From: an uncultured Alphaproteobacteria bacterium
GTDB lineage: Bacteria; Pseudomonadota; Alphaproteobacteria; SP197
Assembly (NCBI GenBank): GCA_943787175.1
Contig: CALSLK010000005.1
Location: 186,001 to 250,000 of the forward strand
Direction of reading: 5' to 3'
Length of the DNA stretch: 64,000 nucleotides
Below the pieces are notes generated by a model. The model did no database searches and was not told the origin of the DNA. It saw nothing but the letters and a program-made list of their open reading frames with translations. Position numbers and translations under genes: made by a program. Of this stretch, positions 1 to 64,000 are shown in pieces; the stretch's first letter is position 1, and each line of letters opens with the position of its first letter.

Positions 1-687
1 GTGCTCAATGGCGCCACCGGCATAGGCAGCAGGCGGCGTTTCATGGCCGTTGGAGTGCCGTAAGCCAGCAAACTGCTCCTCGGCCAGACGCACGACCTCA
101 TCATGGTCGACCGACCCTGCAGCGGTCAGAATCATGCTGTCGGCCGTGTAGTAACGTTCCATGAAATCAACCAGCGACTGGCGCTGAAAGCCCTCCACCC
201 GTTTGGCTGTTCCCAGAATCGAGCGGCCCATGGGCTGATCGGGAAAGGCGCGCTCCTGATAGAGGTCAAAAATCAGATCGTCCGGCGTGTCGAAGACCTG
301 GGCGATCTCCTGCATCACCACCCAACGCTCTTTTTCCAGCTCATCCTCCGCAAAGGTCGAGTTCTGGAGGATGTCGGCCAGCATATCGATTGCCAGCGGC
401 ACGTCGTTTTTCAGAACCCGTGCGTAATAGGCCGTGTTCTCGCGCGATGTATAGGCATTGACGTGCCCGCCGACATCTTCGATTTCCTTGGCAATAGCCT
501 GGGCGTCACGCCGCTGCGTGCCTTTGAAGGCCATGTGTTCGAGAAGATGCGAGATACCGTTGAGTTCCACCGGCTCATCGCGAGCCCCGACATCGACCCA
601 AACGCCGACAGCGGCCGATTCAACACCGTCGATCGCATCTGTGGCGACCCGCATTCCGTTCTTCAACGTCGTGATTTCAACCGTCAT
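1..687 (-). CDS. M16 family zinc peptidase (processing-peptidase-like), partial
   Basis: N-terminal 229 residues of an M16 (pitrilysin/MPP-like) metallopeptidase; the gene runs off the left edge. The inverted zinc motif HxxEH is seen as HLLEH at residues 47-51 (H47, E50, H51), with GISHLLEHMAFKGT around it. This is the pattern of bacterial relatives of the mitochondrial processing peptidase beta subunit, which cleave peptides in a closed chamber. The ATG at 687 gives the expected N-terminus (TVEITTLKNGMRV). It follows thrC on the same strand with a 59-base gap, a pairing common downstream of cox operons in alphaproteobacteria. The true substrate cannot be told. Family call is firm; the C-terminal half is not visible. 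Confidence 0.93.
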   Translation of the reverse strand, partial: MTVEITTLKNGMRVATDAIDGVESAAVGVWVDVGARDEPVELNGISHLLEHMAFKGTQRRDAQAIAKEIEDVGGHVNAYTSRENTAYYARVLKNDVPLAIDMLADILQNSTFAEDELEKERWVVMQEIAQVFDTPDDLIFDLYQERAFPDQPMGRSILGTAKRVEGFQRQSLVDFMERYYTADSMILTAAGSVDHDEVVRLAEEQFAGLRHSNGHETPPAAYAGGAIEH

Positions 688-746
688 GTCACTCCCAAAA
701 CCAGTGATTCCTGAGACTCTCACGGTCTCATTTTGCAATCACACGG

Positions 747-2138
747 CTAGTTCGATTCGCCCAAGATGAAAGCCTGCACAGCAGCCAGTTCGTTTGGCAA
801 GCGTATCGCACGTTCCGGCTTCTCCATGATCGCTGCCAACGCCGCCGGAACCGCCGGTTTTTTACCCAATGCCGACGCCACGGCGTCGGGAAACTTGGCC
901 GGATGCGCCTGTCCGTGGGTGATCACGGGAATCGCTGGATCCAGCCCGGCCGAACGTGCAGCAGCCGTACCGCAGGCCGTGTGGGGATCAAGGATGTAGC
1001 CGGTCTGCCCATGCATGCGTGCAATTTCGGCCCGAATGCCGTCATCGTCCAGGCGGTGGCTCGCCATCAGCGATTGCGCTGTTTTATGGGCCGATGCATC
1101 AACTTCGAAGCCGCCTGACTGGGAAAGCCGGGCCATGAGGCGTGCATTGGCGTCAGCATCGCGCCCATGAAGCTCAAACAGCAGACGCTCGAAGTTGCTT
1201 GAAACCTGGATATCCATGCTGGGCGAAAGGGTCGGCTGCACACCGGTTGTGCGGTACCCCCCGGTTTCCAGGAACCGGTGAAGGATGTCGTTGGCATTGG
1301 TCGCAACAATGAACTTCTCGATGGGCAGGCCCATCTGCAGCGCGACATAACCAGCAAAGGCAGCGCCAAAGTTGGCCGACGGCACACTATAGGCAACACT
1401 CCGGTCGGGCGCGCCAAGACGCACGGCAGACGCGACGTAGTAGGCGCTCTGGGCCATGACGCGCGCCCAGTTGATCGAGTTGACGGCAGCCATCGAAATG
1501 CGTTTGCGGAACGCCACATCGTTGAACATCGCCTTGACCAGCGCCTGACAGTCATCAAACGTCCCGTCGAGCGCGATGCAATGCACGTTGCCTGCATCCA
1601 CCGTGGTCATCTGGCGGCGCTGTACTTCGCTGACCCGCCCGTGGGGGAACAGAATGTAGACATCCATGTTCGCGCGCCCGGCACAGCCAGCGATGGCAGC
1701 AGACCCCGTATCACCAGATGTTGCCCCAACTATCGTGATGCGCTCGCCACGCCGATCCAGCGCACGATCGAACAGGCGGCCCAGAAGCTGCAGCGCCAGA
1801 TCCTTGAACGCGAAGGTCGGGCCGTGAAACAATTCCAGCAACCAATCGTTGTCGCCGGTCTGCACCATGGGCACGACAGCCTGATGATCGAAAACCGCAT
1901 AGGTTTCCTGCGTCATGGCAAGGAGCTCATCAGGGCTGATCCAGCCTTCAACAAAAGGCTCCATGACCTTTGCTGCGATCTGCGCATAGGACATGCCCTG
2001 CATGGCGCGCAACGTATCGGCATCCAGCTGCGGCCAGGATTCCGGAAGATACAGACCGCCATCGCTGGCAAGCCCCGTCAGAAGGACATCTTCGAAATCG
2101 AGAACCGGTGCCTGGCCGCGTGTGCTGAGATATCGCAT
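747..2138 (-). CDS. thrC: Threonine synthase
   Basis: Complete 463-residue PLP enzyme that converts O-phosphohomoserine to threonine. The N-terminus MRYLSTRGQAP and the PLP-lysine segment PTFAFKDLALQ (K112) are typical. The phosphate-binding GATSGDTGSAA and a later GQTGYILDPHTACGTAAA segment also fit the long ThrC class (about 460 residues). ATG start at 2138, four bases after the stop of the M32 carboxypeptidase gene, so it is probably cotranscribed with the upstream oxidase assembly genes. Housekeeping; nothing unusual in the frame. Confidence 0.96.
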   Translation of the reverse strand: MRYLSTRGQAPVLDFEDVLLTGLASDGGLYLPESWPQLDADTLRAMQGMSYAQIAAKVMEPFVEGWISPDELLAMTQETYAVFDHQAVVPMVQTGDNDWLLELFHGPTFAFKDLALQLLGRLFDRALDRRGERITIVGATSGDTGSAAIAGCAGRANMDVYILFPHGRVSEVQRRQMTTVDAGNVHCIALDGTFDDCQALVKAMFNDVAFRKRISMAAVNSINWARVMAQSAYYVASAVRLGAPDRSVAYSVPSANFGAAFAGYVALQMGLPIEKFIVATNANDILHRFLETGGYRTTGVQPTLSPSMDIQVSSNFERLLFELHGRDADANARLMARLSQSGGFEVDASAHKTAQSLMASHRLDDDGIRAEIARMHGQTGYILDPHTACGTAAARSAGLDPAIPVITHGQAHPAKFPDAVASALGKKPAVPAALAAIMEKPERAIRLPNELAAVQAFILGESN

Positions 2139-2142
2139 GTCT

Positions 2143-3633
2143 TTAACCCAGATACCGCTGTTCTAGATGAGCTTCGAACGCCTGGGTGCCCAACGGTGCG
2201 CCGGTCGCCTGGCGCAGAAGCTCCTGGGTCGAAAGCAATGCGCCCTTCCCGTGTACGTTTTCACGCAGCCAGGCCAGAAGCAGGCTGAAATCCCCGTTGG
2301 CAAGACCGGTCATCATCTGAGGGACCTGCTCCCTGACGGCACGAAACAGTTGTGCCGCCGCAAGAGCACCAAGACTGTAGGTCGGGAAGTAACCGAACAG
2401 GCCTGATGCCCAATGGATGTCCTGAAGACAACCAATTCCATCATCCCCGGGCGTAATGCCGACCAGCTCGGTCATGCCGGCATTCCAGACTTCCGGAACA
2501 TCTGAGGGATCAAGAGCGCCCGAGATCAGGTCCCGTTCCATGCGTGTACGCAGCATGATGTGGAGGGGATAATGCACTTCGTCGGCATCAACACGGATGA
2601 AACCCGCAGCAACATGAATGGCAAGCCGATGCAGATTGCCAGCTTCCCAGGCCTCGCCTTCACCGCCCAGAGCGTCACACATGAGCGGTGCGACATGGGA
2701 GAGAAACTCTGGCGTTCGGCTCGCCTGCATTTCGATCAGCAGGGACTGGCTTTCGTGTACGGTCATGTTGGCGGCCGAACCGACAGGCTGGAACTGCCAG
2801 TCGCCGGGCAGGCCCTGCTCGTAGAGCCCGTGGCCGGTCTCGTGCATCACGGCCATGACGGAACTGGTGAAATCAGCCTCATCAAATCGCGTCGTGATGC
2901 GGATGTCGCCGGGTGCCCCGGACGTGAAGGGGTGGGCACTGACATCAAGTCTGCCGCGATCCGTGTCGAAACCAGCCAGCGCCATGAGCCGCTCACCCAA
3001 TGCCTTCTGACGATCAGCCGGAAACGGCCCATCCGGTAAACGCGGCTGAGGTTGTGAAGCCTGGCGTTCGAGAATCCGATCACGCAAGCCGGGCAGAACG
3101 GCTGCCAGGCGTCCGAACAGGACGTCGATCTCATCCCCGGTGATCGAGGGCTCAAACCGCTCGAGCAAGGCGTCATAGGGTGTCACACCGAAGGCCTCGG
3201 CCTTGGCCTGCGCAATTTCGCGCGTGAGACGCACTACCTCGCGAAAGGACGGGAGGAAGCTCGAAAAATCGGAGTTCGGGCGGGCCTCAAGCCAGGATTC
3301 CACCGCTCTGGAGGTTGCCCGTGACGAGGCCTCGACCAGATCAGCGTCAAGCGCGTTTGCGTGGCGCCACTCGCGCCGCATCAGCAAAAGATTGGCGGCC
3401 TGCCAGGGATCCTGAATGGCCCGTTCCTCGGCCTGATCGAGAAGATCAGAAAGTCCGGGATCGACCATTTTCTCATGGACGACCAGACCCAATGCAGCAA
3501 GTTGCTCGCCCCGTGCAGCCGCACCGCCCGGGGGCATGATGGTCTCGCGGTCCCAATGCAGCATTTCCTGGGCCTTATCGAGAGCGGCCAGATGCGCAAA
3601 GCGGCGTTCAAGTTCCTGGTAGGCAGCGGTCAC
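2143..3633 (-). CDS. M32 family carboxypeptidase (Taq-type)
   Basis: A 496-residue zinc carboxypeptidase of family M32. The zinc-binding HExxH motif is HETGH at residues 264-268, within VMHETGHGLYEQGLP, and the downstream ESQS segment supplies the likely third ligand. The start is a GTG at 3633 that overlaps the TGA stop of the surf1 gene (GTGA), which implies translational coupling. M32 enzymes remove C-terminal residues from peptides and act in the cytoplasm. Length matches the family (about 500 residues). Its place between surf1 and thrC is a frequent arrangement but does not reveal a respiratory role. Confidence 0.95.
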   Translation of the reverse strand: MTAAYQELERRFAHLAALDKAQEMLHWDRETIMPPGGAAARGEQLAALGLVVHEKMVDPGLSDLLDQAEERAIQDPWQAANLLLMRREWRHANALDADLVEASSRATSRAVESWLEARPNSDFSSFLPSFREVVRLTREIAQAKAEAFGVTPYDALLERFEPSITGDEIDVLFGRLAAVLPGLRDRILERQASQPQPRLPDGPFPADRQKALGERLMALAGFDTDRGRLDVSAHPFTSGAPGDIRITTRFDEADFTSSVMAVMHETGHGLYEQGLPGDWQFQPVGSAANMTVHESQSLLIEMQASRTPEFLSHVAPLMCDALGGEGEAWEAGNLHRLAIHVAAGFIRVDADEVHYPLHIMLRTRMERDLISGALDPSDVPEVWNAGMTELVGITPGDDGIGCLQDIHWASGLFGYFPTYSLGALAAAQLFRAVREQVPQMMTGLANGDFSLLLAWLRENVHGKGALLSTQELLRQATGAPLGTQAFEAHLEQRYLG

Positions 3634-4334
3634 GTGCCTGCTCCCCTGCGGCGTCGGAGCAGCAGGACATAAATGACAAGGGCCACCACAGCAAGGCTGT
3701 ACCAGGTGATGGCATACTGAAGGTGCTGGTTCGGCGGATCAAAGCGCGCCTGTCCGCCAATCAGGTCACCGCCTGCCGGATCGCTATCTGCCACGATGAT
3801 CAGGGGCAGGAGTTCGACGCCAGCTTGTTCGGAAAGCGTATCCAGATCGATCCAGTACCAGGCACCTGTGCCGGGATCATTGTCGTTGGTGAATGTGGCC
3901 TGCTCTTCGCCCGGGCGCAGCACACCCGTCACGCTCACGGGCGCATCATCGGCTTCTGGCAATCCGGCCAGGGCATCCTCAAATGAAGTTGCGGCGACAA
4001 AACCCCTGCTGATCAGAACATGACGACCGTCAGCCAATGCCATGGGCGTCAGCACCTGGTATCCCGCCGTGCCGCTGCTGGAGATACGATAGAGCGCGGC
4101 ACTTCTGTCGGCTTTGAGTTGCCCCGTCGTCGTCACCAGCCGCCACTCGGCATCTTCCGGGGGCAGCGCCAAAGCGGTGTCCAGAGACATCGGAGCTTCC
4201 TGCAGGCGCTCACCCATGGTGGCGATCAGGTCGGCTTTCCAGGCAAGGCGCTGGACCTGCCAGCTGCCCAGGCCAATCAGGGCAGCAATTATGGGAAGGG
4301 CGATCAGGGTCGCCAGAATGCGTGACCCCTGCAA
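3630..4334 (-). CDS. SURF1 family cytochrome oxidase assembly protein
   Basis: A 234-residue SURF1 homologue. It has the characteristic two-helix layout: an N-terminal membrane segment (about residues 6-24) ending in the family signature LGSWQVQRLAWK, a periplasmic domain with RGFV-like and WYWIDLDTL segments, and a second helix near the C-terminus (YAITWYSLAVVALVIYVLLL). SURF1 proteins help insert haem a into subunit I. The only start that keeps the first helix is a TTG at 4334, right after the TAG stop of the DUF983 gene; no strong ribosome site is visible, so coupling is likely. Position next to coxC and ctaG supports the call. Confidence 0.93.
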   Translation of the reverse strand: MQGSRILATLIALPIIAALIGLGSWQVQRLAWKADLIATMGERLQEAPMSLDTALALPPEDAEWRLVTTTGQLKADRSAALYRISSSGTAGYQVLTPMALADGRHVLISRGFVAATSFEDALAGLPEADDAPVSVTGVLRPGEEQATFTNDNDPGTGAWYWIDLDTLSEQAGVELLPLIIVADSDPAGGDLIGGQARFDPPNQHLQYAITWYSLAVVALVIYVLLLRRRRGAGT

Positions 4335-4724
4335 CTAACGCCCCGATGGCCCGTCGGGCTCGTTCTCGAACCCCGCGACCCTGTGCTTGAACTGCAGTGC
4401 TACCAGAACGCCCTTGAACGGGCGCAACAGAAGGGCCGATCCGCCAAGAATCAGCGGAACAAAGATCAGGGCATGGACCCAGAAAGGTGGCTCATAGTTG
4501 AACTCGATGAACACGGCCAGAATCGCCATGAGAAACCCATAGATCAGGATGACAAAGACTGCCGGACCGTCACCGGCATCTTCGTGGGCAAGCCTCAGGC
4601 TGCAGACATTGCAGGTTTCCGTGATCTTGAGAAAACCGTCGAACAGCTTGCCTTCGCCACAGCGCGGGCACTTGCAACGCAGGCCGGCTGAGAATGGCGA
4701 GACGTAGCCATAGTGCATGTTCAA
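4335..4724 (-). CDS. DUF983 family small membrane protein
   Basis: A 129-residue protein of the DUF983 family. It opens with a zinc-ribbon-like pair of CxxC motifs (CPRCGEGKLF, then CNVC) and follows with two membrane segments (about residues 50-70 and 78-98). DUF983 genes sit almost invariably between coxC and surf1 in alphaproteobacterial oxidase operons. An assembly or metal-handling role is therefore inferred, not shown. ATG start at 4724; stop immediately abuts the surf1 start. Confidence 0.9.
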   Translation of the reverse strand: MNMHYGYVSPFSAGLRCKCPRCGEGKLFDGFLKITETCNVCSLRLAHEDAGDGPAVFVILIYGFLMAILAVFIEFNYEPPFWVHALIFVPLILGGSALLLRPFKGVLVALQFKHRVAGFENEPDGPSGR

Positions 4725-4800
4725 CGAACAAGGCCTCCAGAAAGGAAACCGGCCCGCTCAGTCGAGCGGGCCGGAAAATCATCCTGCCATTGCGGCACTG

Positions 4801-5619
4801 CTAGTGGTGCGCGATTTCGCCCACGCCCCACCAGTAGATGCAGCAGAAGAGGAAGAGCCAGACAACATCAACGAAATGCCAGTACCAGGCAGCCGCCTCG
4901 AAGCCGAAATGCTGGTTAGGCGTGAAGTGGCCCTTGTAGACACGAGCCAGACAGATCGCCAGGAAGATGGTGCCGACAAGAACGTGGAAACCATGGAAAC
5001 CGGTCGCCATGAAGAAGGTCGAACCGTAAATGCCGTCACGGAAACCAAAGGGGGCAAGCGCGTACTCAACAACCTGAAGGGTCGTGAAGAGCAAGCCCAG
5101 AATCACCGTGAGCCAGAGGCCCGTGATCGCCTGGTCCCGCTTGCCTTCACGCAAGGCATGATGCGCCCAGGTCACCGTCGTGCCTGAAGTCAGCAGGATC
5201 AGCGTGTTGATGAAGGGAAGGTCCCAGGGGTCGAAGGTCAGCGTACCTTCGGGCGGCCAGATACCGCCCATCCAATCGGTCGGGAAGAGCGCCGCATTGA
5301 AGTACGCCCAGAACCAGGCAACGAAGAACATAACCTCTGAAGCAATGAAAAGCGTCATGCCGTAGCGCAGGCCGATCTGCACCACCGGCGTATGCGCCTT
5401 GTCGACGATCGCCTCGCGAATGACGTCACGCCACCACAGGTACATGGTCACCAGGACCAGAGCCAGGCCCGGCAGGATCATCCACCAGTTGCTGTGCGTG
5501 GGATCCGAAAACACCACGATGGCGCCGCCACTGAGCACGAGTGCAGCAAACGCACCCAACAGCGGCCAGGGGCTGGGGTCAATCAGGTGATAGGGATGCT
5601 TCTTTGCGTGATCGGCCAT
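4801..5619 (-). CDS. coxC: Cytochrome c oxidase subunit III
   Basis: A 272-residue integral membrane protein with about seven helices. It carries the subunit III landmarks: [13 protein letters not shown] at the N-terminus, a WWRDVIREA loop, [34 protein letters not shown], and a C-terminal [21 protein letters not shown] ending. It is a core subunit of the aa3-type oxidase in the inner membrane. ATG start at 5619. Lies 24 bases after ctaG and 76 bases before the DUF983 gene. Intact, unlike coxA in the same operon. Confidence 0.97.
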
Positions 5620-5643
5620 ATGCCTCTACTCCCGTAACGACGG

Positions 5644-6240
5644 TCAGTTGATCACCGCATCAGCCGGATCGGCCAATACAGCGCTCGTTGTGGTTTCTTC
5701 CGGCACGATCTCGAAGAACGTGTAGGACAGGGTAATGGTGCGGACTTCCTGAGTCAGCGGGTCGATCGCAAGTTCTGGATCGACAAAAAAGGTCACCGGC
5801 ATGGCAACACTCTGCCCCGGCTGCAAGAGCTGCTCGGTAAAGCAGAAGCAGTCGATCTTGGCGAAATATCCGCCAACTTTCTGGGGCGTCACGTTGTAGG
5901 TCGAGGTTCCGGTGATCGCGCGGTCCGTAGGGTTCGATGCTTCATAAAACACCGTCACCTGCTCGCCGACCTGCGCCGTCACTTCAAGCTGCATGGGTTT
6001 GAAATCCCAGGCCATGCCCTGGCCGGTATCAGCATTGAACCGTACCGTCACCAATGGGGCATCAACGACAGCACCCGGGGCAATATCGGCTGTCGTGGTG
6101 GTGCCGCCAAATCCCGTGACCTGGCAGAAAAGCCGGTAGAGCGGCACGGCAGATGCCGTCAGGGCAACCATGCAAGTCAGGGCAAGAATGCTGGCAAGCA
6201 CCGTGATGCGTTTTCCGTTGGTGCGGCGTGTCTCGCTCAT
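5644..6240 (-). CDS. ctaG: Cytochrome c oxidase assembly protein CtaG/Cox11
   Basis: A 198-residue Cox11-type copper chaperone that delivers copper to the CuB site of subunit I. One N-terminal transmembrane helix (about residues 10-32) ends in LYRLFCQVTGFGGTT, then comes a periplasmic immunoglobulin-like domain. The copper-binding CFCF pair is present in KIDCFCFTEQ, and the family motif MPVTFFVDP follows. ATG start at 6240, six bases after the stop of a 40-residue small gene. Fully intact. Confidence 0.96.
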   Translation of the reverse strand: MSETRRTNGKRITVLASILALTCMVALTASAVPLYRLFCQVTGFGGTTTTADIAPGAVVDAPLVTVRFNADTGQGMAWDFKPMQLEVTAQVGEQVTVFYEASNPTDRAITGTSTYNVTPQKVGGYFAKIDCFCFTEQLLQPGQSVAMPVTFFVDPELAIDPLTQEVRTITLSYTFFEIVPEETTTSAVLADPADAVIN

Positions 6241-6246
6241 GCTGCC

Positions 6247-6369
6247 TTACCCACCCAACCGAACGATGGTGACCAGGTACAGCAGGACGATGAAAGCAAA
6301 GAGCACGAGCGCAATGGCGATGTTGCGCTTGCGTTGCTGACGCGCGACCTGAGTCTGTTCGTTACCCAT
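6247..6369 (-). CDS. Small single-helix membrane protein (CoxF-like)
   Basis: A 40-residue protein starting MGNEQTQVARQQRKRN and ending in one hydrophobic helix (IAIALVLFAFIVLLYLVTIVRLGG). It is packed between ctaB (stop at 6371) and ctaG (start at 6240). A tiny one-helix protein at exactly this place is a regular feature of alphaproteobacterial cox operons (often called CoxF). The ATG start at 6369 is chosen because the longer frame upstream only reads through ctaB. Function is unknown; a role in oxidase assembly is inferred from position. Confidence 0.75.
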   Translation of the reverse strand: MGNEQTQVARQQRKRNIAIALVLFAFIVLLYLVTIVRLGG

Positions 6370-6370
6370 C

Positions 6371-7284
6371 TCAGAGCACTCCCGACAGCGCGCGGTCGGC
6401 CACCAGCAGGGCGAACACCAGGAAGAGATAGAGAATGGAATACTTGAACATCCAGCGCGCGGAAGCGTCGTTGCGCCGGGTAAAGACACGCAGCGCACCA
6501 CCGATGAAAATCAGGGAAAGAACGCCCGAACCAACCGCATAGAGAACACCAGCCGCGCCCAGCAGCCATGGCGCCAGACAGAGCGGCAGCATCAGGACGC
6601 TGTAGAGGACAATCTGGCGCCGCGTTGCTTCTGCGCCGGCAACAACCGGCAGCATCGGAATGCCGGCCGCCTCATAATCGCCGGAGCGATAGAGGGCCAG
6701 CGACCAGAAATGCGGCGGGGTCCAGAAGAAGATGATGGCAAACAGAGAGATCGAAGCAAGCGAGACATCGCCCGACACAGCAGCCCAGCCGATCATGGGT
6801 GGGAATGCACCCGCCGCGCCACCGATCACGATGTTCTGGGGTGTCCGCCGCTTCAGCCAGATTGTGTAGACAAAGACATAGAACGCGATGGCACCCGCCA
6901 GCAATGCGGCAGCCGTCCAGTTGACCGCCACCCCCATCACCATCACCGAAGCACCGCCAGGGTAATGCCGAACTCAAGCGCACTGACGCGGTGCAATGCG
7001 CCCGGCGGGTATCGGGCGATGGCGCGTGCGCTGCATGATCGCATCGACATCGCGCTCGTACCACATGTTGATGCACCAGAAGCACCGGCACCCACGGCGA
7101 TGCACAACACCGCAACGACAGCCAGGATGGGATGGATCTCGCCCGGCGCCAGGAACAGACCGACCGCACCGGTAAACACGACCAGCGACATCACGCGCGG
7201 CTTCAGCAGCGCGAAATAGTCGGCCGGCGCCGCATCAAGCGGCGCCGCACCAACAGATGCTGTCATGTTCGTATCGGTCGTCAT
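6371..7284 (-). pseudogene. ctaB: Protoheme IX farnesyltransferase, frame-disrupted
   Basis: UbiA-family membrane prenyltransferase that converts haem B to haem O for the oxidase. The start ([19 protein letters not shown]) and the downstream 190 residues (second half, several helices) are clear. The part between about 7085 and 6960 needs three single-base frame corrections. The Asp-rich catalytic stretch [19 protein letters not shown] is readable only in another frame (7026-7082). The shifts look like a lost A near 7083, an extra base near 6990 and a lost G near 6964. No substitution stops or lost catalytic residues are seen, so sequence error is more likely than true decay. Follows coxA by 24 bases. 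Confidence 0.85.
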
Positions 7285-7308
7285 GGCGTCGTTTACCCGC
7301 CTCCCCGA

Positions 7309-8936
7309 TCAGTGCGCGGACGAACCCGAGGAAGCACCCATATAGGGCGGGTCCTCGAAGGTGTGGAACGGCGGCGGTGAAGACACCGTCCACTCCAGCG
7401 TCGTCGCACCTGCACCCCAGGGATTGGCGGGACACTTCACACGGCCGAACACGAAGACTCGGAGCAGGACATAGAAGAAGACCAGCATGCCCAGGGCCGT
7501 AGATGTACGAACCATGGACGACACCAGTTCCAGCCGGCATAGGCATCCGGGATAATCCGGAATACGGCGCGGCATGCCGGCCATCCCAGGAAATGCTGCG
7601 GGAAGAACGTGATGTTCACGCCGATCAAGCGTGATCCAGAAGTGAATCTTGCCGCCAGTCTCGGGTACTGGTAGCCCGACATCTTGCCGATCCAGTAATA
7701 GAAGCCGCCGAAGAGAGCGAACACCGCGCCCAGCGACAGCACATAATGGAAATGGGCGACCACGTAGTAGGTGTCGTGCATGGCGCTGTCGATGCCGGCA
7801 TTGGCCAGCAGCACGCCGGTCACACCACCCACGGTGAACAGGAAGATGAAGCCCAGCGCCCACAACATCGGGGTCGTGAACTCGATCGAGCCGCCCCACA
7901 TGGTCGCCAGCCAGGAGAAGATCTTCACACCCGTGGGCACCGCGATGACCATGGTGGCAACGACAAAGTAGGCCTTGCGTGTCGACCCCCATGCCGACCG
8001 TGTACATGTGGTGCGCCCACACGATGAAGCCGACCACACCAATCGCCACCATGGCATAGGCCATGCCGAGATAACCGAAAATCGGCTTCTGCGAGAAGGT
8101 CGAGATGATGTGGCTGACAATGCCGAAGGCCGGCAGGATCAGAATGTAGACTTCCGGATGACCGAAGAACCAGAACAGATGCTGGTAGAGAATCGGGTCA
8201 CCGCCCAGCGCGGGATCGAAGAACGCGTGCCGAAGTTGCGGTCGGTCAGCAGCATGGTGATGCGCACCGCCAGAACCGGCAGGGACAACAGCAGCAGAGA
8301 ACGCCGTCACCAGCACAGACCAGGCAAACAGCGGCATCTCGGTGCAGGGTCATGCCCGGCGCACGCATGTTGAAGATGGTCGTGATGAAGTTGATCGCGC
8401 CCAGAGATGGACGACGCACCGGCCAGATGGAGCGCCAGGATCGGCAGTCCACCGCCAGGCCCGGGATACCGTAGTCGACAGCGGTGCATAAAGCGTCCAG
8501 CCACTCCCGTGCCACCATCGACAAGACGGACGTCACGAACCAGCATGCCCGCGGGCACCAGCAGCCAGAAGCTGATGTTGTTCATGCGCGGGAACGCCAT
8601 GTCGGGCGCGCCGATCATCATGGGCATGAACCAGTTACCGAAGCCACCGATGAATACCGGCATGATCATGAAGAAAATCATGATCAGGCCATGGCTGGTG
8701 ATCAGCACGTTATAAAGCTGATGGTCACCACCAAGAATTCCCGCGCCTGGATGCGCCAGTTCGATGCGGATCAGCATCGACATCACGAACCCGACGAGCC
8801 CGAAGACGAACCCGTAAATGATGTACATCGTGCCGATGTCTTTGTGGTTCGTCGAATAGAGGTAACGCAACAGACCCGTGGGATGATGATCGTGATGATC
8901 ATCGTGGTGGGTATCTTGGGCGTGGCTTTCGCTCAT
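7309..8936 (-). pseudogene. coxA: Cytochrome c oxidase subunit I, multiply frameshifted
   Basis: Subunit I of the aa3-type oxidase, containing haem a and the haem a3-CuB centre. The N-terminus (His-rich leader, then LLRYLYSTNHKDIGTMYI) and long segments such as [20 protein letters not shown] and [15 protein letters not shown] are perfectly recognisable. They hold the CuB/haem histidines and the Tyr of the His-Tyr crosslink. Reading the whole protein requires about fifteen frame switches, at roughly 8537, 8520, 8503, 8465, 8440, 8407, 8340, 8300, 8225, 7990, 7670, 7625, 7585, 7548 and 7528. Conserved residues survive on both sides of each switch. Since coxB, coxC and all assembly genes are intact, I take this as a consensus error zone; a real pseudogene is the alternative. 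Confidence 0.88.
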
Positions 8937-8978
8937 ATCTGCTTATCCTTCCGCGCGCGGAACGTCGTTCTTCTTGTT

Positions 8979-9824
8979 TTAGTCCTGGTCCGTCGATGCC
9001 AGCTCGACCTCGGGCACAATGCCCAGGGCGGCCTGCTGTTCGGCAACCCATGCCTCAAAGTCAGCAGGGCTGCGGACATCGACCATGATCGGCATGAAGC
9101 CGTGCAGCTGACCGCACAGCTCGGAACACTGACCATAATAGATGCCGGGCTCGTCGATCTGGATCCAGAAATCGTTCACACGACCAGGAACAGCGTCGGT
9201 CTTGACGCCAGCCGCGGGCAGAGCCCAGGAATGAATGACGTCCTCGGCAGTAACCAGGAAGTGGATGATCGTGCCGGCTGGCAACACGACCTGGGTATCG
9301 GTCGTCAGAAGCCTTGGCTGGCCGGGTTCAAGATCCGCTTCATCGACCATCAGCGATTCGAACTCGACGCCGTGATCAGGATACTCGTAGGACCAATACC
9401 ATTGATGGCCAACCGCCTTGACGGTCAGTTCCGCCTGAGGAGGAACGATTTCCTCAAAGTACAAAAGGCGCAGCGAGGGAATCGCGATACCGATCAGAAT
9501 CAGAATCGGGACACCGGTCCAAAGCACTTCCAGCAACGTGTTGTGCGTGTTGCGTGACGGCTCAGGATTGGCACTGCGACGGAACTTGATGAAGATGTAG
9601 GCCATCAGACCGGCCACCAATGCCGAGATGATGATCATCATCGGCAGCAGGATCACATCATAGAACCAATGGATATCGGCCATGATGGGGGAAGCCTCAG
9701 CCTGGAACCCCCATTGCCAATCCGTTGCAATGCCACGGACTTCTGCGTCTTGCGCCAGAACATCGCCCGCACCCGCGAACAAAGCCAGCACCGCTACTGC
9801 GAACATCAGGAGCGATCTTGTCAC
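8979..9824 (-). CDS. coxB: Cytochrome c oxidase subunit II
   Basis: A 281-residue subunit II. Signal peptide (VTRSLLMFAVAVLALFAGAG), two membrane helices, then a cupredoxin domain. The CuA ligands are seen in HSWALP and GQCSELCGQLHGFMPIM, and the aromatic electron-entry stretch QWYWSYEYP is present. The GTG at 9824 is chosen as start because a strong AAGGAG ribosome site lies seven bases upstream; the longer frame adds a sequence with no signal character. It is the first gene of the oxidase operon and diverges from tldD across about 280 bases. Intact. Confidence 0.95.
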   Translation of the reverse strand: MTRSLLMFAVAVLALFAGAGDVLAQDAEVRGIATDWQWGFQAEASPIMADIHWFYDVILLPMMIIISALVAGLMAYIFIKFRRSANPEPSRNTHNTLLEVLWTGVPILILIGIAIPSLRLLYFEEIVPPQAELTVKAVGHQWYWSYEYPDHGVEFESLMVDEADLEPGQPRLLTTDTQVVLPAGTIIHFLVTAEDVIHSWALPAAGVKTDAVPGRVNDFWIQIDEPGIYYGQCSELCGQLHGFMPIMVDVRSPADFEAWVAEQQAALGIVPEVELASTDQD

Positions 9825-10103
9825 TACGTCTCTCCTTTCCACGATGCGACATGAATTCTGGTGCGAATCACAGGCGAAACGCACAACCCGGGCCGGCACC
9901 ACAATGCGCCGTCACGAGCCCCCTGATCCATGCCGCCAAGGGATAGCCAATTGCGGCGGACCATACACGAGCACACTTGCGTTTCACAAGCCCGTGACGC
10001 ACGGATTCAGCGCCTGAAAATGAGAGAAATTCGCAGCATTCAGCCGGTTGGCCTTTAGGGGCGTCCACACCATATGATGAAGCCTTGAACCCGGAGACGA
10101 CCC

Positions 10104-11537
10104 ATGAGCCAGAATCCCTCGCCAGACGAGTTGTTTTTCACCCGCAGCGGCATGGATGAAGGCCGCGTGGCCACGCTTGTCGGCGATGCGCTGACAGGCG
10201 CCGACGACGGCGAATTATTCATGGAGTATCGCCAGGCCGAGGCCCTTGCCTTCGATGATGGCCGTCTGAAAACGGCCAGTTATGACGTCACACAGGGAAT
10301 CGGCCTGCGTCGCGTGGTCGAGGAGGCCACGGCCTATGCCCACGCTTCCGAGCTTTCAGAAGCCGCCATTTCGCGTGCTGCCGGGACAGTTCGGGCAGTA
10401 GACGGGCGTGCGGGCACCCTGGCCGCTGCACCCAGCGGCACCAATCAGGCGTTTTATGACGACGTCAATCCGCTGGCCGAAATGTCGTTCGATGCCAAGG
10501 TGAAGCTGCTTCAGGACATCGATGCCTATCTGCGCGACAAGGATGACCGTGTGCGTCAGGTCTCGGCCTCGCTAATGGCAACCTGGCAGGTCGTGGCTAT
10601 CGTACGCGCCGACGGATCCACAGCAACCGACGTGCGCCCCCTCGTCCGCCTCAACATTTCTGCCGTCGCTGCAGACGGCGATCGCATGGAAACCGGCAGC
10701 CAGGGCACGGGCGGGCGTGTGCTTTACAAGGAATTCGTGCAGCCAGACCGCTGGCAGGCACAGGCCGATGAGGCCCTGCGCCAGGCCGTGGTCAATCTGG
10801 ATTCGGTCGCTGCACCTGCAGGCGAGATGCCCGTGGTGCTGGGCCCCGGCTGGCCAGGCATCCTGCTCCATGAAGCGATCGGCCATGGCCTGGAAGGTGA
10901 TTTCAACCGCAAGAAGACCTCAGCATTCTCTGGCTTGCTGGGCGAACGCATTGCTGCACCGGGCGTCACTGTCACCGATGACGGCACCATCAACGACCGC
11001 CGTGGCTCCCTCACCATCGATGACGAAGGAACGCCGACCAGCAACACGGTGCTGATCGAAGACGGCATCCTGAAGGGTTACATGCATGACCGCATGAATG
11101 CCCGCCTGATGGGCCATGAGCCCACCGGCAATGGCCGGCGCGAAAGTTACGCCCATCAGCCCATGCCACGCATGACCAACACCTGCATGATGGCCGGCAC
11201 CGAAGACCCCGCCGGCATCATCGCATCGGTCAAAAAGGGCCTCTATGCGGTCAACTTCGGCGGCGGTCAGGTCGACATCACCAACGGCAAGTTCGTGTTT
11301 TCGGCTTCCGAGGCCTATCTCATCGAAGACGGCAAGGTGACCCGCCCGGTCAAGGGCGCAACACTGATCGGCAACGGCCCTGATGTTCTCACCAAGGTTG
11401 CTGCCATCGGCAACGACATGGAAATGGATTCAGGCATCGGAACCTGCGGCAAGGCAGGCCAGGGTGTGCCCGTGGGCGTCGGCCAGCCGACCCTGTTGGT
11501 CAATCCGCTGACGGTTGGCGGGACCGAAGCCGCGTAA
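10104..11537 (+). CDS. tldD: Metalloprotease TldD
   Basis: A 477-residue TldD. The extended zinc motif HExxxH is seen in LLHEAIGHGLEGDFNRK (about residue 254), and conserved GTPTSNT and glycine-rich C-terminal segments (SGIGTCGKAGQGVPVG) are present. TldD pairs with TldE/PmbA, coded here at 52646-53989, to form a protease that trims unfolded peptides and matures some modified peptides. A GGAG ribosome site precedes the ATG, and a possible -10 element TATGAT lies at 10073-10078. The 3' end overlaps the convergent amine oxidase gene by 38 bases. Confidence 0.96.
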   Translation: MSQNPSPDELFFTRSGMDEGRVATLVGDALTGADDGELFMEYRQAEALAFDDGRLKTASYDVTQGIGLRRVVEEATAYAHASELSEAAISRAAGTVRAVDGRAGTLAAAPSGTNQAFYDDVNPLAEMSFDAKVKLLQDIDAYLRDKDDRVRQVSASLMATWQVVAIVRADGSTATDVRPLVRLNISAVAADGDRMETGSQGTGGRVLYKEFVQPDRWQAQADEALRQAVVNLDSVAAPAGEMPVVLGPGWPGILLHEAIGHGLEGDFNRKKTSAFSGLLGERIAAPGVTVTDDGTINDRRGSLTIDDEGTPTSNTVLIEDGILKGYMHDRMNARLMGHEPTGNGRRESYAHQPMPRMTNTCMMAGTEDPAGIIASVKKGLYAVNFGGGQVDITNGKFVFSASEAYLIEDGKVTRPVKGATLIGNGPDVLTKVAAIGNDMEMDSGIGTCGKAGQGVPVGVGQPTLLVNPLTVGGTEAA

Positions 11538-12666
11538 CAGCCTGGGCCGCCTGACTGCCTGCGTGAAGAGCCCCTTCGATCAGACCGGGGCTGATGACTG
11601 ACGTCTCGGCCCCGGCCAGATGCAGGCGTCCATCCAGCAACGGCTGGCGAACGAGATCATCCATGATTTCGGGGTGGGCCGGGTCGCTCTGTCGGTCATG
11701 TTCCGAACAGATATTCCGGTTGCGAGCCCAGTCCTCGATGCGAAGCCACAGCGGGTTCGCGGCCTGTGGCCCGAAACACGCCACCAGTTGTTCCAGGAGA
11801 GCGTCCTCGAGCACGTCAGCATATTGTGCCCTCTGTTCATGGGGCACACCCAGGAACCCAAACAGCAGGGCATGGTCACCATCTGGACTGCTGTGATCAT
11901 GAATTTCGACACACGGGCCCACGCGGCTGGCGACACGTCCTGACAGACCCTGGTGGCGCCAGAAGGGCTGGTCATACATCACGACGGCTTTGGCCTGTGT
12001 CGCCATCCATGTCGGCGTCATCGCCAGAATCGACGCCAAGGCCGGTTCAGGCCCGGGCACAATTCTGATGCGTTCGGGAACAAGCCGGGGCGGCAGGGCG
12101 ACCACGACCTGCCCGGCGCGCACGACTGGCAGGGGCGCAGAATCAGTCTCGACTGTCACACCGTCGGCATCAGCGTGGATCCCGGTAACCTGCGTGCCCA
12201 GCCGCAGGACACCTTCGGGCAAAGTTGCGAGCAGGCCATCAATCAGCGCCTGGGGGCCACCCACGATACGGCACATACCATGCTGCCCGGGTATCAGCTG
12301 GTGATCGACAGGCCTGTCGGGCGCAGACTGCACCACACCCTGACCGGCTTCATATTGTTCAAAGGTCGCAAGGTTCAGACGTTCGAGCCACGCAGTAACA
12401 ACAGGCTGGTAAGGTGGCCAAACCCAGGTTGGCCCAAGATCGGCAAGGTAGGCGTCATCGACAGGGTCTTTGATCGAATGGATGCGCCCACCGGCACGAT
12501 CCGCGGCCTCCAGCACCAGCACGGAAAACCCGGCCTCGATCAACTCGCACGCTGCAGTCAGCCCGGAAAGCCCCGCGCCGACCACAAGCACATCGCAAGG
12601 ATTCCTCTCTTCTGGCTCCCCGCCCCTGCCGTCCAACCTGCTAATCGACCTTCGCGGCCACGACAT
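11500..12666 (-). CDS. Flavin monoamine oxidase family protein
   Basis: A 388-residue FAD amine oxidase. The dinucleotide-binding motif VLVVGAGLSGLTAACELIEAG, the VLEAADRAGGRI segment and a C-terminal LHLAGAETS FAD-contact motif are all present. It should oxidise an amine or amino acid to an imine with release of peroxide; the substrate is unknown. Length is short for the family (usually 430-500). The ATG at 12666 overlaps the upstream RidA gene by 26 bases. A later GTG may be the real start, because the first 25 residues carry no family sequence. Two RidA genes directly upstream on the same strand suggest its imine product is hydrolysed on the spot. Confidence 0.88.
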   Translation of the reverse strand: MSWPRRSISRLDGRGGEPEERNPCDVLVVGAGLSGLTAACELIEAGFSVLVLEAADRAGGRIHSIKDPVDDAYLADLGPTWVWPPYQPVVTAWLERLNLATFEQYEAGQGVVQSAPDRPVDHQLIPGQHGMCRIVGGPQALIDGLLATLPEGVLRLGTQVTGIHADADGVTVETDSAPLPVVRAGQVVVALPPRLVPERIRIVPGPEPALASILAMTPTWMATQAKAVVMYDQPFWRHQGLSGRVASRVGPCVEIHDHSSPDGDHALLFGFLGVPHEQRAQYADVLEDALLEQLVACFGPQAANPLWLRIEDWARNRNICSEHDRQSDPAHPEIMDDLVRQPLLDGRLHLAGAETSVISPGLIEGALHAGSQAAQAVTRLRSRQPSAD

Positions 12667-13039
12667 CGACCTCGATGATCATGTCGGGATCGGCAAGGCC
12701 GGAGATATAGATCAGGGTAGCACCCGGCGTTGCCCCGCCAAGAGCATCACCGCGGGCCTGGCGGCTGTGGGCCAGAAGATCAGCGGCATCGGCAACCATG
12801 AAGATCGTCAGCTTGACGATATCATCGCAGCTCATGTCTGCGGCCTCGACGACTGCACGCACGTTTTTCCAGGTCTGGGTGATCTGTTCTTCCCGGTCCT
12901 TGATCAGCGTGCCATCGGGCGCAATGCCGACCTGGCCGGCGGTCACCAGCCAGCGTGCACCTGCGGGAACCTCGGTGTTCTGACAATAGGCTGCGACGGG
13001 CTGATAGACAGTCTCAGGATTGTAGCGTTTCAGAGCCAT
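12641..13039 (-). CDS. RidA family enamine/imine deaminase
   Basis: A 132-residue RidA/YjgF protein (trimeric chorismate-mutase-like fold) that would speed the hydrolysis of reactive enamine/imine intermediates to keto products. Recognisable segments are WLVTAGQVGIAPDGTL, TWKNVRAVVEAADMSCDDIVKLTIFM and the C-terminal LADPDMIIEVDVVA. The arginine that binds carboxylates in active RidA (usually in an RP/RxxV context near residue 105) is not obvious here, so it may belong to a divergent subgroup. 23 bases after the second RidA gene and overlapping the amine oxidase gene. Confidence 0.9.
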   Translation of the reverse strand: MALKRYNPETVYQPVAAYCQNTEVPAGARWLVTAGQVGIAPDGTLIKDREEQITQTWKNVRAVVEAADMSCDDIVKLTIFMVADAADLLAHSRQARGDALGGATPGATLIYISGLADPDMIIEVDVVAAKVD

Positions 13040-13062
13040 GACGGTTTTCCTTTTTGCTTTGA

Positions 13063-13452
13063 TCAGACGATGCCGGCGGCAATCGCCTGGATTTCAACCT
13101 TGAGTTTGGGATTGGCCAGCGCCTGAACAAAGACAAGCGTTGAGGCAGGTTTCACATCTCCCAGGGCCGCAACAAACGCGTTGCGCACAGGCAGCAGGTT
13201 TTCCGGACCAACAACATACGTGGTCAGCGACACCACATTCTGAGGGCCCATGCCTTCCGCATCCAGCACGGCAAGCACATTGGCAAAACACAGTTCGGCC
13301 TGACGCCCGGGGTCATCGGGAATCGCGCCATCGGGCTCAGCGCCGATCTGACCTGCGACATGGAGTTGTTTCCAGCCTTCCGGCACCACGACACCATGGC
13401 TGTAGGCGGTCAGCGGTGCTGGAACACCTTCGGGATCAAATCGCTTGAGCAT
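13063..13452 (-). CDS. RidA family protein
   Basis: A 129-residue RidA/YjgF protein, paralogous to its downstream neighbour (both begin MLKRF/MALKRY and share the VxGQIGxxPDG core). The ATG at 13452 is chosen because a GAGGAA ribosome site lies just upstream and the longer frame adds 14 non-family residues. Shares the same direction and tight spacing with the second RidA gene and the flavin amine oxidase, so a three-gene unit for handling an amine-derived imine is inferred. As in the neighbour, the canonical catalytic arginine is not obvious. Confidence 0.9.
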   Translation of the reverse strand: MLKRFDPEGVPAPLTAYSHGVVVPEGWKQLHVAGQIGAEPDGAIPDDPGRQAELCFANVLAVLDAEGMGPQNVVSLTTYVVGPENLLPVRNAFVAALGDVKPASTLVFVQALANPKLKVEIQAIAAGIV

Positions 13453-13462
13453 GGTTGCTTCC

Positions 13463-14596
13463 TCAGCTGGCCTCCACCTGGGCTTTTGTAGCACCCAGGA
13501 ACTTCATGTTCTCGTTTCGCAATCTTGCACTTGCGTCATCATAGAGGAACGGCAGGAAACAATAGCGCGAGCCCTGGGTCATCGATGTGCATTCATGCAG
13601 CAGCGAACAGGAAAACACGACGGCCCCGCCAGTGGGCGCGCGATAGACCCGGCTGCCGTATTCGGGGAAGCGCAGATCGCCGCCCTGATAATCCTCGGCA
13701 TTGAGATTGATCGACACGGCAAACTTGCGATGCGCCGTTCCCTTGGTGCGATTGTCGCGATGGGGTCTGAAATGACCACCGGGGTCGGCCGAATACTTCG
13801 CCACGATGTAACGCTCGATCTGGGTCGGGCGAAACATGAAGGCCTTTTCGATCTGGGGAAACAGTCTGCTGCGAATCAGCCGTTCCGTTTCAGCCAGCGT
13901 CGCGGCGTCCTCAATGACATGATCCGTGCGACGCTTGTGACGGTAGTCGTTGATCGCCACTGTGCGCCCGTCGACCTCGCGCATGAACCCCGATCCCTGG
14001 CCACCATGACGGTCGTATAGTCCGATCAGGTGTTTGCACAGGCTGGCCTCGAAGATGCGCGGCGCAACCAGGACCGGCGCGTGCATCGGCACGCCGGCAT
14101 GGGCATCAGGCACCGGCAGGCGTTCAATCAGCCGTGTGATCGCTTCGCCATGGGCCTGTGGATCTCCATCAAATGGCAGGACCGCCAGCACACGCATGGA
14201 TGGATCGACAATCACGGTCTGACGGCGATAGCCACTGGACGTCTGCGCACCATACAGCGTCGAGACATTGCGGTCGGTATCCCAGAAGTAGCGGATGCCC
14301 GGTACCCGCTGGACCAACACATCCTCGTCCTCGGAATCGCAGGTCACACCAAAAAAACAGATTTTGCCGTCATCAAAGTGGCGTTCCAGCGCCAGGAGCT
14401 GATCAAGATGCGCGCGCCCTGCGGCATCGTGCGACGAGCCGATAAACGCCATGACAATGAAGCGTCCACCCGTGGTATCGAAATAGAAGGTGGGGTTGTT
14501 GCTGGCACGCGCCTTGAAATAGGGCGCGAAACTACCGCGTACCGGTGCAGCACCGGGCGGTTGGGAAAGTTGTTCGATGGGGGCAGGTTCGGCCAT
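13463..14596 (-). CDS. Peroxiredoxin-like / 2OG-Fe(II) prolyl-hydroxylase-type fusion
   Basis: A 377-residue two-domain protein. Residues about 15-165 have a thioredoxin/peroxiredoxin-like pattern (GRFIVMAFIGSS..., RYFWDTDRNVSTLYG, RRQTVIVDPSMRVLAVLPFDG). The place of the peroxidatic cysteine reads SSHD (54-57), so peroxidase activity is unlikely. Residues about 175-355 form a double-stranded beta-helix dioxygenase. Its iron ligands H279, D281 and H334 and the 2-oxoglutarate arginine R344 are all present. The C-terminal domain probably hydroxylates a protein or peptide; the N-terminal domain may bind the target. Start at ATG 14596, preceded by AGGGAA; an upstream ATG (14635) or TTG is possible. 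Ten bases before a RidA gene, same strand. Confidence 0.85.
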   Translation of the reverse strand: MAEPAPIEQLSQPPGAAPVRGSFAPYFKARASNNPTFYFDTTGGRFIVMAFIGSSHDAAGRAHLDQLLALERHFDDGKICFFGVTCDSEDEDVLVQRVPGIRYFWDTDRNVSTLYGAQTSSGYRRQTVIVDPSMRVLAVLPFDGDPQAHGEAITRLIERLPVPDAHAGVPMHAPVLVAPRIFEASLCKHLIGLYDRHGGQGSGFMREVDGRTVAINDYRHKRRTDHVIEDAATLAETERLIRSRLFPQIEKAFMFRPTQIERYIVAKYSADPGGHFRPHRDNRTKGTAHRKFAVSINLNAEDYQGGDLRFPEYGSRVYRAPTGGAVVFSCSLLHECTSMTQGSRYCFLPFLYDDASARLRNENMKFLGATKAQVEAS

Positions 14597-14662
14597 GGGA
14601 TTCCCTGTGTCTGGCGCGCACCATGACTCCGCCATGGCGGTCAAGACAACTCAAGAATGCAG

Positions 14663-15361
14663 TCAGGCAGCGATGGGAAGGTCGCGAAAACGCCAGAGGC
14701 CCAGACTCTTGTCTGCCCATCCACCATCGCCTTCACGGCAATCCTCGTTGATCAGGACTTCTGGTTGGGGCCAGGAAAAGGGTGCCGACTCCATGTTGAG
14801 TGCACGCCAGTCTCCATCCTCACAATCGGCGTTTCCATCCCAGTCCGTGAAGGTCGTGGTGATCAGCCATGTCGCCCCGGATCGCGCCATGTTCGCCACG
14901 GCGCGTTCCACGTTTGCAAATGACAGATGCACCAGACAATCGCGGCACAGAATGACGTCACAGCCAGGCAGATCATCACAGGTCAGATCAGCAAGCTTAT
15001 AGGTTCCCGGAAGTTCTCCAGCATCGGCGCGCTGCTGGAGGTCTGCAATCAGGCCCGGAACGATATCAATTCCGTGATAGGCCAGACCCAGATCCATTCC
15101 ATGAATCCAGGACGCATCGCCACAGGGCGCATCCAGCAGGGAACCTGCCCCCAGGCCCTGCAACAGCGTCGCCAAATCATTCCGGAGCGCCCGAATAGCA
15201 TCGGGTTCAGAACCCAGACCGGAAACCGACTCTTGGGCGCCCCAGAGGTTGGACGCGTGAATCTCTTCAAAGCGTTCCTTGAGCGAAAGCCCGTCAAACG
15301 ATTCACGGCGCGCCGCAAATCGCTGATGCGCCAGAACAGGCGGGCGACCCTGGTCATCCAT
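14663..15361 (-). CDS. Class I SAM-dependent methyltransferase
   Basis: A 232-residue Rossmann-fold methyltransferase. Motif I is LLDAPCGDASWIHG (about residues 76-89), followed by the acidic YHGIDIVPGLI strand end and a motif-IV-like CDVILCRDCLVHLS. The substrate cannot be inferred. The C-terminal part is rich in Trp and acidic residues (DWDGNADCEDGDW). Lies eight bases downstream of gshA on the same strand, so cotranscription is likely. ATG start at 15361. Confidence 0.85.
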   Translation of the reverse strand: MDDQGRPPVLAHQRFAARRESFDGLSLKERFEEIHASNLWGAQESVSGLGSEPDAIRALRNDLATLLQGLGAGSLLDAPCGDASWIHGMDLGLAYHGIDIVPGLIADLQQRADAGELPGTYKLADLTCDDLPGCDVILCRDCLVHLSFANVERAVANMARSGATWLITTTFTDWDGNADCEDGDWRALNMESAPFSWPQPEVLINEDCREGDGGWADKSLGLWRFRDLPIAA

Positions 15362-15369
15362 GCCGACGC

Positions 15370-16731
15370 TTAGAACGCGTAGTCGACAAACACCTTTTCG
15401 ATATCGCCCTTCCAGGCGTTTTCATAACGGTCGAGAAGGTCTTCGGCAGGTGTGCGGCCCGAAATCGCGATTTCCATCAACGCATCCAGGAAATGCACCT
15501 CGTCCAGGCTGCCATCATAGATGCGGCGCAGGCGCAGGCCCTCGGCAGAGATCGCCAGCATTTCCTTGGCCACGTCCTGCACGGTGCCATCGCGGAACGG
15601 GGTTTTCAGGCCCAGGGCCGGAATGTCTTCCTTCATCTTGACCTGCTCTTCCCAGGTCCAGTCCTTCACCAGGTCCCATGCGGCATCCAGCGCAGTCTGC
15701 TCATAGAACAGCCCGGTCCACAGGCCCGGCAGTGCGCAGATACGCCGCCAGCCCGCGCCATCGGCACCGCGCACTTCCATGTAGCGTTTGATGCGCACAT
15801 CGGGGAACAGCGTGGTCAGGTGATCTTCCCAATCGGTGACCGTGGGAATCTGTCCAGGCAGCGCAGGCAATTTGCCGTTCAGAAAGTCACGGAACGACAT
15901 GCCCGAGGCATCGATGTACTTGCCGTCGCGCATGACAAAATACATCGGAACATCCAGCGCATAATCGACATACCGCTCGAAGCCGAAGCCGTCCTCGATG
16001 ACAAACTTCAGCAGGCCGCTGCGATCGTTATCGACATCGGTCCAGACATGGGCACGTTTGGAAAGGTAGCCATTGGGCTTGTTCTCGGTGAACGGCGAAT
16101 TGGCAAACAGCGCCGTGGTGACCGACTGCAGGGCCTGGCCAACGCGGAACTTCTGCACCATGTCGGCTTCCGAGCCAAAATCCAGATTGGCCTGGATGGT
16201 GCAGGTGCGCAGCATCATATCGAGACCCATGGTGCCGACCTTGGGCATGTACTCACGCATGATCTTGTAGCGGCCCTTTGGCATCCAGGGCACTTCCTCG
16301 CGCGTCTCGCGCGGGCGGAACCCCAGACCGACAAAGATGATACCCAGCTCCTCGGCAATCTCCTTGCATTGGTCCAGATGCGCGTTCGTCTCGCGGCAGG
16401 TCTGATGCAGGTTCTTCAACGGCGCGCCGGAAAGTTCGAGTTGGCCACCCGGCTCCAGGGAAACATGCTGACCGTCCTTGGAGAGGCCGATGACATTTTC
16501 GCCCTCGTTCATGGGCTTCCAGCCGAACCGCTGCAGTTCAGTCAGAATCGCGCGGATGCCGTTGGGTCCTTCATAGGTCAGCGGCTTGCAGGTCGCGGCG
16601 TCGTAACAGAACTTTTCGTGTTCCGTGCCGATCAGCCAGTCTTCCTTGGGCTTGCAGCCTGATTCCAGTCGTTCAATCAGTTGCGCCTTGTCGGTCAGCG
16701 GCGTCGTATTTTGTGCAGATGGAATGGACAC
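15370..16731 (-). CDS. gshA: Glutamate-cysteine ligase (plant/alphaproteobacterial type)
   Basis: A 453-residue enzyme for the first step of glutathione synthesis. Its sequence (LIGTEHEKFCYD, LEPGGQLELSGAPL, GLGFRP, MPKGRYKIMREYMPKVG, TCTIQANLDFGSEADMV) matches the class shared by alphaproteobacteria and plants. The start is set at the GTG at 16731, since an AAGGGGG ribosome site precedes it and length then equals the family norm; the longer frame adds 81 unrelated residues. 28 bases after rsmE on the same strand. Confidence 0.94.
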   Translation of the reverse strand: MSIPSAQNTTPLTDKAQLIERLESGCKPKEDWLIGTEHEKFCYDAATCKPLTYEGPNGIRAILTELQRFGWKPMNEGENVIGLSKDGQHVSLEPGGQLELSGAPLKNLHQTCRETNAHLDQCKEIAEELGIIFVGLGFRPRETREEVPWMPKGRYKIMREYMPKVGTMGLDMMLRTCTIQANLDFGSEADMVQKFRVGQALQSVTTALFANSPFTENKPNGYLSKRAHVWTDVDNDRSGLLKFVIEDGFGFERYVDYALDVPMYFVMRDGKYIDASGMSFRDFLNGKLPALPGQIPTVTDWEDHLTTLFPDVRIKRYMEVRGADGAGWRRICALPGLWTGLFYEQTALDAAWDLVKDWTWEEQVKMKEDIPALGLKTPFRDGTVQDVAKEMLAISAEGLRLRRIYDGSLDEVHFLDALMEIAISGRTPAEDLLDRYENAWKGDIEKVFVDYAF

Positions 16732-16759
16732 GACTGTTGCCCCCTTACCGTGGAAGATC

Positions 16760-17506
16760 TTACGAGGTCGGGGCCCCGCCCGAGGTGTGAACGACACTAG
16801 CCCCCGATGATCGCAAATGCCAAGAGGCAAGCGCAGCAAGGCAGGCTGTCTCGATGCGCAGAATGTGGCTGCCCAGCGACACGGGCACAATCCTTTCATG
16901 GGCACGCAGTCGATCAAATTCCTGTGGCGCAAAGCCGCCTTCGGGACCAACCAGGAAAGCTGACGGCCTTTCAATGACCTGATTCAGTGGTTTGCCGCCG
17001 CCGCTCTCATCGCACAAAAGCAGCGATCTATCGGCTGGCCAGACCTCCAGAACGCCCTGCAAGGGAGCCTGTTCGAGACAATCGGGCAGGTCACACCGCC
17101 CGCATTGTTCTGCGGCCTCCTGCGCCCAGTCGCGCATCTTCTGGGTCTTTACGGTGGGCGGTTCCGTACGTTCGGTTGTGACCGGCATCAGACGCCCCAC
17201 GCCCAGCTCCGTTGCCTTTTCGACCAGAAATCGCAGCCTGTCGCGCTTGGGCGGCGCAAACAGCAACCACGGACCGTCCCCGGCAGGCTGGGGTCTGAGT
17301 TGCTCGCTGCAAACCGCCTGCGCGCCATCGAGCAAGGCAAGCCATTCACCATCTCTGCCGTTGAACAGGCGCACGCCATCGCCTTGCCCCAGACGCATGA
17401 CCCGTGCGACGTAATGGTTCTGGTTTTCCACGAGTGGCACGGACAGGTCCGCACCCAACGGAGAATCAACATAAAGACGCGGCACTGGCCGCCCATCCCG
17501 GCGCAT
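16760..17506 (-). CDS. rsmE: 16S rRNA m3U1498 methyltransferase
   Basis: A 248-residue SPOUT-class methyltransferase that modifies U1498 of 16S rRNA. The N-terminal PUA-like part (RLYVDSPLGADLSVPLVENQNHYVARVMRLGQGD) and the knotted C-terminal SAM site (FLVGPEGGFAPQEFD and SLGSHILRIETA) are both present. ATG at 17506 chosen over an upstream alternative because it begins the family sequence. Diverges from ubiA with only 17 bases between start codons, so their promoters must overlap the coding ends. Confidence 0.95.
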   Translation of the reverse strand: MRRDGRPVPRLYVDSPLGADLSVPLVENQNHYVARVMRLGQGDGVRLFNGRDGEWLALLDGAQAVCSEQLRPQPAGDGPWLLFAPPKRDRLRFLVEKATELGVGRLMPVTTERTEPPTVKTQKMRDWAQEAAEQCGRCDLPDCLEQAPLQGVLEVWPADRSLLLCDESGGGKPLNQVIERPSAFLVGPEGGFAPQEFDRLRAHERIVPVSLGSHILRIETACLAALASWHLRSSGASVVHTSGGAPTS

Positions 17507-17523
17507 GGATTCATAGACCTCAA

Positions 17524-18441
17524 ATGACCACGACCAGCGATAGCGCACCCCAGCCCTCCGCGTCCACCTGGGTCGACACCCGGGCGCCGCGTATCTTGCG
17601 TCCCTGGCTGAAGCTGGCGCGCGCTGACAGGCCGATCGGCGTGTGGTTGCTGATGTGGCCTTGCTGGTGGGCCACGGCTCTGGCCAGCCCGGAATGGCCC
17701 TCGCCTTTCCTCCTCTTTCTGTTTTTCGTGGGCGCAGCGGTCATGCGGCCGGCAGGTTGTGTCATCAACGACATCATGGATCGCGACTTCGATGCCAGGG
17801 TCGAGCGCACCAGAACCCGCCCGCTTGCCAGCGGCGAGATTTCACTCCTTGGCGCTCTGATTTTCCTCGCGCTTCTGATGGCTGTCGGATTGCTGGTGCT
17901 GGTTCAACTTGACCGCGCCGCCATACTGGTCGGCGCTGCATCGCTGGGACTGGTCGCGCTTTATCCCTTCATGAAACGCATCACCCATTGGCCTCAGTTG
18001 TTTCTGGGGCTTGCGATCAACTGGGGTGCCCTGGTCGGCTGGGCGGCCGTGCAGGGCGAACTAGGCCTGGTTCCCCTGGCGCTTTATGCCGGCTGCGTCT
18101 GCTGGACCATTGGCTACGACACCATCTATGCCCATCAGGACAAGACCGACGACATCGAGATTGGCGTCAAATCAACAGCCTTGGCCTTCGGCAAACGCAC
18201 AAAACCACTGCTCGCGCTGTTCTATGGCCTGTTCATGATCGGTCTCATCGCCACAGGACTTCTGGCCAATCTCCACTGGATCTTCTTTGCAGCCCTGGTC
18301 CCCACGGCCCTGCATTTCATCTGGCAGGTCACCACGCTGGAGATGGATACACCCGCTTCCTGCATGAAACGTTTCGTTTCCAACGGGCAGGTCGGTGTTC
18401 TCGTGTTCCTGGCCATCGTGGCGGGCCAGATGCTGGGCTGA
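17524..18441 (+). CDS. ubiA: 4-hydroxybenzoate polyprenyltransferase
   Basis: A 305-residue integral membrane prenyltransferase of ubiquinone synthesis with eight or nine helices. Both Asp-rich Mg-diphosphate motifs are visible: NDIMDRDFDARVERTRTRP and YDTIYAHQDKTDD. The ATG at 17524 is used; the longer frame runs back into the divergent rsmE gene. UbiD, the next-but-one enzyme of the same pathway, lies separately at 43150-44655. Ends five bases before a convergent gene of unknown function. Confidence 0.95.
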   Translation: MTTTSDSAPQPSASTWVDTRAPRILRPWLKLARADRPIGVWLLMWPCWWATALASPEWPSPFLLFLFFVGAAVMRPAGCVINDIMDRDFDARVERTRTRPLASGEISLLGALIFLALLMAVGLLVLVQLDRAAILVGAASLGLVALYPFMKRITHWPQLFLGLAINWGALVGWAAVQGELGLVPLALYAGCVCWTIGYDTIYAHQDKTDDIEIGVKSTALAFGKRTKPLLALFYGLFMIGLIATGLLANLHWIFFAALVPTALHFIWQVTTLEMDTPASCMKRFVSNGQVGVLVFLAIVAGQMLG

Positions 18442-18446
18442 CAGAT

Positions 18447-19229
18447 TCAGTCTGCCAGGTGTCGGACCGCCCGTTCACGCATCTTCAACACCAACGCCTT
18501 GCGATGAGCATCGTCACGAACGGTGCGCAGGATAAAATCGTGAAGCCCGACGCCCTCACCCAAATGGCCGCACAACTCTTCGAGCATGTCGGCCTGCCCG
18601 CGCGCCGCAAACCGTCTCTGGTCAGCGTGGACCGTCGCCAGCGCAACCGGCGCGCCGCCATACCCATAAACCCCATGGGTGGTGATATAGGCCGCCGCAC
18701 CTTCGACCTCCCCGACGCCATCGACATCGAGCCGGCCCGGCAATACGGCGAAATGATAATTGTCGCCCTCTGATACATGCATAATCTCAAGCTGCCGCTC
18801 GGTCAGGAACGAGACCGAGACATGGGCCACCGTGCCCGGACTGGCATAAAGCCCGGCGGGCACCGACCCATAAGTCGCGATATGCGTGGCATAGACGACA
18901 TCGTGATCATGCAGGCGGCAACGCAGCACCGGGATCACGCTGTCGGGCCCATCGCCATACTTTTCAAGCAGACGTTGCGGCGAGGCATTCGAGCCATAAC
19001 CCACCACAGCAATGCGTTTCTCGGTGCCGTCTGCCTTTGCCCCCAGACGTCGCAACGCCTCGCCCGCTGAAACCGCCGCACCATCCAGCGCGACCATGGC
19101 GTCATCAAGCGGATCGGCACCATCGGCAACAAACCGCAGGCCACGCCCCGCCGCGAAAAGAAACCCGTGGTCGGGCGGGTCGAACGGATAACCGAAGGCA
19201 CGCACGATTTCAGGCGATAGTTCGCTCAA
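18447..19229 (-). CDS. Gamma-glutamylcyclotransferase-like protein
   Basis: A 260-residue protein of uncertain role. A central IAVVGYGSNASPQRL segment (about residues 72-87) matches the glycine-rich loop YGSNxS of the gamma-glutamylcyclotransferase fold, and HVSEGDNYHFAVL further on may carry the acidic catalytic residue. The long N-terminal extension (about 70 residues, ending in a DDAMVALDG stretch) is not typical of small GGCT enzymes. ATG start overlaps the stop of the upstream membrane-protein gene by four bases, pointing to translational coupling. Function inferred only from the loop motif. Confidence 0.6.
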   Translation of the reverse strand: MSELSPEIVRAFGYPFDPPDHGFLFAAGRGLRFVADGADPLDDAMVALDGAAVSAGEALRRLGAKADGTEKRIAVVGYGSNASPQRLLEKYGDGPDSVIPVLRCRLHDHDVVYATHIATYGSVPAGLYASPGTVAHVSVSFLTERQLEIMHVSEGDNYHFAVLPGRLDVDGVGEVEGAAAYITTHGVYGYGGAPVALATVHADQRRFAARGQADMLEELCGHLGEGVGLHDFILRTVRDDAHRKALVLKMRERAVRHLAD

Positions 19230-20386
19230 GTCTGGGTCTCACCTTTCCCGGAAACTTCGCCTCCCGCCGTCGCCAGAGCGGCGATGACGAGATCGCGGAC
19301 GTAGTCCAGCGCAGCGCGCGGACTGTTGTCGCCGGCGGGGAAGGAACCCCGGTCGGTGTCGAACCACAGGGCATTACCACCGTATTGCGCCTTGTCGATG
19401 CGCAGGCCTTCGATTTCATCAAGCATCAGTTCGGCACTGACCTTGGGTTCCTTGCCGTCCTTACCCAGGGCCGCGATCACAACCCGGTCGCGACGCAGGA
19501 TCAACTGGCGGCGGGTTTTCATGCCGCGAATGACACCAAAAAACACCACCGCAATGAAGATGCCGGCCATACCTGCGGCCATATAAACAGAATCATCAGC
19601 CAGGCCGAAGCCGACAAAGGCGCCAACCACCGCAGCGACCAGGCCGACAAGAACGGTAATCAGCCAAAGCGGAATTCCCGTCTTCATGAAGCTGACGATG
19701 ATCATGTCGGAACCGGTCTCGACATGAACTTCGGCGGGCGCGGCCTTGCCTGCGCGATAGCCGCTTGCCACCTTGCCCTGTGCTGCAAGTTCGGCAAGCG
19801 GGCGGTCAACGTCCTCGGGCGCGCGCGCCTCGAAGCCGTCAACCGTTGATTCCAGCGCTGGAATGTTCAGCCAGCGCGCATAGTTCTCGGCCAGCTTGCG
19901 TCCCTCTGCCTCGTCACTTGAAGAACCCAGAACGACCCGTTTGGTCTTGTCATCATGGGGCAGCGCGGCAATCCATGCGGTATGGGTGCGTTTATTGCGG
20001 TTATAGGTCACCCGCTTGCGCAACACGCCTGGATAATCCGAAAGCGGCAGCACGGCCGTGCGCGTCGTGAACCAGGTGCGTTTCCTGATCGTGACCTGGT
20101 GTCCGTCCAGCGTTGTCTCGATACGCAGCAGCGCAGCATAGAGGCCGAAAAACGCCAATCCGATGCCCGGAATGATAAAGGCAAAGGGCAACACTCTGTA
20201 GGGCAATTCGCCCTCGAAAAATCCTTGCCCGATGAACAGCGCCGCACCGCTCCAGAACACGGCAAAGACCATGATGAAGATGCCGCCGATGGCATTGCCC
20301 TTGGTCAGCACGGTCACCGGGAACGCCCCGGCCTCGACCTGGCTTCCGACGTTGAAGGTGTAACCCTGGCTGGAAATCGCCATCAC
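19226..20386 (-). CDS. Membrane protein of unknown function (long paralogue)
   Basis: A 386-residue protein I cannot assign. It has two membrane-helix pairs (about residues 33-78 and 240-283), each followed by a soluble beta-rich domain. The first soluble part (IRKRTWFTTRTAVLPLSDYPGVL, then RVVLGSSSDEAEGRKLAENYARWLNIPALE) resembles bacterial PH-like membrane domains. The neighbouring 198-residue protein is clearly a paralogue of this first half. The protein thus looks like a duplicated helix-pair plus PH-like unit. Coupled to the GGCT-like gene downstream; 21 bases after the paralogue. Confidence 0.7.
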   Translation of the reverse strand: MMAISSQGYTFNVGSQVEAGAFPVTVLTKGNAIGGIFIMVFAVFWSGAALFIGQGFFEGELPYRVLPFAFIIPGIGLAFFGLYAALLRIETTLDGHQVTIRKRTWFTTRTAVLPLSDYPGVLRKRVTYNRNKRTHTAWIAALPHDDKTKRVVLGSSSDEAEGRKLAENYARWLNIPALESTVDGFEARAPEDVDRPLAELAAQGKVASGYRAGKAAPAEVHVETGSDMIIVSFMKTGIPLWLITVLVGLVAAVVGAFVGFGLADDSVYMAAGMAGIFIAVVFFGVIRGMKTRRQLILRRDRVVIAALGKDGKEPKVSAELMLDEIEGLRIDKAQYGGNALWFDTDRGSFPAGDNSPRAALDYVRDLVIAALATAGGEVSGKGETQT

Positions 20387-20407
20387 GTTCCTCGCTTGTA
20401 TTCCTGT

Positions 20408-21004
20408 TCAGCCCCGTTGGACTGCTGCACCGTCATCGTTCTTGTCGTGCGTCTCGTGACGCAAGGCCTTCACTTCGGGAAGACCCAACCATTCCGCATA
20501 GTCTTTGCAAGCCTCGTCACGACCTCGCGACGAGAGCGAACTCCATACCACGATCCGCATGAGCGGGTCGTCATGATCCAGCACGATGGCGGGCATGGAG
20601 AACGCCCGTTGTTTGCGTTGAATTTCGACATTGAGCGGCGCAACGCCCCGATAGGCCTCCAGCGGCTCCTGCCAGTTCTTGCCGGGCTGCGTGCCACGTT
20701 CCGTCACCTGAACCATGTCGGCATCAAGCGTGACGATGCGCGACCAGAACATGGCGCGGAACCCGAACAGCAGAATGGCAAAACCGATCAACAGGAAGAC
20801 ACCGGGCATCAGAAGCGCCCAGGTCTCGCCAGCACCCAGCATGTCGAGCGCCAGCCCCAGCGCCAGGGTCGTCCATAACAACCCGAACCCCGGCCAGGCC
20901 ACGCGATTGAACAGACTGTGCGCTGTCACCACCTGCGCGGGACGCTCATCAAGAGGCATCCGTTTGCCGACGCGAAAGACAAGGCCATCCTGATTGATCA
21001 CCAT
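20408..21004 (-). CDS. Membrane protein of unknown function (short paralogue)
   Basis: A 198-residue protein with a pair of helices (about residues 37-80) and a C-terminal soluble domain. It aligns with the first half of its downstream neighbour: DDPLMRIVVWSSLSSRGR...YAEWLGLPEVK against DDKTKRVVLGSSSDEAEGR...YARWLNIPALE. First gene of a three-gene minus-strand run (two paralogues, then the GGCT-like gene). No known family could be named. ATG start at 21004; diverges from the amidase gene. Confidence 0.7.
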   Translation of the reverse strand: MVINQDGLVFRVGKRMPLDERPAQVVTAHSLFNRVAWPGFGLLWTTLALGLALDMLGAGETWALLMPGVFLLIGFAILLFGFRAMFWSRIVTLDADMVQVTERGTQPGKNWQEPLEAYRGVAPLNVEIQRKQRAFSMPAIVLDHDDPLMRIVVWSSLSSRGRDEACKDYAEWLGLPEVKALRHETHDKNDDGAAVQRG

Positions 21005-21064
21005 CTCTCATAATCCCGCAGGTCCGGCTTGACGGCAACGGCTTCACACCCTCCCAATGCGCCC

Positions 21065-22501
21065 ATGAATGATGAACTTCTGTTTCTGTCCGCCCAGCAG
21101 GCCGGACGCCGTATCCGCGAGGGTGAACTTCGCGTGGTCGATTACATCACAACGGTCCTCGACGCGATCGAAGCCAGCCAGGCAACCATCAATGCCTGTG
21201 TCACGATCAACCGCGAGGACGCCAGGGCCGCTGCTGCCGTGGCCGACATTGCCGTGGATGCCGGGGTAAAAACCGGCCCGTTGCATGGCATTCCCGTTAC
21301 GGTGAAGGACATGGTCGCTGTTGCGGGCCTGCCCAACAAAAACGGCTCGCTCACCTGCGAGAACGACATCCCGACCGAGGATGCACCTGCCGTGCGGCGC
21401 CTGCGTGCGGCTGGTGCCATTGTCGTTGCCAAGACAACCACCCCGGAGTTTGGCCACAAGGGCCTCACGGACTCCCTGTTGTCGGGCATCACACGCAATC
21501 CCTGGAATCTGGAGCGCACGTCGGGCGGCAGCTCGGGCGGTGCGGGTGCTGCCGTCGCAGCCGGCCTGGGTCCGCTGGGCGTCGGCACGGATGGTGCCGG
21601 ATCAGTCCGTGGCCCCGCCGCGACCTGCGGCATCGTGGGCCTCAAGCCGACACGCGGCATGGTGCCCCACCCGGCAAGATCCGATCCCTTTGGCAACCAG
21701 TCCTTCACCGGCCCCATGACCCGCACCGTGGGCGATGCGGCCATGATGCTGCGTGTCATGTCAGGCCCCGATGACAGCGACCCCTGGTCGCTCAGCCAGG
21801 GCAAGGTGCGCAAGCCCGGCTTTACCGGTGATGACCTTTCCGGCCTGACCATCGGCTACGCCGAGAAGATGGCCAACACCGAGGTCGCCCCCGACGTCGT
21901 TGCCAACACACAAGCCTGCCTTGATCTCTACGCTTCGCTGGGTGCAAAGATCGAACCGATCCCCGATGACTTTGATTGGGCCGAAGAGGCAGGGCGCGTG
22001 CTCTATCAGACCGCCATCCATCACGCCGTGGCGCCCCTGTTGCCCGAATGGGCCGACCGACTGACCCCCAGCTACATGGCCTTTGGCGAATGGGGCGCCC
22101 AATGGACAGCCGCCGACATGCTCAAAGCCCAGGCCGCACGCGGCGACCTCTTTGGCCGCGTGCAAGGCCTGTTCAACCGGTTCGACGTCCTGATGTCACC
22201 AACCACTGCATGTACGGCGCTGGATGCGGACTTCGACGCCACCGCAGATGTCATGATCAACGGCAAAGCCTGCGGCATTACGCGCCAGAGCTGGACCGCC
22301 TATCAGTATCCCTTCAACCTGACCGGACACCCTGCCCTTTCGGTACCGTCAGGCTTTGGTGAAGACGGCCTGCCAACAGGGCTTCAGATTATCGGGCCAT
22401 GGAACGCCGACCCCGTCATTCTGGCATTGGGCAGTATCCTGGAAGCCCGCCGCCCCTGGGCCGACAAACATCCCACACGCGAAGCGCGCGGGTTGGTTTA
22501 G
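21065..22501 (+). CDS. Amidase signature family hydrolase
   Basis: A 478-residue amidase. The Ser-cisSer-Lys triad is present: K81 in VTVKDMVAVAG, S156 in RTSGGSSGGAGAA and S180 in GTDGAGSVRGPA, with the usual 24-residue spacing between the two serines. Hydrolyses an amide, but GatA-like features (a gatB/gatC neighbour) are absent, so it is probably a catabolic amidase. The ATG at 21065 is used; an upstream TTG (21029) would add 12 residues. Followed by a large inverted repeat, not by another gene of the same unit. Confidence 0.9.
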   Translation: MNDELLFLSAQQAGRRIREGELRVVDYITTVLDAIEASQATINACVTINREDARAAAAVADIAVDAGVKTGPLHGIPVTVKDMVAVAGLPNKNGSLTCENDIPTEDAPAVRRLRAAGAIVVAKTTTPEFGHKGLTDSLLSGITRNPWNLERTSGGSSGGAGAAVAAGLGPLGVGTDGAGSVRGPAATCGIVGLKPTRGMVPHPARSDPFGNQSFTGPMTRTVGDAAMMLRVMSGPDDSDPWSLSQGKVRKPGFTGDDLSGLTIGYAEKMANTEVAPDVVANTQACLDLYASLGAKIEPIPDDFDWAEEAGRVLYQTAIHHAVAPLLPEWADRLTPSYMAFGEWGAQWTAADMLKAQAARGDLFGRVQGLFNRFDVLMSPTTACTALDADFDATADVMINGKACGITRQSWTAYQYPFNLTGHPALSVPSGFGEDGLPTGLQIIGPWNADPVILALGSILEARRPWADKHPTREARGLV

Positions 22502-22532
22502 CCTCAAGCGTCGGCGCGTGCTCCGTTTTGTC

Positions 22533-22800
22533 TTTTAGCCTCAGTCGCCGGCGCTCACTCCGTTCACTTGGCTAACGCCGCATGCGCGGCGGGGTCGCAG
22601 TCGCTCCCCGTCGGCCAAAGCAGGCCTCCCCATGAACGCACCACCTGAGCTGTTTGTGAGTGCGCGCCCACCACCGCAGGTGAGCAGGCATTCGGCGGCG
22701 AGAGCGAAGCGGCCGCCGACCGGTGCGACGGCACCGGCGCCGCCGTCAGGCGCGTAAGCCAAATGAGCGGAGCGAATGCCCGGCGCCTGAGGCTAGAAAA
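22533..22800. repeat. Long imperfect inverted repeat filling the gap after the amidase gene
   Basis: The roughly 310 bases between the amidase and HigBA-like genes hold no plausible gene. They contain an imperfect inverted repeat. The left arm 22533-22577 (TTTTAGCCTCAGTCGCCGGC and onward to TTGGCTAACG) is matched in reverse by the right arm 22753-22800 (CGTAAGCCAAATGAGCGGAG to GAGGCTAGAAAA). The arms enclose about 175 bases that are themselves GC-rich and partly self-complementary. A degenerate direct copy of the left arm starts at 22501 (GCCTCAAGCGTCGGCGCGTG). It looks like a MITE-like or large structured intergenic element; no other copy was noticed in the window. Confidence 0.65.
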
Positions 22801-22811
22801 CAAAACCCGCT

Positions 22812-23432
22812 TCAGCTCTGCTGAAGCGCCTCGACTTCCCCGGCAATCGCCTTGCCGTCCTCCCGGCGCGCGATGTCTAGATCATGGTGCGCCTGCAGGC
22901 GGATCCAGAACTCTGCCGAAGTGCCAAAGAAATGACCCAGACGCAGCGCCGTATCAGCGGTGATGGCGCGGCGTCCCAGAACGATGTCGTTGGCCCGGCT
23001 GCGCGGCACCTTGATCGCATTGGCCAGCGCGTAAACGCTGATGTCCTTTGGCTCAAGGAACTGTTCCTTGAGAATCTCGCCCGGGTGTACGGCGTCGAGC
23101 CGGTCACCTGTGGTTGCCTTGCTCATGTCGACCAACTCCCTGTCGAGTTCCTCACGCGAAAATCCCGCCCCGGCTTTGCACGCCCCGCCTTCCGGCCAGA
23201 CAAACCGCAAACGCCAGTCACCACCAAACAGAATGGCCCGGCTGCCCGGCACACCACCTGAAAGTGCTACAGGTTGTGCCAGTGGCGCAGCGGCCAGATC
23301 ATCCAGCGTTTCAGCGGCATCAAGCATCATCAGGCACACCATGGCCTGGTGTTGCTGGTCAGGCGTCATGCCATGAACGCAGTAGCCCTTGAGCAGGGCG
23401 CCGGTGCGCGGGTTATCGAAACTTTCGATCAT
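22812..23432 (-). CDS. Fused HigB-like toxin / HigA antitoxin protein
   Basis: One 206-residue frame joins two parts normally coded separately. Residues 1-85 align with HigB/RelE-type toxins (MIESFDNPRTGALLKG, MLDAAETLDDLAAAP, GGDWRLRFVW). Residues about 113-195 are a HigA-type Xre antitoxin (VHPGEILKEQFLEPKDIS, ALANAIKVPRSRANDIVLGRRAIT, FFGTSAEFWIRLQAHHDL). The toxin stretch that usually reads KGDR...W-S-I-x-V here reads SGGVPGSRAILF, so the basic catalytic residues seem lost while the WR pair remains. This looks like a fused, probably detoxified module that may act as a DNA-binding regulator. ATG start at 23432; a MSKATTG methionine inside could allow separate HigA translation. Confidence 0.8.
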   Translation of the reverse strand: MIESFDNPRTGALLKGYCVHGMTPDQQHQAMVCLMMLDAAETLDDLAAAPLAQPVALSGGVPGSRAILFGGDWRLRFVWPEGGACKAGAGFSREELDRELVDMSKATTGDRLDAVHPGEILKEQFLEPKDISVYALANAIKVPRSRANDIVLGRRAITADTALRLGHFFGTSAEFWIRLQAHHDLDIARREDGKAIAGEVEALQQS

Positions 23433-23462
23433 GTCTTACCGTAATGCCTATCGTGGTTGACG

Positions 23463-24686
23463 TCATCCGCGCGCCACGCCCCAGATTTCCACGGTCATGT
23501 CATCACTGTGCATATGCGGCTGGGCAACACAGGTGATCGGCGGCAAGGGCCCAGCGACACAATCAGCCACGGCATCCAGGAATCGTTCGGTCATGGCCTG
23601 GCTGCCGTCTGACGTGAAATAGCAGACCAGCATGGCAAGATCGGCGCTGGTTGCACCAAAGCCATGCAGGATGTCGTCAACATAGGACATGGTGAACCGG
23701 GTCTGGCGGATCAGATCGCCGGGATAGACCGCTTCACCGCCGTTGAAGCCAGGCTCAAACGGCACCTGACCGCCGGTCCAGATCGCGCCTCGCAGACGGC
23801 TGCCCTGGCGGTAGGGCACGGAAATGGGCCAGTCCCAGACCCGCTTGGGCCAGGAATCCTCACGCGGAATGTACTTGTCGAACCCGTTCCATTCTTCCCG
23901 GTAACCCAGGACCTCGACCTTGGTCAGCGCCCCGTCCGGCGAAAGCCGGTGACAGGGAACAACGGTCGCCGGGGCAGCCGGTTCACGGAAGTAGCTGGCC
24001 CGTGTGGCGGCCATGCCAGCCCACTGCTCCATCGTGGTGCCAAAGTAGTAACCTTCCTTCTTGATCGCGTCCTGGAACGTTGCGCCCAACTCTCCCAGCG
24101 TATCCTTCAGGCGACCCATCACGATGTGGGTCTGCTCGATACCATCGTCGGTGCTGACCGCATCGCCGTCTGCGGCGGTGCGGCCTGGAACCGAGAAGAA
24201 CTCGCCGGCACGCAAGCCGCGCGTCAGTTCCGGTTTATCGAACAGCGCGGCATGGTCACCAGGCACGGCTTCACGCACGACGCGGATGTCGCCACCGTTA
24301 CGCCAGCCTTTGGAGGCGATCGCCTGGATCTGCACCAATTGGCCGTCGAAGGGCTGAAGCGGCACCGGGTTTGCGGTGATCGCCGGTGCAGGGTCGCAAC
24401 CGACACGGCGCTGGACTGCCGCCAGGATTTCCCATTCGCTCATCCCCGCATCGGGCGCATAGAAGAGCTTCAGGCGCACCGCATCAGCCAGTGTGCAGCC
24501 TTCAACGCCAAGAGCAGCCTCGACATTATCGAGCGCTCCAGCGAGCTGGGCGGCCAGGTCACCAGCATGGCGGATCGCTCCGCTTGCGCTGAAATCCCCC
24601 GCGCCTCCGACAAACGCCAGACCACCTGCCGCACGGACTACTTCATGCACCCGGCCAAAAGGCAACTGCCAGACTTGTTCCGCCAT
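23463..24686 (-). CDS. Protein with three tandem RidA-like domains
   Basis: A 407-residue protein built from repeated RidA/YjgF-like units. The first is FVGGAGDFSASGAIRHAGDLAAQLAGALDNVEAAL with LADAVRLKLFY, the second FFSVPGRTAADGD with GIEQTHIVMGRLKDTLGELG, the third GAIWTGGQVPFEPGFNGGEAVYPGD with TRFTMSYVDDILHGFGATSADLAML. Single-domain RidA proteins form trimers, so this may be a one-chain pseudo-trimer. The substrate is unknown. ATG at 24686 chosen (upstream 19 residues have no family sequence). Diverges from the esterase gene. Confidence 0.82.
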   Translation of the reverse strand: MAEQVWQLPFGRVHEVVRAAGGLAFVGGAGDFSASGAIRHAGDLAAQLAGALDNVEAALGVEGCTLADAVRLKLFYAPDAGMSEWEILAAVQRRVGCDPAPAITANPVPLQPFDGQLVQIQAIASKGWRNGGDIRVVREAVPGDHAALFDKPELTRGLRAGEFFSVPGRTAADGDAVSTDDGIEQTHIVMGRLKDTLGELGATFQDAIKKEGYYFGTTMEQWAGMAATRASYFREPAAPATVVPCHRLSPDGALTKVEVLGYREEWNGFDKYIPREDSWPKRVWDWPISVPYRQGSRLRGAIWTGGQVPFEPGFNGGEAVYPGDLIRQTRFTMSYVDDILHGFGATSADLAMLVCYFTSDGSQAMTERFLDAVADCVAGPLPPITCVAQPHMHSDDMTVEIWGVARG

Positions 24687-24776
24687 CCCGATCTCTCCCA
24701 ATTCTCTGCTGCCAAGGCTGGGCCGTGGCAGCGGCGCGGTCAACGGCTATGATGGCTCCGACCAAAGGAGATCATC

Positions 24777-25715
24777 ATGACCGGCATCCCCATGCACCCC
24801 GACATGGAGCATCTAATCGCGGCGCGCGACGCTGCAGGACCCAAGGGCGACACCCCCGAACAGCAGCGTGCCTTCTGGACCGCCTATACCACCGCCCTCA
24901 ACGAACCCCACCCCGCCGACATGAAGGTCTGGGACGAGACCGTGCCGACCACAGATCACGACGTGCCTGTGCGCCTTTACCGCCCCGCGGACGTCGATGC
25001 ATCCGCGCCGGCGATCCTCTACATGCATGGCGGCGGGTTCATGCTGGGCGATCTCGACAGCTCTGATGCCGTTGCATGGGGTTTTGCCCAGCAGGCTAAT
25101 GCGCTGGTCGTTTCCGTCGATTACCGCCTCACACCCGATCACCCTTACCCCGCGGCCGTGAACGATTGCTGGAACACCCTGTTGTGGATGCAGGAAAATG
25201 CCGATCGTCTGGCGCTCGACCCCACACGCATGGCGGTCGCAGGCGACAGCGCCGGTGGCAATCTGGGTGCGGTGATGGCGCTGAAAGCGCGTGACACCGG
25301 CGCATTCAAGATCAGCTGTGCGGCCATCATCTATCCCGGAACCGGTCTCGATCAGGACCAGGAGAGCTACCACCAGTTTGCTGACGGGCCCGGTCTGACG
25401 CGCGCGGGAACGATCAAGTATCGCGATCTCTACCTTGCCCATGACCGCGACACCGATGACCCCTATGCACGCCCGATCATGGCGGAACTCTCCGACCTGC
25501 CGCCTTTCTGGGTCCACAGCGCCGAAATCGACCCGATTCGCGACGATGGACGTTGTTTTGCCGCAAAACTGGCCATGGCCGGCAACCATGTCACCTATCG
25601 CGAAGCCCGTGGCATGATCCACGGGTTCATGCGCGCGCGCTTCAAAGGCGCGGCAGCGCGCCACGAATACGACCTGATCTGCCGGTTTTTGGCCGAACAT
25701 CTTGCAAAAACGTGA
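24777..25715 (+). CDS. Alpha/beta hydrolase (HSL/Aes-type esterase)
   Basis: A 312-residue esterase of the hormone-sensitive-lipase family. The oxyanion motif HGGGF (in ILYMHGGGFMLGD), nucleophile S158 in GDSAGGN, D252 in SAEIDPIRDD and H282 in MIHGFM give a complete triad. Likely hydrolyses short-chain esters in the cytoplasm. Strong ribosome site AAAGGAG upstream of the ATG at 24777. Diverges from the triple-RidA gene; 280 bases separate it from the RTX protease. Confidence 0.93.
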   Translation: MTGIPMHPDMEHLIAARDAAGPKGDTPEQQRAFWTAYTTALNEPHPADMKVWDETVPTTDHDVPVRLYRPADVDASAPAILYMHGGGFMLGDLDSSDAVAWGFAQQANALVVSVDYRLTPDHPYPAAVNDCWNTLLWMQENADRLALDPTRMAVAGDSAGGNLGAVMALKARDTGAFKISCAAIIYPGTGLDQDQESYHQFADGPGLTRAGTIKYRDLYLAHDRDTDDPYARPIMAELSDLPPFWVHSAEIDPIRDDGRCFAAKLAMAGNHVTYREARGMIHGFMRARFKGAAARHEYDLICRFLAEHLAKT

Positions 25716-25736
25716 TCGGCAGGTTGAGCGCAAGAT

Positions 25737-25765
25737 TTGACTTACAACGCATTTACTAAGAAAAT
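25737..25765 (+). promoter_or_regulatory. Candidate sigma-70 promoter for the RTX protease
   Basis: An AT-rich patch just after the esterase stop holds TTGACT (25737-25742), a 17-base spacer and GAAAAT (25760-25765, four of six -10 positions). It would leave a leader of about 220 bases before the RTX gene. No better promoter was seen in the 278-base gap. Confidence 0.4.
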
Positions 25766-25771
25766 TCGATA

Positions 25772-25798
25772 ACAAGCACACGTCAAGGTCGTGCTTGT
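25772..25798. promoter_or_regulatory. Perfect short inverted repeat upstream of the RTX protease
   Basis: ACAAGCAC (25772-25779) and GTGCTTGT (25791-25798) form a perfect 8-bp palindrome with an 11-base spacer, directly after the candidate -10 element. There is no T-run, so a terminator is unlikely; a dimeric regulator site or a leader hairpin is more plausible. Confidence 0.4.
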
Positions 25799-25993
25799 GG
25801 ATGCCCGGGGGGGCACGCGGCGTTCGCTGGCTACGACGCACACTGGCGTGGTGGTTCATAAGAGTGCCATTGATTCGGAATGCGCTGGTTTGGGGGAGCG
25901 CAACATCTCCGAAGCCTTGGCTTTGTTGAGGTGAAACGAGCGTAGTGGCTGGACAACGCGAAACACAGGGTCAACACACGGGCGCGCCGCGGC

Positions 25994-28900
25994 ATGGCCG
26001 CGGTGAACACACCGTTGATTTCCGCGCGTCCTGCCGGCGTGCAACCTGCCGATGCCACCGACGAGCCCCTGTTCGGCGACCAGTGGCACCTCAGTTCCAG
26101 CCTTGGCTATGACATCAACGTTGAATCCGTCTGGGCCGATTTCACCGGCGCTGGTGTTTCGGTCGTCGTGGTCGATCAGGGCATCCAGCTCACGCATCCT
26201 GATCTTGATGCCAACATCGACCCGATCAATCAGATCGATTCACCCAACAACGATGTCGGAGCAGGGGAAGGCGCACCCCAGACCGGTGATGACAACCATG
26301 GCACTGCGGTCGCCGGTGTCATCGCTGCTGAAGACAACGGCATTGGTGTCGTTGGCGTTGCTTATGAGGCAACGCTGGTCTCTGCCTACACGCCCCTTAT
26401 CGGCGCAGCTTCCGAATATGCCGGATTGGCCTTCAGCGGTGGGTTCGACATCTCCAACAACAGTTGGGGCTGGTCCCCTGAATTCTCCAATGCGTTCGTC
26501 GACAACTTCCTGCTTTCGGGCGCGCCATCCGGTGGCGACGCAAGTTTTGCCCAGTACGGCGCCGTCATCGAGCAAACTGCCGAAGACGGCCGCGACGGCT
26601 TGGGTACCGTCCACGTTTTTGCCGCAGGCAATCTCGGGGAGTTCGGCGACGACGTAAATCTCCACAACTTCCAGAACAGCCGTCATACAATCGCTGTGGG
26701 TGCCACAGAAGAAGACGGCGATGTCGCTGTGTTTTCCACTCCCGGTGCGGCCCTGCTGCTGTCGGCACCCGGCGTGGAGATCGCAACAACCGACCGTACG
26801 GGGTCTGCAGGTTATCAGACGTCATCGACGGCGCCGCTGCACAGCGCCGACTATGCAAGCGTTGATGGCACATCCTTTGCCGCGCCCATCGTTTCTGGTG
26901 TCACAGCCCTGATGCTGGAAGCCAACAGCGATCTTGGCGTACGCGACATCCAGGAAATTTTTGCCGTCTCTTCGCGCACGATCGATCCTCATGAAAGCCA
27001 GTGGCTCACCAACGGCGCGGATTGGTGGAACGGCGGCGGGCTGACCTGGTCGCATAACTACGGGTCCGGTCTGGTCGATGCCCATGCCGCCGTCCGTCTG
27101 GCCGAAACCTGGTTTGCCGAGGATGTCTTTGGAACGGGAACCGGCACGGCCGCGACCTTCAACAACGAACATTCCGTGACGCAATCCAAATCGGTCAACA
27201 GTTCGATTCCCGACAACAGTGCCGCGGGACGTTCGAGCACGATCACGATTGGCGAGGACTTCGAGATTGACCAGGTTGAGGTCCATCTCCGGGTCTCTCA
27301 TACTTGGGTTGGTGATCTCACGGTCTCCCTGACCTCACCGGATGGCACAACGTCCATGCTGGTGGATCGTCCGCTGAAGTCGAATTTCGCCCCATTTGGC
27401 GCCGACAGCGACCACATCAACTTCGTCTTTTCCAGCACGTTCCACTGGGGCGAAATGAGCGCCGGCAACTGGACGCTCAATGTCGCTGACCGGGATGCAA
27501 GTTTTACCGGAACGTTTCAGAACTGGAGCCTGTCGCTCTATGGCGACAACGACAGCAACGACGATACCTATCTCTATACCAACGAGTTTGGCGCAAACTT
27601 CCGGCACGACAACGCCGCCCGCCGGACCCTTTCTGACGGCACTGGCGAAGACACGATCAATGCCGCTGCTATTGACCGTTCGGGCGGCGAAGACAGCTTT
27701 ATCAACCTCAATGCTGGTGCAACCAGCACCATCGCCGGGCGCGCCCTCCTGATTGCTGCAGGCACGCAGATCGAAAACGCCATCGCTGGTGACGGCGACG
27801 ACATCATCATCGGCAACGCGGCCGGTAACAAACTCTTTGGCGGCCGTGGCAGTGACAGGCTGGCGGGTCTTGACGGTGATGATCGTATTGATGGTGGTGA
27901 TGCTGGTGATGTGGTCAACGGTGGCAGCGGAAACGACAGCCTCAGCGGTGGCAACGGCAACGATATCATTTACGGTTTGACGGGTGACGACAGCATTGCG
28001 GGGGGAGCCGGTAACGACCGGATATTAGGCCACTCCGGCAACAACCATCTTGATGGCGGCGACGATGACGATGTGATCGTTGGTGGCTCTGGCAACGACA
28101 GCATCAATGGCGACAGCGGAATTGATATTGTCAATGGCCTATGGGGCAACGACAGCATTGCAGGGGGCACCGGCAGAGACAAACTGACGGGTCACGACGG
28201 TGATGATTTCATTGATGGTGGCGATGACGGCGATGTGATCAACGGTGGCAGTGGGAACGACAGCCTTAGCGGTGGCAATGGCAACGACCTGATCTTGGGT
28301 TACGACGACGACGACAGCATTGCAGGGGGCACCGGCAGTGACAGGTTGGCGGGTCTCGACGGTGATGATCGCATTGATGGTGGCGATGCTGGCGATGTGG
28401 TCAACGGTGGCAGCGGAAACGACAGCCTCAGCGGTGGCAACGGCAACGACATCATTTACGGTTTAACGGGTGACGACCGCATTGCGGGGGGCGCCGGTAA
28501 CGACCGGATATTAGGCCACTCCGGCAACAACCATCTTGATGGCGGCGACGATGACGATGTGATCGTTGGTGGCTCTGGCAACGACAGCATCAATGGCGAC
28601 GGTGGAGCTGATGTTATCAATGGCCTTTGGGGCAATGACAGCATTGCAGGCGGCGCCGGCGAAGACAGGTTAATGGGTCACGACGGTGATGATTTCATTG
28701 ATGGTGGCGATGACGGCGATGTGATTGATGGTGGCAGAGGCGACGACGAGCTGACCGGAGGCGCCGGCCGCGATATTCACGTCTTCAATTCCGGCGACGG
28801 CAACGACCAGATCACCGACTTCGAGGTCGATGAAGACCGTCTCAACCTGCTCGCTATCAGCGATATCAGTGATTTCAGCGACCTGATGGCCAACCATGCC

Positions 28901-31900
28901 AGCGATGATGGCGTGGGCAACGTGCTCATCTCATATGGATCGGACTCCATCCGCCTTCTTGGCGTGACGACCGGCGACCTCACAGAAGCCAACTTTTTCG
29001 CCGTTCATGAAACCCTGACTGGTGGCCCCGGCAACGACACGATCGACGGCAGGGACGGCAACGACCTGATCGACGGCCTGGGCGGTGATGATACACTCTA
29101 TGGTGGCCGCGGGAGTGACACCTTACGCGGCGGTGACGGCAATGATCGCTTGGATGGTGGCGCGGGCAACGACATCTTCGATGGCGGGAGCGGCAGCGAT
29201 ATCTTTGTCGTTTCGGGCGGCGGTGACGACACGGTCAGCGGTTTCACCATTGGTACTGACAAGCTGGACATCGGTCCGGCGGGAGAAATCATCTCGTTTG
29301 TCGACCTGATTGCCAACCACGCAGCGAATGACGGTCTGGGCAACGTGCTTCTTGATCTTGATGGTGGCTCAGCCCTGCTTGTCGGGGTTGAGATTGCTGA
29401 CCTATCCGCCGGCGATTTCCTTCAGGACGGTGATCCCATCCCTGCCGTGAGCCCACCCAACACGATTACAGGAACCACCGGAGATGACACACTTTCAGGT
29501 GATGTACTCGGCGATGTGATTCTGGGTCTTGGCGGCAATGACATCCTGGCCGGCAACGGCGGTGATGACACCATCCAGGGCGGCGCAGATGATGACGTCC
29601 TGGCCGGCGGTCCTGGGAACGACACGCTTGATGGCGGCAGCGGCGACGACGCGCTCCTCGGCAGAGACGGTGATGACGTGCTGCTGGGGCAAGCTGGTGA
29701 AGACTTGCTGAACGGTGGTACCGGGCACGACTTACTCCGCGGCGGCGAGGGTAATGATTATCTGTTGGGAGGGGCAGGCAACGACACCCTTTCTGGAGGT
29801 GCCGATGGTGACATTTTCGTGCTGGGCGACGGCAACGACACGATCACGGACTTCACCGCCGGCACCGACAAAATCGATATCACGAGCATCCCGGGTATTA
29901 AGGGCTTCAGCGACTTCATAGCCGATTTCGCCAGCGACGATGGCAACGGCAATATGACATTGGATCTGGGCGCTCACAGCACGCACCTGACCGCTGTCGA
30001 AATCGCCGACCTCTCTCACAACGATTTTCTGTATCATGGCGCCCCCCTCAGTGAAGACTCCCTGTTTGACAGTACCGTCTCGGGCACCTCGGCAAGCGAG
30101 ACCCTTACGGGTACGGCCGACGCAGACCTTATTGAGGGCCTGGCCGGTGCCGATCTTCTGCAGGGCCTTGCAGGCGATGAACTTCTAGCGGGCGGAGCCG
30201 ATGACGATCGTCACTATGGCAGCCAAGGCAACGACACAGTTCAGGGCGGAACCGGCAACGACATGCTCTCGGGTGGTGCTGGCGACGACCTCCTCTCCGG
30301 CGGTGATGGAGACGACCGCCTGCGCATCGGGTTGGGTGCGGACAGTTTGTCGGGTGGGGAGGGTAACGACACGTTCGAGGTCGACATACTTGTTACCAAC
30401 GGTGTCAATTCTCTCGATGGCGGGGCGGGCTTCGATACGCTTCACATCGACGGTACGAACGGCGGGGGCACGGTCACCATAGCTGGAACCACCATCACCT
30501 CGCCCGGCACCACCATCACAACCCAGGGCCTGGAACAGATCGTTTTCGACGGTGGCGACGGAAACGGCACTATCGTTGATGACGTTGTCGATGCCACAGC
30601 AAGCGACTTTGCCGTCACTCTGGTCGGTGGGCGCGGATCCAACATTCTGTCTGGCGGCAGCGGCAACGATTCGATCACGACCCACGGGGATGGAAACAGC
30701 CTGTCGGGCGGTGGCGGCGACGACTATCTCGCCCTCATCAACAGGTACGGCAGAGACAATTATCTTTCCGGCGGCAACGGTAACGACACCCTGATCGGAG
30801 GGAGCAACGGCGATACCATGCTGGGCGGCGCTGGTGACGACACGATCATCAGTGGTGGTGGGGCCAACGATGAGATCAGCGGCGGCAGCGGCGACGACGT
30901 CCTCGTTATCGGCGCTTCGCGCAGCACGATGTCAGGCGGTGAAGGCAGCGACGTCTTTGCCTTGTACAGAGACCAGTCTTCCTCGCTGGTCGACGCTACC
31001 ATCACCGATTTCAATGCGGGCGTGGACGTCCTCAACGTTGGAGGCGCACGTGATATCACGAGCTTTGCGGACTTCTTTGCCGGTCATGCGGCCAATGACG
31101 GAAACGGGAACCTCGTCATCACGTTTAATCCCGGAACCTTCGGATTAGACACCGTCACATTGCCCGGCGTTTCAAGGGAAGATCTGGGCGCGGGCAATCT
31201 CGACTTTTCCCTCCTTGACGCGCTGCCCATAGCTTTCGGAACTGCGGGGGATGATGTCTTGGCTGGTGGCGAAGGGGCCAACACACTGCATGGCCTTGAC
31301 GGCGACGACACCTTGTTGGGCAACAGCGGCGACGATTCACTGGTTGGCGGCAACGACGATGACCTCCTCAACGGAGGCGCGGGCCAGGACCGTCTGGACG
31401 GCGGCAGCAACAACGACACGGTTATCGGCGGTGCGGGCGATGATTTTCTCATCGGTAATAACGGCGATGACACCCTCGATGGCGGTGCCGGCAACGACAT
31501 TTTGAGGGCAGGTGGCCATTCGGACACCCTTCTTGGTGGTGAAGGAGACGACCATCTGTTTGGCTTAGGCGCCAATGACACGCTCATCGGCGGCAATGGC
31601 AACGACACGCTTGCGGGCGGAAACGGCGACGACGTCATGACGGGCGGCGCTGGCAACGACCTGTTTGCTATCGGCGCCAATGACGGTGACGATACGATCA
31701 CCGATTTCACGCCGGGCACTGATGTTCTCGATCTTGGCATGGTTAGCGAAATCACCAGCTTTGCCGACCTCATTGCCAGCCATGCCGTCAATGACGGCTC
31801 CGGCAATCTGACCATCACCTATGGTGCCAACACTGTTTTTCTCCAAGGCGTGGCGATCGGCGATCTTTCGGCGAGCGACATTTCCACCATTCCACTCGCC

Positions 31901-32626
31901 GACGTCACAATTTCTGGCTCCAACACCCGCGAGACGCTGATCGGCGGGCAGGGCGACGATCGTATTAGTGGAGGTGGCGGTAACGTCGGGGGTGACAACC
32001 TGTTCGGCGGGGGTGGCGATGACACAATCTTCGGTGGCGGGACGGGCCAGTTCTACATTTCAGCCGGCAACACCATTCACGGTGAGGACGGCAACGACTA
32101 TCTCAGTGGCGCTGGGGGCAATGACAGTCTGTTTGGTGGCAACGGCGATGACGTAATCTGGAGCTCTGGCGGAGACAATCTCGTTTACGGAGGTTCCGGT
32201 GTCGACACCGTGACATCATCGCGTGGTCACGACACCATCTTCGGCGGCGATGGCGATGACTTCCTGAGTTCGGTTGACGGACATGACAGCATGTCCGGGG
32301 GAGCCGGTGATGATTCGATTTTCTCCGGCTCCAACAACGACATGGTTTCCGGTGGGGCAGGCGATGATGTTCTGGAAGGCGGCAATCACGACGATGTTTT
32401 CATTTTTGGCGATGGCGACGGGGACGATGTGATTGTCGATTTCGGATATGGCAGCGATCGGCTGGATCTTCGAGGCGTCAGCGCAATCGGTGATTTTGCC
32501 GATCTCACCAACAACCACATCACAACCGACGCCTCCGGCAATGTTCTCATCGAACACGATGTCGGCTCCATCCTTCTGATCGGCGTCTCAACCGGCGATC
32601 TCAACTCGGGCGACTTCATTTTCTGA
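25994..32626 (+). CDS. Giant RTX subtilisin-like serine protease
   Basis: A 2210-residue protein, the largest gene here. Residues about 20-370 are an S8 subtilase with D61 (VVVVDQGIQ), H102 (DDNHGTAVAG), oxyanion N213 (FAAGNLG) and nucleophile S294 (DGTSFAAP). Residues about 395-517 are a P/proprotein-convertase domain. A serralysin-C-like linker follows (ending IENAIAGDGDDIIIGNAAGN), then some 1600 residues of calcium-binding RTX nonapeptides (GGxGxDxLx). Six copies of a 75-residue DFxxGxDxLDL...GDL module interrupt the RTX part, and the last forms the C-terminus (GDFIF). There is no signal peptide, so type I secretion is expected, but no ABC/HlyD/TolC genes lie in the window. Start ATG 25994 has only a weak ribosome site. 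Confidence 0.92.
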   Translation: MAAVNTPLISARPAGVQPADATDEPLFGDQWHLSSSLGYDINVESVWADFTGAGVSVVVVDQGIQLTHPDLDANIDPINQIDSPNNDVGAGEGAPQTGDDNHGTAVAGVIAAEDNGIGVVGVAYEATLVSAYTPLIGAASEYAGLAFSGGFDISNNSWGWSPEFSNAFVDNFLLSGAPSGGDASFAQYGAVIEQTAEDGRDGLGTVHVFAAGNLGEFGDDVNLHNFQNSRHTIAVGATEEDGDVAVFSTPGAALLLSAPGVEIATTDRTGSAGYQTSSTAPLHSADYASVDGTSFAAPIVSGVTALMLEANSDLGVRDIQEIFAVSSRTIDPHESQWLTNGADWWNGGGLTWSHNYGSGLVDAHAAVRLAETWFAEDVFGTGTGTAATFNNEHSVTQSKSVNSSIPDNSAAGRSSTITIGEDFEIDQVEVHLRVSHTWVGDLTVSLTSPDGTTSMLVDRPLKSNFAPFGADSDHINFVFSSTFHWGEMSAGNWTLNVADRDASFTGTFQNWSLSLYGDNDSNDDTYLYTNEFGANFRHDNAARRTLSDGTGEDTINAAAIDRSGGEDSFINLNAGATSTIAGRALLIAAGTQIENAIAGDGDDIIIGNAAGNKLFGGRGSDRLAGLDGDDRIDGGDAGDVVNGGSGNDSLSGGNGNDIIYGLTGDDSIAGGAGNDRILGHSGNNHLDGGDDDDVIVGGSGNDSINGDSGIDIVNGLWGNDSIAGGTGRDKLTGHDGDDFIDGGDDGDVINGGSGNDSLSGGNGNDLILGYDDDDSIAGGTGSDRLAGLDGDDRIDGGDAGDVVNGGSGNDSLSGGNGNDIIYGLTGDDRIAGGAGNDRILGHSGNNHLDGGDDDDVIVGGSGNDSINGDGGADVINGLWGNDSIAGGAGEDRLMGHDGDDFIDGGDDGDVIDGGRGDDELTGGAGRDIHVFNSGDGNDQITDFEVDEDRLNLLAISDISDFSDLMANHASDDGVGNVLISYGSDSIRLLGVTTGDLTEANFFAVHETLTGGPGNDTIDGRDGNDLIDGLGGDDTLYGGRGSDTLRGGDGNDRLDGGAGNDIFDGGSGSDIFVVSGGGDDTVSGFTIGTDKLDIGPAGEIISFVDLIANHAANDGLGNVLLDLDGGSALLVGVEIADLSAGDFLQDGDPIPAVSPPNTITGTTGDDTLSGDVLGDVILGLGGNDILAGNGGDDTIQGGADDDVLAGGPGNDTLDGGSGDDALLGRDGDDVLLGQAGEDLLNGGTGHDLLRGGEGNDYLLGGAGNDTLSGGADGDIFVLGDGNDTITDFTAGTDKIDITSIPGIKGFSDFIADFASDDGNGNMTLDLGAHSTHLTAVEIADLSHNDFLYHGAPLSEDSLFDSTVSGTSASETLTGTADADLIEGLAGADLLQGLAGDELLAGGADDDRHYGSQGNDTVQGGTGNDMLSGGAGDDLLSGGDGDDRLRIGLGADSLSGGEGNDTFEVDILVTNGVNSLDGGAGFDTLHIDGTNGGGTVTIAGTTITSPGTTITTQGLEQIVFDGGDGNGTIVDDVVDATASDFAVTLVGGRGSNILSGGSGNDSITTHGDGNSLSGGGGDDYLALINRYGRDNYLSGGNGNDTLIGGSNGDTMLGGAGDDTIISGGGANDEISGGSGDDVLVIGASRSTMSGGEGSDVFALYRDQSSSLVDATITDFNAGVDVLNVGGARDITSFADFFAGHAANDGNGNLVITFNPGTFGLDTVTLPGVSREDLGAGNLDFSLLDALPIAFGTAGDDVLAGGEGANTLHGLDGDDTLLGNSGDDSLVGGNDDDLLNGGAGQDRLDGGSNNDTVIGGAGDDFLIGNNGDDTLDGGAGNDILRAGGHSDTLLGGEGDDHLFGLGANDTLIGGNGNDTLAGGNGDDVMTGGAGNDLFAIGANDGDDTITDFTPGTDVLDLGMVSEITSFADLIASHAVNDGSGNLTITYGANTVFLQGVAIGDLSASDISTIPLADVTISGSNTRETLIGGQGDDRISGGGGNVGGDNLFGGGGDDTIFGGGTGQFYISAGNTIHGEDGNDYLSGAGGNDSLFGGNGDDVIWSSGGDNLVYGGSGVDTVTSSRGHDTIFGGDGDDFLSSVDGHDSMSGGAGDDSIFSGSNNDMVSGGAGDDVLEGGNHDDVFIFGDGDGDDVIVDFGYGSDRLDLRGVSAIGDFADLTNNHITTDASGNVLIEHDVGSILLIGVSTGDLNSGDFIF
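27848..28819 (+). repeat. 486-bp tandem duplication inside the RTX region
   Basis: The segment starting GGCAGTGACAGGCTGGCGGG at 27848 recurs at 28334 (GGCAGTGACAGGTTGGCGGG), a period of 486 bases or 162 residues (18 nonapeptides). The first 300 bases of the two units are almost identical, with mostly synonymous changes. They diverge towards the end of the second unit, after about 28730. Points to a recent in-frame duplication or gene conversion. Confidence 0.85.
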
Positions 32627-32638
32627 ACCGCCCATGCC

Positions 32639-34252
32639 ATGACTGCGGTCATGGAAACCTTCGATCACATCGTTATTGGTGCCGGCTCAGCCGGCTGTGC
32701 CATTGCTTCGCGCCTGTCGGAGGATGCCTCGCGCCGCGTGCTGCTGCTGGAAGCAGGCGGGCGCGATACCAGCCAGAAGATCCACGTGCCCGGCGGCTAC
32801 TTCTGGATGATGTACGATCCGAAGTTCTCCTGGTGTTACGAAACCGAAGCGGTGCCCGGTTCCAACAACCGGCCCATGGTGTGGCCGCGCGGCAAGGTGC
32901 TGGGCGGATCGTCCTCGATCAACGGCCTGATCTACATCCGCGGCCAGCAGCAGGATTATGACCACTGGCGCCAGTTGGGGAACACGGGCTGGTCCTTTGA
33001 TGACGTCTTGCCCTTCTTCCGCAAGGCAGAAGACAACGAGCGCGGCGGTGATGATTTCCACGGCGCTGACGGCCCGCTTCAGGTCTCTGATATCCGCGGT
33101 CATCGCGCCATCTGCGAATCCCTGATCGATGCCGCGGAGGCACGCGGTATTCCACGCAACCCGGACTTCAACGGCGCAGTGCAGGAAGGCGCCGGCTACT
33201 ACCAGACCACCACCCGCAACGGCCGACGCAGCAGCGCGGCGGTGGGATATCTCAAGCGCGCCAGGAACCGGGCGAACCTGAAGATCGAGACCAGCGCCAT
33301 GACCTCGCGCATCCTGATCGAAGACGGCCGCGCCGTGGGCGTGCGTTACCTCCAGGACGGCCGCGAGATCGAAGCGCGTGCAACCGGCGATATCGTGCTC
33401 TCGGGCGGTGCCATCAACTCACCCCAGCTCCTGCAGATCTCGGGCATCGGGCCTGGCGCACTGCTCCAGAAAATCGGCGTCGACGTCATCGTCGACCTGC
33501 CCGGCGTCGGTGAAAACCTGCAGGACCATTACCAGGCTCGCCTGGTGCACCAGACCCATCCCGGCATGTCGCTCAACGAGGATGTCGCAGGCCCCCTGCG
33601 TCGTGCCCGCGTCGGCCTGGAATACATCTTGAAGCGCACCGGCCCGCTGACTGTGGCCGCAGGCCAGGTTGGCATCTTCCTGAAAACACGCCCGGAATTG
33701 GCCACACCCGACATCCAGGCACATTTCATCTGTTTCAGTGCCGATAATCCCACGGAACAAAAGCTCCACGATTACCCCGGCGTCACGTTCTCGGTCTGCC
33801 AGCTCCGGCCCGAAAGCCGCGGTCACGTGCGTGCCCGGTCATCCGATACCAATACGCGCCCGGAAATCCAGCCCAACTTTCTCGACACGCCCAACGACTG
33901 CCGCACCATGGTCGATGGCCTGAAGACTGCGCGCGAAATCGCTGGAGAAGCCGCCTATGCACAGCACGTCAAGGCAGAGACCCTGCCCGGCCCGCATGTC
34001 ACCAGCGATGAAGACCTGCTCGATTACGTGCGCGAGACCGGTGGGACGATCTATCACCCAAGCGGCACCTGCAAGATGGGCCCCGACCCCATGGCCGTGG
34101 TTGATGAACGCCTGCGTGTTCGGGGAATCGATAACCTTCGGGTCGCTGATTGTTCCATCATGCCCACGGTTGTCTCTGGCAACACCAACGCTCCGGCCAT
34201 CATGATCGGGGAGAAGTGTGCAGCGATGATCCGCGAGGACAGCCGCGCCTGA
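32639..34252 (+). CDS. GMC family FAD-dependent oxidoreductase (choline-dehydrogenase-like)
   Basis: A 537-residue GMC flavoenzyme. FAD-binding HIVIGAGSAGCAIASRLSED at the N-terminus, the GMC signature GKVLGGSSSINGLIYIRG, signature 2 SGGAINSPQLLQISGIG and the C-terminal IYHPSGTCKMG with NTNAPAIMIGEKCA are all present. The catalytic His lies in the YHPSG context. Oxidises an alcohol or polyol; close to choline/alcohol dehydrogenases in pattern but the substrate is open. The start at 32639 lies 12 bases after the RTX stop; a second ATG at 32651 is possible. Cotranscription with the RTX gene cannot be excluded. Confidence 0.92.
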   Translation: MTAVMETFDHIVIGAGSAGCAIASRLSEDASRRVLLLEAGGRDTSQKIHVPGGYFWMMYDPKFSWCYETEAVPGSNNRPMVWPRGKVLGGSSSINGLIYIRGQQQDYDHWRQLGNTGWSFDDVLPFFRKAEDNERGGDDFHGADGPLQVSDIRGHRAICESLIDAAEARGIPRNPDFNGAVQEGAGYYQTTTRNGRRSSAAVGYLKRARNRANLKIETSAMTSRILIEDGRAVGVRYLQDGREIEARATGDIVLSGGAINSPQLLQISGIGPGALLQKIGVDVIVDLPGVGENLQDHYQARLVHQTHPGMSLNEDVAGPLRRARVGLEYILKRTGPLTVAAGQVGIFLKTRPELATPDIQAHFICFSADNPTEQKLHDYPGVTFSVCQLRPESRGHVRARSSDTNTRPEIQPNFLDTPNDCRTMVDGLKTAREIAGEAAYAQHVKAETLPGPHVTSDEDLLDYVRETGGTIYHPSGTCKMGPDPMAVVDERLRVRGIDNLRVADCSIMPTVVSGNTNAPAIMIGEKCAAMIREDSRA

Positions 34253-34310
34253 ACGCAACCCTACCAACTTCCGATTGTCGATGGGCGCAACCGGCGCCAT
34301 CAATCCAAAC

Positions 34311-34438
34311 GTGTCATCCCGGCCAAGAGAGCAAAGCGAACGCGCGCCGGGATCTCGTCATGACGGGTTTCAGATGCAACGTGCGGACCGAGATCCCGGC
34401 TCTGCGGTGCACTTCGTGCGCCTTGGCCGGGATGACAC
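34311..34438. repeat. Palindromic dispersed repeat, copy 1
   Basis: A 128-base element with a perfect 17-bp outer stem (GTGTCATCCCGGCCAAG and its reverse complement at 34422-34438). An inner 12-bp stem GCCGGGATCTCG / CGAGATCCCGGC encloses TCATGACGGGTTTC...GCAACGTGCGGAC. It matches a second element at 54798-54904, including the loop. It fills most of the 200-base gap between the GMC and lipoprotein genes, which converge on it. Could fold as a long hairpin in RNA. Confidence 0.85.
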
Positions 34439-34455
34439 TCCTGTACGATAGAAAA

Positions 34456-35067
34456 CTATCCGCCGAGTTCAGCTTCCATGCGCTGGCTTTCAATCAGGGC
34501 CTGCTCGCGCGTGCGGCCATCCTCGATCTCGGCCAGCAGGGCGACACAATCCTGATTGCCAGGGTCCTTGCGGCACAATGCGCTGGCATTGGCGGCAGCG
34601 AGGGCATCGACTGCGCGGAATTCCGCATCCGCTTTCAGGATATCAAAAAAGGCATCACGCTCACCGGCATCCCCGAACCATGCCGGCGGCAGCATGACCG
34701 AGACTTCTTGGGGGTACTGGTTGACCGCGCCCGTGGAGGCATCAATCACCACGCCCACCATGCCGCCGAACAAGAGGTTACCCGCAGAGAATCCCTCGAA
34801 TCCGGCCAGTACCACGCGAGAAGCATCAAGATGACCGGCTTTGCTGCAAACCAGCCTGATCGGCGCTTCTTCCTTGGTGACTTCCACGGTTTGTGGTGTC
34901 GACAGCACGGTTGCCAAAACATTGCCGCCACGCTCGAGCACGCAGGAAGCATCCTCGGGCAGGGTCGTCACGGTGATATTCTGAGTCGTTCCTTCCAGCA
35001 CCGTCGCACAGGCGGCGATGACAAAGGCGGTTGCGGAGAGACACAGGACGGCACGCAACTTCAACAT
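34456..35067 (-). CDS. Lipoprotein of unknown function
   Basis: A 203-residue exported protein. Signal peptide with lipobox FVIAAC (Cys about residue 20). A beta-rich PEGA-like stretch follows (GTTQNITVTTLPEDASCVLERGG, then APIRLVCSKAGHLDAS), then a hydrophobic glycine-rich patch (AGNLLFGGMVGVVIDASTGA). A charged helix closes the protein (LLAEIEDGRTREQALIESQRMEAELGG). Similar to lipoproteins with a PEGA-type carbohydrate- or envelope-binding unit; no specific role is evident. A fragment of a relative lies 130 bases upstream at 35196-35306. Confidence 0.75.
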   Translation of the reverse strand: MLKLRAVLCLSATAFVIAACATVLEGTTQNITVTTLPEDASCVLERGGNVLATVLSTPQTVEVTKEEAPIRLVCSKAGHLDASRVVLAGFEGFSAGNLLFGGMVGVVIDASTGAVNQYPQEVSVMLPPAWFGDAGERDAFFDILKADAEFRAVDALAAANASALCRKDPGNQDCVALLAEIEDGRTREQALIESQRMEAELGG

Positions 35068-35195
35068 TCAAAAAACCTCGGGCTTGGATACGAACCGCCA
35101 ACCTAAAGCAAGATCGAGCACGCGTGAACCAAGCACCCCGAGATGTCGTACGGCTACCTGGAGATTTTAGTGCGCTGGAACACTCTTTGGCCTGA

Positions 35196-35306
35196 TTAGG
35201 TGCCTTCGCCCATCGGTTCAATGATCACTTCGGATCGTTGGGTTTCTATCTGGGCACGTTCCCGCTCGCGCGCAGTCTCGATTTCAGCGATCAGATCGAC
35301 GCGACG
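35196..35306 (-). pseudogene. Remnant of a duplicated lipoprotein gene (C-terminal end only)
   Basis: A frame without a usable start reads LIAEIETARERERAQIETQRSEVIIE and ends at a TAA at 35196. It matches the C-terminal helix of the adjacent lipoprotein (LLAEIEDGRTREQALIESQR), and the DNA matches at roughly two thirds of positions over about 65 bases. Upstream it runs straight into the 3' end of ackA. I read it as the tail of a lost paralogue, left after a deletion that brought ackA next to it. Confidence 0.45.
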
Positions 35307-36445
35307 CAGCCCAGAACGGCACGCGCGATGACGGCTTCCTCATCGGTCGCAATCACATGCGCACTTGGACGGGACGCACCTTTGCTGATCGTCAGGGCGT
35401 GAGCGGCATTGGCTTCTTTGTTGATCCCCAGCCCCGTCCAGGCCAGAGCATCAAGGGTGCGCGCGCGGATGATGGCCGCGTTCTCACCGATGCCACCGGC
35501 AAACACAATGGCATCCAGGCCACCGATCGCGGCCATCGCCGCCCCGATTTCCTGAACAAGCCGGTCCACGAACATGGTGACCGCCAACCCGGCAGCCTCG
35601 CTGCCATCTTCAAGCAGGATCCGCATATCCGACGATACGCCCGAAACCCCGAGCAGACCGGACTCCCGGTTGAGAACCCGGTCAACCGCTTCTAGATCCC
35701 CGTCATGGTGCCGGACCAGCCAGAGTACTGCTCCGGGATCAAGCTTGCCTGGCCGTCGCCCCATGATCAGCCCGTCCAGCGGCGTAAATCCCATGGAGGT
35801 CCAGGCCGATTGTCCGTCCACCACGCCGGCCAGGCTGCAGCCGTTACCCAAATGACAGATAACCACGCGTCGCCCCGAAATCGCCTCTGGCAGGCGGGCA
35901 ACGATGGACTGATAGGACAGACCATGAAAGCCGAAGCGCCGCAGGCCTTTGTCGGCATAGGCACGCGGCAGCGCCATGAGCTGGCGATGTTCGGGAATGG
36001 TGCGGTGAAAGGCCGTGTCGAAACAGGCAACCTGCGGCACATCGGGCAGTGCGCCAGAGACCGCATCAATCCCGGCCAGATTGTGGGGCTGATGACTGGG
36101 CGCCAGTGGTGAAAGCGCGGCGATCCCGGATCGAACGTTGCCGTCAATCACGGCCGGCTGATCGAAAGCTGTGCCGCCATGGACAACCCGGTGGCCCACA
36201 CCGCAAACATCGCCAAAGCGCGGCATAATCACATCATGGAGAAGATGCCCGATAATGCTGGCGTGGTTGCCCAATTGGGCAGGCAGGTCGCTGGAACCAC
36301 CATCATCAATCAGGCGTGGTGAAAGACCATCACCAATGTTCTCGACCTGGCCGCGATAGAGCGCATGACACGCCCTATCGAAGACCGCGAACTTGATCGA
36401 CGAAGAACCGCAGTTCAACGCCAGGATCGTGCTCTGTGTGCTCAC
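35291..36445 (-). CDS. ackA: Acetate kinase
   Basis: A 384-residue ASKHA-fold kinase that converts acetyl phosphate and ADP to acetate and ATP. Family landmarks are ALNCGSSSIKFAVF, GHRVVHGG, FDTAFHRTIPEH, RFGFHGLSYQ, HLGNGCSLAGVVDG, GVSGVSSDMR and FAGGIGENAA. The loop after LDGLIMG reads RRPGKLDPG where most acetate kinases have TRxGDxDPG, a small variation. It lies six bases downstream of tpa on the same strand, so it belongs to the taurine unit, where it would use the acetyl phosphate made by Xsc. ATG start at 36445. Confidence 0.93.
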   Translation of the reverse strand: MSTQSTILALNCGSSSIKFAVFDRACHALYRGQVENIGDGLSPRLIDDGGSSDLPAQLGNHASIIGHLLHDVIMPRFGDVCGVGHRVVHGGTAFDQPAVIDGNVRSGIAALSPLAPSHQPHNLAGIDAVSGALPDVPQVACFDTAFHRTIPEHRQLMALPRAYADKGLRRFGFHGLSYQSIVARLPEAISGRRVVICHLGNGCSLAGVVDGQSAWTSMGFTPLDGLIMGRRPGKLDPGAVLWLVRHHDGDLEAVDRVLNRESGLLGVSGVSSDMRILLEDGSEAAGLAVTMFVDRLVQEIGAAMAAIGGLDAIVFAGGIGENAAIIRARTLDALAWTGLGINKEANAAHALTISKGASRPSAHVIATDEEAVIARAVLGCVASI

Positions 36446-36451
36446 TGATCG

Positions 36452-37792
36452 TCAGACATCCTTTAACGTGACACGCAGACAATCGACGATCTCATCGATG
36501 TGCTGCTTTTCGGCAATGAGCGAGGGCGCAACAATCGCGCTGTCTCCCGTCCATTTGATATGGCAGCCGTTCCAGAAGAGATTTTTCTGCAATTCACCGC
36601 CCCGCGCGCCGGGCTTGCCTTCAAGGCCGTGCACTTCAATTCCGGCCAACATGCCGTATCCGCGCAAGTCCCGAACAATGCCCAGATCTTTCAGTGACCA
36701 GATCGCATCCAGGAAATACTCCGACATGGCGGCGCCCCGCTCAAAGAGCTTCTCGTCTTCATAGATCTGCAAGGTTGCCAGACCCGCAGCGCAGGCCGCC
36801 GGATGCGCCGAATAGGTATAGCCGTGGGCAAACTCGATGGATTTCTCCGGCGCGGCGTTCATGACGGTCTCATAAACTTCGTCCGTCACGGAAACCGCTC
36901 CCATGGGAATCGCTCCGTTGGTCAGGGCCTTGGCCATGGTGATGATATCGGGCGTGACGCCGAACTCATCCGTGGCAAAGGGGCTGCCCAGACGACCAAA
37001 ACCGGTGATGACCTCATCGAAGACCAGCAGAATGCCGTGCTCGTCACAGATTTCGCGCAGCCGCTCAAGGTACCCCTTGGGTGGCACCAGCGTACCGGTG
37101 GAGCCTGCAACCGGCTCGACAAAGACGGCAGCGATGGTCGCGCCACCATAGGTTTCGCAATGACGCTGCAGATCGTTGGCAAGCTCGACACCACGATGTT
37201 CCGGCTGGCCGCGTGTGAAGACCTGATCTTCATCCCAGGTATGGCGGATCATCACCACGTTGGGCATCACGACCGGGAACGTCTCGCGATTGCGCACCAT
37301 GCCCGAAAGCGAAACGCCGCCCATGTTGACGCCGTGATAGGCCCGCTCACGCGAAACGAAACGGATACGCTGGGATTCGCCCCGCGCACGCTGGGTCGCC
37401 ATCGCGATCTTGAGTGCGGTATCGATCGATTCCGAACCGGAATTGGTGAAAAAGACGTGGTTGAACGTCTCGGGCAGGATGTTCGAGAGCTTGGCGGCAA
37501 AGGCGAAGCTGGTCGGCTGGCCCAACTGGAACGGCGCGGTGTAGTCGTTCTGGATCATCTGCGCATAGACCGCATCAGCGATTTCGCGACGGCCATGGCC
37601 GGCCGCGACATTGAACAGGCCCGAGCAACCATCGATCACCCGGTCACCTTGCTGGTTCCAGAGATACATGCCCTCGCTCCTGGTCACCAGGCGCGGCGCA
37701 TCCTTGAAATCGGCGTTGGACGTGAACGGCATCCAGTGCTGTTCCAGAGAATTGGTAGCGAAGCGCTCCAGGGGTTTGGCAAGCATGTTCAT
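36452..37792 (-). CDS. tpa: Taurine-pyruvate aminotransferase (class III)
   Basis: A 446-residue class III PLP aminotransferase. N-terminus LEQHWMPFTSNADFK, FTNSGSESIDTALKIA, FDEVITGFGRLGSPFA and the PLP-lysine segment MAKALTNGAIPMGAV are all clear. On sequence alone it could be any omega-amino-acid:pyruvate transaminase. Its place, divergent from a TauR-type regulator and near xsc, makes taurine the likely donor, giving sulfoacetaldehyde and alanine. Forms an operon with ackA. ATG at 37792; a palindrome lies 62 bases upstream of the start. Confidence 0.88.
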   Translation of the reverse strand: MNMLAKPLERFATNSLEQHWMPFTSNADFKDAPRLVTRSEGMYLWNQQGDRVIDGCSGLFNVAAGHGRREIADAVYAQMIQNDYTAPFQLGQPTSFAFAAKLSNILPETFNHVFFTNSGSESIDTALKIAMATQRARGESQRIRFVSRERAYHGVNMGGVSLSGMVRNRETFPVVMPNVVMIRHTWDEDQVFTRGQPEHRGVELANDLQRHCETYGGATIAAVFVEPVAGSTGTLVPPKGYLERLREICDEHGILLVFDEVITGFGRLGSPFATDEFGVTPDIITMAKALTNGAIPMGAVSVTDEVYETVMNAAPEKSIEFAHGYTYSAHPAACAAGLATLQIYEDEKLFERGAAMSEYFLDAIWSLKDLGIVRDLRGYGMLAGIEVHGLEGKPGARGGELQKNLFWNGCHIKWTGDSAIVAPSLIAEKQHIDEIVDCLRVTLKDV

Positions 37793-37853
37793 GGTTCAGA
37801 AGCTCCAGGCAGGAATCGAACGGATACGACGTGAATACCTGATCCTGCGTCGC

Positions 37854-37880
37854 AATCTGGTCTGACAATAGGACCAGATT
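37854..37880. promoter_or_regulatory. Candidate TauR operator between tpa and tauR
   Basis: AATCTGGTC (37854-37862) and GACCAGATT (37872-37880) form a perfect 9-bp inverted repeat with a 9-base spacer, in the 156-base gap between the divergent tpa and tauR genes. Read on the minus strand, the right arm continues as CTGGTCCTAT. This resembles the CTGGACYTAA direct repeats I recall for Rhodobacter capsulatus TauR (8 of 10 positions). GGACCA recurs at 37930-37935. A possible tauR -10 element TATAAC sits at 37911-37916. Confidence 0.55.
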
Positions 37881-37948
37881 GTTCTAGCCATGGGGCCACA
37901 TGCGTTATCCTATAACCGTGACCTGATCGGGACCAAAGGCAAGAAGCC

Positions 37949-39427
37949 ATGCGCGACAGCCTGTTCCATATCGAAAAGGTGGAAACCTCCACCCTGCAGA
38001 ACCAGATTCGCGAGCGCCTGGTCGAAGCGATGCTGAGCGGGCAGCTGCCGGCCGATTCGCCGATTCCCTCGACGCGCGCCATGGCAAAACGCCTGAGTGT
38101 TTCCCGCAACACCGTCATGCTGGCCTATCAGGCACTGGCAGCCGATGGTTACCTGACTGCGCGCGAACGATCCGGCTTCTATGTTTCCCACGAGATTCGC
38201 GGCGGCATGGCAACGGCGCCAGATACAGCGGACGGAGACGAATCGGAATCCTCCGTTGACTGGTCCCAACGGTTGCGGCGTCAACCGGCAAGCCAGACCA
38301 ACATCACCAAGCCTTCCAACTGGCACGATTACCCCTATCCCTTCATCTATGGCCAGATCGACGAAAGCCTGTTTCCCGTTGCCGACTGGCGCGACTGCAC
38401 GCGCCAGGCCATGAGTCGCAAATGGCTGGATGCCTGGACCGACGACCGGTTCACCGAAGACGACCCCATGCTGATCGAGCAGTTGCGTCAACGGGTGCTG
38501 TCACGTCGCGGCATCCGTGCCGCCGATGACGAAATTCTGGTGACACTGGGTGCCCAGAACGCGCTCTACATGCTCTCCAGCCTGCTTGTGAAACCGGGCA
38601 CCCCGGTAGCAATCGAAGAGCCCGGCTATCCCGACATCCGCAACATTCTAAGCCTGATGTCGGCCGATATCCGCCCCACGCCCGTCGACGGAGACGGCAT
38701 CCGTGTTGACCAGCTGGGCGATGCCGCCATCGCCTTTGTCACGCCCAGCCATCAGGCGCCGACCAACGGCACCATGAGTTTGCAGCGCCGGTATGACCTG
38801 CTGACCTGGGCTGCCGAGAATGACGCCCTGATCATCGAGGACGATTACGAGTTCGAGACCAACTACACCAGCACGCCGACTCCTGCTCTGAAGTCGCTCA
38901 AGCAGTCGGACCGTGTGCTTTATGTCGGCAGCCTTTCGAAATCTCTCATGCCGGGCCTGCGTCTGGGTTTCATGGTCGGACCCAAGGACCTGATCGCTGA
39001 AGCACGCGCGTTGCGCCGTCTGATGTTCCGCCATCCGCCCGGCAACAACCAAAGGGTTCTGGCACTCTTCCTGTCGCTGGGTCACCACGATGCCGTTGTT
39101 GCGCGCCTGCATCGGACCTATTCGGCGCGCTCACGGGTGATGCGCACGGCGCTGGACCGTCACTTCCCGGGCTGGTCCCAGACCCCCGGCTTTGGTGGCA
39201 CGTCCTACTGGTTGCGCGGACCAGAGGACCTGGATGCTCGGGCCCTGGCGATCGCCGCGCTGGAAGTCGGCGTTGTGATCGAACCGGGCGAAATCTACTT
39301 TGCCGATCCCGATCAGGGCCGTCGCTTCCTGAGGCTTGGTTTTTCATCCATTCCTGATGAACGCATTGAACCAGGCATCGCCAAACTGGCAGAAGTCGCC
39401 AACAGCCTCCTGCCCTGCAGCGGCTGA
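37949..39427 (+). CDS. tauR: TauR-type MocR regulator (GntR HTH plus aminotransferase domain)
   Basis: A 492-residue MocR-family transcription factor. N-terminal GntR winged helix (LQNQIRERLVEAMLSGQLPADSPIPSTRAMAKRLSVSRNTVMLAYQAL, about residues 15-75). A linker and a fold-type-I aminotransferase domain follow, with the PLP-lysine region VLYVGSLSKSLMPGLRLGF near residue 330. Such regulators bind PLP and sense an amino compound. Position between tpa and xsc matches TauR, which activates taurine genes in Rhodobacter capsulatus. ATG at 37949. Identity as TauR rests on context. Confidence 0.87.
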   Translation: MRDSLFHIEKVETSTLQNQIRERLVEAMLSGQLPADSPIPSTRAMAKRLSVSRNTVMLAYQALAADGYLTARERSGFYVSHEIRGGMATAPDTADGDESESSVDWSQRLRRQPASQTNITKPSNWHDYPYPFIYGQIDESLFPVADWRDCTRQAMSRKWLDAWTDDRFTEDDPMLIEQLRQRVLSRRGIRAADDEILVTLGAQNALYMLSSLLVKPGTPVAIEEPGYPDIRNILSLMSADIRPTPVDGDGIRVDQLGDAAIAFVTPSHQAPTNGTMSLQRRYDLLTWAAENDALIIEDDYEFETNYTSTPTPALKSLKQSDRVLYVGSLSKSLMPGLRLGFMVGPKDLIAEARALRRLMFRHPPGNNQRVLALFLSLGHHDAVVARLHRTYSARSRVMRTALDRHFPGWSQTPGFGGTSYWLRGPEDLDARALAIAALEVGVVIEPGEIYFADPDQGRRFLRLGFSSIPDERIEPGIAKLAEVANSLLPCSG

Positions 39428-39465
39428 TCGCGACCGGCTGGAGCAGGAACTTAACGGCATCTGGC

Positions 39466-39495
39466 TCTAGTCCACGCCGCCATCTTGGCGCTAGA
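39466..39495. promoter_or_regulatory. Nested palindrome upstream of xsc
   Basis: TCTAG (39466) and CTAGA (ending 39495) enclose a second palindrome CGCCA-TCT-TGGCG. The reverse strand of the left part reads GTGGACTAGA, again near the TauR box pattern. It lies 40 bases after the tauR stop and 61 before the xsc start, so it could be a tauR terminator hairpin (no T-run follows) or an operator for xsc. Confidence 0.35.
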
Positions 39496-39556
39496 CACAC
39501 TCTGACCTGGCACGCTTGTGGGCGCGCCCTTGCACCAACACCGTGGGGAATACGCG

Positions 39557-41335
39557 ATGAAGATGACGACCGAAGAAGCCTTTGTGAAGGTCCTGCAGGC
39601 CCGAGGCATCGAACACTGCTTTGGCATCATCGGATCGGCCTTCATGCCGATTTCCGATCTCTTCCCCAAAGCCGGCATCACGTTCTGGGATGTCGCCCAT
39701 GAAGGCAATGCTGGTTTCATGTGCGACGGCATCACGCGTGCAACCGGCCAGATCGCCATGTGCATCGGCCAGAACGGTCCAGGCATCACCAACCTCGTCA
39801 CCCCGGTCAAGACCGCCTATTGGAACCACACGCCCATGCTGCTGGTCACGCCGCAGGCGGCCAACAAGACGATCGGCCAGGGCGGCTTCCAGGAAGTCGA
39901 GCAGATGGCGCTCTTCAAGGACATGGTTGCCTATCAGGAAGAAGTCCGTGATCCCTCGCGCATCGCAGAAGTTCTGAACCGCGTGATCGAAAACGCCCTG
40001 CGCCATTCCGCCCCCGCACAGATCAACGTGCCGCGCGATTACTGGACCCAGGTCGTCGACATCGAGTTGCCCCAGGCAATCAATCTTGAGCGTTCGGCCG
40101 GCGGCGAAGACGCTATCGCCGAGGCCGCGCGTTTGCTTTCGGAAGCCCATTCCCCGGTCATCCTGTCTGGTGCCGGTGTCGTCATCGGGGGCGCAATCCC
40201 CGATTGCCAGGCACTGGCCGAACGTCTCGACGCGCCGGTCTGTTCTGGTTATCAGCACAACGACAGCTTCCCGGGATCACATCCGCTGGCCGTCGGTCCG
40301 TTGGGCTACAACGGCTCCAAGGCCGCCATGGAACTGATCGCCAAAGCCGATGTCGTGCTGGCACTGGGCACACGCCTCAATCCGTTCTCGACCCTGCCTG
40401 GTTACGGCATCGACTACTGGCCAAAAGATGCCGCGATCATTCAGGTCGACATGAACCCGGACCGCATCGGGCTCACCAAGAAGGTCAAGGTGGGCATCTG
40501 TGGTGATGCCGGCAAGGTGGCGCGCCAGATCCTGGCACAGCTTTCGCCCACGGCCGGCGACACCAACCGCGCCGACCGCAAGGCAACCATCAACCAGACC
40601 AAATCAGCCTGGCTGCAGACACTTTCGAGCATGGATCACGAGGACGATGATCCCGGCACGACCTGGAACGCCGATGCCCGCGCCAAGGAGCCCGACCGCA
40701 TGTCGGCCCGTATGGCCTGGCGCGCGATCCAGGCTGGCCTGCCCGGCGATGCGATCATCTCCAGCGACATCGGCAACAACTGCGCCATCGGCAATGCCTA
40801 CCCGACCTTCGAGGAAGGCCGCAAGTACCTGGCTCCGGGCCTGTTTGGTCCCTGCGGCTACGGCTTTCCTTCCATTCTGGGCGCCAAGATCGGCTGTCCC
40901 GATGTGCCCGTGGTCGGCTTTGCCGGTGATGGCGCATTCGGCATCTCCATGAACGAGATGACCGCCTGCGGTCGCGAAGGCTGGCCTTCGATCACCATGG
41001 TGATCTTCCGCAACTATCAGTGGGGCGCAGAAAAGCGCAACACGACGCTGTGGTACGACAACAACTTCGTCGGCACCGAGCTCAACCCCAACCTTTCCTA
41101 TGCCAAGGTTGCCGACGGTTGCGGGCTCAAGGGCGTGCAGGTAGCGACCATGGATGAACTCACAACCGCCCTTAGAGAAAGCTGTGAAGCCCAGAAGGAC
41201 GGCGTGACGACCTTCATCGAAGTCCTGCTGAATCAGGAACTGGGCGAACCCTTCCGCCGCGACGCCATGAAGAAGCCTGTTGAGGTTTCCGGTGTCAGCG
41301 AAGATGACATGGTGGCCCAGCTCGCCATGGGATGA
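39557..41335 (+). CDS. xsc: Sulfoacetaldehyde acetyltransferase
   Basis: A 592-residue thiamine-diphosphate enzyme that turns sulfoacetaldehyde and phosphate into sulfite and acetyl phosphate. N-terminal HCFGIIGSAFMPISDLFPKAGI, catalytic-glutamate stretch DVAHEGNAGFMCDG, the ThDP motif GDGAFGISMNEMTACGREGWP with the Xsc-typical FRNYQWGAEKRN, and overall length all agree with Xsc, not acetolactate synthase. ATG at 39557 with a GGGGAA site upstream; the longer GTG frame adds 13 unrelated residues. Lies 129 bases after tauR. A phosphotransacetylase gene, often its partner, is absent here. Confidence 0.95.
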   Translation: MKMTTEEAFVKVLQARGIEHCFGIIGSAFMPISDLFPKAGITFWDVAHEGNAGFMCDGITRATGQIAMCIGQNGPGITNLVTPVKTAYWNHTPMLLVTPQAANKTIGQGGFQEVEQMALFKDMVAYQEEVRDPSRIAEVLNRVIENALRHSAPAQINVPRDYWTQVVDIELPQAINLERSAGGEDAIAEAARLLSEAHSPVILSGAGVVIGGAIPDCQALAERLDAPVCSGYQHNDSFPGSHPLAVGPLGYNGSKAAMELIAKADVVLALGTRLNPFSTLPGYGIDYWPKDAAIIQVDMNPDRIGLTKKVKVGICGDAGKVARQILAQLSPTAGDTNRADRKATINQTKSAWLQTLSSMDHEDDDPGTTWNADARAKEPDRMSARMAWRAIQAGLPGDAIISSDIGNNCAIGNAYPTFEEGRKYLAPGLFGPCGYGFPSILGAKIGCPDVPVVGFAGDGAFGISMNEMTACGREGWPSITMVIFRNYQWGAEKRNTTLWYDNNFVGTELNPNLSYAKVADGCGLKGVQVATMDELTTALRESCEAQKDGVTTFIEVLLNQELGEPFRRDAMKKPVEVSGVSEDDMVAQLAMG

Positions 41336-41381
41336 TCACGGATCGGGCGCTTGGCAAGTCCAGGCGCCCGTTTCTGTTCTG

Positions 41382-42056
41382 TCAGCGCGTCAGCGTGCCG
41401 TGACCGCCGTCCGAGCCGTGTTCGGAGACATAGCGGACCTTGTCGCCATCCAGTCTGATGGCCCAGCAACTGGCGACGGGATCGCCGTCGTAGAGGACGC
41501 ACAGGAAGGTGTCGTCGATCTCCCAGCGGCCGGTCAGAACACCGCCATCGACGCCTGTACCTGAGAACGCGCCATCGGCGTGATAGGTCTCCGACCACGT
41601 TGCGCCATCGGCTGTATTTCCGGTGATCGTGCCGCCGATAATGTTGGCCGCGATCTCCTCGGCGGTCAGAAAGTCCGAGGTGCTTTCGAAGCTCAGCACG
41701 CCGGTTTCGGAGCTGTCGCCATGCTCGCTGATATAGATGACTTCATCGCCATCAAGGCGCATGGCCCAGCAGCTTCCCTCTTCGGGATAAGCGTCAAGCG
41801 ACGCACACATCAGATCGCCATCGATGTCCCAAAGGCCCGCCAATGTCTGACCATCATGGGTCCGAACGACAAAGGTTCCATCGGACTGATAGGTTTCCGA
41901 CCATTGGTAACCTTCAATCGTGAGACCGCTGACCGTGCCGCCGACGATCTTCTCCTGGAGCTCGGCGCCAGACAGCCAGTCATCTTCTGCACTTGCTGCT
42001 GACGTCAATCCCACCAGCAGAGCCGCAGCAAGAGCGGTTGTCTGAAGCTTCCTCAC
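41382..42056 (-). CDS. Secreted protein with a tandemly duplicated domain
   Basis: A 224-residue exported protein of unknown function. Signal peptide VRKLQTTALAAALLVGLTSA, then two repeats of about 95 residues. Both follow the pattern ...IIGGTVxGxTxxGxxWSETYxxDGxF...GxLxGxWxIDxxxLCxxxxxxxxxSCWAxRLDGDxVxYxSEHG. Each repeat has a cysteine pair that could form a disulfide. The GTG at 42056 is chosen as start since the longer frame overlaps the ureohydrolase gene. Eleven bases separate it from that gene's stop. Looks like a periplasmic binding or inhibitor-like protein, but that is a guess. Confidence 0.7.
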   Translation of the reverse strand: MRKLQTTALAAALLVGLTSAASAEDDWLSGAELQEKIVGGTVSGLTIEGYQWSETYQSDGTFVVRTHDGQTLAGLWDIDGDLMCASLDAYPEEGSCWAMRLDGDEVIYISEHGDSSETGVLSFESTSDFLTAEEIAANIIGGTITGNTADGATWSETYHADGAFSGTGVDGGVLTGRWEIDDTFLCVLYDGDPVASCWAIRLDGDKVRYVSEHGSDGGHGTLTR

Positions 42057-42067
42057 AAGTGCGGTTC

Positions 42068-43039
42068 TCAGGTCCAGCGCCAGGGAGCGCGGGCAAAGAG
42101 GCACAGGAAGTCGAGCGCCAGGGTGGCGCCGGCCAGAGCCGTGATTTCGGCATGATCAAACGGTGGCGAGACTTCAACCAGATCGGCACCGATGATGTTG
42201 AGGCCTGACAGGCCCTTGATGATCTCACGCGCCTGGGCGGTCGAAAGGCCGCCACAGACCGGCGTGCCGGTGCCCGGCGCAAAGGCGGGATCAAGGCAGT
42301 CGATGTCAAAGGTGAGATAAGCCTTGTTGTCGCCCACGATGCGGCGGACTTCTTCGACAACCGCATCGGTGCCGTGTTTGTGGACCCAGGGTGCATCGAA
42401 GATGTTGAAGCCCAGCGGGTCCTCGTTGACCGTGCGCAGGCCGATCTGTGCCGAAGTCTTGGGGTCGATGTAGCCCTGCTTGGTGGCATGCCAGAACATG
42501 GTGCCGTGGTTGATGCCGTCCTCATGTTCGTCTGCCCAGGTATCGCTGTGGGCATCGAAATGGATCATCGAGATCGGCTTGCCGTGTTTGGCGCTGTGGG
42601 CCTTGATCAGCGGCCAGGAGATGAAGTGATCACCACCAATGGAGAGCACCATGGTGTCCTGTTCCAGCATCCAGGCAACGTACTTCTCGATCTCGTCTGG
42701 AATGCCGGCCGGTTTCGCGAACTCGAACGGCAGGTCGCCGTGATCGGCAATCTTCATTTCCGTCACGGGATGGAAATCCCAGCCGTAGACCAGTGCCTCG
42801 AAGGCAAGATCGACCGAGGCGGCACGCACGCCGCGCGGGCCGAAACGGGTGCCGGGCCGGTTGGTCGTTGCGGTATCAAATGGCACACCCAGAATGGCGA
42901 CATCGACGTCCGAAAGGTCCTTGCGATAGGGCCGGCGCAGGAAGCTGGGCACGCCCGCATAGGTGATTTCACGGGGCAATTCATGAAGATCGGTCGCGGT
43001 GATTGCGTGATCACCCCATGATTCGGGCTTGTCGGCCAT
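42068..43039 (-). CDS. Agmatinase / ureohydrolase family protein
   Basis: A 323-residue binuclear-manganese ureohydrolase. Metal-ligand motifs are all present: GGDHF, FDAHSD and FDIDCLDPAFAPGTGTP. Family members cleave guanidino compounds such as agmatine or guanidinobutyrate to urea and an amine; length and the GTGTPVCGGLS stretch favour the agmatinase/guanidinobutyrase group. The exact substrate is not settled. ATG at 43039; diverges from ubiD across 110 bases. The secreted duplicated-domain gene follows closely. Confidence 0.9.
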   Translation of the reverse strand: MADKPESWGDHAITATDLHELPREITYAGVPSFLRRPYRKDLSDVDVAILGVPFDTATTNRPGTRFGPRGVRAASVDLAFEALVYGWDFHPVTEMKIADHGDLPFEFAKPAGIPDEIEKYVAWMLEQDTMVLSIGGDHFISWPLIKAHSAKHGKPISMIHFDAHSDTWADEHEDGINHGTMFWHATKQGYIDPKTSAQIGLRTVNEDPLGFNIFDAPWVHKHGTDAVVEEVRRIVGDNKAYLTFDIDCLDPAFAPGTGTPVCGGLSTAQAREIIKGLSGLNIIGADLVEVSPPFDHAEITALAGATLALDFLCLFARAPWRWT

Positions 43040-43149
43040 GTCGCGCTCCTGCTGTTCCTGCTGCGTTGTGATCTCTTTTGGCGTCCTCTGACCATGCGGT
43101 CAAGTTTCAGCCTGCTTGACCGCAGCGCTGGCCTGCCGCAACAAGGCTT

Positions 43150-44655
43150 ATGGCTTATCGATCCCTGCGCGAATTCATCACCAAACTGGAAGCTGCCGGC
43201 GACCTGAAACGGGTTACTGCGCCGGTCAGCCCGGTGCTGGAAATGACCGAGATCCAGACGCGGCTGCTGGCCGATGGCGGCCCGGCCGTGCTGTTCGAGA
43301 ACGTCGTGGGCGAGAACGGCCCCTATGACATGCCAGTGCTGGTCAACCTTTTCGGTACCGTGACGCGGGTTGCCGCTGGTATGGAGCGCACGTCCGACAA
43401 GTTGCGTGAAGTCGGTGAAACCCTGGCCTTTCTGCGCCAGCCCGAGCCGCCCGGTGGCTGGCGCGAAGCCATGGAGATGTATCCGCTTCTCAAGACCGTC
43501 ATGGCCATGAAGCCCAAGACGGTTTCCAAAGCGCCCTGTCAGGAAATTGTGCTGACGGGCGATGACATTGACCTTGCCAAACTCCCCATCCAGACCTGCT
43601 GGCCCGGTGAACCGGCACCGCTGATCACCTGGCCGCTGGTCGTGACGCAAGGCCCCGGCGGCGACAAACGCGACACGCCCAATCTGGGCATCTACCGCAT
43701 GCAGGTGACGGGCAAGAACACCACTCTGATGCGCTGGCTGAAACATCGCGGCGGCGCACAGCAATATGCCCGTTGGAAAGACGAGAAACCCGAGCCGTTG
43801 CCGGCCGCCGTGGTAATCGGCGCTGATCCAGGCACCATTCTGGCTGCCGTGACGCCGGTGCCAGATACCCTGAGTGAATACCAGTTCGCCGGCCTGCTGC
43901 GCGGCGCCAAGGTCGAGCTGGTCGATTGCAAAACCGTGCCGCTGAAGGTGCCCGCCCAGGCCGAGATCGTGCTGGAAGGCCATGTCTCGCTCACCGACTA
44001 TGGCGACGAAGGCCCCTATGGCGATCACACCGGTTACTACAACGCGGTCGAGCGTTTCCCGGTCTTTACGATCAGCGCGATCACGATGCGCAAGGACCCG
44101 ATCTATCTTTCGACCTTCACCGGCCGCCCGCCTGATGAACCCAGCGTGCTGGGCGAGGCGCTGAACGAGGTCTTCATTCCCCTGTTCCAGCAGCAGTTTC
44201 CCGAGATTGTCGATTTCTGGCTGCCGCCCGAAGGCTGCAGTTACCGCATTGCCGTCGTCTCCATGAAGAAGGCATACGCCGGGCACGCCAAGCGCGTGAT
44301 GATGGCGGTGTGGTCCTATCTGCGTCAGTTCATGTACACAAAGTTTGTCATTGTCGTGGATGACGACATTGATGCGAGGAACTGGAAAGACGTGATGTGG
44401 GCCGTTTCGACCCGCATGGATCCGGCACGCGACATCACGGTGATCGAGAACACGCCGATCGATTATCTCGACTTCGCCAGCCCGACCTCCGGCCTGGGCG
44501 GCAAGCTGGGCATGGATGCGACCAACAAGTTCCCCGGTGAGACCGACCGCGAATGGGGCGAAAAGATCCGCATGACCGATGAGACCGTAGAAGAGGTGAC
44601 AAGGAAGTGGGCCGAATATGGCCTGCCCGGCTCCGGCGATCCCATCTGGAAGTGA
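43150..44655 (+). CDS. ubiD: UbiD family decarboxylase (ubiquinone synthesis)
   Basis: A 501-residue prenylated-FMN-dependent decarboxylase, acting on 3-polyprenyl-4-hydroxybenzoate. Typical segments are [20 protein letters not shown] at the N-terminus, [26 protein letters not shown], the [11 protein letters not shown] catalytic stretch, [27 protein letters not shown] and the MDPARD motif. Length matches canonical UbiD (about 490-500). ATG at 43150 with an AAGG site. Its UbiX partner, needed to make the cofactor, is not in the window; UbiA lies at 17524. Followed 24 bases later by the DUF3095 gene. Confidence 0.94.
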
Positions 44656-44679
44656 CATGCGTAGTATGCGGCTGACGGC

Positions 44680-45861
44680 ATGACCGGCATCAACGACCGC
44701 TTTTATGAAGACCTGCCCGTGTTCGACAGCTTCGAGGGCGTCACCGAGTTCGAGGCCTATACGCCGGTGCCTGATGACTGGGTGGTGCTGATTTCCGATG
44801 TCGTGGGTTCGACCCTTGCGATCCGTGAGGGCCGTTACAAGGACGTCAACATGGTCGGCGCCGCGACCATCACCTCTGTCCTGAACGCCTGCGATACGAC
44901 GGCCGTGCCGTTTGTTTTTGGCGGTGACGGCGGCACGCTGGTGGTGCCGGGCAGCATCGCCGGAACGGCGCGCGAGGCGATGCTGGACCTCCAGGCATCC
45001 TCGGTCGCGCTCTATGGCCTGGAACTGCGCGTGGGTGCGGTGCCGGTGGCCGAACTGCGCAAGCGCGGTGTTGATGTCACGGTGCGCAAGTTCCTGCTGT
45101 CGCCGGGCAACCATCTGGCCATGCTGGCTGGCGGTGGTGCTGACCTGGCCGACGACCTGATCAAGGACGCCAGCGGGCAATGGCTGCTGAAGGCAGAGGG
45201 TGAACGCCCGGCGCCCGATCTGGAAGGTCTTTCCTGCCGCTGGCAACCGCTGGCCTCGCGCGACGGCACCATGATGACCCTGATGATCAAGGGGCTGACC
45301 CCCGGCCTTGCCGCCGAGTCGGCCCTGCTGCGGCGGGTCCTGGCCAACATTGCGCGCATTCTGGGCCATGACCTCACCGCCAGTGCGCCGGCCAACGAGG
45401 GATCGATGCAGTTCTCCTGGCCACCGGCCGGTGCAGACCGCGAGGCGCGAAGCCTGGCGCGTGGCGGGCCTGCATGGAAGAAAAAGGCCTGGGTGCTGGG
45501 CACCGGTCTGGTGCAGGCCTGGTGCGAGAAATTCGACAAAAAGGCCGGCGACTACGACGCGCCCAAATACCGTGAGGAACTGCGCACCAACACCGACTTC
45601 CGCAAGTATGATGGCGTGCTGCGCACCGTGCTGGATGTCACCACCGAGCAGGCCCAGGCGGTCGAAGCCTATCTGGAGCGCGAGTACCAGGAGGGCCACC
45701 TGATCTATGGTGTCTACCTGACCGATGCCGCCCTGATGACCTGTCTGGTCTTCAGCCTGGAACAGAGCGAACACGTGCACTTCATTGACGGCTCGGACGG
45801 CGGCTTTGCCATGGCCGCGGTGGGCTTCAAGGAGCGCCTGAAGGCTATTTCGCCGACCTGA
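44680..45861 (+). CDS. DUF3095 family protein (cyclase-fold-like)
   Basis: A 393-residue protein of the DUF3095 family. Its N-terminal half resembles class III nucleotide cyclase folds: VVLISDVVGSTLAIREGRYKDVNMVGAA holds the metal-site aspartate of the VxxxDIxGST type, and FVFGGDGGTLVVPG follows. The C-terminal part (KYDGVLRTVLDVTTEQAQAVEAYLE...GVYLTDAALMTCLVFSL) is family-specific. Whether it makes a cyclic nucleotide is unknown. Start at 44680 ATG, 24 bases after ubiD, so the two may be cotranscribed. Confidence 0.82.
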   Translation: MTGINDRFYEDLPVFDSFEGVTEFEAYTPVPDDWVVLISDVVGSTLAIREGRYKDVNMVGAATITSVLNACDTTAVPFVFGGDGGTLVVPGSIAGTAREAMLDLQASSVALYGLELRVGAVPVAELRKRGVDVTVRKFLLSPGNHLAMLAGGGADLADDLIKDASGQWLLKAEGERPAPDLEGLSCRWQPLASRDGTMMTLMIKGLTPGLAAESALLRRVLANIARILGHDLTASAPANEGSMQFSWPPAGADREARSLARGGPAWKKKAWVLGTGLVQAWCEKFDKKAGDYDAPKYREELRTNTDFRKYDGVLRTVLDVTTEQAQAVEAYLEREYQEGHLIYGVYLTDAALMTCLVFSLEQSEHVHFIDGSDGGFAMAAVGFKERLKAISPT

Positions 45862-46095
45862 GGAAATCTTATCGGCGGCGTAGCGCAAGGACCCGAACGG
45901 GGCACCCGGAGGGGACCCCCAACAAAAACACGGGTTCAACCCCATGCACCCCAGCCGTGTTGGTGTCATGAGGCGCTTTTTCTTCCTTTCGCCATATGAG
46001 AACATAATAAGAATATCTAAGATCGGATTGCTGGCCACAGCAAGTGCTTTCGGGCTTTTCAGATCGTGGCCGCAACCAAAAACAAGAAAGAGATT

Positions 46096-46278
46096 GGCAC
46101 GCAGAGACGCAGAGGCGCGGAGTCTTACTGGGTGGTTGAAGTTTCGCTCCTGCTCCCGGGAAAACGCGCACTTGCGTTTGTTTGGTTGCCGCGCATGCGC
46201 GGCAGACATCCACATCGTTCAGCGCCAGCTGTTTCGATCACGCGCGGGCATCTCTGCGCCTCTGCGTCTCTGCGTGCC
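46096..46278. repeat. Long palindromic repeat, copy A
   Basis: The 650-base stretch 45862-46511 holds no believable gene. It contains this 183-base inverted repeat. The left arm begins GGCACGCAGAGACGCAGAGG (46096) and its reverse complement closes the element at 46278, with one mismatch over 27 bases. In the middle sits a separate perfect palindrome TGCCGCGCATGCGCGGCA (46187-46204). Copies B (51198-51375) and C (63600-63817) share arms and the central palindrome. In the rest of the gap I see only the small hairpin listed next. Confidence 0.85.
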
Positions 46279-46376
46279 CAAACGATTACGGGACAGGTGC
46301 CGTCGTCGGCATTCAGGCACACAACCCTGACGAGCCCGTCATCGTGCTCGGCGCGGGAGTTCGCGTCCGTGCATGG

Positions 46377-46399
46377 ATTCCCCGGTCAAGCCGGAGAAT
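46377..46399. repeat. Small intergenic hairpin
   Basis: ATTCCCCGG-TCAAG-CCGGAGAAT (46377-46399) is a 9-bp stem with one mismatch and a 5-base loop. This resembles the CCCCGGTCAAGCCGGGG hairpins scattered in many alphaproteobacterial genomes. It lies about 110 bases before the MFS gene. Confidence 0.5.
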
Positions 46400-46511
46400 G
46401 GCTCCCTGGGGGGTAAGAGTACGCGTTGGGTTGTCTGGTGGGATGACCTGCGGGAGACTGGGGTATCCGGGCCGCTTCGGGTGTTGGACCAGCCGTTAAT
46501 CAGGAGCCGAG

Positions 46512-47717
46512 TTGAGACAGGAAACCGTGACCCATGTCCCGGCCGGGCGGCGGCGTGTGGAGCTGGTGGTGATTTTGGGTCTGCTGACGGCCTTTGCGCC
46601 GCTCAGCATCGACATGTATCTGCCAGCGTTCCCGACGCTGACCCTTGCGCTGGCCACCGATGAGGCCACGGTGCAGCTTTCGCTCGCGGCATTTTTCATC
46701 GCCTTTGCGGCGGGCCAGATCCTGTTTGGCCCCCTGTCGGACCGTTATGGGCGGCGCGCGCCGCTGTTCTTCAGCCTGATCCTGTTTTCGGCCGCGTCCA
46801 TCGGCTGTGCCATGGCAGACAGCATCGATGCGCTGATCACCTATCGCGCCGCGCAGGGATTGGGCGCCTGCGCGGGCGGCGTGATCGCGCGCGCGGTGGT
46901 GCGTGACCTGTTTGAGAGAAACGAGGCCGCGCGCATCTTCTCGGCACTCATCCTGGTGATGGGGGCAGCGCCCATGTTTGCGCCGCTGCTGGGCGGCAAG
47001 CTGCTGATCTGGGCCGACTGGCGCGCGATTTTCTGGTGCCTTAGCGCAATCGGCATGGTGTGCCTGGCCGCCGTGATCTGGCGCATGCCCGAGACCCATA
47101 AAGCCGAGCACATCCAGTCGCTCAATCCGGGCCGCATCCTTGCCACCTATCTGCGCCTGCTGAGGGATATGCGGTTTCTGGCCTATGCGCTGATCGGCGG
47201 GCTCTCGCTGGGCGGCATGTTTGCCTATATCGCTGGCTCGCCCTTTGTCTTCATCAACCTGTTCGGTTTTGCGCCCGACGATTATGCCCTGGTGTTCGGC
47301 CTGACCGCCTTCGGCTTTGTCGCCATCGCCCAGGTGAACGGCTACCTGATTCCCCGCTTTGGCCCCGCACGCCTGCTGAGCGCCGGCACGGTCGCGTTTG
47401 CCGTGGGGTCCTTCGGGCTGGTGCTCACGGCCTCAACGGGTCTGGGCGGCGTGGTCGGGTTCATCTTCCCCGTCTTCGTTGCGATCTCTGCCCTGGGCCT
47501 GATGCTGCCCAACACCTCGGCCCTGGCCCTGGCCAGCTTCCCCGACGTGGCGGGCAGCGCATCGGCCCTTCTGGGCTGTATCCAGTTCACCTTTGCCGCC
47601 ATCGCCGCCGCCATGATGGGCGCCATCCATGCCGAAAGCGCGATGCCGGTGGCCGTGATGATCGCAGGCGGCTCGGCGCTGGCGGCAGGGGTGCGGTGGG
47701 GGCTGGCGCGGGAGTGA
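46512..47717 (+). CDS. Bcr/CflA family MFS drug efflux transporter
   Basis: A 401-residue, 12-helix major facilitator pump. The N-terminal signature LLTAFAPLSIDMYLPAFPTL is diagnostic for Bcr/CflA, and the MFS loop motif GPLSDRYGRRAPL follows helix 2. Would export drugs or small metabolites across the inner membrane by proton antiport. The TTG at 46512 is chosen because a good AGGAG site lies five bases upstream; a GTG at 46527 with AGGAAA is the alternative. Isolated: preceded by repeat A and a non-coding stretch, followed by the DUF4160 gene. Confidence 0.9.
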   Translation: MRQETVTHVPAGRRRVELVVILGLLTAFAPLSIDMYLPAFPTLTLALATDEATVQLSLAAFFIAFAAGQILFGPLSDRYGRRAPLFFSLILFSAASIGCAMADSIDALITYRAAQGLGACAGGVIARAVVRDLFERNEAARIFSALILVMGAAPMFAPLLGGKLLIWADWRAIFWCLSAIGMVCLAAVIWRMPETHKAEHIQSLNPGRILATYLRLLRDMRFLAYALIGGLSLGGMFAYIAGSPFVFINLFGFAPDDYALVFGLTAFGFVAIAQVNGYLIPRFGPARLLSAGTVAFAVGSFGLVLTASTGLGGVVGFIFPVFVAISALGLMLPNTSALALASFPDVAGSASALLGCIQFTFAAIAAAMMGAIHAESAMPVAVMIAGGSALAAGVRWGLARE

Positions 47718-47794
47718 GCGCTGCGCGCCCCATTGCACGATCAACCTGCCTTGAATCGCTCGACCCAAGCGCTTAGGTATTGTAAGTTAGTTCC

Positions 47795-48043
47795 ATGCCG
47801 ACTGTGCTTCGTCTCGACGGCCTACGCGTGGTCATCTACCCGAACGACCATCGACCGGCGCATGTCCACGTCATCGGAGCCGACGGCGAAGCGGTGTTCA
47901 ACCTGAACTGCCCGGAAGGGCCGGTCGTGCTCCGCGAGAGTTACGGCCTAAGCCTTTCGGCGGTGAACCGCCTCCAGGCGGCCCTGGCCGACAACCTGGA
48001 AACACTTTGCGTGCGTTGGAGGGAAATTCATGGCCGTGACTGA
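47795..48043 (+). CDS. DUF4160 domain protein
   Basis: An 82-residue protein of the DUF4160 family, with the hallmark VVIYPNDHRPAHVHVIGADGEAVF (His-rich PxHVH core). Such genes usually pair with DUF2442 genes in what looks like a toxin-antitoxin or regulatory couple; the biochemistry is not known to me. Overlaps the DUF2442 gene by 14 bases, so the two are translated together. ATG at 47795. Confidence 0.85.
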   Translation: MPTVLRLDGLRVVIYPNDHRPAHVHVIGADGEAVFNLNCPEGPVVLRESYGLSLSAVNRLQAALADNLETLCVRWREIHGRD

Positions 48044-48443
48044 ACGAGAGCTCGACAAGGCCGAAGCGCGCATGGAGGCACGGCGCGAGGGCGGCCACGC
48101 CGTTTCCGCCCGCTACGATGCCAGGCGCGCGCATATCGTCGTTGCACTCGACACCGGCGTGGAGATTGCCTTTCCGGCCGCCCGAACCGAAGGGCTGGCT
48201 GGAGCGTCGCCCGCCGACCTTGCCGAAATCGAACTCAGCCCGTCAGGCGTTGGCCTGCACTGGCCACGCCTCGACGCGGACGTCGATCTGCCTGCCCTGC
48301 TCCAGGGCGTGTTTGGATCCCGGAACTGGATGGCCGCCCAGCTCGGCGCCACCGGCGGTCAGTCCCGCAGCACCGCCAAAGCCGCCGCAGCCCGCAAGAA
48401 CGGGCGCAAGGGCGGGCGGCCCAGGAAGGCGGTGAACGGGTGA
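48030..48443 (+). CDS. DUF2442 domain protein
   Basis: A 137-residue partner of the DUF4160 gene. The DUF2442 core is ARYDARRAHIVVALDTGVEIAFPAA...LAEIELSPSGVGLHWPRLDADVDLPALLQGVFG. The C-terminal tail is rich in Ala, Arg and Lys (KAAAARKNGRKGGRPRKAVNG) and may bind nucleic acid. The ATG at 48030 lies inside the end of the DUF4160 gene. The couple is typical of mobile or accessory DNA. Confidence 0.85.
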   Translation: MAVTERELDKAEARMEARREGGHAVSARYDARRAHIVVALDTGVEIAFPAARTEGLAGASPADLAEIELSPSGVGLHWPRLDADVDLPALLQGVFGSRNWMAAQLGATGGQSRSTAKAAAARKNGRKGGRPRKAVNG

Positions 48444-48541
48444 GACGGGGCGATTACAGTACGGCAGGTCTGATCGAAATTCAGCAGTAACCAGACACAG
48501 ACAAGTGAATCTTCACCGCACTTCTATTCGGAGCCAAGAAA

Positions 48542-49135
48542 GTGGATCCAGAGTTTCCACCCGAGCCTCTTTGGGGACGCCTAAACGGGCGACTTTGGCA
48601 CGCTACTTCCTTGGTTGCATTGCGACAAATCTTTGGCGATGGACGGATCGAACCATCTGCGCAATCAAAATACCCAGAGTCGTTCTCGCAAAAGATGAAC
48701 GGCATTAGCCTCTTTGATTTTGGCCCGACATCTCGACACGATTGGGGTCAATATAATAATTGGAGTCGATGGTTTGGTCACGAATGGCGTTCCAACCTAT
48801 CGGTATGGCTACAGATTAACAGAGACAGCTTACGACAGAAACTCTGGGACGCCGAGGCATCCCGCATTGAGAACAAGAGAATGGGCTATCCAAAGTTCAT
48901 CCCAGGCGTGGAAGCCTGTCATGTTGGGCCGATCCCCTTCAACTGCATTCAAGCGATCCTCCTCGTACCAGAACAAGACCGGGCCAGCTTCTTGGAGGCT
49001 TCACCTAATCGAGAGAATCTGTTCGAGTGGATAGAGAGGTTTAAGACTAGCTTGCCGCCTGTCGAAAAGCACCCAATGGAGATCGCAGTGGAAAAGAGGC
49101 GAGCCGCACTTCGAGGCGAACGCAGTTCGCACTAA
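48542..49135 (+). CDS. Orphan protein of unknown function, lower GC
   Basis: A 197-residue protein I cannot place in a family. It opens LWHATSLVALRQIFGDGRIEP, a pattern like the first strand-helix of ADP-ribosyltransferase-fold proteins (His-x-Thr/Ser ... I..G.I). Later it has EACHVGPIPFNCIQAILLV, which could be the strand carrying the catalytic-glutamate area. This is weak evidence. Base composition is visibly more AT-rich than its neighbours, suggesting recent transfer. The GTG at 48542 is chosen for the GGAG eight bases upstream. Sits alone between the DUF4160/DUF2442 pair and the leuA leader. Confidence 0.65.
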   Translation: MDPEFPPEPLWGRLNGRLWHATSLVALRQIFGDGRIEPSAQSKYPESFSQKMNGISLFDFGPTSRHDWGQYNNWSRWFGHEWRSNLSVWLQINRDSLRQKLWDAEASRIENKRMGYPKFIPGVEACHVGPIPFNCIQAILLVPEQDRASFLEASPNRENLFEWIERFKTSLPPVEKHPMEIAVEKRRAALRGERSSH

Positions 49136-49145
49136 CGCACTCAGC

Positions 49146-49174
49146 TTGACACATCCCGCGTTTCCCCATATCTC
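49146..49174 (+). promoter_or_regulatory. Promoter of the leu leader transcript
   Basis: A perfect -35 element TTGACA (49146-49151), 17-base spacer, and TATCTC (49169-49174). Transcription would begin about eight bases later, at or beside the ATG of the leader peptide (49182), giving a leaderless message. Confidence 0.6.
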
Positions 49175-49181
49175 GCATTCT

Positions 49182-49226
49182 ATGATCGCGAACCGGACCT
49201 TGGCCCTAGGCCTACTACTCGCCTGA
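49182..49226 (+). CDS. Candidate leucine leader peptide of leuA attenuation
   Basis: A 14-residue frame, MIANRTLALGLLLA, with five leucines in its last eight residues (TTG, three CTA, CTC). CTA is a rare leucine codon in such GC-rich genomes, so ribosome stalling under leucine shortage would be sensitive. A sigma-70-like promoter places the start of transcription at the ATG, so no ribosome site is expected. The 258 bases to leuA hold competing hairpins and a T-run. Too short for standard gene finders. The assignment is an inference from codon content, promoter and position. Confidence 0.6.
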   Translation: MIANRTLALGLLLA

Positions 49227-49333
49227 TCGGCGCCTCGCAGAGAGGTGCCGGCCGATTTGCCGTGTCCTCTCACTAAAATAGCGTTGTCGATCTCATGTTC
49301 CCGATCTTCCATCCCTTCCCCGCCCTGATTGCC

Positions 49334-49441
49334 GTAACGCCGGTTTCCCGTTACGAACCGTTTTGCTTTGACCGGCGACTAACGCGCGGGTCCGTCGTGC
49401 CGTGTGGCACCAGCGGGCCGGACTGAGACTGGTTTTTGTTT
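49334..49441 (+). terminator. Possible leuA attenuator region with competing hairpins
   Basis: Three mutually exclusive stems share sequence: GTAACG (49334-49339) with CGTTAC (49349-49354); CGCCGGT (49338-49344) with ACCGGCG (49371-49377); and CGGTT (49341-49345) with AACCG (49356-49360), followed by TTTTGCTTT. Further on, ACCAG (49410-49414) can pair with CTGGT (49429-49433) just before TTTTTGTTT (49433-49441), 43 bases short of leuA. A stable stem CGGCGCCTC / GAGGTGCCG also lies directly after the leader stop (49229-49251). The arrangement fits attenuation, but which pair acts as the terminator is not settled. Confidence 0.4.
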
Positions 49442-49462
49442 CAGCGCGCATCTGGCGCGTGA

Positions 49463-51178
<1,716 letters not shown>

Positions 51179-51197
51179 CAGGGAAGTAGCAAGGATT

Positions 51198-51375
51198 GGC
51201 ACGCAGAGGCGCGGAGTTTTAGCGAGTGGTGTCGGAGTCAGACATCATCCGCGATGTGCCTTACTTCAGACTGCTTAGTTGTTTGCCGCGCTAGCGCGGC
51301 AGAAATCCAGTAAGTTCGGCTCGGGCGCCTCATCATCCGCGCTGAACTCTCTGCGCCTCTGCGTCTCTGCGTGCC
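51198..51375. repeat. Long palindromic repeat, copy B
   Basis: A 178-base element between leuA and the GxxExxY gene. Left arm GGCACGCAGAGGCGCGGAG from 51198 (one CGCAGAGA unit shorter than copy A). Right arm ends TCTGCGTCTCTGCGTGCC at 51375. The central perfect palindrome TGCCGCGCTAGCGCGGCA is at 51284-51301. Same architecture as copies A and C. It ends 30 bases beyond the stop codon of the GxxExxY gene. Confidence 0.85.
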
Positions 51376-51404
51376 AACCTTCCTTCTTGCTGACCCCAGG
51401 CGGC

Positions 51405-51791
51405 TCATTCGCTCATGTTGTTCACGACACGGCGTATTCCGTCCTTCATGACCGGTGCACCAAAGTTGAGGAGCAAGCCGACCCTGAGGTCCATCAGCCG
51501 CAGATAGGTCAGCACCTGTTTGGTGTGGACGGGGCTGATGGTCTCTACCGACTTGATCTCTATCACCACGCTTTGCTCGACCAGCAGGTCGATGCGAAAG
51601 GCGTTCTCGAAGTGCATACCGTCGTAGTCGAATGCCGGGTTGATCTGGCGTCCTACGCGCAGACAACGTCGTTCGAGGTCACGTGCAAGTACCAACTCAT
51701 AGACGGACTCGAGAAGGCCAGGGCCCAGACCCTGATGCAGTTTCACGGCGGCATCGACGATCTCGCCGGTCAGATGATTGAGGTCCGTCAT
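51405..51791 (-). CDS. GxxExxY family protein (PD-(D/E)XK nuclease-like)
   Basis: A 128-residue member of the GxxExxY family. The name motif is GLLESVYE in LHQGLGPGLLESVYELVLARDLERRCL. A PD-(D/E)XK-type catalytic pattern follows: FRIDLLVEQSVVIEIKSVE (Asp, then ExK), then TYLRLMDLRVGLLLNFG. The family is widely spread next to repeats, but its biological role is not known to me. The gene is six bases after the DUF4136 gene on the same strand, and its stop lies 30 bases from palindromic repeat B. ATG at 51791. Confidence 0.88.
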   Translation of the reverse strand: MTDLNHLTGEIVDAAVKLHQGLGPGLLESVYELVLARDLERRCLRVGRQINPAFDYDGMHFENAFRIDLLVEQSVVIEIKSVETISPVHTKQVLTYLRLMDLRVGLLLNFGAPVMKDGIRRVVNNMSE

Positions 51792-51797
51792 TGCTCC

Positions 51798-52508
51798 CTA
51801 CCGCACGCAGGTGCTGCTTAGTTGGCTGGTGTCCTGGGTGCCTGGTTGGAGGAAGTTGGAGAAGAGGGCGTCGAAGAGGCAGGCGCTGACGCCGGCGAAG
51901 GAGGGGGTGGCGCCGGAGCTGGTGACCGTGCCTTCATAGGCAGGGTAGAGATCGTCGGCGCTGGAGCGGTCGAGGTCGAACATGCGGAACAGGAAGCTGC
52001 GTTCGTAAACGGTTTCGGTGACGGTGTGATAGCCGGTGACGCCCTGGATCGCGGGGATGTATTCGCTGGATTCATAAGGTTGATAGGTGCCGCTGACCGC
52101 GTCGTAGCGCAGCTGGGTGGTGGTGATGAGCTGGCTTGGGGCCAGGGTGCCGTATTCCTCCACGACCTCGGATGCGCTGTAGGCGCCGATGGCATAGTCG
52201 AGCGTGACGATGAAGTCGGCCTGGTCCTGGCGCTCGACGGGGTGCAGACCCATGGCTGCCAGACGTGCCGCGATCTCGCGCCGGTACTGGTTGAATTCGG
52301 CACTCTGGGCCTGATTGGCCAGGGCCACGATCACAAAACTCTGACCGGCCAGTGCCTGATCAAAGTCCTGAAAACGCACGACATGGGCCAGCACCCTTTG
52401 GGGTTCGGGCGGCGGTGCGACGCAGGCAGCGGTTGCCAGCAGGACCAGAAACGGCGCGAACAGGCGCACCAGACCTGCCCGTTTGCTTGATGGCATCAAC
52501 ATAGTCAT
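51798..52508 (-). CDS. DUF4136 domain lipoprotein
   Basis: A 236-residue exported lipoprotein. Signal peptide with lipobox LLATAAC (Cys near residue 29), proline-rich start of the mature part, then a DUF4136-type domain: FQDFDQALAGQSFVIVA, an EIAARLAAMGLHPVERQDQADFIVTLDYAIG stretch, and FLFRMFDLDRSS. ATG at 52508, with GGGAG upstream. The DUF4136 family is envelope-located and of unknown function. Followed closely by the GxxExxY gene. Diverges from pmbA. Confidence 0.85.
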   Translation of the reverse strand: MTMLMPSSKRAGLVRLFAPFLVLLATAACVAPPPEPQRVLAHVVRFQDFDQALAGQSFVIVALANQAQSAEFNQYRREIAARLAAMGLHPVERQDQADFIVTLDYAIGAYSASEVVEEYGTLAPSQLITTTQLRYDAVSGTYQPYESSEYIPAIQGVTGYHTVTETVYERSFLFRMFDLDRSSADDLYPAYEGTVTSSGATPSFAGVSACLFDALFSNFLQPGTQDTSQLSSTCVR

Positions 52509-52645
52509 GGCGAACTCCCTGCCCCCCAGTGATTTCCCCTGCGCGACACAGGCTAGGCAAAATGGAACATAGCGGCAACGTGCATCTGTGTGATGGGTCA
52601 TAAGGGTGTTCCCATCGGGGCCGATCCGCTTTATGTCGTGGCCCC

Positions 52646-53989
52646 ATGACAGAACAGAAAAAACCTCTCGATCTGGCGGGCGATCTGGTTGATCGCGCGC
52701 TCAAGGCCGGTGCCGACAGTGCCGATGCCGTGGCCTTTTCCGACACCTCGCTTTCGGTGAACTGGCGCATGGGTGCGCTTGAAGAACTGGAACGCTCTGA
52801 ATCGACCGATCTGGGGCTGCGGGTCTTTGTGGGCCAGCGCATGGCGATTGTCTCGACCACCGACCCATCCGACAGCACGCTTGGCGAGCTGGTCGAGCGC
52901 GCCGTGGCGATGGCCAAAATTGCGCCCGAGGACAAGCTGGCGGGGCTGGCGGAAACCGAGCTGCTGGCAACCGAGTTCCCTGATCTTGATCTCGACGCCA
53001 ACGATGAGCCCGCGCCTGAACGTCTGATGGCCATGGCGCAGGAAGCCGAGGACGCGGCACGTTCCGTTGAGGGCATCACCAACACAGAAGGCGCTTCGAC
53101 AGGCTGGCACCGCATCACCTCGGCCCTTGCCGCAAGCAACGGGTTCCAGGGCAGCCACTCCGGCACGTCATCGAGCATTTCGGCGGCGGTCATTGCCGGT
53201 GAAGGCCTGGGCATGGAGCGCGACGGTGACTACCGCGTAGCGCGCCATATGGAAGACCTGCCGTCGCCAGCCGAAATCGGGGCGGAAGCAGCACGGCGCA
53301 CCCTGCTCAAGCTGAACCCCAAGAAGCTACCGACCAAGGCCATGCCGATCGTGTTTGATGATCGCAACGCGCGCAGCCTGCTGGGCCACTTTATCGATGC
53401 GATTTCCGGACCCGCGATCACACGCGGCACCAGCTTCCTGAAAGACAGCATGGGCAAAGGTGTGTTCGGATCGGGCATTACCATTGTTGAAGACCCACAC
53501 CGCCAGCGCGGCCTGCGGTCGCGCCCGTTTGATGGTGAAGGCCTGGAAACCCGGGCCAACGAACTGATCTCTGGGGGAGAGCTGACGACCTGGCTGCTTG
53601 ATTGCCGCTCGGCCCGCCAGCTGGAACTGGCCCCCACGGGTCATGCCACACGCGGGACTTCAGGCTCGCCGTCGCCATCCCCCGCCAACCTGTGGCTGGA
53701 GCCGGGCACGGAAACCCCCGAAGCCCTGATGGCCGACATCAAGGACGGTCTTTATGTGACCTATCTGATCGGTTTTGGGGTCAACGGTGTGACCGGTGAT
53801 TACAGCCGTGGCGCTGCGGGTTTCCGCATCCAGAATGGCGAGCTGACCGACACGGTGAGCGAAATCACCATCGCGGGCAATCTGATCGATATGTACGCCA
53901 ACCTGATCCCCGCCAACGATCTGCAGTTCCTGTTCGGCACCGACAGCCCCAGCGTACGCATCGACGGTATGACAGTCGCTGGGGTTTGA
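52646..53989 (+). CDS. pmbA: TldE/PmbA protease subunit
   Basis: A 447-residue TldE/PmbA, the non-catalytic partner of TldD in the heterodimeric metalloprotease. Family features: the ALKAGADSADAVAFSDTSLSVNWRMGALEELERSES N-terminus, GLRVFVGQRMAIVSTTD, and the C-terminal TRGTSGSPSPSPANLWLEPG and YSRGAAGFRIQNGELTDTVSEITIAGNL. As expected for TldE, the HExxxH zinc motif of TldD is absent. Stop overlaps the start of the phosphatase gene (TGATG). Confidence 0.94.
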   Translation: MTEQKKPLDLAGDLVDRALKAGADSADAVAFSDTSLSVNWRMGALEELERSESTDLGLRVFVGQRMAIVSTTDPSDSTLGELVERAVAMAKIAPEDKLAGLAETELLATEFPDLDLDANDEPAPERLMAMAQEAEDAARSVEGITNTEGASTGWHRITSALAASNGFQGSHSGTSSSISAAVIAGEGLGMERDGDYRVARHMEDLPSPAEIGAEAARRTLLKLNPKKLPTKAMPIVFDDRNARSLLGHFIDAISGPAITRGTSFLKDSMGKGVFGSGITIVEDPHRQRGLRSRPFDGEGLETRANELISGGELTTWLLDCRSARQLELAPTGHATRGTSGSPSPSPANLWLEPGTETPEALMADIKDGLYVTYLIGFGVNGVTGDYSRGAAGFRIQNGELTDTVSEITIAGNLIDMYANLIPANDLQFLFGTDSPSVRIDGMTVAGV

Positions 53990-54774
53990 TGTTGAACCTT
54001 GAGGCCGATCACGGGCTGCTGAAGGACGCGACGCGGCAAGCCGGTGCGCTGGCGCTGAGCTTCTTTCGCAAGCGGCCCGAGCAATGGACCAAGGGCGCGG
54101 GCGATCCCGTCAGCGAGGCCGACATTGCCGTCGATACCCTGCTCAAAGCCCGCCTGATGGATGCCCGCCCGGACTATGGCTGGCTGTCAGAGGAAACCGA
54201 GGATGATTCCGACCGCCTGAACCAGTCCGTGTTGTGGATCGTTGATCCCATCGACGGGACGCGCGCGTTTCTCGAAGAGCGCCCGGAATTCACAGTGGCA
54301 ACCTCTCTGGTGGTCGATGGCCGCCCGGTGAGCGGTTGTGTCTTCAATCCGGCCACCGACGAGTTTTTCGATGCCTATAGCAACGGCGGCGCACGGCTGA
54401 ACGATGCCGTGATCAAGGTTTCCGAGCGTGCCGACTTTGACGACGCACGGCTGCTGGCCAGTGCGCGCATGATCAAACGCACGATCGACGAGATGACGCA
54501 GAAACCCGCGACCTATGACGCAGTCAATTCCGTGGCCTATCGCATGGCGCTGGTCGCCTGTGGCAAATACGACGCGACGCTTTCCCTGGGACCCAAGAGC
54601 GACTGGGACCTGGCTGGTGCCGATATCATCGTGAACGAGGCCGGCGGGCGCTGTGGCACCGCCAAGGGTGAGCCCTATATCTATAACCTTGAAGCCGCAC
54701 GTCACCCCACGCTGGCTGCCGCCAACCCTGCCCTGCATGACGCCCTGATTGATCTGGTGGCACGGCTGGACTGA
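53989..54774 (+). CDS. Inositol monophosphatase family phosphatase (CysQ-like)
   Basis: A 261-residue lithium-sensitive-type phosphatase. Metal-site motifs: SEETEDD, WIVDPIDGTRAFLEERPEFTVATSL and SDWDLAGADIIVNEAGG. Candidates are 3'(2'),5'-bisphosphate nucleotidase (CysQ, sulfur assimilation) or inositol monophosphatase (SuhB). The R-A-F after the DGT and the pairing with pmbA are common for the CysQ-like alphaproteobacterial group, but the substrate is not certain. ATG at 53989 overlaps the pmbA stop, so translation is coupled. Confidence 0.85.
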   Translation: MLNLEADHGLLKDATRQAGALALSFFRKRPEQWTKGAGDPVSEADIAVDTLLKARLMDARPDYGWLSEETEDDSDRLNQSVLWIVDPIDGTRAFLEERPEFTVATSLVVDGRPVSGCVFNPATDEFFDAYSNGGARLNDAVIKVSERADFDDARLLASARMIKRTIDEMTQKPATYDAVNSVAYRMALVACGKYDATLSLGPKSDWDLAGADIIVNEAGGRCGTAKGEPYIYNLEAARHPTLAAANPALHDALIDLVARLD

Positions 54775-54797
54775 GCGCGGTCGGCGTAACAAACGAG

Positions 54798-54904
54798 GTG
54801 TCATCCCGGACAAGGCCGACCAGGCCGCCGATCCGGGATCTCGTCACGACGGGTTTCAAAAGCAACGTGCGGACCGGGATCCCGGCTCAAGGCCGGGATG
54901 ACAC
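54798..54904. repeat. Palindromic dispersed repeat, copy 2
   Basis: A 107-base element with outer stem GTGTCATCCCGG / CCGGGATGACAC and inner stem around ATCCGGGATC / GGGATCCCGG. The loop TCACGACGGGTTTC...GCAACGTGCGGACCG is nearly the same as in copy 1 (34311-34438). Sits in the 240-base gap between the phosphatase and msbA genes. Confidence 0.85.
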
Positions 54905-55015
54905 TGGTAATTGGATGCTTTGAACCCATGTCTCCTGCGATTCCTTATGATCGCAAAATGTTCTAAAACAGATACTTACCATGATGGGTCGCCCGGTGAC
55001 CCGACGGAAACCCTG

Positions 55016-56803
55016 ATGAGCGAGCCAACACCTGCAGCGTTGCCGACCAAGGCCATTATCGGCCGGTTGATGCGCGAGCATATCAGGCCCTACATCCCCC
55101 AGATGTTGCTGGCCGTGGTGTTCATGGCGCTGGTGGCTGCAACCACGGCGGCTTATGCGTGGATGGTCCAACCGATCCTGGACGAGATCTTCATCGAGAA
55201 GGATCACAGCCGCCTGATGGTGATTACCGTGGCGGTGCTGGTGGTCTTTGTCGTCAAAGGGCTGGCCGATTATGCCCAGACGGTGATCATGGCGCGGGTT
55301 TCCATGCGCATCGTGGCCGATATCCGCCAGCGTGTGTTTGAAAGCCTGATCCGTGCCGACATGGCGTTTTTCCATGGTGCATCAACGGGTGAACTGATCG
55401 CCGGCTGCATGAACAACGTGGACCTGATGCGCGATGCCGTGGCCAACACGCTGACCGCCATGGCCAAGGATGTGCTGACCCTGGCATTCCTGGTCGCGCT
55501 GATGTTCTACCAGGACTGGGCGCTGGCCTGCGTTGCGTTTTTTGTCTTTCCGCTGGCGTTTTTCCCGGTTTCGGCCATCGGTCGCAAGGTGCGCAAGCGC
55601 GCCACACGGGCCTGGGCCGAACTGGAAACGGTGACGGGTTTCATGTCGGAAACCTTCCGGGGCGTGCGTCATATCAAGGCCTATGGTCAGGAAAACCACG
55701 AGATCGAGCGTGCCCGTGAGCGCATCGACACGCTGTTCATGAAGATCTTCAAGACCATGCGGGCCAAGGCGGCGATCTCGCCGATCATGGAGACGCTGGC
55801 CGGTGTCGCGATTGCCGTGATCATCGTTTACGGCGGTGATCAGGTGATTGCCGGCACGACCACAGCGGGTGCGTTCTTCAGCTTCATTACCGCACTGCTG
55901 CTGGCCTATCAGCCGCTGAAGAACTTTGCCAAGCTCAACAACCATCTCCAGGAGGGCCTGGCTGCGGCCCAACGCGTTCTGGCGCTGGTCGATCTTGAGC
56001 CGACCATCCGCGACCGGGAGAACGCCGGCGCTCTTGCGATTGATGGCGGACGCCTGACCTTTACCGATGTGACCTTTGCTTATGGCGGCGTGCCTGCAAT
56101 CAACGGCATCTCGCTGGAGGTGCCCGCAGGCAAGACCGCTGCGCTGGTCGGGCCATCGGGAGCCGGCAAATCAACGGTGCTGAACCTGATCCCGCGCTTC
56201 TATGACATCGATGCCGGCACGGTCACGGTGGACGGCACCGACATTCGCGACGTCACGCTGGCCAGCCTGCGCTCGAACATCGCGCTGGTGAGCCAGGAAG
56301 TCGCGCTGTTCAACGACACGGTCGGCGCCAACATCGCCTATGGCCGCATGGAGGCCAGCCAGGCCGAGATTGAAGCCGCTGCACGCGATGCCGCAGCCCA
56401 TGACTTCATCATGGAAATGCCCCTGGGATACGACACGGTGGTGGGTGAGTCCGGCATCAAGCTTTCAGGCGGCCAGCGCCAGCGTCTTTCCATTGCCCGT
56501 GCGATCCTGCGCGACGCGCCGATCCTGCTGCTGGACGAGGCAACCAGCGCCCTGGATTCCCAGTCGGAACGTCAGGTTCAGGAAGCCCTGGCGCGGTTGG
56601 CGCAAGGCCGCACGACGCTGGTGGTGGCCCACCGCCTTTCGACCATTGCCGATGCCGACGTGATCTATGTCATGAGCGAAGGCACGATTGCCGAAAGCGG
56701 GACCCACACCGAGCTTCTGGCTAAACGTGGCCTCTATGCCGGACTGCAGAACCTGCAGATCACCGACGAACCCGTGGCGCCCAAGACCGCCGCCAAGGCC
56801 TGA
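55016..56803 (+). CDS. msbA: Lipid A export ABC transporter, ATP-binding/permease protein
   Basis: A 595-residue half-transporter: six membrane helices in residues about 20-310, then a nucleotide-binding domain. Walker A GPSGAGKST (about residue 380), signature LSGGQRQR (about 483), Walker B ILLLDEAT (about 503) and the H-loop VAHRLST are all intact. Flips lipid A across the inner membrane. Assignment as MsbA over other ABC exporters rests on the following waaA, lpxK and acyltransferase genes. ATG at 55016; the longer upstream frame runs through non-conserved sequence. Confidence 0.92.
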   Translation: MSEPTPAALPTKAIIGRLMREHIRPYIPQMLLAVVFMALVAATTAAYAWMVQPILDEIFIEKDHSRLMVITVAVLVVFVVKGLADYAQTVIMARVSMRIVADIRQRVFESLIRADMAFFHGASTGELIAGCMNNVDLMRDAVANTLTAMAKDVLTLAFLVALMFYQDWALACVAFFVFPLAFFPVSAIGRKVRKRATRAWAELETVTGFMSETFRGVRHIKAYGQENHEIERARERIDTLFMKIFKTMRAKAAISPIMETLAGVAIAVIIVYGGDQVIAGTTTAGAFFSFITALLLAYQPLKNFAKLNNHLQEGLAAAQRVLALVDLEPTIRDRENAGALAIDGGRLTFTDVTFAYGGVPAINGISLEVPAGKTAALVGPSGAGKSTVLNLIPRFYDIDAGTVTVDGTDIRDVTLASLRSNIALVSQEVALFNDTVGANIAYGRMEASQAEIEAAARDAAAHDFIMEMPLGYDTVVGESGIKLSGGQRQRLSIARAILRDAPILLLDEATSALDSQSERQVQEALARLAQGRTTLVVAHRLSTIADADVIYVMSEGTIAESGTHTELLAKRGLYAGLQNLQITDEPVAPKTAAKA

Positions 56804-56814
56804 CGGGCCGCTTG

Positions 56815-58092
56815 ATGCTTGCAGGAATGTATCGCCTGTCGACACACGCAGCAGAACCGTTCATGCCACTGTTGCTTCGCCTGCGCCTGTGGCGCGGCAA
56901 GGAAGACGCCGCACGCATGTCCGAGAAGCTGGGCCATGCCGACAGCAGCCGGCCACCGGGCCGTCTGTTGTGGATCCATGCCGCCAGCGTTGGTGAGTCG
57001 CTTTCGGCCCTGCCCCTGATCGATCGACTGAGCGCCGAACCCGAGGCCACCATTCTGGTGACGACCGGCACCACGACATCTGCCGGGATCATGGCGCGGC
57101 GCCTGCCTGACAATGCCTTCCACCAATATGCGCCGCTCGATGGGCCGCGCGCGGTGGCCCGTTTTCTTGACCGGTGGCAGCCCGATGCCGCGCTGTGGGT
57201 CGAGTCGGAGCTCTGGCCCAACCTGCTGCTTGAGACACGCCGGCGCTCCATTCCGACCGCGCTGATCAACGGGCGTATGTCGCCGCGTTCCTTTGCACGG
57301 TGGCGCCGTGCACCATCCCTGGCCCAGGCCATGATCGCCGGGTTCGATGTCGTGCTGGCCCAGAGCGAAGCCGACGGTGCGCGCCTGACCGCACTGGGCG
57401 CGCGCAACGTGATCACGGCCGGTGACATGAAGGCGGCAGCACCGGCTCTTGAAGCCGATGCCGAAAGCCTGGCGCGCGTAGTGACTGCGATTGGAGACAG
57501 GCCGGTCTGGGTCGCAGCAAGCACCCATCCCGGGGATGAAGCCATGGTGGCTGATGTGCATCGCCAGATTGCACCATCCCACCCGGGGCTTCTGACGGTG
57601 ATTGTGCCGCGCCATGCCGACCGGGGCGATGCCCTGATGACGGAGCTGACCGAGCTGGGGTTTACCAGGTCGCGCGGCGCGGGCGCAACGAACTGCCCCA
57701 GGCCGCGAACCGATCTCTTCCTGGGCGACAGCATGGGCGAGATGGGCCTTTACCTGCGCCTGGGCAACCCGGTGTTCATGGGCAAGTCCATGCTGCATGT
57801 CGGCGGCCACAACCCGCGCGAGCCCGCCCTGCTGGGCCGCGCCGTCCTGTTTGGTCCCCACATGGAAAATGTCGGCCAGGCGGCCGAAGCCTCTGCTGCA
57901 GGCAGGCGGTGCCGTCGAGGTGGCCGACCCGGCAACCCTGGCCGCCACCGTATCGCGGCTGCTGCGTCCCAGCCCGACGCCCTGGCCCAGATCGGTAGCA
58001 CGTGGGCAACAGCGCGCGCTTGGCTGATGCCGCCGGCATTGTCGATGCCGCGCTGGGTGCCCTGGCCCCGGTGCTGGAGCCACAGCTCATGA
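56815..58092 (+). CDS. waaA: Kdo transferase WaaA (KdtA), 3' end frame-disrupted
   Basis: GT30 glycosyltransferase adding Kdo to lipid IVA. The first 360 residues are intact: RGKEDAARMSEKLG, WIHAASVGESLSALPLI, WVESELWPNLL, AASTHPGDEAMV and VFMGKSMLHVGGHNPREPALLGRAVLFGPHMENV. After about 57895 the frame is wrong. The tail continues in other frames (LLQAGGAVEVADPATLAATVSRLL, then ADAAGIVDAALGALAPVLEPQ), with switches near 57895, 57965, 57995, 58020 and 58085. Sequence error is the likely cause. ATG at 56815, 11 bases after msbA. The stop overlaps the lpxK start. Confidence 0.87.
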   Translation: MLAGMYRLSTHAAEPFMPLLLRLRLWRGKEDAARMSEKLGHADSSRPPGRLLWIHAASVGESLSALPLIDRLSAEPEATILVTTGTTTSAGIMARRLPDNAFHQYAPLDGPRAVARFLDRWQPDAALWVESELWPNLLLETRRRSIPTALINGRMSPRSFARWRRAPSLAQAMIAGFDVVLAQSEADGARLTALGARNVITAGDMKAAAPALEADAESLARVVTAIGDRPVWVAASTHPGDEAMVADVHRQIAPSHPGLLTVIVPRHADRGDALMTELTELGFTRSRGAGATNCPRPRTDLFLGDSMGEMGLYLRLGNPVFMGKSMLHVGGHNPREPALLGRAVLFGPHMENVGQAAEASAAGRRCRRGGRPGNPGRHRIAAAASQPDALAQIGSTWATARAWLMPPALSMPRWVPWPRCWSHSS

Positions 58093-59091
58093 TGCGCGCG
58101 CCCGGCAATTCTGGGAAACCGGCGGCGTGCTTCGCCTGGGCGCTGAAGCCCCGCCGCCGCGATCTGGACCGCCGTCGTGCGCTGGCGCCGCGCCACCCAG
58201 CCAGCCCGAACGGGTATCCGCATTCCCGTCGTCTGCATCGGCAACGTCACCGTGGGCGGCGCCGGCAAGACCCCGACCACCATCGCCATCACCAACCGGC
58301 TGGCCGCCCAGGGCTGGTGGCCCGACATCCTCTCGCGGGGCTACGGCGGCAGGGAGACCGGGCCGCTGAAGGTCGATCCCGAAGTGCAACAGAGGGCGGC
58401 CGATGTGGGGGACGAGCCCCTGTTGCTGGCGCGCCATGCCGATGTCTGGGTCGGTGCGGACCGGATGGCCAGCGCGGTGCGCGCCCTGGCCGACGAGGCC
58501 GACATCCTGATCATGGACGACGGCCTGCAGCACCTCTCGCTGAAGCAGGACCTCTCGATCCTGGTCATCGACGGCCCCTGGGGCCTGGGCAACGGGCGCG
58601 TGATGCCTGCCGGCCCCCTGCGCGAACCGCCTGGTCGACGCCCTGGAGCGCTGCAAGGCCGTGGTCATCATCGGCGAGGACCGCCACGGCATGGCCGAGC
58701 GGGTCGCCGGACATGGTGTCAGCCGTGCTGCACGCCGACCTCAATCCCAGGCCCGAGACCATGGCGCTGGAGGGCGTGCCGGTGCACGCCTTTGCCGGCA
58801 TCGCCCGGCCCGAGAAAGTTCTTCGAGACCCTGCGCCAGGCCGGTGCCGTGGTCCAGCAGACCCGGAGCTTTCCCGGATCACCAGGTCGCTCGACCCCAT
58901 GGTCGTCATGGAGATGCTGGAAGCTGCGACCCGGGACTGGCGCGCGCCTGGTCACGACGGAAAAGGACTGGGTGCGCCTGGATGCCGATACACGGACCCT
59001 GGCCGAACCGGTCGGGGTTGAGCTTGTCTTCCGTGACTGGGATAAGCTCGATGATCTTCTGTTTTCCCTCCGATCCCATCCGGGCCTATGA
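58090..59091 (+). pseudogene. lpxK: Tetraacyldisaccharide 4'-kinase, multiply frameshifted
   Basis: LpxK phosphorylates the lipid A disaccharide at the membrane. The P-loop region IPVVCIGNVTVGGAGKTPTTIAI, DILSRGYGG and ILIMDDGLQHLSLKQDLSILVIDG are intact in one frame (58177-58640). Before and after it the reading frame must be changed about eight times (near 58108, 58150, 58640, 58705, 58815, 58872, 58885 and 58950) to recover, among others, KAVVIIGEDRHGMAERV, ADLNPRPETMALEGVPVHAFAGIARPEK and LVTTEKDWVRLDAD. No lost key residues. Most likely consensus error. Overlaps waaA and the next acyltransferase gene at ATGA junctions. Confidence 0.87.
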
Positions 59092-59961
59092 AAACCCTGC
59101 GCTACCTCCTTGAAGCCTCTCTGTTGTGGCTGGTCTTTTCTTTCCTCTCGATGTTTTCCATCGAGCGCGCATCAGCCATGGGCGGGTTCCTTGGGCGTAT
59201 GCTGGGCCGGGCCATGACGCGTAAAAACGCCATCGCACGGGCGAACATCAAGGCGAGCCTGCCGGACCTGGACGAAACCGAAACCGAGCGGATCATCCGG
59301 GGTATGTGGGACAATCTGGGCCGCTTTGTCGGCGAGACCCCGCACCTTCACAAGATCGACGTCTATCACGGCGACCGGGTCAGCGTGACGGCTGACGTCG
59401 ACCTGGACAATCCCGCCACGACACCGATGCCTGCGATCTTCTTCAACGCCCATTTCGGCAACTTTGAAGTCTCGTCCCTGCTTGCCATTCAGCGGGGCCT
59501 GGACCTGACGCTGGTTTATCGCGAGGCCAGCAACCCATGGTCCGAAAAGATCATTCAGCATTGGCGCAACAAGCGCGGCGGCACCTGGGTGCCCAAAGGC
59601 CGCGACGGTGCGCGTGCCCTGCTGGCATCGATCCGCAACAAGGGTGCAATCGCCATTCTGGCCGACCAGAAGTTCAACGAAGGGGTCGCCGTGCCGTTCT
59701 TCGGCCGTGACGCCATGACCGCCCCGGCCATTGCCGAACTGGCGCTGAAGTATGACGTGCCGCTGGTGCCCGGTGCGCGTGCGGCGCCTGCCCAATGCGC
59801 ATTTCAACGCCCATGTCTTCAAGCCCATCGACATCCCGCGCACCGGCGACAAGGCCGCCGATGTGCGCGCCATCCTGCTGGCGGTCAACCAGACCTTCGA
59901 ATCCTGGATCCGCGAGTACCCCGATCACTGGCTGTGGATTCACCGCCGCTGGCCCGATTGA
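59088..59961 (+). CDS. Lipid A biosynthesis acyltransferase (LpxL/HtrB-like), one frameshift
   Basis: Membrane-anchored lysophospholipid-type acyltransferase adding a secondary acyl chain to Kdo-lipid A. One N-terminal helix (YLLEASLLWLVFSFLSMFS), the acyl-transfer HxxxxD-type site in FFNAHFGNFE, VYREASNPW, and GAIAILADQKFNEGVAVPFFGR are clear. Near 59770 one extra C breaks the frame (VPLVPGARAAP should continue VRVRRLPNAHFNAHVFKPIDIPRTGDKA). The corrected frame ends at 59961 (WIREYPDHWLWIHRRWPD). Corrected length about 290 residues, normal for the family. ATG at 59088 overlaps the lpxK stop. Confidence 0.88.
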
Positions 59962-59988
59962 GGCCGCCAGATCGACGCGCGGAATGGT

Positions 59989-60396
59989 TCATCCCGAACG
60001 GTTCAAAAGCAGCGACCGGGGCAGAACAGTCAGTAGCCGCAGTGCTGTGGCCGCTACGCCGGACTCATAGTCGTTCAACGTCAGGTCGAATGGGATCGTA
60101 TGGTCATCGAGATACAGATAGTGGCGGCCGGGCAGGGCCTGGGGCCATAGTTTAAAGGTGAGTTCGAGGCCGATGACTCCGCCTGAAGAAAAACATGAAT
60201 CGCTGTCCCGGTAGGATTCCAAAGTTTGAAACCAGTCGGCGCACAGATAGAAGGCGCTGTGGAACTCGATGTCTGACTCGCGTGGAATCCACCAGCGATG
60301 CCGTCCCCAGAGCCCTTCTCCGAATACACGCAAGCTAATCTCTGGACGGTCGCCGTATCTTGCAACGTCAGGGCCAAAATAGTCTGAGTGCACCAT
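59989..60396 (-). CDS. Hypothetical protein, possibly the C-terminal part of the FxGW-repeat protein
   Basis: A 135-residue frame beginning MVHSDYFGPDVARYGDRPEISLRVFGEGLWGRHRWW and rich in aromatic residues. No family recognised. It lies directly behind the FxGW-repeat protein gene. The bases before its ATG read on sensibly (NEGQLISAGTPVMVHSDYFG) in the frame that would follow one more single-base shift near 60433. It may therefore be the tail of a single secreted protein of about 490 residues and not an independent gene. Confidence 0.5.
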   Translation of the reverse strand: MVHSDYFGPDVARYGDRPEISLRVFGEGLWGRHRWWIPRESDIEFHSAFYLCADWFQTLESYRDSDSCFSSGGVIGLELTFKLWPQALPGRHYLYLDDHTIPFDLTLNDYESGVAATALRLLTVLPRSLLLNRSG

Positions 60397-60447
60397 GACC
60401 GGAGTACCTGCTGAGATCAGCTGGCCTTCGTTGCCACTGCACTGCTG

Positions 60448-60717
60448 TCACGGACGTCTCCACCCTGGTCCAGGTTTCGCGACCTGTTTCGTCTTTGTAG
60501 TGCCACTCGCCGGTGATTTCGTTTTGTGAAGCGGTGCCTGTGAAATCGCCCCCCCCCAGTGCCCCAGTACGCCGTAGTAATATTCTGCCGTTACCTGCCG
60601 GGCGGCCGAGACTTCGGCTTCGGTCGGGAACGTCCTGAAATCAGGAATCCACATATCGATTGCCCACGGCGCGTCACGGGCGCGGTGTGAACTGGTACCA
60701 GCAATCACCATCGCCAT
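60448..60717 (-). pseudogene. Middle fragment of the frame-broken secreted repeat protein
   Basis: This frame reads RARDAPWAIDMWIPDFRTFPTEAEVSAARQVTAEYYYGVLGHWGG and continues the repeat protein after a one-base shift near 60682. It is broken again at a run of nine C on the plus strand (60549-60557). Removing one base there restores DFTGTASQNEITGEWHYKDETGRETWTRVE in the next frame. The homopolymer points to a sequencing indel. Not a separate gene. Confidence 0.55.
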
Positions 60718-61459
60718 CGGCGAGGCAGTCCCACGTACCGCCCTTGGTCAAAATGACATGTGCAGACGTGTTGATCGCATCTTCCCAGGCAACGATCCAG
60801 TTGCCTTCGACATCCATGTTGGGGTCGGTATCCGTGGCTGCGAAATGTGCCTGCACCTGGCTCTGATTGCGCAAGGCGATATCGGCCACGGGAAGTTCCG
60901 GCAGACAGCCAGCAAAGCTGAGTTGTGCAGACAGGTCTTTCGTGAGGACGTTCCAGCCAGAGAACCGCAAGGCTGCCGATGGTCCATCTGTGGTCAGGCC
61001 AAAACCTGTAAAACCTGCCTGGCCGAAAACAGATTGATCGTTGCTGCTCCAACCTGAGAACGCCAGGGCACCATCGATGGCCTGCGACGAGAAACCCATG
61101 CCAGAAAAACCTATTGGCCCCGTAACGGACTGGTCTGGTGACGCCCAACCGGCAAAGGCCAAAACGATCGGGATGATCTCCGTGCCACCACCGTGCCCCG
61201 AAAAAGACAGCACGACAGGAGGAGAAACGCCATCATCCTGCCATCCGGAAAAAGACAGGACCGCGGTCGGTGATGCAGGCGCTCCCCAGCCTGTAAAGCC
61301 GAGCTCGACAGACCCAGCCAATGGCTCCCCATCCGCCCAGCCATGAAAGCCGAGCTGGGCCGACACCGATTGCGTTTCCTGCGCCCGCACATCAGGCACA
61401 GCGAAAATCATGCAGGCCGCAGACAGGCATGCCGAAAGGAGTTTTGCGCTAGTTCCCAT
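60674..61459 (-). CDS. Secreted protein with short FxGW repeats
   Basis: A 261-residue frame of unknown family. Signal peptide MGTSAKLLSACLSAACMIFAVPDVRAQ. Then about nine repeats of 17-22 residues end in a beta-strand-like LxFxGW core (LGFHGW, LGFTGW, LSFSGW, LSFSGH, LAFAGW, IGFSGM, LAFSGW, AGFTGF, LRFSGW, LSFAGC). After the repeats comes DPNMDVEGNWIVAWEDAINTSAHVILTKGG and a cut-off C-terminus, which seems to continue in other frames (see the two downstream entries). ATG at 61459 overlaps the stop of the upstream secreted-protein gene by 11 bases, so the two are coupled. Confidence 0.65.
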   Translation of the reverse strand: MGTSAKLLSACLSAACMIFAVPDVRAQETQSVSAQLGFHGWADGEPLAGSVELGFTGWGAPASPTAVLSFSGWQDDGVSPPVVLSFSGHGGGTEIIPIVLAFAGWASPDQSVTGPIGFSGMGFSSQAIDGALAFSGWSSNDQSVFGQAGFTGFGLTTDGPSAALRFSGWNVLTKDLSAQLSFAGCLPELPVADIALRNQSQVQAHFAATDTDPNMDVEGNWIVAWEDAINTSAHVILTKGGTWDCLADGDGDCWYQFTPRP

Positions 61460-62078
61460 CGTCCGTGCTGGCTGATCCCGCATCAAAATCACGCTCAAAG
61501 GTGAATGTTGCGTCCTGAACTGTTGTTCCCGGCCGGATGCACGTGAACAGGCCGGCGGGCGCGGCTGCGCAATCTGCGGGGTAATCCCCCTCGATATCAT
61601 TGATATCAGCCTCAAACGTCCAACCCTTGGCCACCAACTGCAGGTCGCATGCGCCCCTGACCCATGATTCCAGACGGTCAGGTTCCTGATCATCGATCAG
61701 GAGGACTTCAACCTTCTGGGAAATGCTGCGGATTCCGCCGTAGCCAAAAACACTATCCACGGGGATCAGGTTCAGGTTTTCCAGGAACGCGACACCTGAT
61801 TCATAAAAAGCTTCTTCGGGGTATTCGCCTTCATCAAAGAGAAAGGCTTTGCCCTGGCCCACCACACCGTAGGCCTCAAACATCGATTCCACCGTGCAAT
61901 GCAGAATGATGCCCGCAACATCTTCGGTCAGGTCGGTAACGTTCAGGTCCACTTCGACGACCAGAACGCCACCGACCACCCGGCGCTCGTCATCAACGTC
62001 GACCTGCGCGGTTGCCAGCCCGGTCCCACCCAGCACAATCAGCCCTGCCGCCAGGAAACGTGTTGTCAGGTTTGTCAT
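61449..62078 (-). CDS. Secreted protein of unknown function
   Basis: A 209-residue exported protein. Signal peptide MTNLTTRFLAAGLIVLGGTGLATAQ. The mature part has four cysteines in the order C(HCTVE), C(ACDLQ), C(ADCAA), C(TCIRP), consistent with two disulfides. It is acidic overall (DVDDERR, DEGEYPEEAFYES, DAGSASTDDGN). No family recognised. ATG at 62078 with AAGGGA upstream. Coupled to the FxGW-repeat protein by overlap, so the pair probably works together at the cell surface. Confidence 0.65.
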   Translation of the reverse strand: MTNLTTRFLAAGLIVLGGTGLATAQVDVDDERRVVGGVLVVEVDLNVTDLTEDVAGIILHCTVESMFEAYGVVGQGKAFLFDEGEYPEEAFYESGVAFLENLNLIPVDSVFGYGGIRSISQKVEVLLIDDQEPDRLESWVRGACDLQLVAKGWTFEADINDIEGDYPADCAAAPAGLFTCIRPGTTVQDATFTFERDFDAGSASTDDGN

Positions 62079-62286
62079 GATGTCCCTTTCGAATAGCAAC
62101 CAAGGGTACATCGGATGGACTGAAAACTCATCGCGTTATGATTGACCGACCTTGGGCTCAATTCGCAGGACAGAGTCTTCAGACCTTGAATCAGCGCTTC
62201 TGGCGACATCGGAATGTCGGGCGACACGCGTTGCATCCACGCCAGCACAGTTCGATAGTACGGCACCCGCAAGCAGGAGAACCAAG

Positions 62287-63579
62287 ATGCCCCAGGACAC
62301 AGCAACACTGATCGAGCGCCGTCGCGAGCTGCTGGGGCCGAACCTGCCGACATTTTATGACGATCCGGTTCATCTGGTGAAGGGTGAAGGCGTGTGGCTG
62401 TGGGATGCTGACGGACGCAAGTATCTCGATTGTTATAACAACGTGCCCCATGTCGGCCATTGCCACCCGCATGTGGTTGAGGCGATCACGCGCCAGGCTT
62501 CCACACTGAACACCCATACGCGTTATCTGCACGACAACATCCTCGATTACGTCGAGCGCCTGACCGGGCATCTGGGCAGCAATCTCTCGACCGCGATCCT
62601 GACCTGTACGGGAAGCGAGGCCAATGACATCGCGCTGCGCATGGCCCAGGCCGCGACGGGCAAGATCGGCATTATCGCGACCGACGACACCTATCATGGC
62701 AACACTTGGCTGGTGTCACAGGTGACACGCCACCGCGAACCCATTGGCGGGCGCGCCGACTGGGTGCGTTTTGTGCCGGCACCCGACAGCTATCGCCCCA
62801 TGGGCGAAGCCGAGGGCAAGGGGTTTGCCGAAACCTTCACGGCCCATGTCAAACAGGCCATCCACGAACTTGAGGAAGCAGGTCACGGCGTTGCCTGCTT
62901 CATTCTGGACCCCTATTTCGCCAACGAGGGATTCCCGACTCTGCCATCAGGTTTTCTCGATGAAACCGCCAAGGCGGTACGCGCAGCCGGCGGCATCATG
63001 ATCGCCGACGAGGTCCAGCCCGGGTTCGGACGCACGGGAACCCATATGTGGGGCCACGAAAAAATCGGCCTGGCGCCCGAGATCGTGACCACAGGCAAAC
63101 CCATGGCCAACGGTCATCCCGTGGGATCTGTCATCAGTTCGCCCGAAATCCTGTCCGCCTTTCGCGAGACGACCGGATATTTCAACACCTTCGGCGGCAA
63201 CCCGGTTTCCTGTGCGGCAGCGATTGCGACGCTGGACGTGCTGGAAAACGAGAATCTGATGGCCAATGCGCAGGACGCCGGGAACTATGCCCGCGAACGC
63301 TTGGCGGCACTGGCCCAGCGTTATGAAGCCATCGGTAACGTGCGGGGGTCCGGCCTGTTTTTCGGCGCGGAACTGGTGAAGAACCGCGAGACCAGGGAGC
63401 CTGATGCCAAACTGGCCGAAAAGGTCTCCAACGCGATGCGCCACGAGGGCATTCTGCTCAACCGCGCGAGCATCCATCACAACACCCTGAAGGTGCGCCC
63501 GCCCATGCCTTTCGGCCACGCCGAAGCCGACCTGTTGGTCGAAACTCTGGACAAGGTGCTGGGTGAACTGACGGGTTGA
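62287..63579 (+). CDS. Class III aminotransferase
   Basis: A 430-residue PLP aminotransferase. KYLDCYNNVPHVGHCHPHVVEAI, LTCTGSEANDIALRMAQ, DDTYHGNT, IADEVQPGFGRTG and the PLP-lysine TTGKPMANGHPVG fit the AGXT2/phospholyase-like branch of class III. Substrate unknown; an omega-amino acid or alanine-glyoxylate reaction is plausible. ATG at 62287 chosen with a GGAG site upstream; the longer frame has no family sequence. Stands alone, followed by palindromic repeat C. Confidence 0.9.
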   Translation: MPQDTATLIERRRELLGPNLPTFYDDPVHLVKGEGVWLWDADGRKYLDCYNNVPHVGHCHPHVVEAITRQASTLNTHTRYLHDNILDYVERLTGHLGSNLSTAILTCTGSEANDIALRMAQAATGKIGIIATDDTYHGNTWLVSQVTRHREPIGGRADWVRFVPAPDSYRPMGEAEGKGFAETFTAHVKQAIHELEEAGHGVACFILDPYFANEGFPTLPSGFLDETAKAVRAAGGIMIADEVQPGFGRTGTHMWGHEKIGLAPEIVTTGKPMANGHPVGSVISSPEILSAFRETTGYFNTFGGNPVSCAAAIATLDVLENENLMANAQDAGNYARERLAALAQRYEAIGNVRGSGLFFGAELVKNRETREPDAKLAEKVSNAMRHEGILLNRASIHHNTLKVRPPMPFGHAEADLLVETLDKVLGELTG

Positions 63580-63599
63580 GCACAAGCCCGAGGGCGTGT

Positions 63600-63817
63600 G
63601 TCACGCGGAGCCGCGGAGAACGCGGAGTTCGAGTGTGGTCGCTGTCCAGGGATGAACGCGGACATGTTTGCGTATCGACCGGCCGGAACATGGTTGCCGC
63701 GCAAGGCGCGGCAAACAAATCAGACACGCGCACCCTATCGTGTCATCGCGTTCAACACAGTCGCATTGACCCAGCGAAGCCTCCCAGTCCTCCGCGGCTC
63801 CGCGGCTCCGCGTGCCC
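63600..63817. repeat. Long palindromic repeat, copy C
   Basis: A 218-base inverted repeat between the aminotransferase and xseA genes. Left arm GTCACGCGGAGCCGCGGAGA from 63600; right arm ends GGCTCCGCGGCTCCGCGTGCC at 63817. Central palindrome TTGCCGCGC-AAG-GCGCGGCAA (63694-63714). The arm units (GCGGAGCC) differ from copies A and B (GCAGAGAC), but the layout and the GTTGCCGCGC core are the same, so it is a diverged family member. Confidence 0.75.
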
Positions 63818-63843
63818 ATTCTTTTTCTTCATCGAAGCGACGT

Positions 63844-64000
63844 TCAGAAGAGATCGCCCTGCTTGATGGGGGCCGGCCTGGGTGCTTTGGGCTTCGGGGC
63901 CGGCTTGGCGGCCTTTGCAGGTGCAGGCGGTAGGGCGCCTTCGCCGGCTGTGGCGGCGACCGCGCCATCGGCGAATTCGATGGCGAGCGTAGCACCGTGG
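63844..64000 (-). CDS. xseA: Exodeoxyribonuclease VII large subunit, C-terminal end
   Basis: The last 51 codons of a gene that runs off the right edge. The frame ends ATLAIEFADGAVAAT, then an Ala/Pro/Lys-rich tail, then PAPIKQGDLF before a TGA at 63844. The LxxEFxDGxVxAT strand followed by a basic linker and a terminal GxLF is the usual end of XseA. Exo VII degrades single-stranded DNA into short oligonucleotides. Call rests on this short tail only. Confidence 0.7.
   Translation of the reverse strand, partial: HGATLAIEFADGAVAATAGEGALPPAPAKAAKPAPKPKAPRPAPIKQGDLF

Follow-up and report, generated by a model that had tools for sequence, protein, structure and literature searches.

The stretch of DNA analysed here (64,000 nt; the window) carries, at the locus of interest, a leuA-like gene (49463..51178, plus strand; a 2-isopropylmalate synthase gene by sequence), an imperfect palindrome (element B, 51198..51375), a GxxExxY gene (51405..51791, minus strand; 128 aa) and a DUF4136 gene (51798..52601, minus strand). 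The first and the last of these are host genes and were used as the two anchors of the site (site B) in the comparison with empty counterparts, the leuA-like gene lying outside of the element. Element B is situated directly 3' of the GxxExxY gene, its end being 30 bases away, as an earlier note on this DNA had described. Two further palindromes, A (46096..46278) and C (63600..63817), have no such gene beside them (also in accordance with the note), since the GxxExxY gene of the window is the only one in its genome.

The three palindromes (about 180-220 bp) have arms and cores in common, and are imperfect to different degrees. Gene-less element A, as delineated by inverted-arm alignment, core and folding, possesses arms of 27 nt (46096-46122 and 46252-46278) that are 96% complementary, with a core at 46188-46203. 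In element B, whose left arm spans about 51198-51216 and whose right arm covers 51346-51377, with the core at 51285-51300, the complementarity amounts to 78% over 32 nt (51196-51227/51346-51377) and to 94% over the inner 16 nt, whilst the likewise gene-less element C (GCGGAG-type units; arms about 63602-63627 and 63781-63816, core 63696-63712) shows 100% over 17 nt (63602-63618/63798-63814) and 88% over a wider stretch of 24 nt (63604-63627/63781-63804). Single-strand folding gave z values of -7.3 (A), -4.6 (B) and -7.6 (C), with 0 of 200 dinucleotide shuffles folding as well. The core GCCGCGC-N2/3-GCGCGGC starts at 46188, 51285 and 63696, thus occurring three times in the window where 0.08 occurrences were expected, and its longer form (TTGCCGCGC-N-GCGCGGCA) was located, by pattern search of the 3.9-Mb genome, solely in A, B and C. 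Alignment, folding and core count thus bear out the three long inverted repeats with a central palindrome that the earlier note had proposed; its claim of common arms holds in so far as the family is real, but the arm type is GCGGAGCC in C and GCAGAGAC in A and B, and the left arm of B has two units instead of three. The shuffles, together with the same-contig controls given below, rule out an artefact of chance or composition. A known RNA family was ruled out as the identity of the repeats, an Rfam search having matched no family, and no tRNA was found near them. A second repeat, of the GGATTCCCCGGTCAAGCCGGAGAATGG type, occupies 46365-46413 and has more copies in the genome of the window and in the congener G004.

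The GxxExxY product matches over its full length the profile TIGR04256 (127.6 bits, cut-off 35, E 2.9e-37), which places it within the GxxExxY family, and PF13366 (PDDEXK_3; 126.9 bits, cut-off 22, E 6.4e-37). Its putative catalytic residues (D68, E78-x-K80 and Q92xxxY96) are conserved across 64 GxxExxY sequences (D68, E78, K80 and Q92 invariant, Y96 at least 90%), in an arrangement that we take to be the signature of the RecB/Cas4 branch. The structure predicted from these 64 sequences (mean pLDDT 95.6) adopts a restriction-endonuclease-like fold, for which the top Foldseek match was the Cas4-type nuclease SSO0001 (E 8e-4, probability 1.0; VIA Z 9.5), followed by AdnAB, lambda exonuclease and archaeal Hjc; a family missing from the VIA table was not counted as evidence, and no solved structure is close to GxxExxY in sequence. 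On the basis of predicted fold and catalytic residues, we are confident that GxxExxY is a Cas4/RecB-like PD-(D/E)XK nuclease with presumptive catalytic activity, in line with the Asp...ExK pattern that had been recognised earlier in the reading frame. While the modelled fold and the D, ExK and QxxxY residues are shared with Cas4/RecB nucleases, the protein differs from these, and from Rpn (a recombination-promoting PD-(D/E)XK family), in being a stand-alone protein of 128 aa that has no CRISPR or helicase context and is encoded between arms. A defence system was set aside as its identity, as the profile searches yielded no more than weak Cas4-like matches. Furthermore, GxxExxY hardly ever occurs on plasmids (8/72,556) and was not encountered in phages (0/50,697), which speaks against carriage by either.

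Screening of bacterial and archaeal genomes yielded 80 GxxExxY loci, which represent about a dozen phyla. Using a bracketing score in which the left flank is aligned to the reverse complement of the right one (threshold of at least 16), we observed that inverted arms enclose the gene at 68 of 79 loci, as compared to 4 of 945 controls, for which positions with matching geometry were taken from the same contigs. Several of the 80 loci, chiefly those of sphingomonads, share a common origin, so that their effective number is lower than 79. Within Flavobacterium the corresponding figures were 16/26 and 1/104; the enrichment of arms at GxxExxY genes over background, a test set by the earlier note beforehand, was therefore found. 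Moreover, 28 of the 35 inverted pairs of periodic arms that lie 300-1000 bp apart in GxxExxY loci enclose the gene. The usual element is 435-480 bp long, has GxxExxY as its only gene and is delimited by terminal inverted repeats, as are TIR insertion sequences and MITEs. Its arms (about 28 nt) are made up of a TTCACGC-type end followed by three 8-nt units (NCRCNNAG), the variants of which include CGCGGAGA, CGCAGAGG, CGCAAAGG, CACGAAGA, CACAGAGG and CGCCAAGT, among others. The two arms of one element carry the same unit variant (unit identity 0.95 between mirrored units, 0.93 when a unit is compared with the remaining ones of its element and 0.80 across elements), and their inter-unit spacers agree more than expected by chance. 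The right arm is often found within the end of the reading frame, conferring a ...SASPRLRVNQ tail on the protein. It is close to certain that the GxxExxY gene and its arms belong to one element. No consistent target-site duplication was seen in 60-odd elements, the relatives being too divergent for exact junctions and element ends to be read.

The gene order of site B (leuA, palindrome, GxxExxY, DUF4136) is the same in the congeners G004 and G009 (L014 and L013, respectively), where remnants of an arm also lie immediately upstream of the GxxExxY start; these are gone in the window. As the gene is usually found inside the arms, its position beside a palindrome points to a decayed composite, and the simplest reading is that the window preserves an arm-gene-(arm-core-arm) arrangement which may have lost the arm upstream of the gene, B being the 3' end of this composite and not an independent neighbour. 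In the gene-lacking congener G005 the leuA and DUF4136 genes are separated by a short gap with neither palindrome nor gene, in five other congeners the next gene directly follows leuA, and in G002 the site holds a degenerate, gene-less palindrome. Site A is empty in G005 and G009 and harbors different nested arms in G004; at sites E5 and E6b, too, G005 has no element, site E6a appeared continuous in the search (a clean alignment was not obtained), and site E2 is common to G004, with a different interior. Repeat positions fixed among relatives, which had been named beforehand as evidence against mobility, were hence not what we encountered: positions vary, and four of the sites (B, A, E5 and E6b) are empty in G005. 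A comparable pattern of presence and absence was recorded between fabD and fabG in sphingomonads (L046, L066, L068, L072, L076, L090, L094, L095, L097, L103 and L261-L370), where a minority of genomes carry a GxxExxY element, whereas in others the junction is empty and measures just a few bases, and scars with a single arm (i.e. solo arms) are present in L291 and L347. The fabD-fabG arms differ between species, yet pair-match within each element. Many elements, such as those between fabD and fabG in sphingomonads, are old and static.

The distribution of arms was assessed by pattern searches of whole genomes (three-unit pattern, with the reversed pattern as control). The genome of the window contains 17 arm matches at about 12 loci, the majority of which are paired palindromes whose cores vary, with nesting in some, so that the three-copy family of the earlier note stands for the core and is too small for the arms. 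Across 143 alphaproteobacterial relatives, 87 arm matches were detected in the 14 genomes that encode GxxExxY vs. 19 in the 129 that do not (Mann-Whitney p 2.5e-6, uncorrected for phylogeny), the latter number being near the reversed-pattern background. Within the genus itself, the species with the gene have 17, 21 and 1 matches, and six of the seven species without it have none (the seventh has an unrelated tandem repeat instead of arms). Similarly, among 150 Flavobacterium genomes, arms were present in 85 of 121 with the gene and in 3 of 29 without it (Fisher p 3e-9, uncorrected for phylogeny), and 50 gene-bearing genomes from many phyla yielded 1360 arm matches vs. 30 for the reversed pattern. 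Solo arms resembled the arms of the gene-containing element of their own genome at 24 of 30 loci (p 0.0009). The association has exceptions on both sides, with strict three-unit arms missing from 7 of the 14 gene-bearing genomes of Alphaproteobacteria and from 36 of the 121 of Flavobacterium, and the gene-lacking Flavobacterium genome G326 having 20 arm matches. A general load of mobile elements as the cause of the arms is argued against by the four-helix-bundle family TIGR02436, which 26 of the 29 GxxExxY-lacking Flavobacterium genomes encode, yet almost none of these have CRCNNAG arms; this family occurs in 146 of 150 Flavobacterium genomes (in up to 17 copies) and does not explain the link between GxxExxY and arms. 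The Flavobacterium genome G263 has 33 matches to the reversed control pattern, which represent some other, unrelated repeat family. Elements nested within or lying beside one another, with arm types GCAGAG and GCGGAG, were noticed in the genome of the window (L142:980-1428 and L140:835-1275), an arrangement that suggests successive insertions.

We consider A, B and C to be probably gene-less relatives of a roughly 450-base GxxExxY element, itself a likely undescribed kind of minimal mobile element; a search of the open-access literature retrieved no description of GxxExxY elements or of S23-type arm elements, GxxExxY or PF13366 being named in 3 papers (in one of them in passing), and the unit sequences appeared in nothing relevant. 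We further lean, with some reserve, towards the view that the nuclease of this element spreads gene-less palindromes in trans by cutting or moving their arms. The parent form would be the 435-480-bp element (two arms and the gene for the predicted nuclease), with the protein made from a single locus or a few loci that are passed on vertically for the most part, an inheritance with which the near-absence of the gene from plasmids and phages fits. The protein may recognise the arms, whose repeated units would suit the binding of a multimer and whose inverted layout would suit a cruciform or hairpin that replication might expose; it would then cut at the element, which may be copied into intergenic sites through strand joining or host repair, and gene-less arm pairs would be moved in the same manner in trans.

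For REP palindromes it has been proposed that they are non-autonomous elements which a domesticated HUH transposase mobilises (PMC8266576), and the earlier note had suggested that GxxExxY proteins may move or process non-autonomous elements in a similar way. The enrichment of arms, the empty sites and the arms that track the gene speak in favor of this suggestion, but the likeness is one of logic only. As with REP/REPINs and RAYT (TnpA-REP), numerous intergenic palindromes are dispersed through the genome and tied to a single, mostly vertical gene, with cognate palindromes adjoining it and passive copies elsewhere. Unlike RAYT, which is an HUH tyrosine transposase, GxxExxY is a predicted PD-(D/E)XK protein and hence falls outside the HUH (Y1) IS200/IS605 type; unlike in REPs, each end is an inverted arm built from 8-nt units in tandem, with the gene between the two arms in an element of 435-480 bp. 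Since both enzyme and ends differ, the system works like REP/RAYT and is not a member of it. With MITEs and TIR insertion sequences it has in common short non-autonomous elements with inverted ends that would be moved in trans, and it differs from them in that it lacks a DDE transposase, showed no target duplication and has ends composed of tandem short repeats.

The 23S rRNA intervening sequences offer another parallel, and with it an explanation at the RNA level that we hold to be unlikely: the arms would pair in the transcript and the stem would be processed (e.g. by RNase III), rendering insertions into operons harmless, with GxxExxY as a passenger or autoregulator and mobility coming from elsewhere. 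The architecture is that of the Coxiella intervening sequence (428 nt, 28-bp terminal inverted repeats and one S23 ORF; PMC4990558), i.e. about 430-480 bp, terminal inverted repeats of about 28 bp and one ORF of about 130 codons; S23-family genes are found outside rRNA within the same kind of arms, and GxxExxY elements are inserted between co-directional genes such as fabD and fabG. On the other hand, arm mismatches read in the sense direction over 80 elements comprise 61 G-U vs. 80 A.C (p 0.13), and since no bias towards G-U is apparent, the constraint looks to be at the DNA level and a sense-RNA stem as the selective constraint is unsupported. Moreover, the units repeat within each arm (which pairing alone would not require), gene-less hairpins occur in large numbers around the genome and the repeats have no Rfam match. 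GxxExxY elements also differ from the rRNA intervening sequences in lying between protein genes (in the window, leuA and DUF4136) and in encoding an unrelated, PD-(D/E)XK-type protein.

It is likewise improbable that the palindromes spread otherwise (by replication slippage or a host recombinase) and that GxxExxY is a palindrome- or hairpin-processing nuclease which limits or resolves them. The proximity of the predicted fold to Cas4, lambda exonuclease and archaeal Hjc would agree with such a role, as would the arms that genome G326 has without the gene, but the gene is placed inside the arms as a unit with matching ends kept across phyla, and genomes lacking it mostly lack arms as well, which a clean-up role does not predict. 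Homing, in which the nuclease would cut particular uninserted sites and gene conversion would copy the element in, could account for the persistence at fabD-fabG, where one insertion point is common to many sphingomonads with empty relatives interspersed; we regard it as very unlikely, given that elements occupy many unrelated loci across phyla and that gene-less copies are scattered. Lastly, ordinary repeats unrelated to the gene (terminators or chance palindromes of GC-rich intergenic DNA) can practically be discounted, for although intergenic hairpins are common in bacterial genomes, the bracketing, co-occurrence, core and folding controls contradict this explanation.

The favored mobile element may have counterparts built around other proteins. 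Four-helix-bundle genes (TIGR02436, S23 family) from Flavobacterium and other genomes (L231-L260) lie within inverted arms in 22 of 29 cases (vs. 0 of 116 controls), with tandem units of 7-8 nt that include GGGGCTA, AGGGAAC, CAGGAGT, GTTTTCC and others. As S23-family genes are thus bracketed too, by other units, a wider class of elements with short-unit arms is suggested, and since this family is not a nuclease, a nuclease is not a general requirement for such arms. The evidence leaves us evenly poised on whether there is a pan-bacterial class of minimal mobile elements in which arms of tandem 7-8-nt units surround one small gene for one of two or more unrelated proteins (a Cas4-like nuclease, using NCRCNNAG units, and S23-type four-helix bundles, using different ones), each of which would have its own gene-less palindromic offspring.

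To our knowledge, bacteria commonly have palindromic repeats between their genes, most of which, REP/RAYT aside, have no known source. The present reading would trace a large palindrome family, represented in about a dozen phyla, to one particular nuclease gene; it offers a testable route for the spread of palindromes and a functional hypothesis for many genes annotated only as 'GxxExxY protein', and the shared architecture connects GxxExxY elements to the question of how S23/IVS elements move.

Two other arrangements of arms came to our attention. Beside GxxExxY genes at L045:8201-8509 and L081:10420-10888, arm units form tandem arrays (repeats of about 90 bp and about 260 bp), which look as if elements amplify head to tail. 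At L108:12423-12817 and L030:4447-4878, inverted arms of 7-nt units lie about 400 bp apart with no GxxExxY between them, and these pairs possibly represent further element families.
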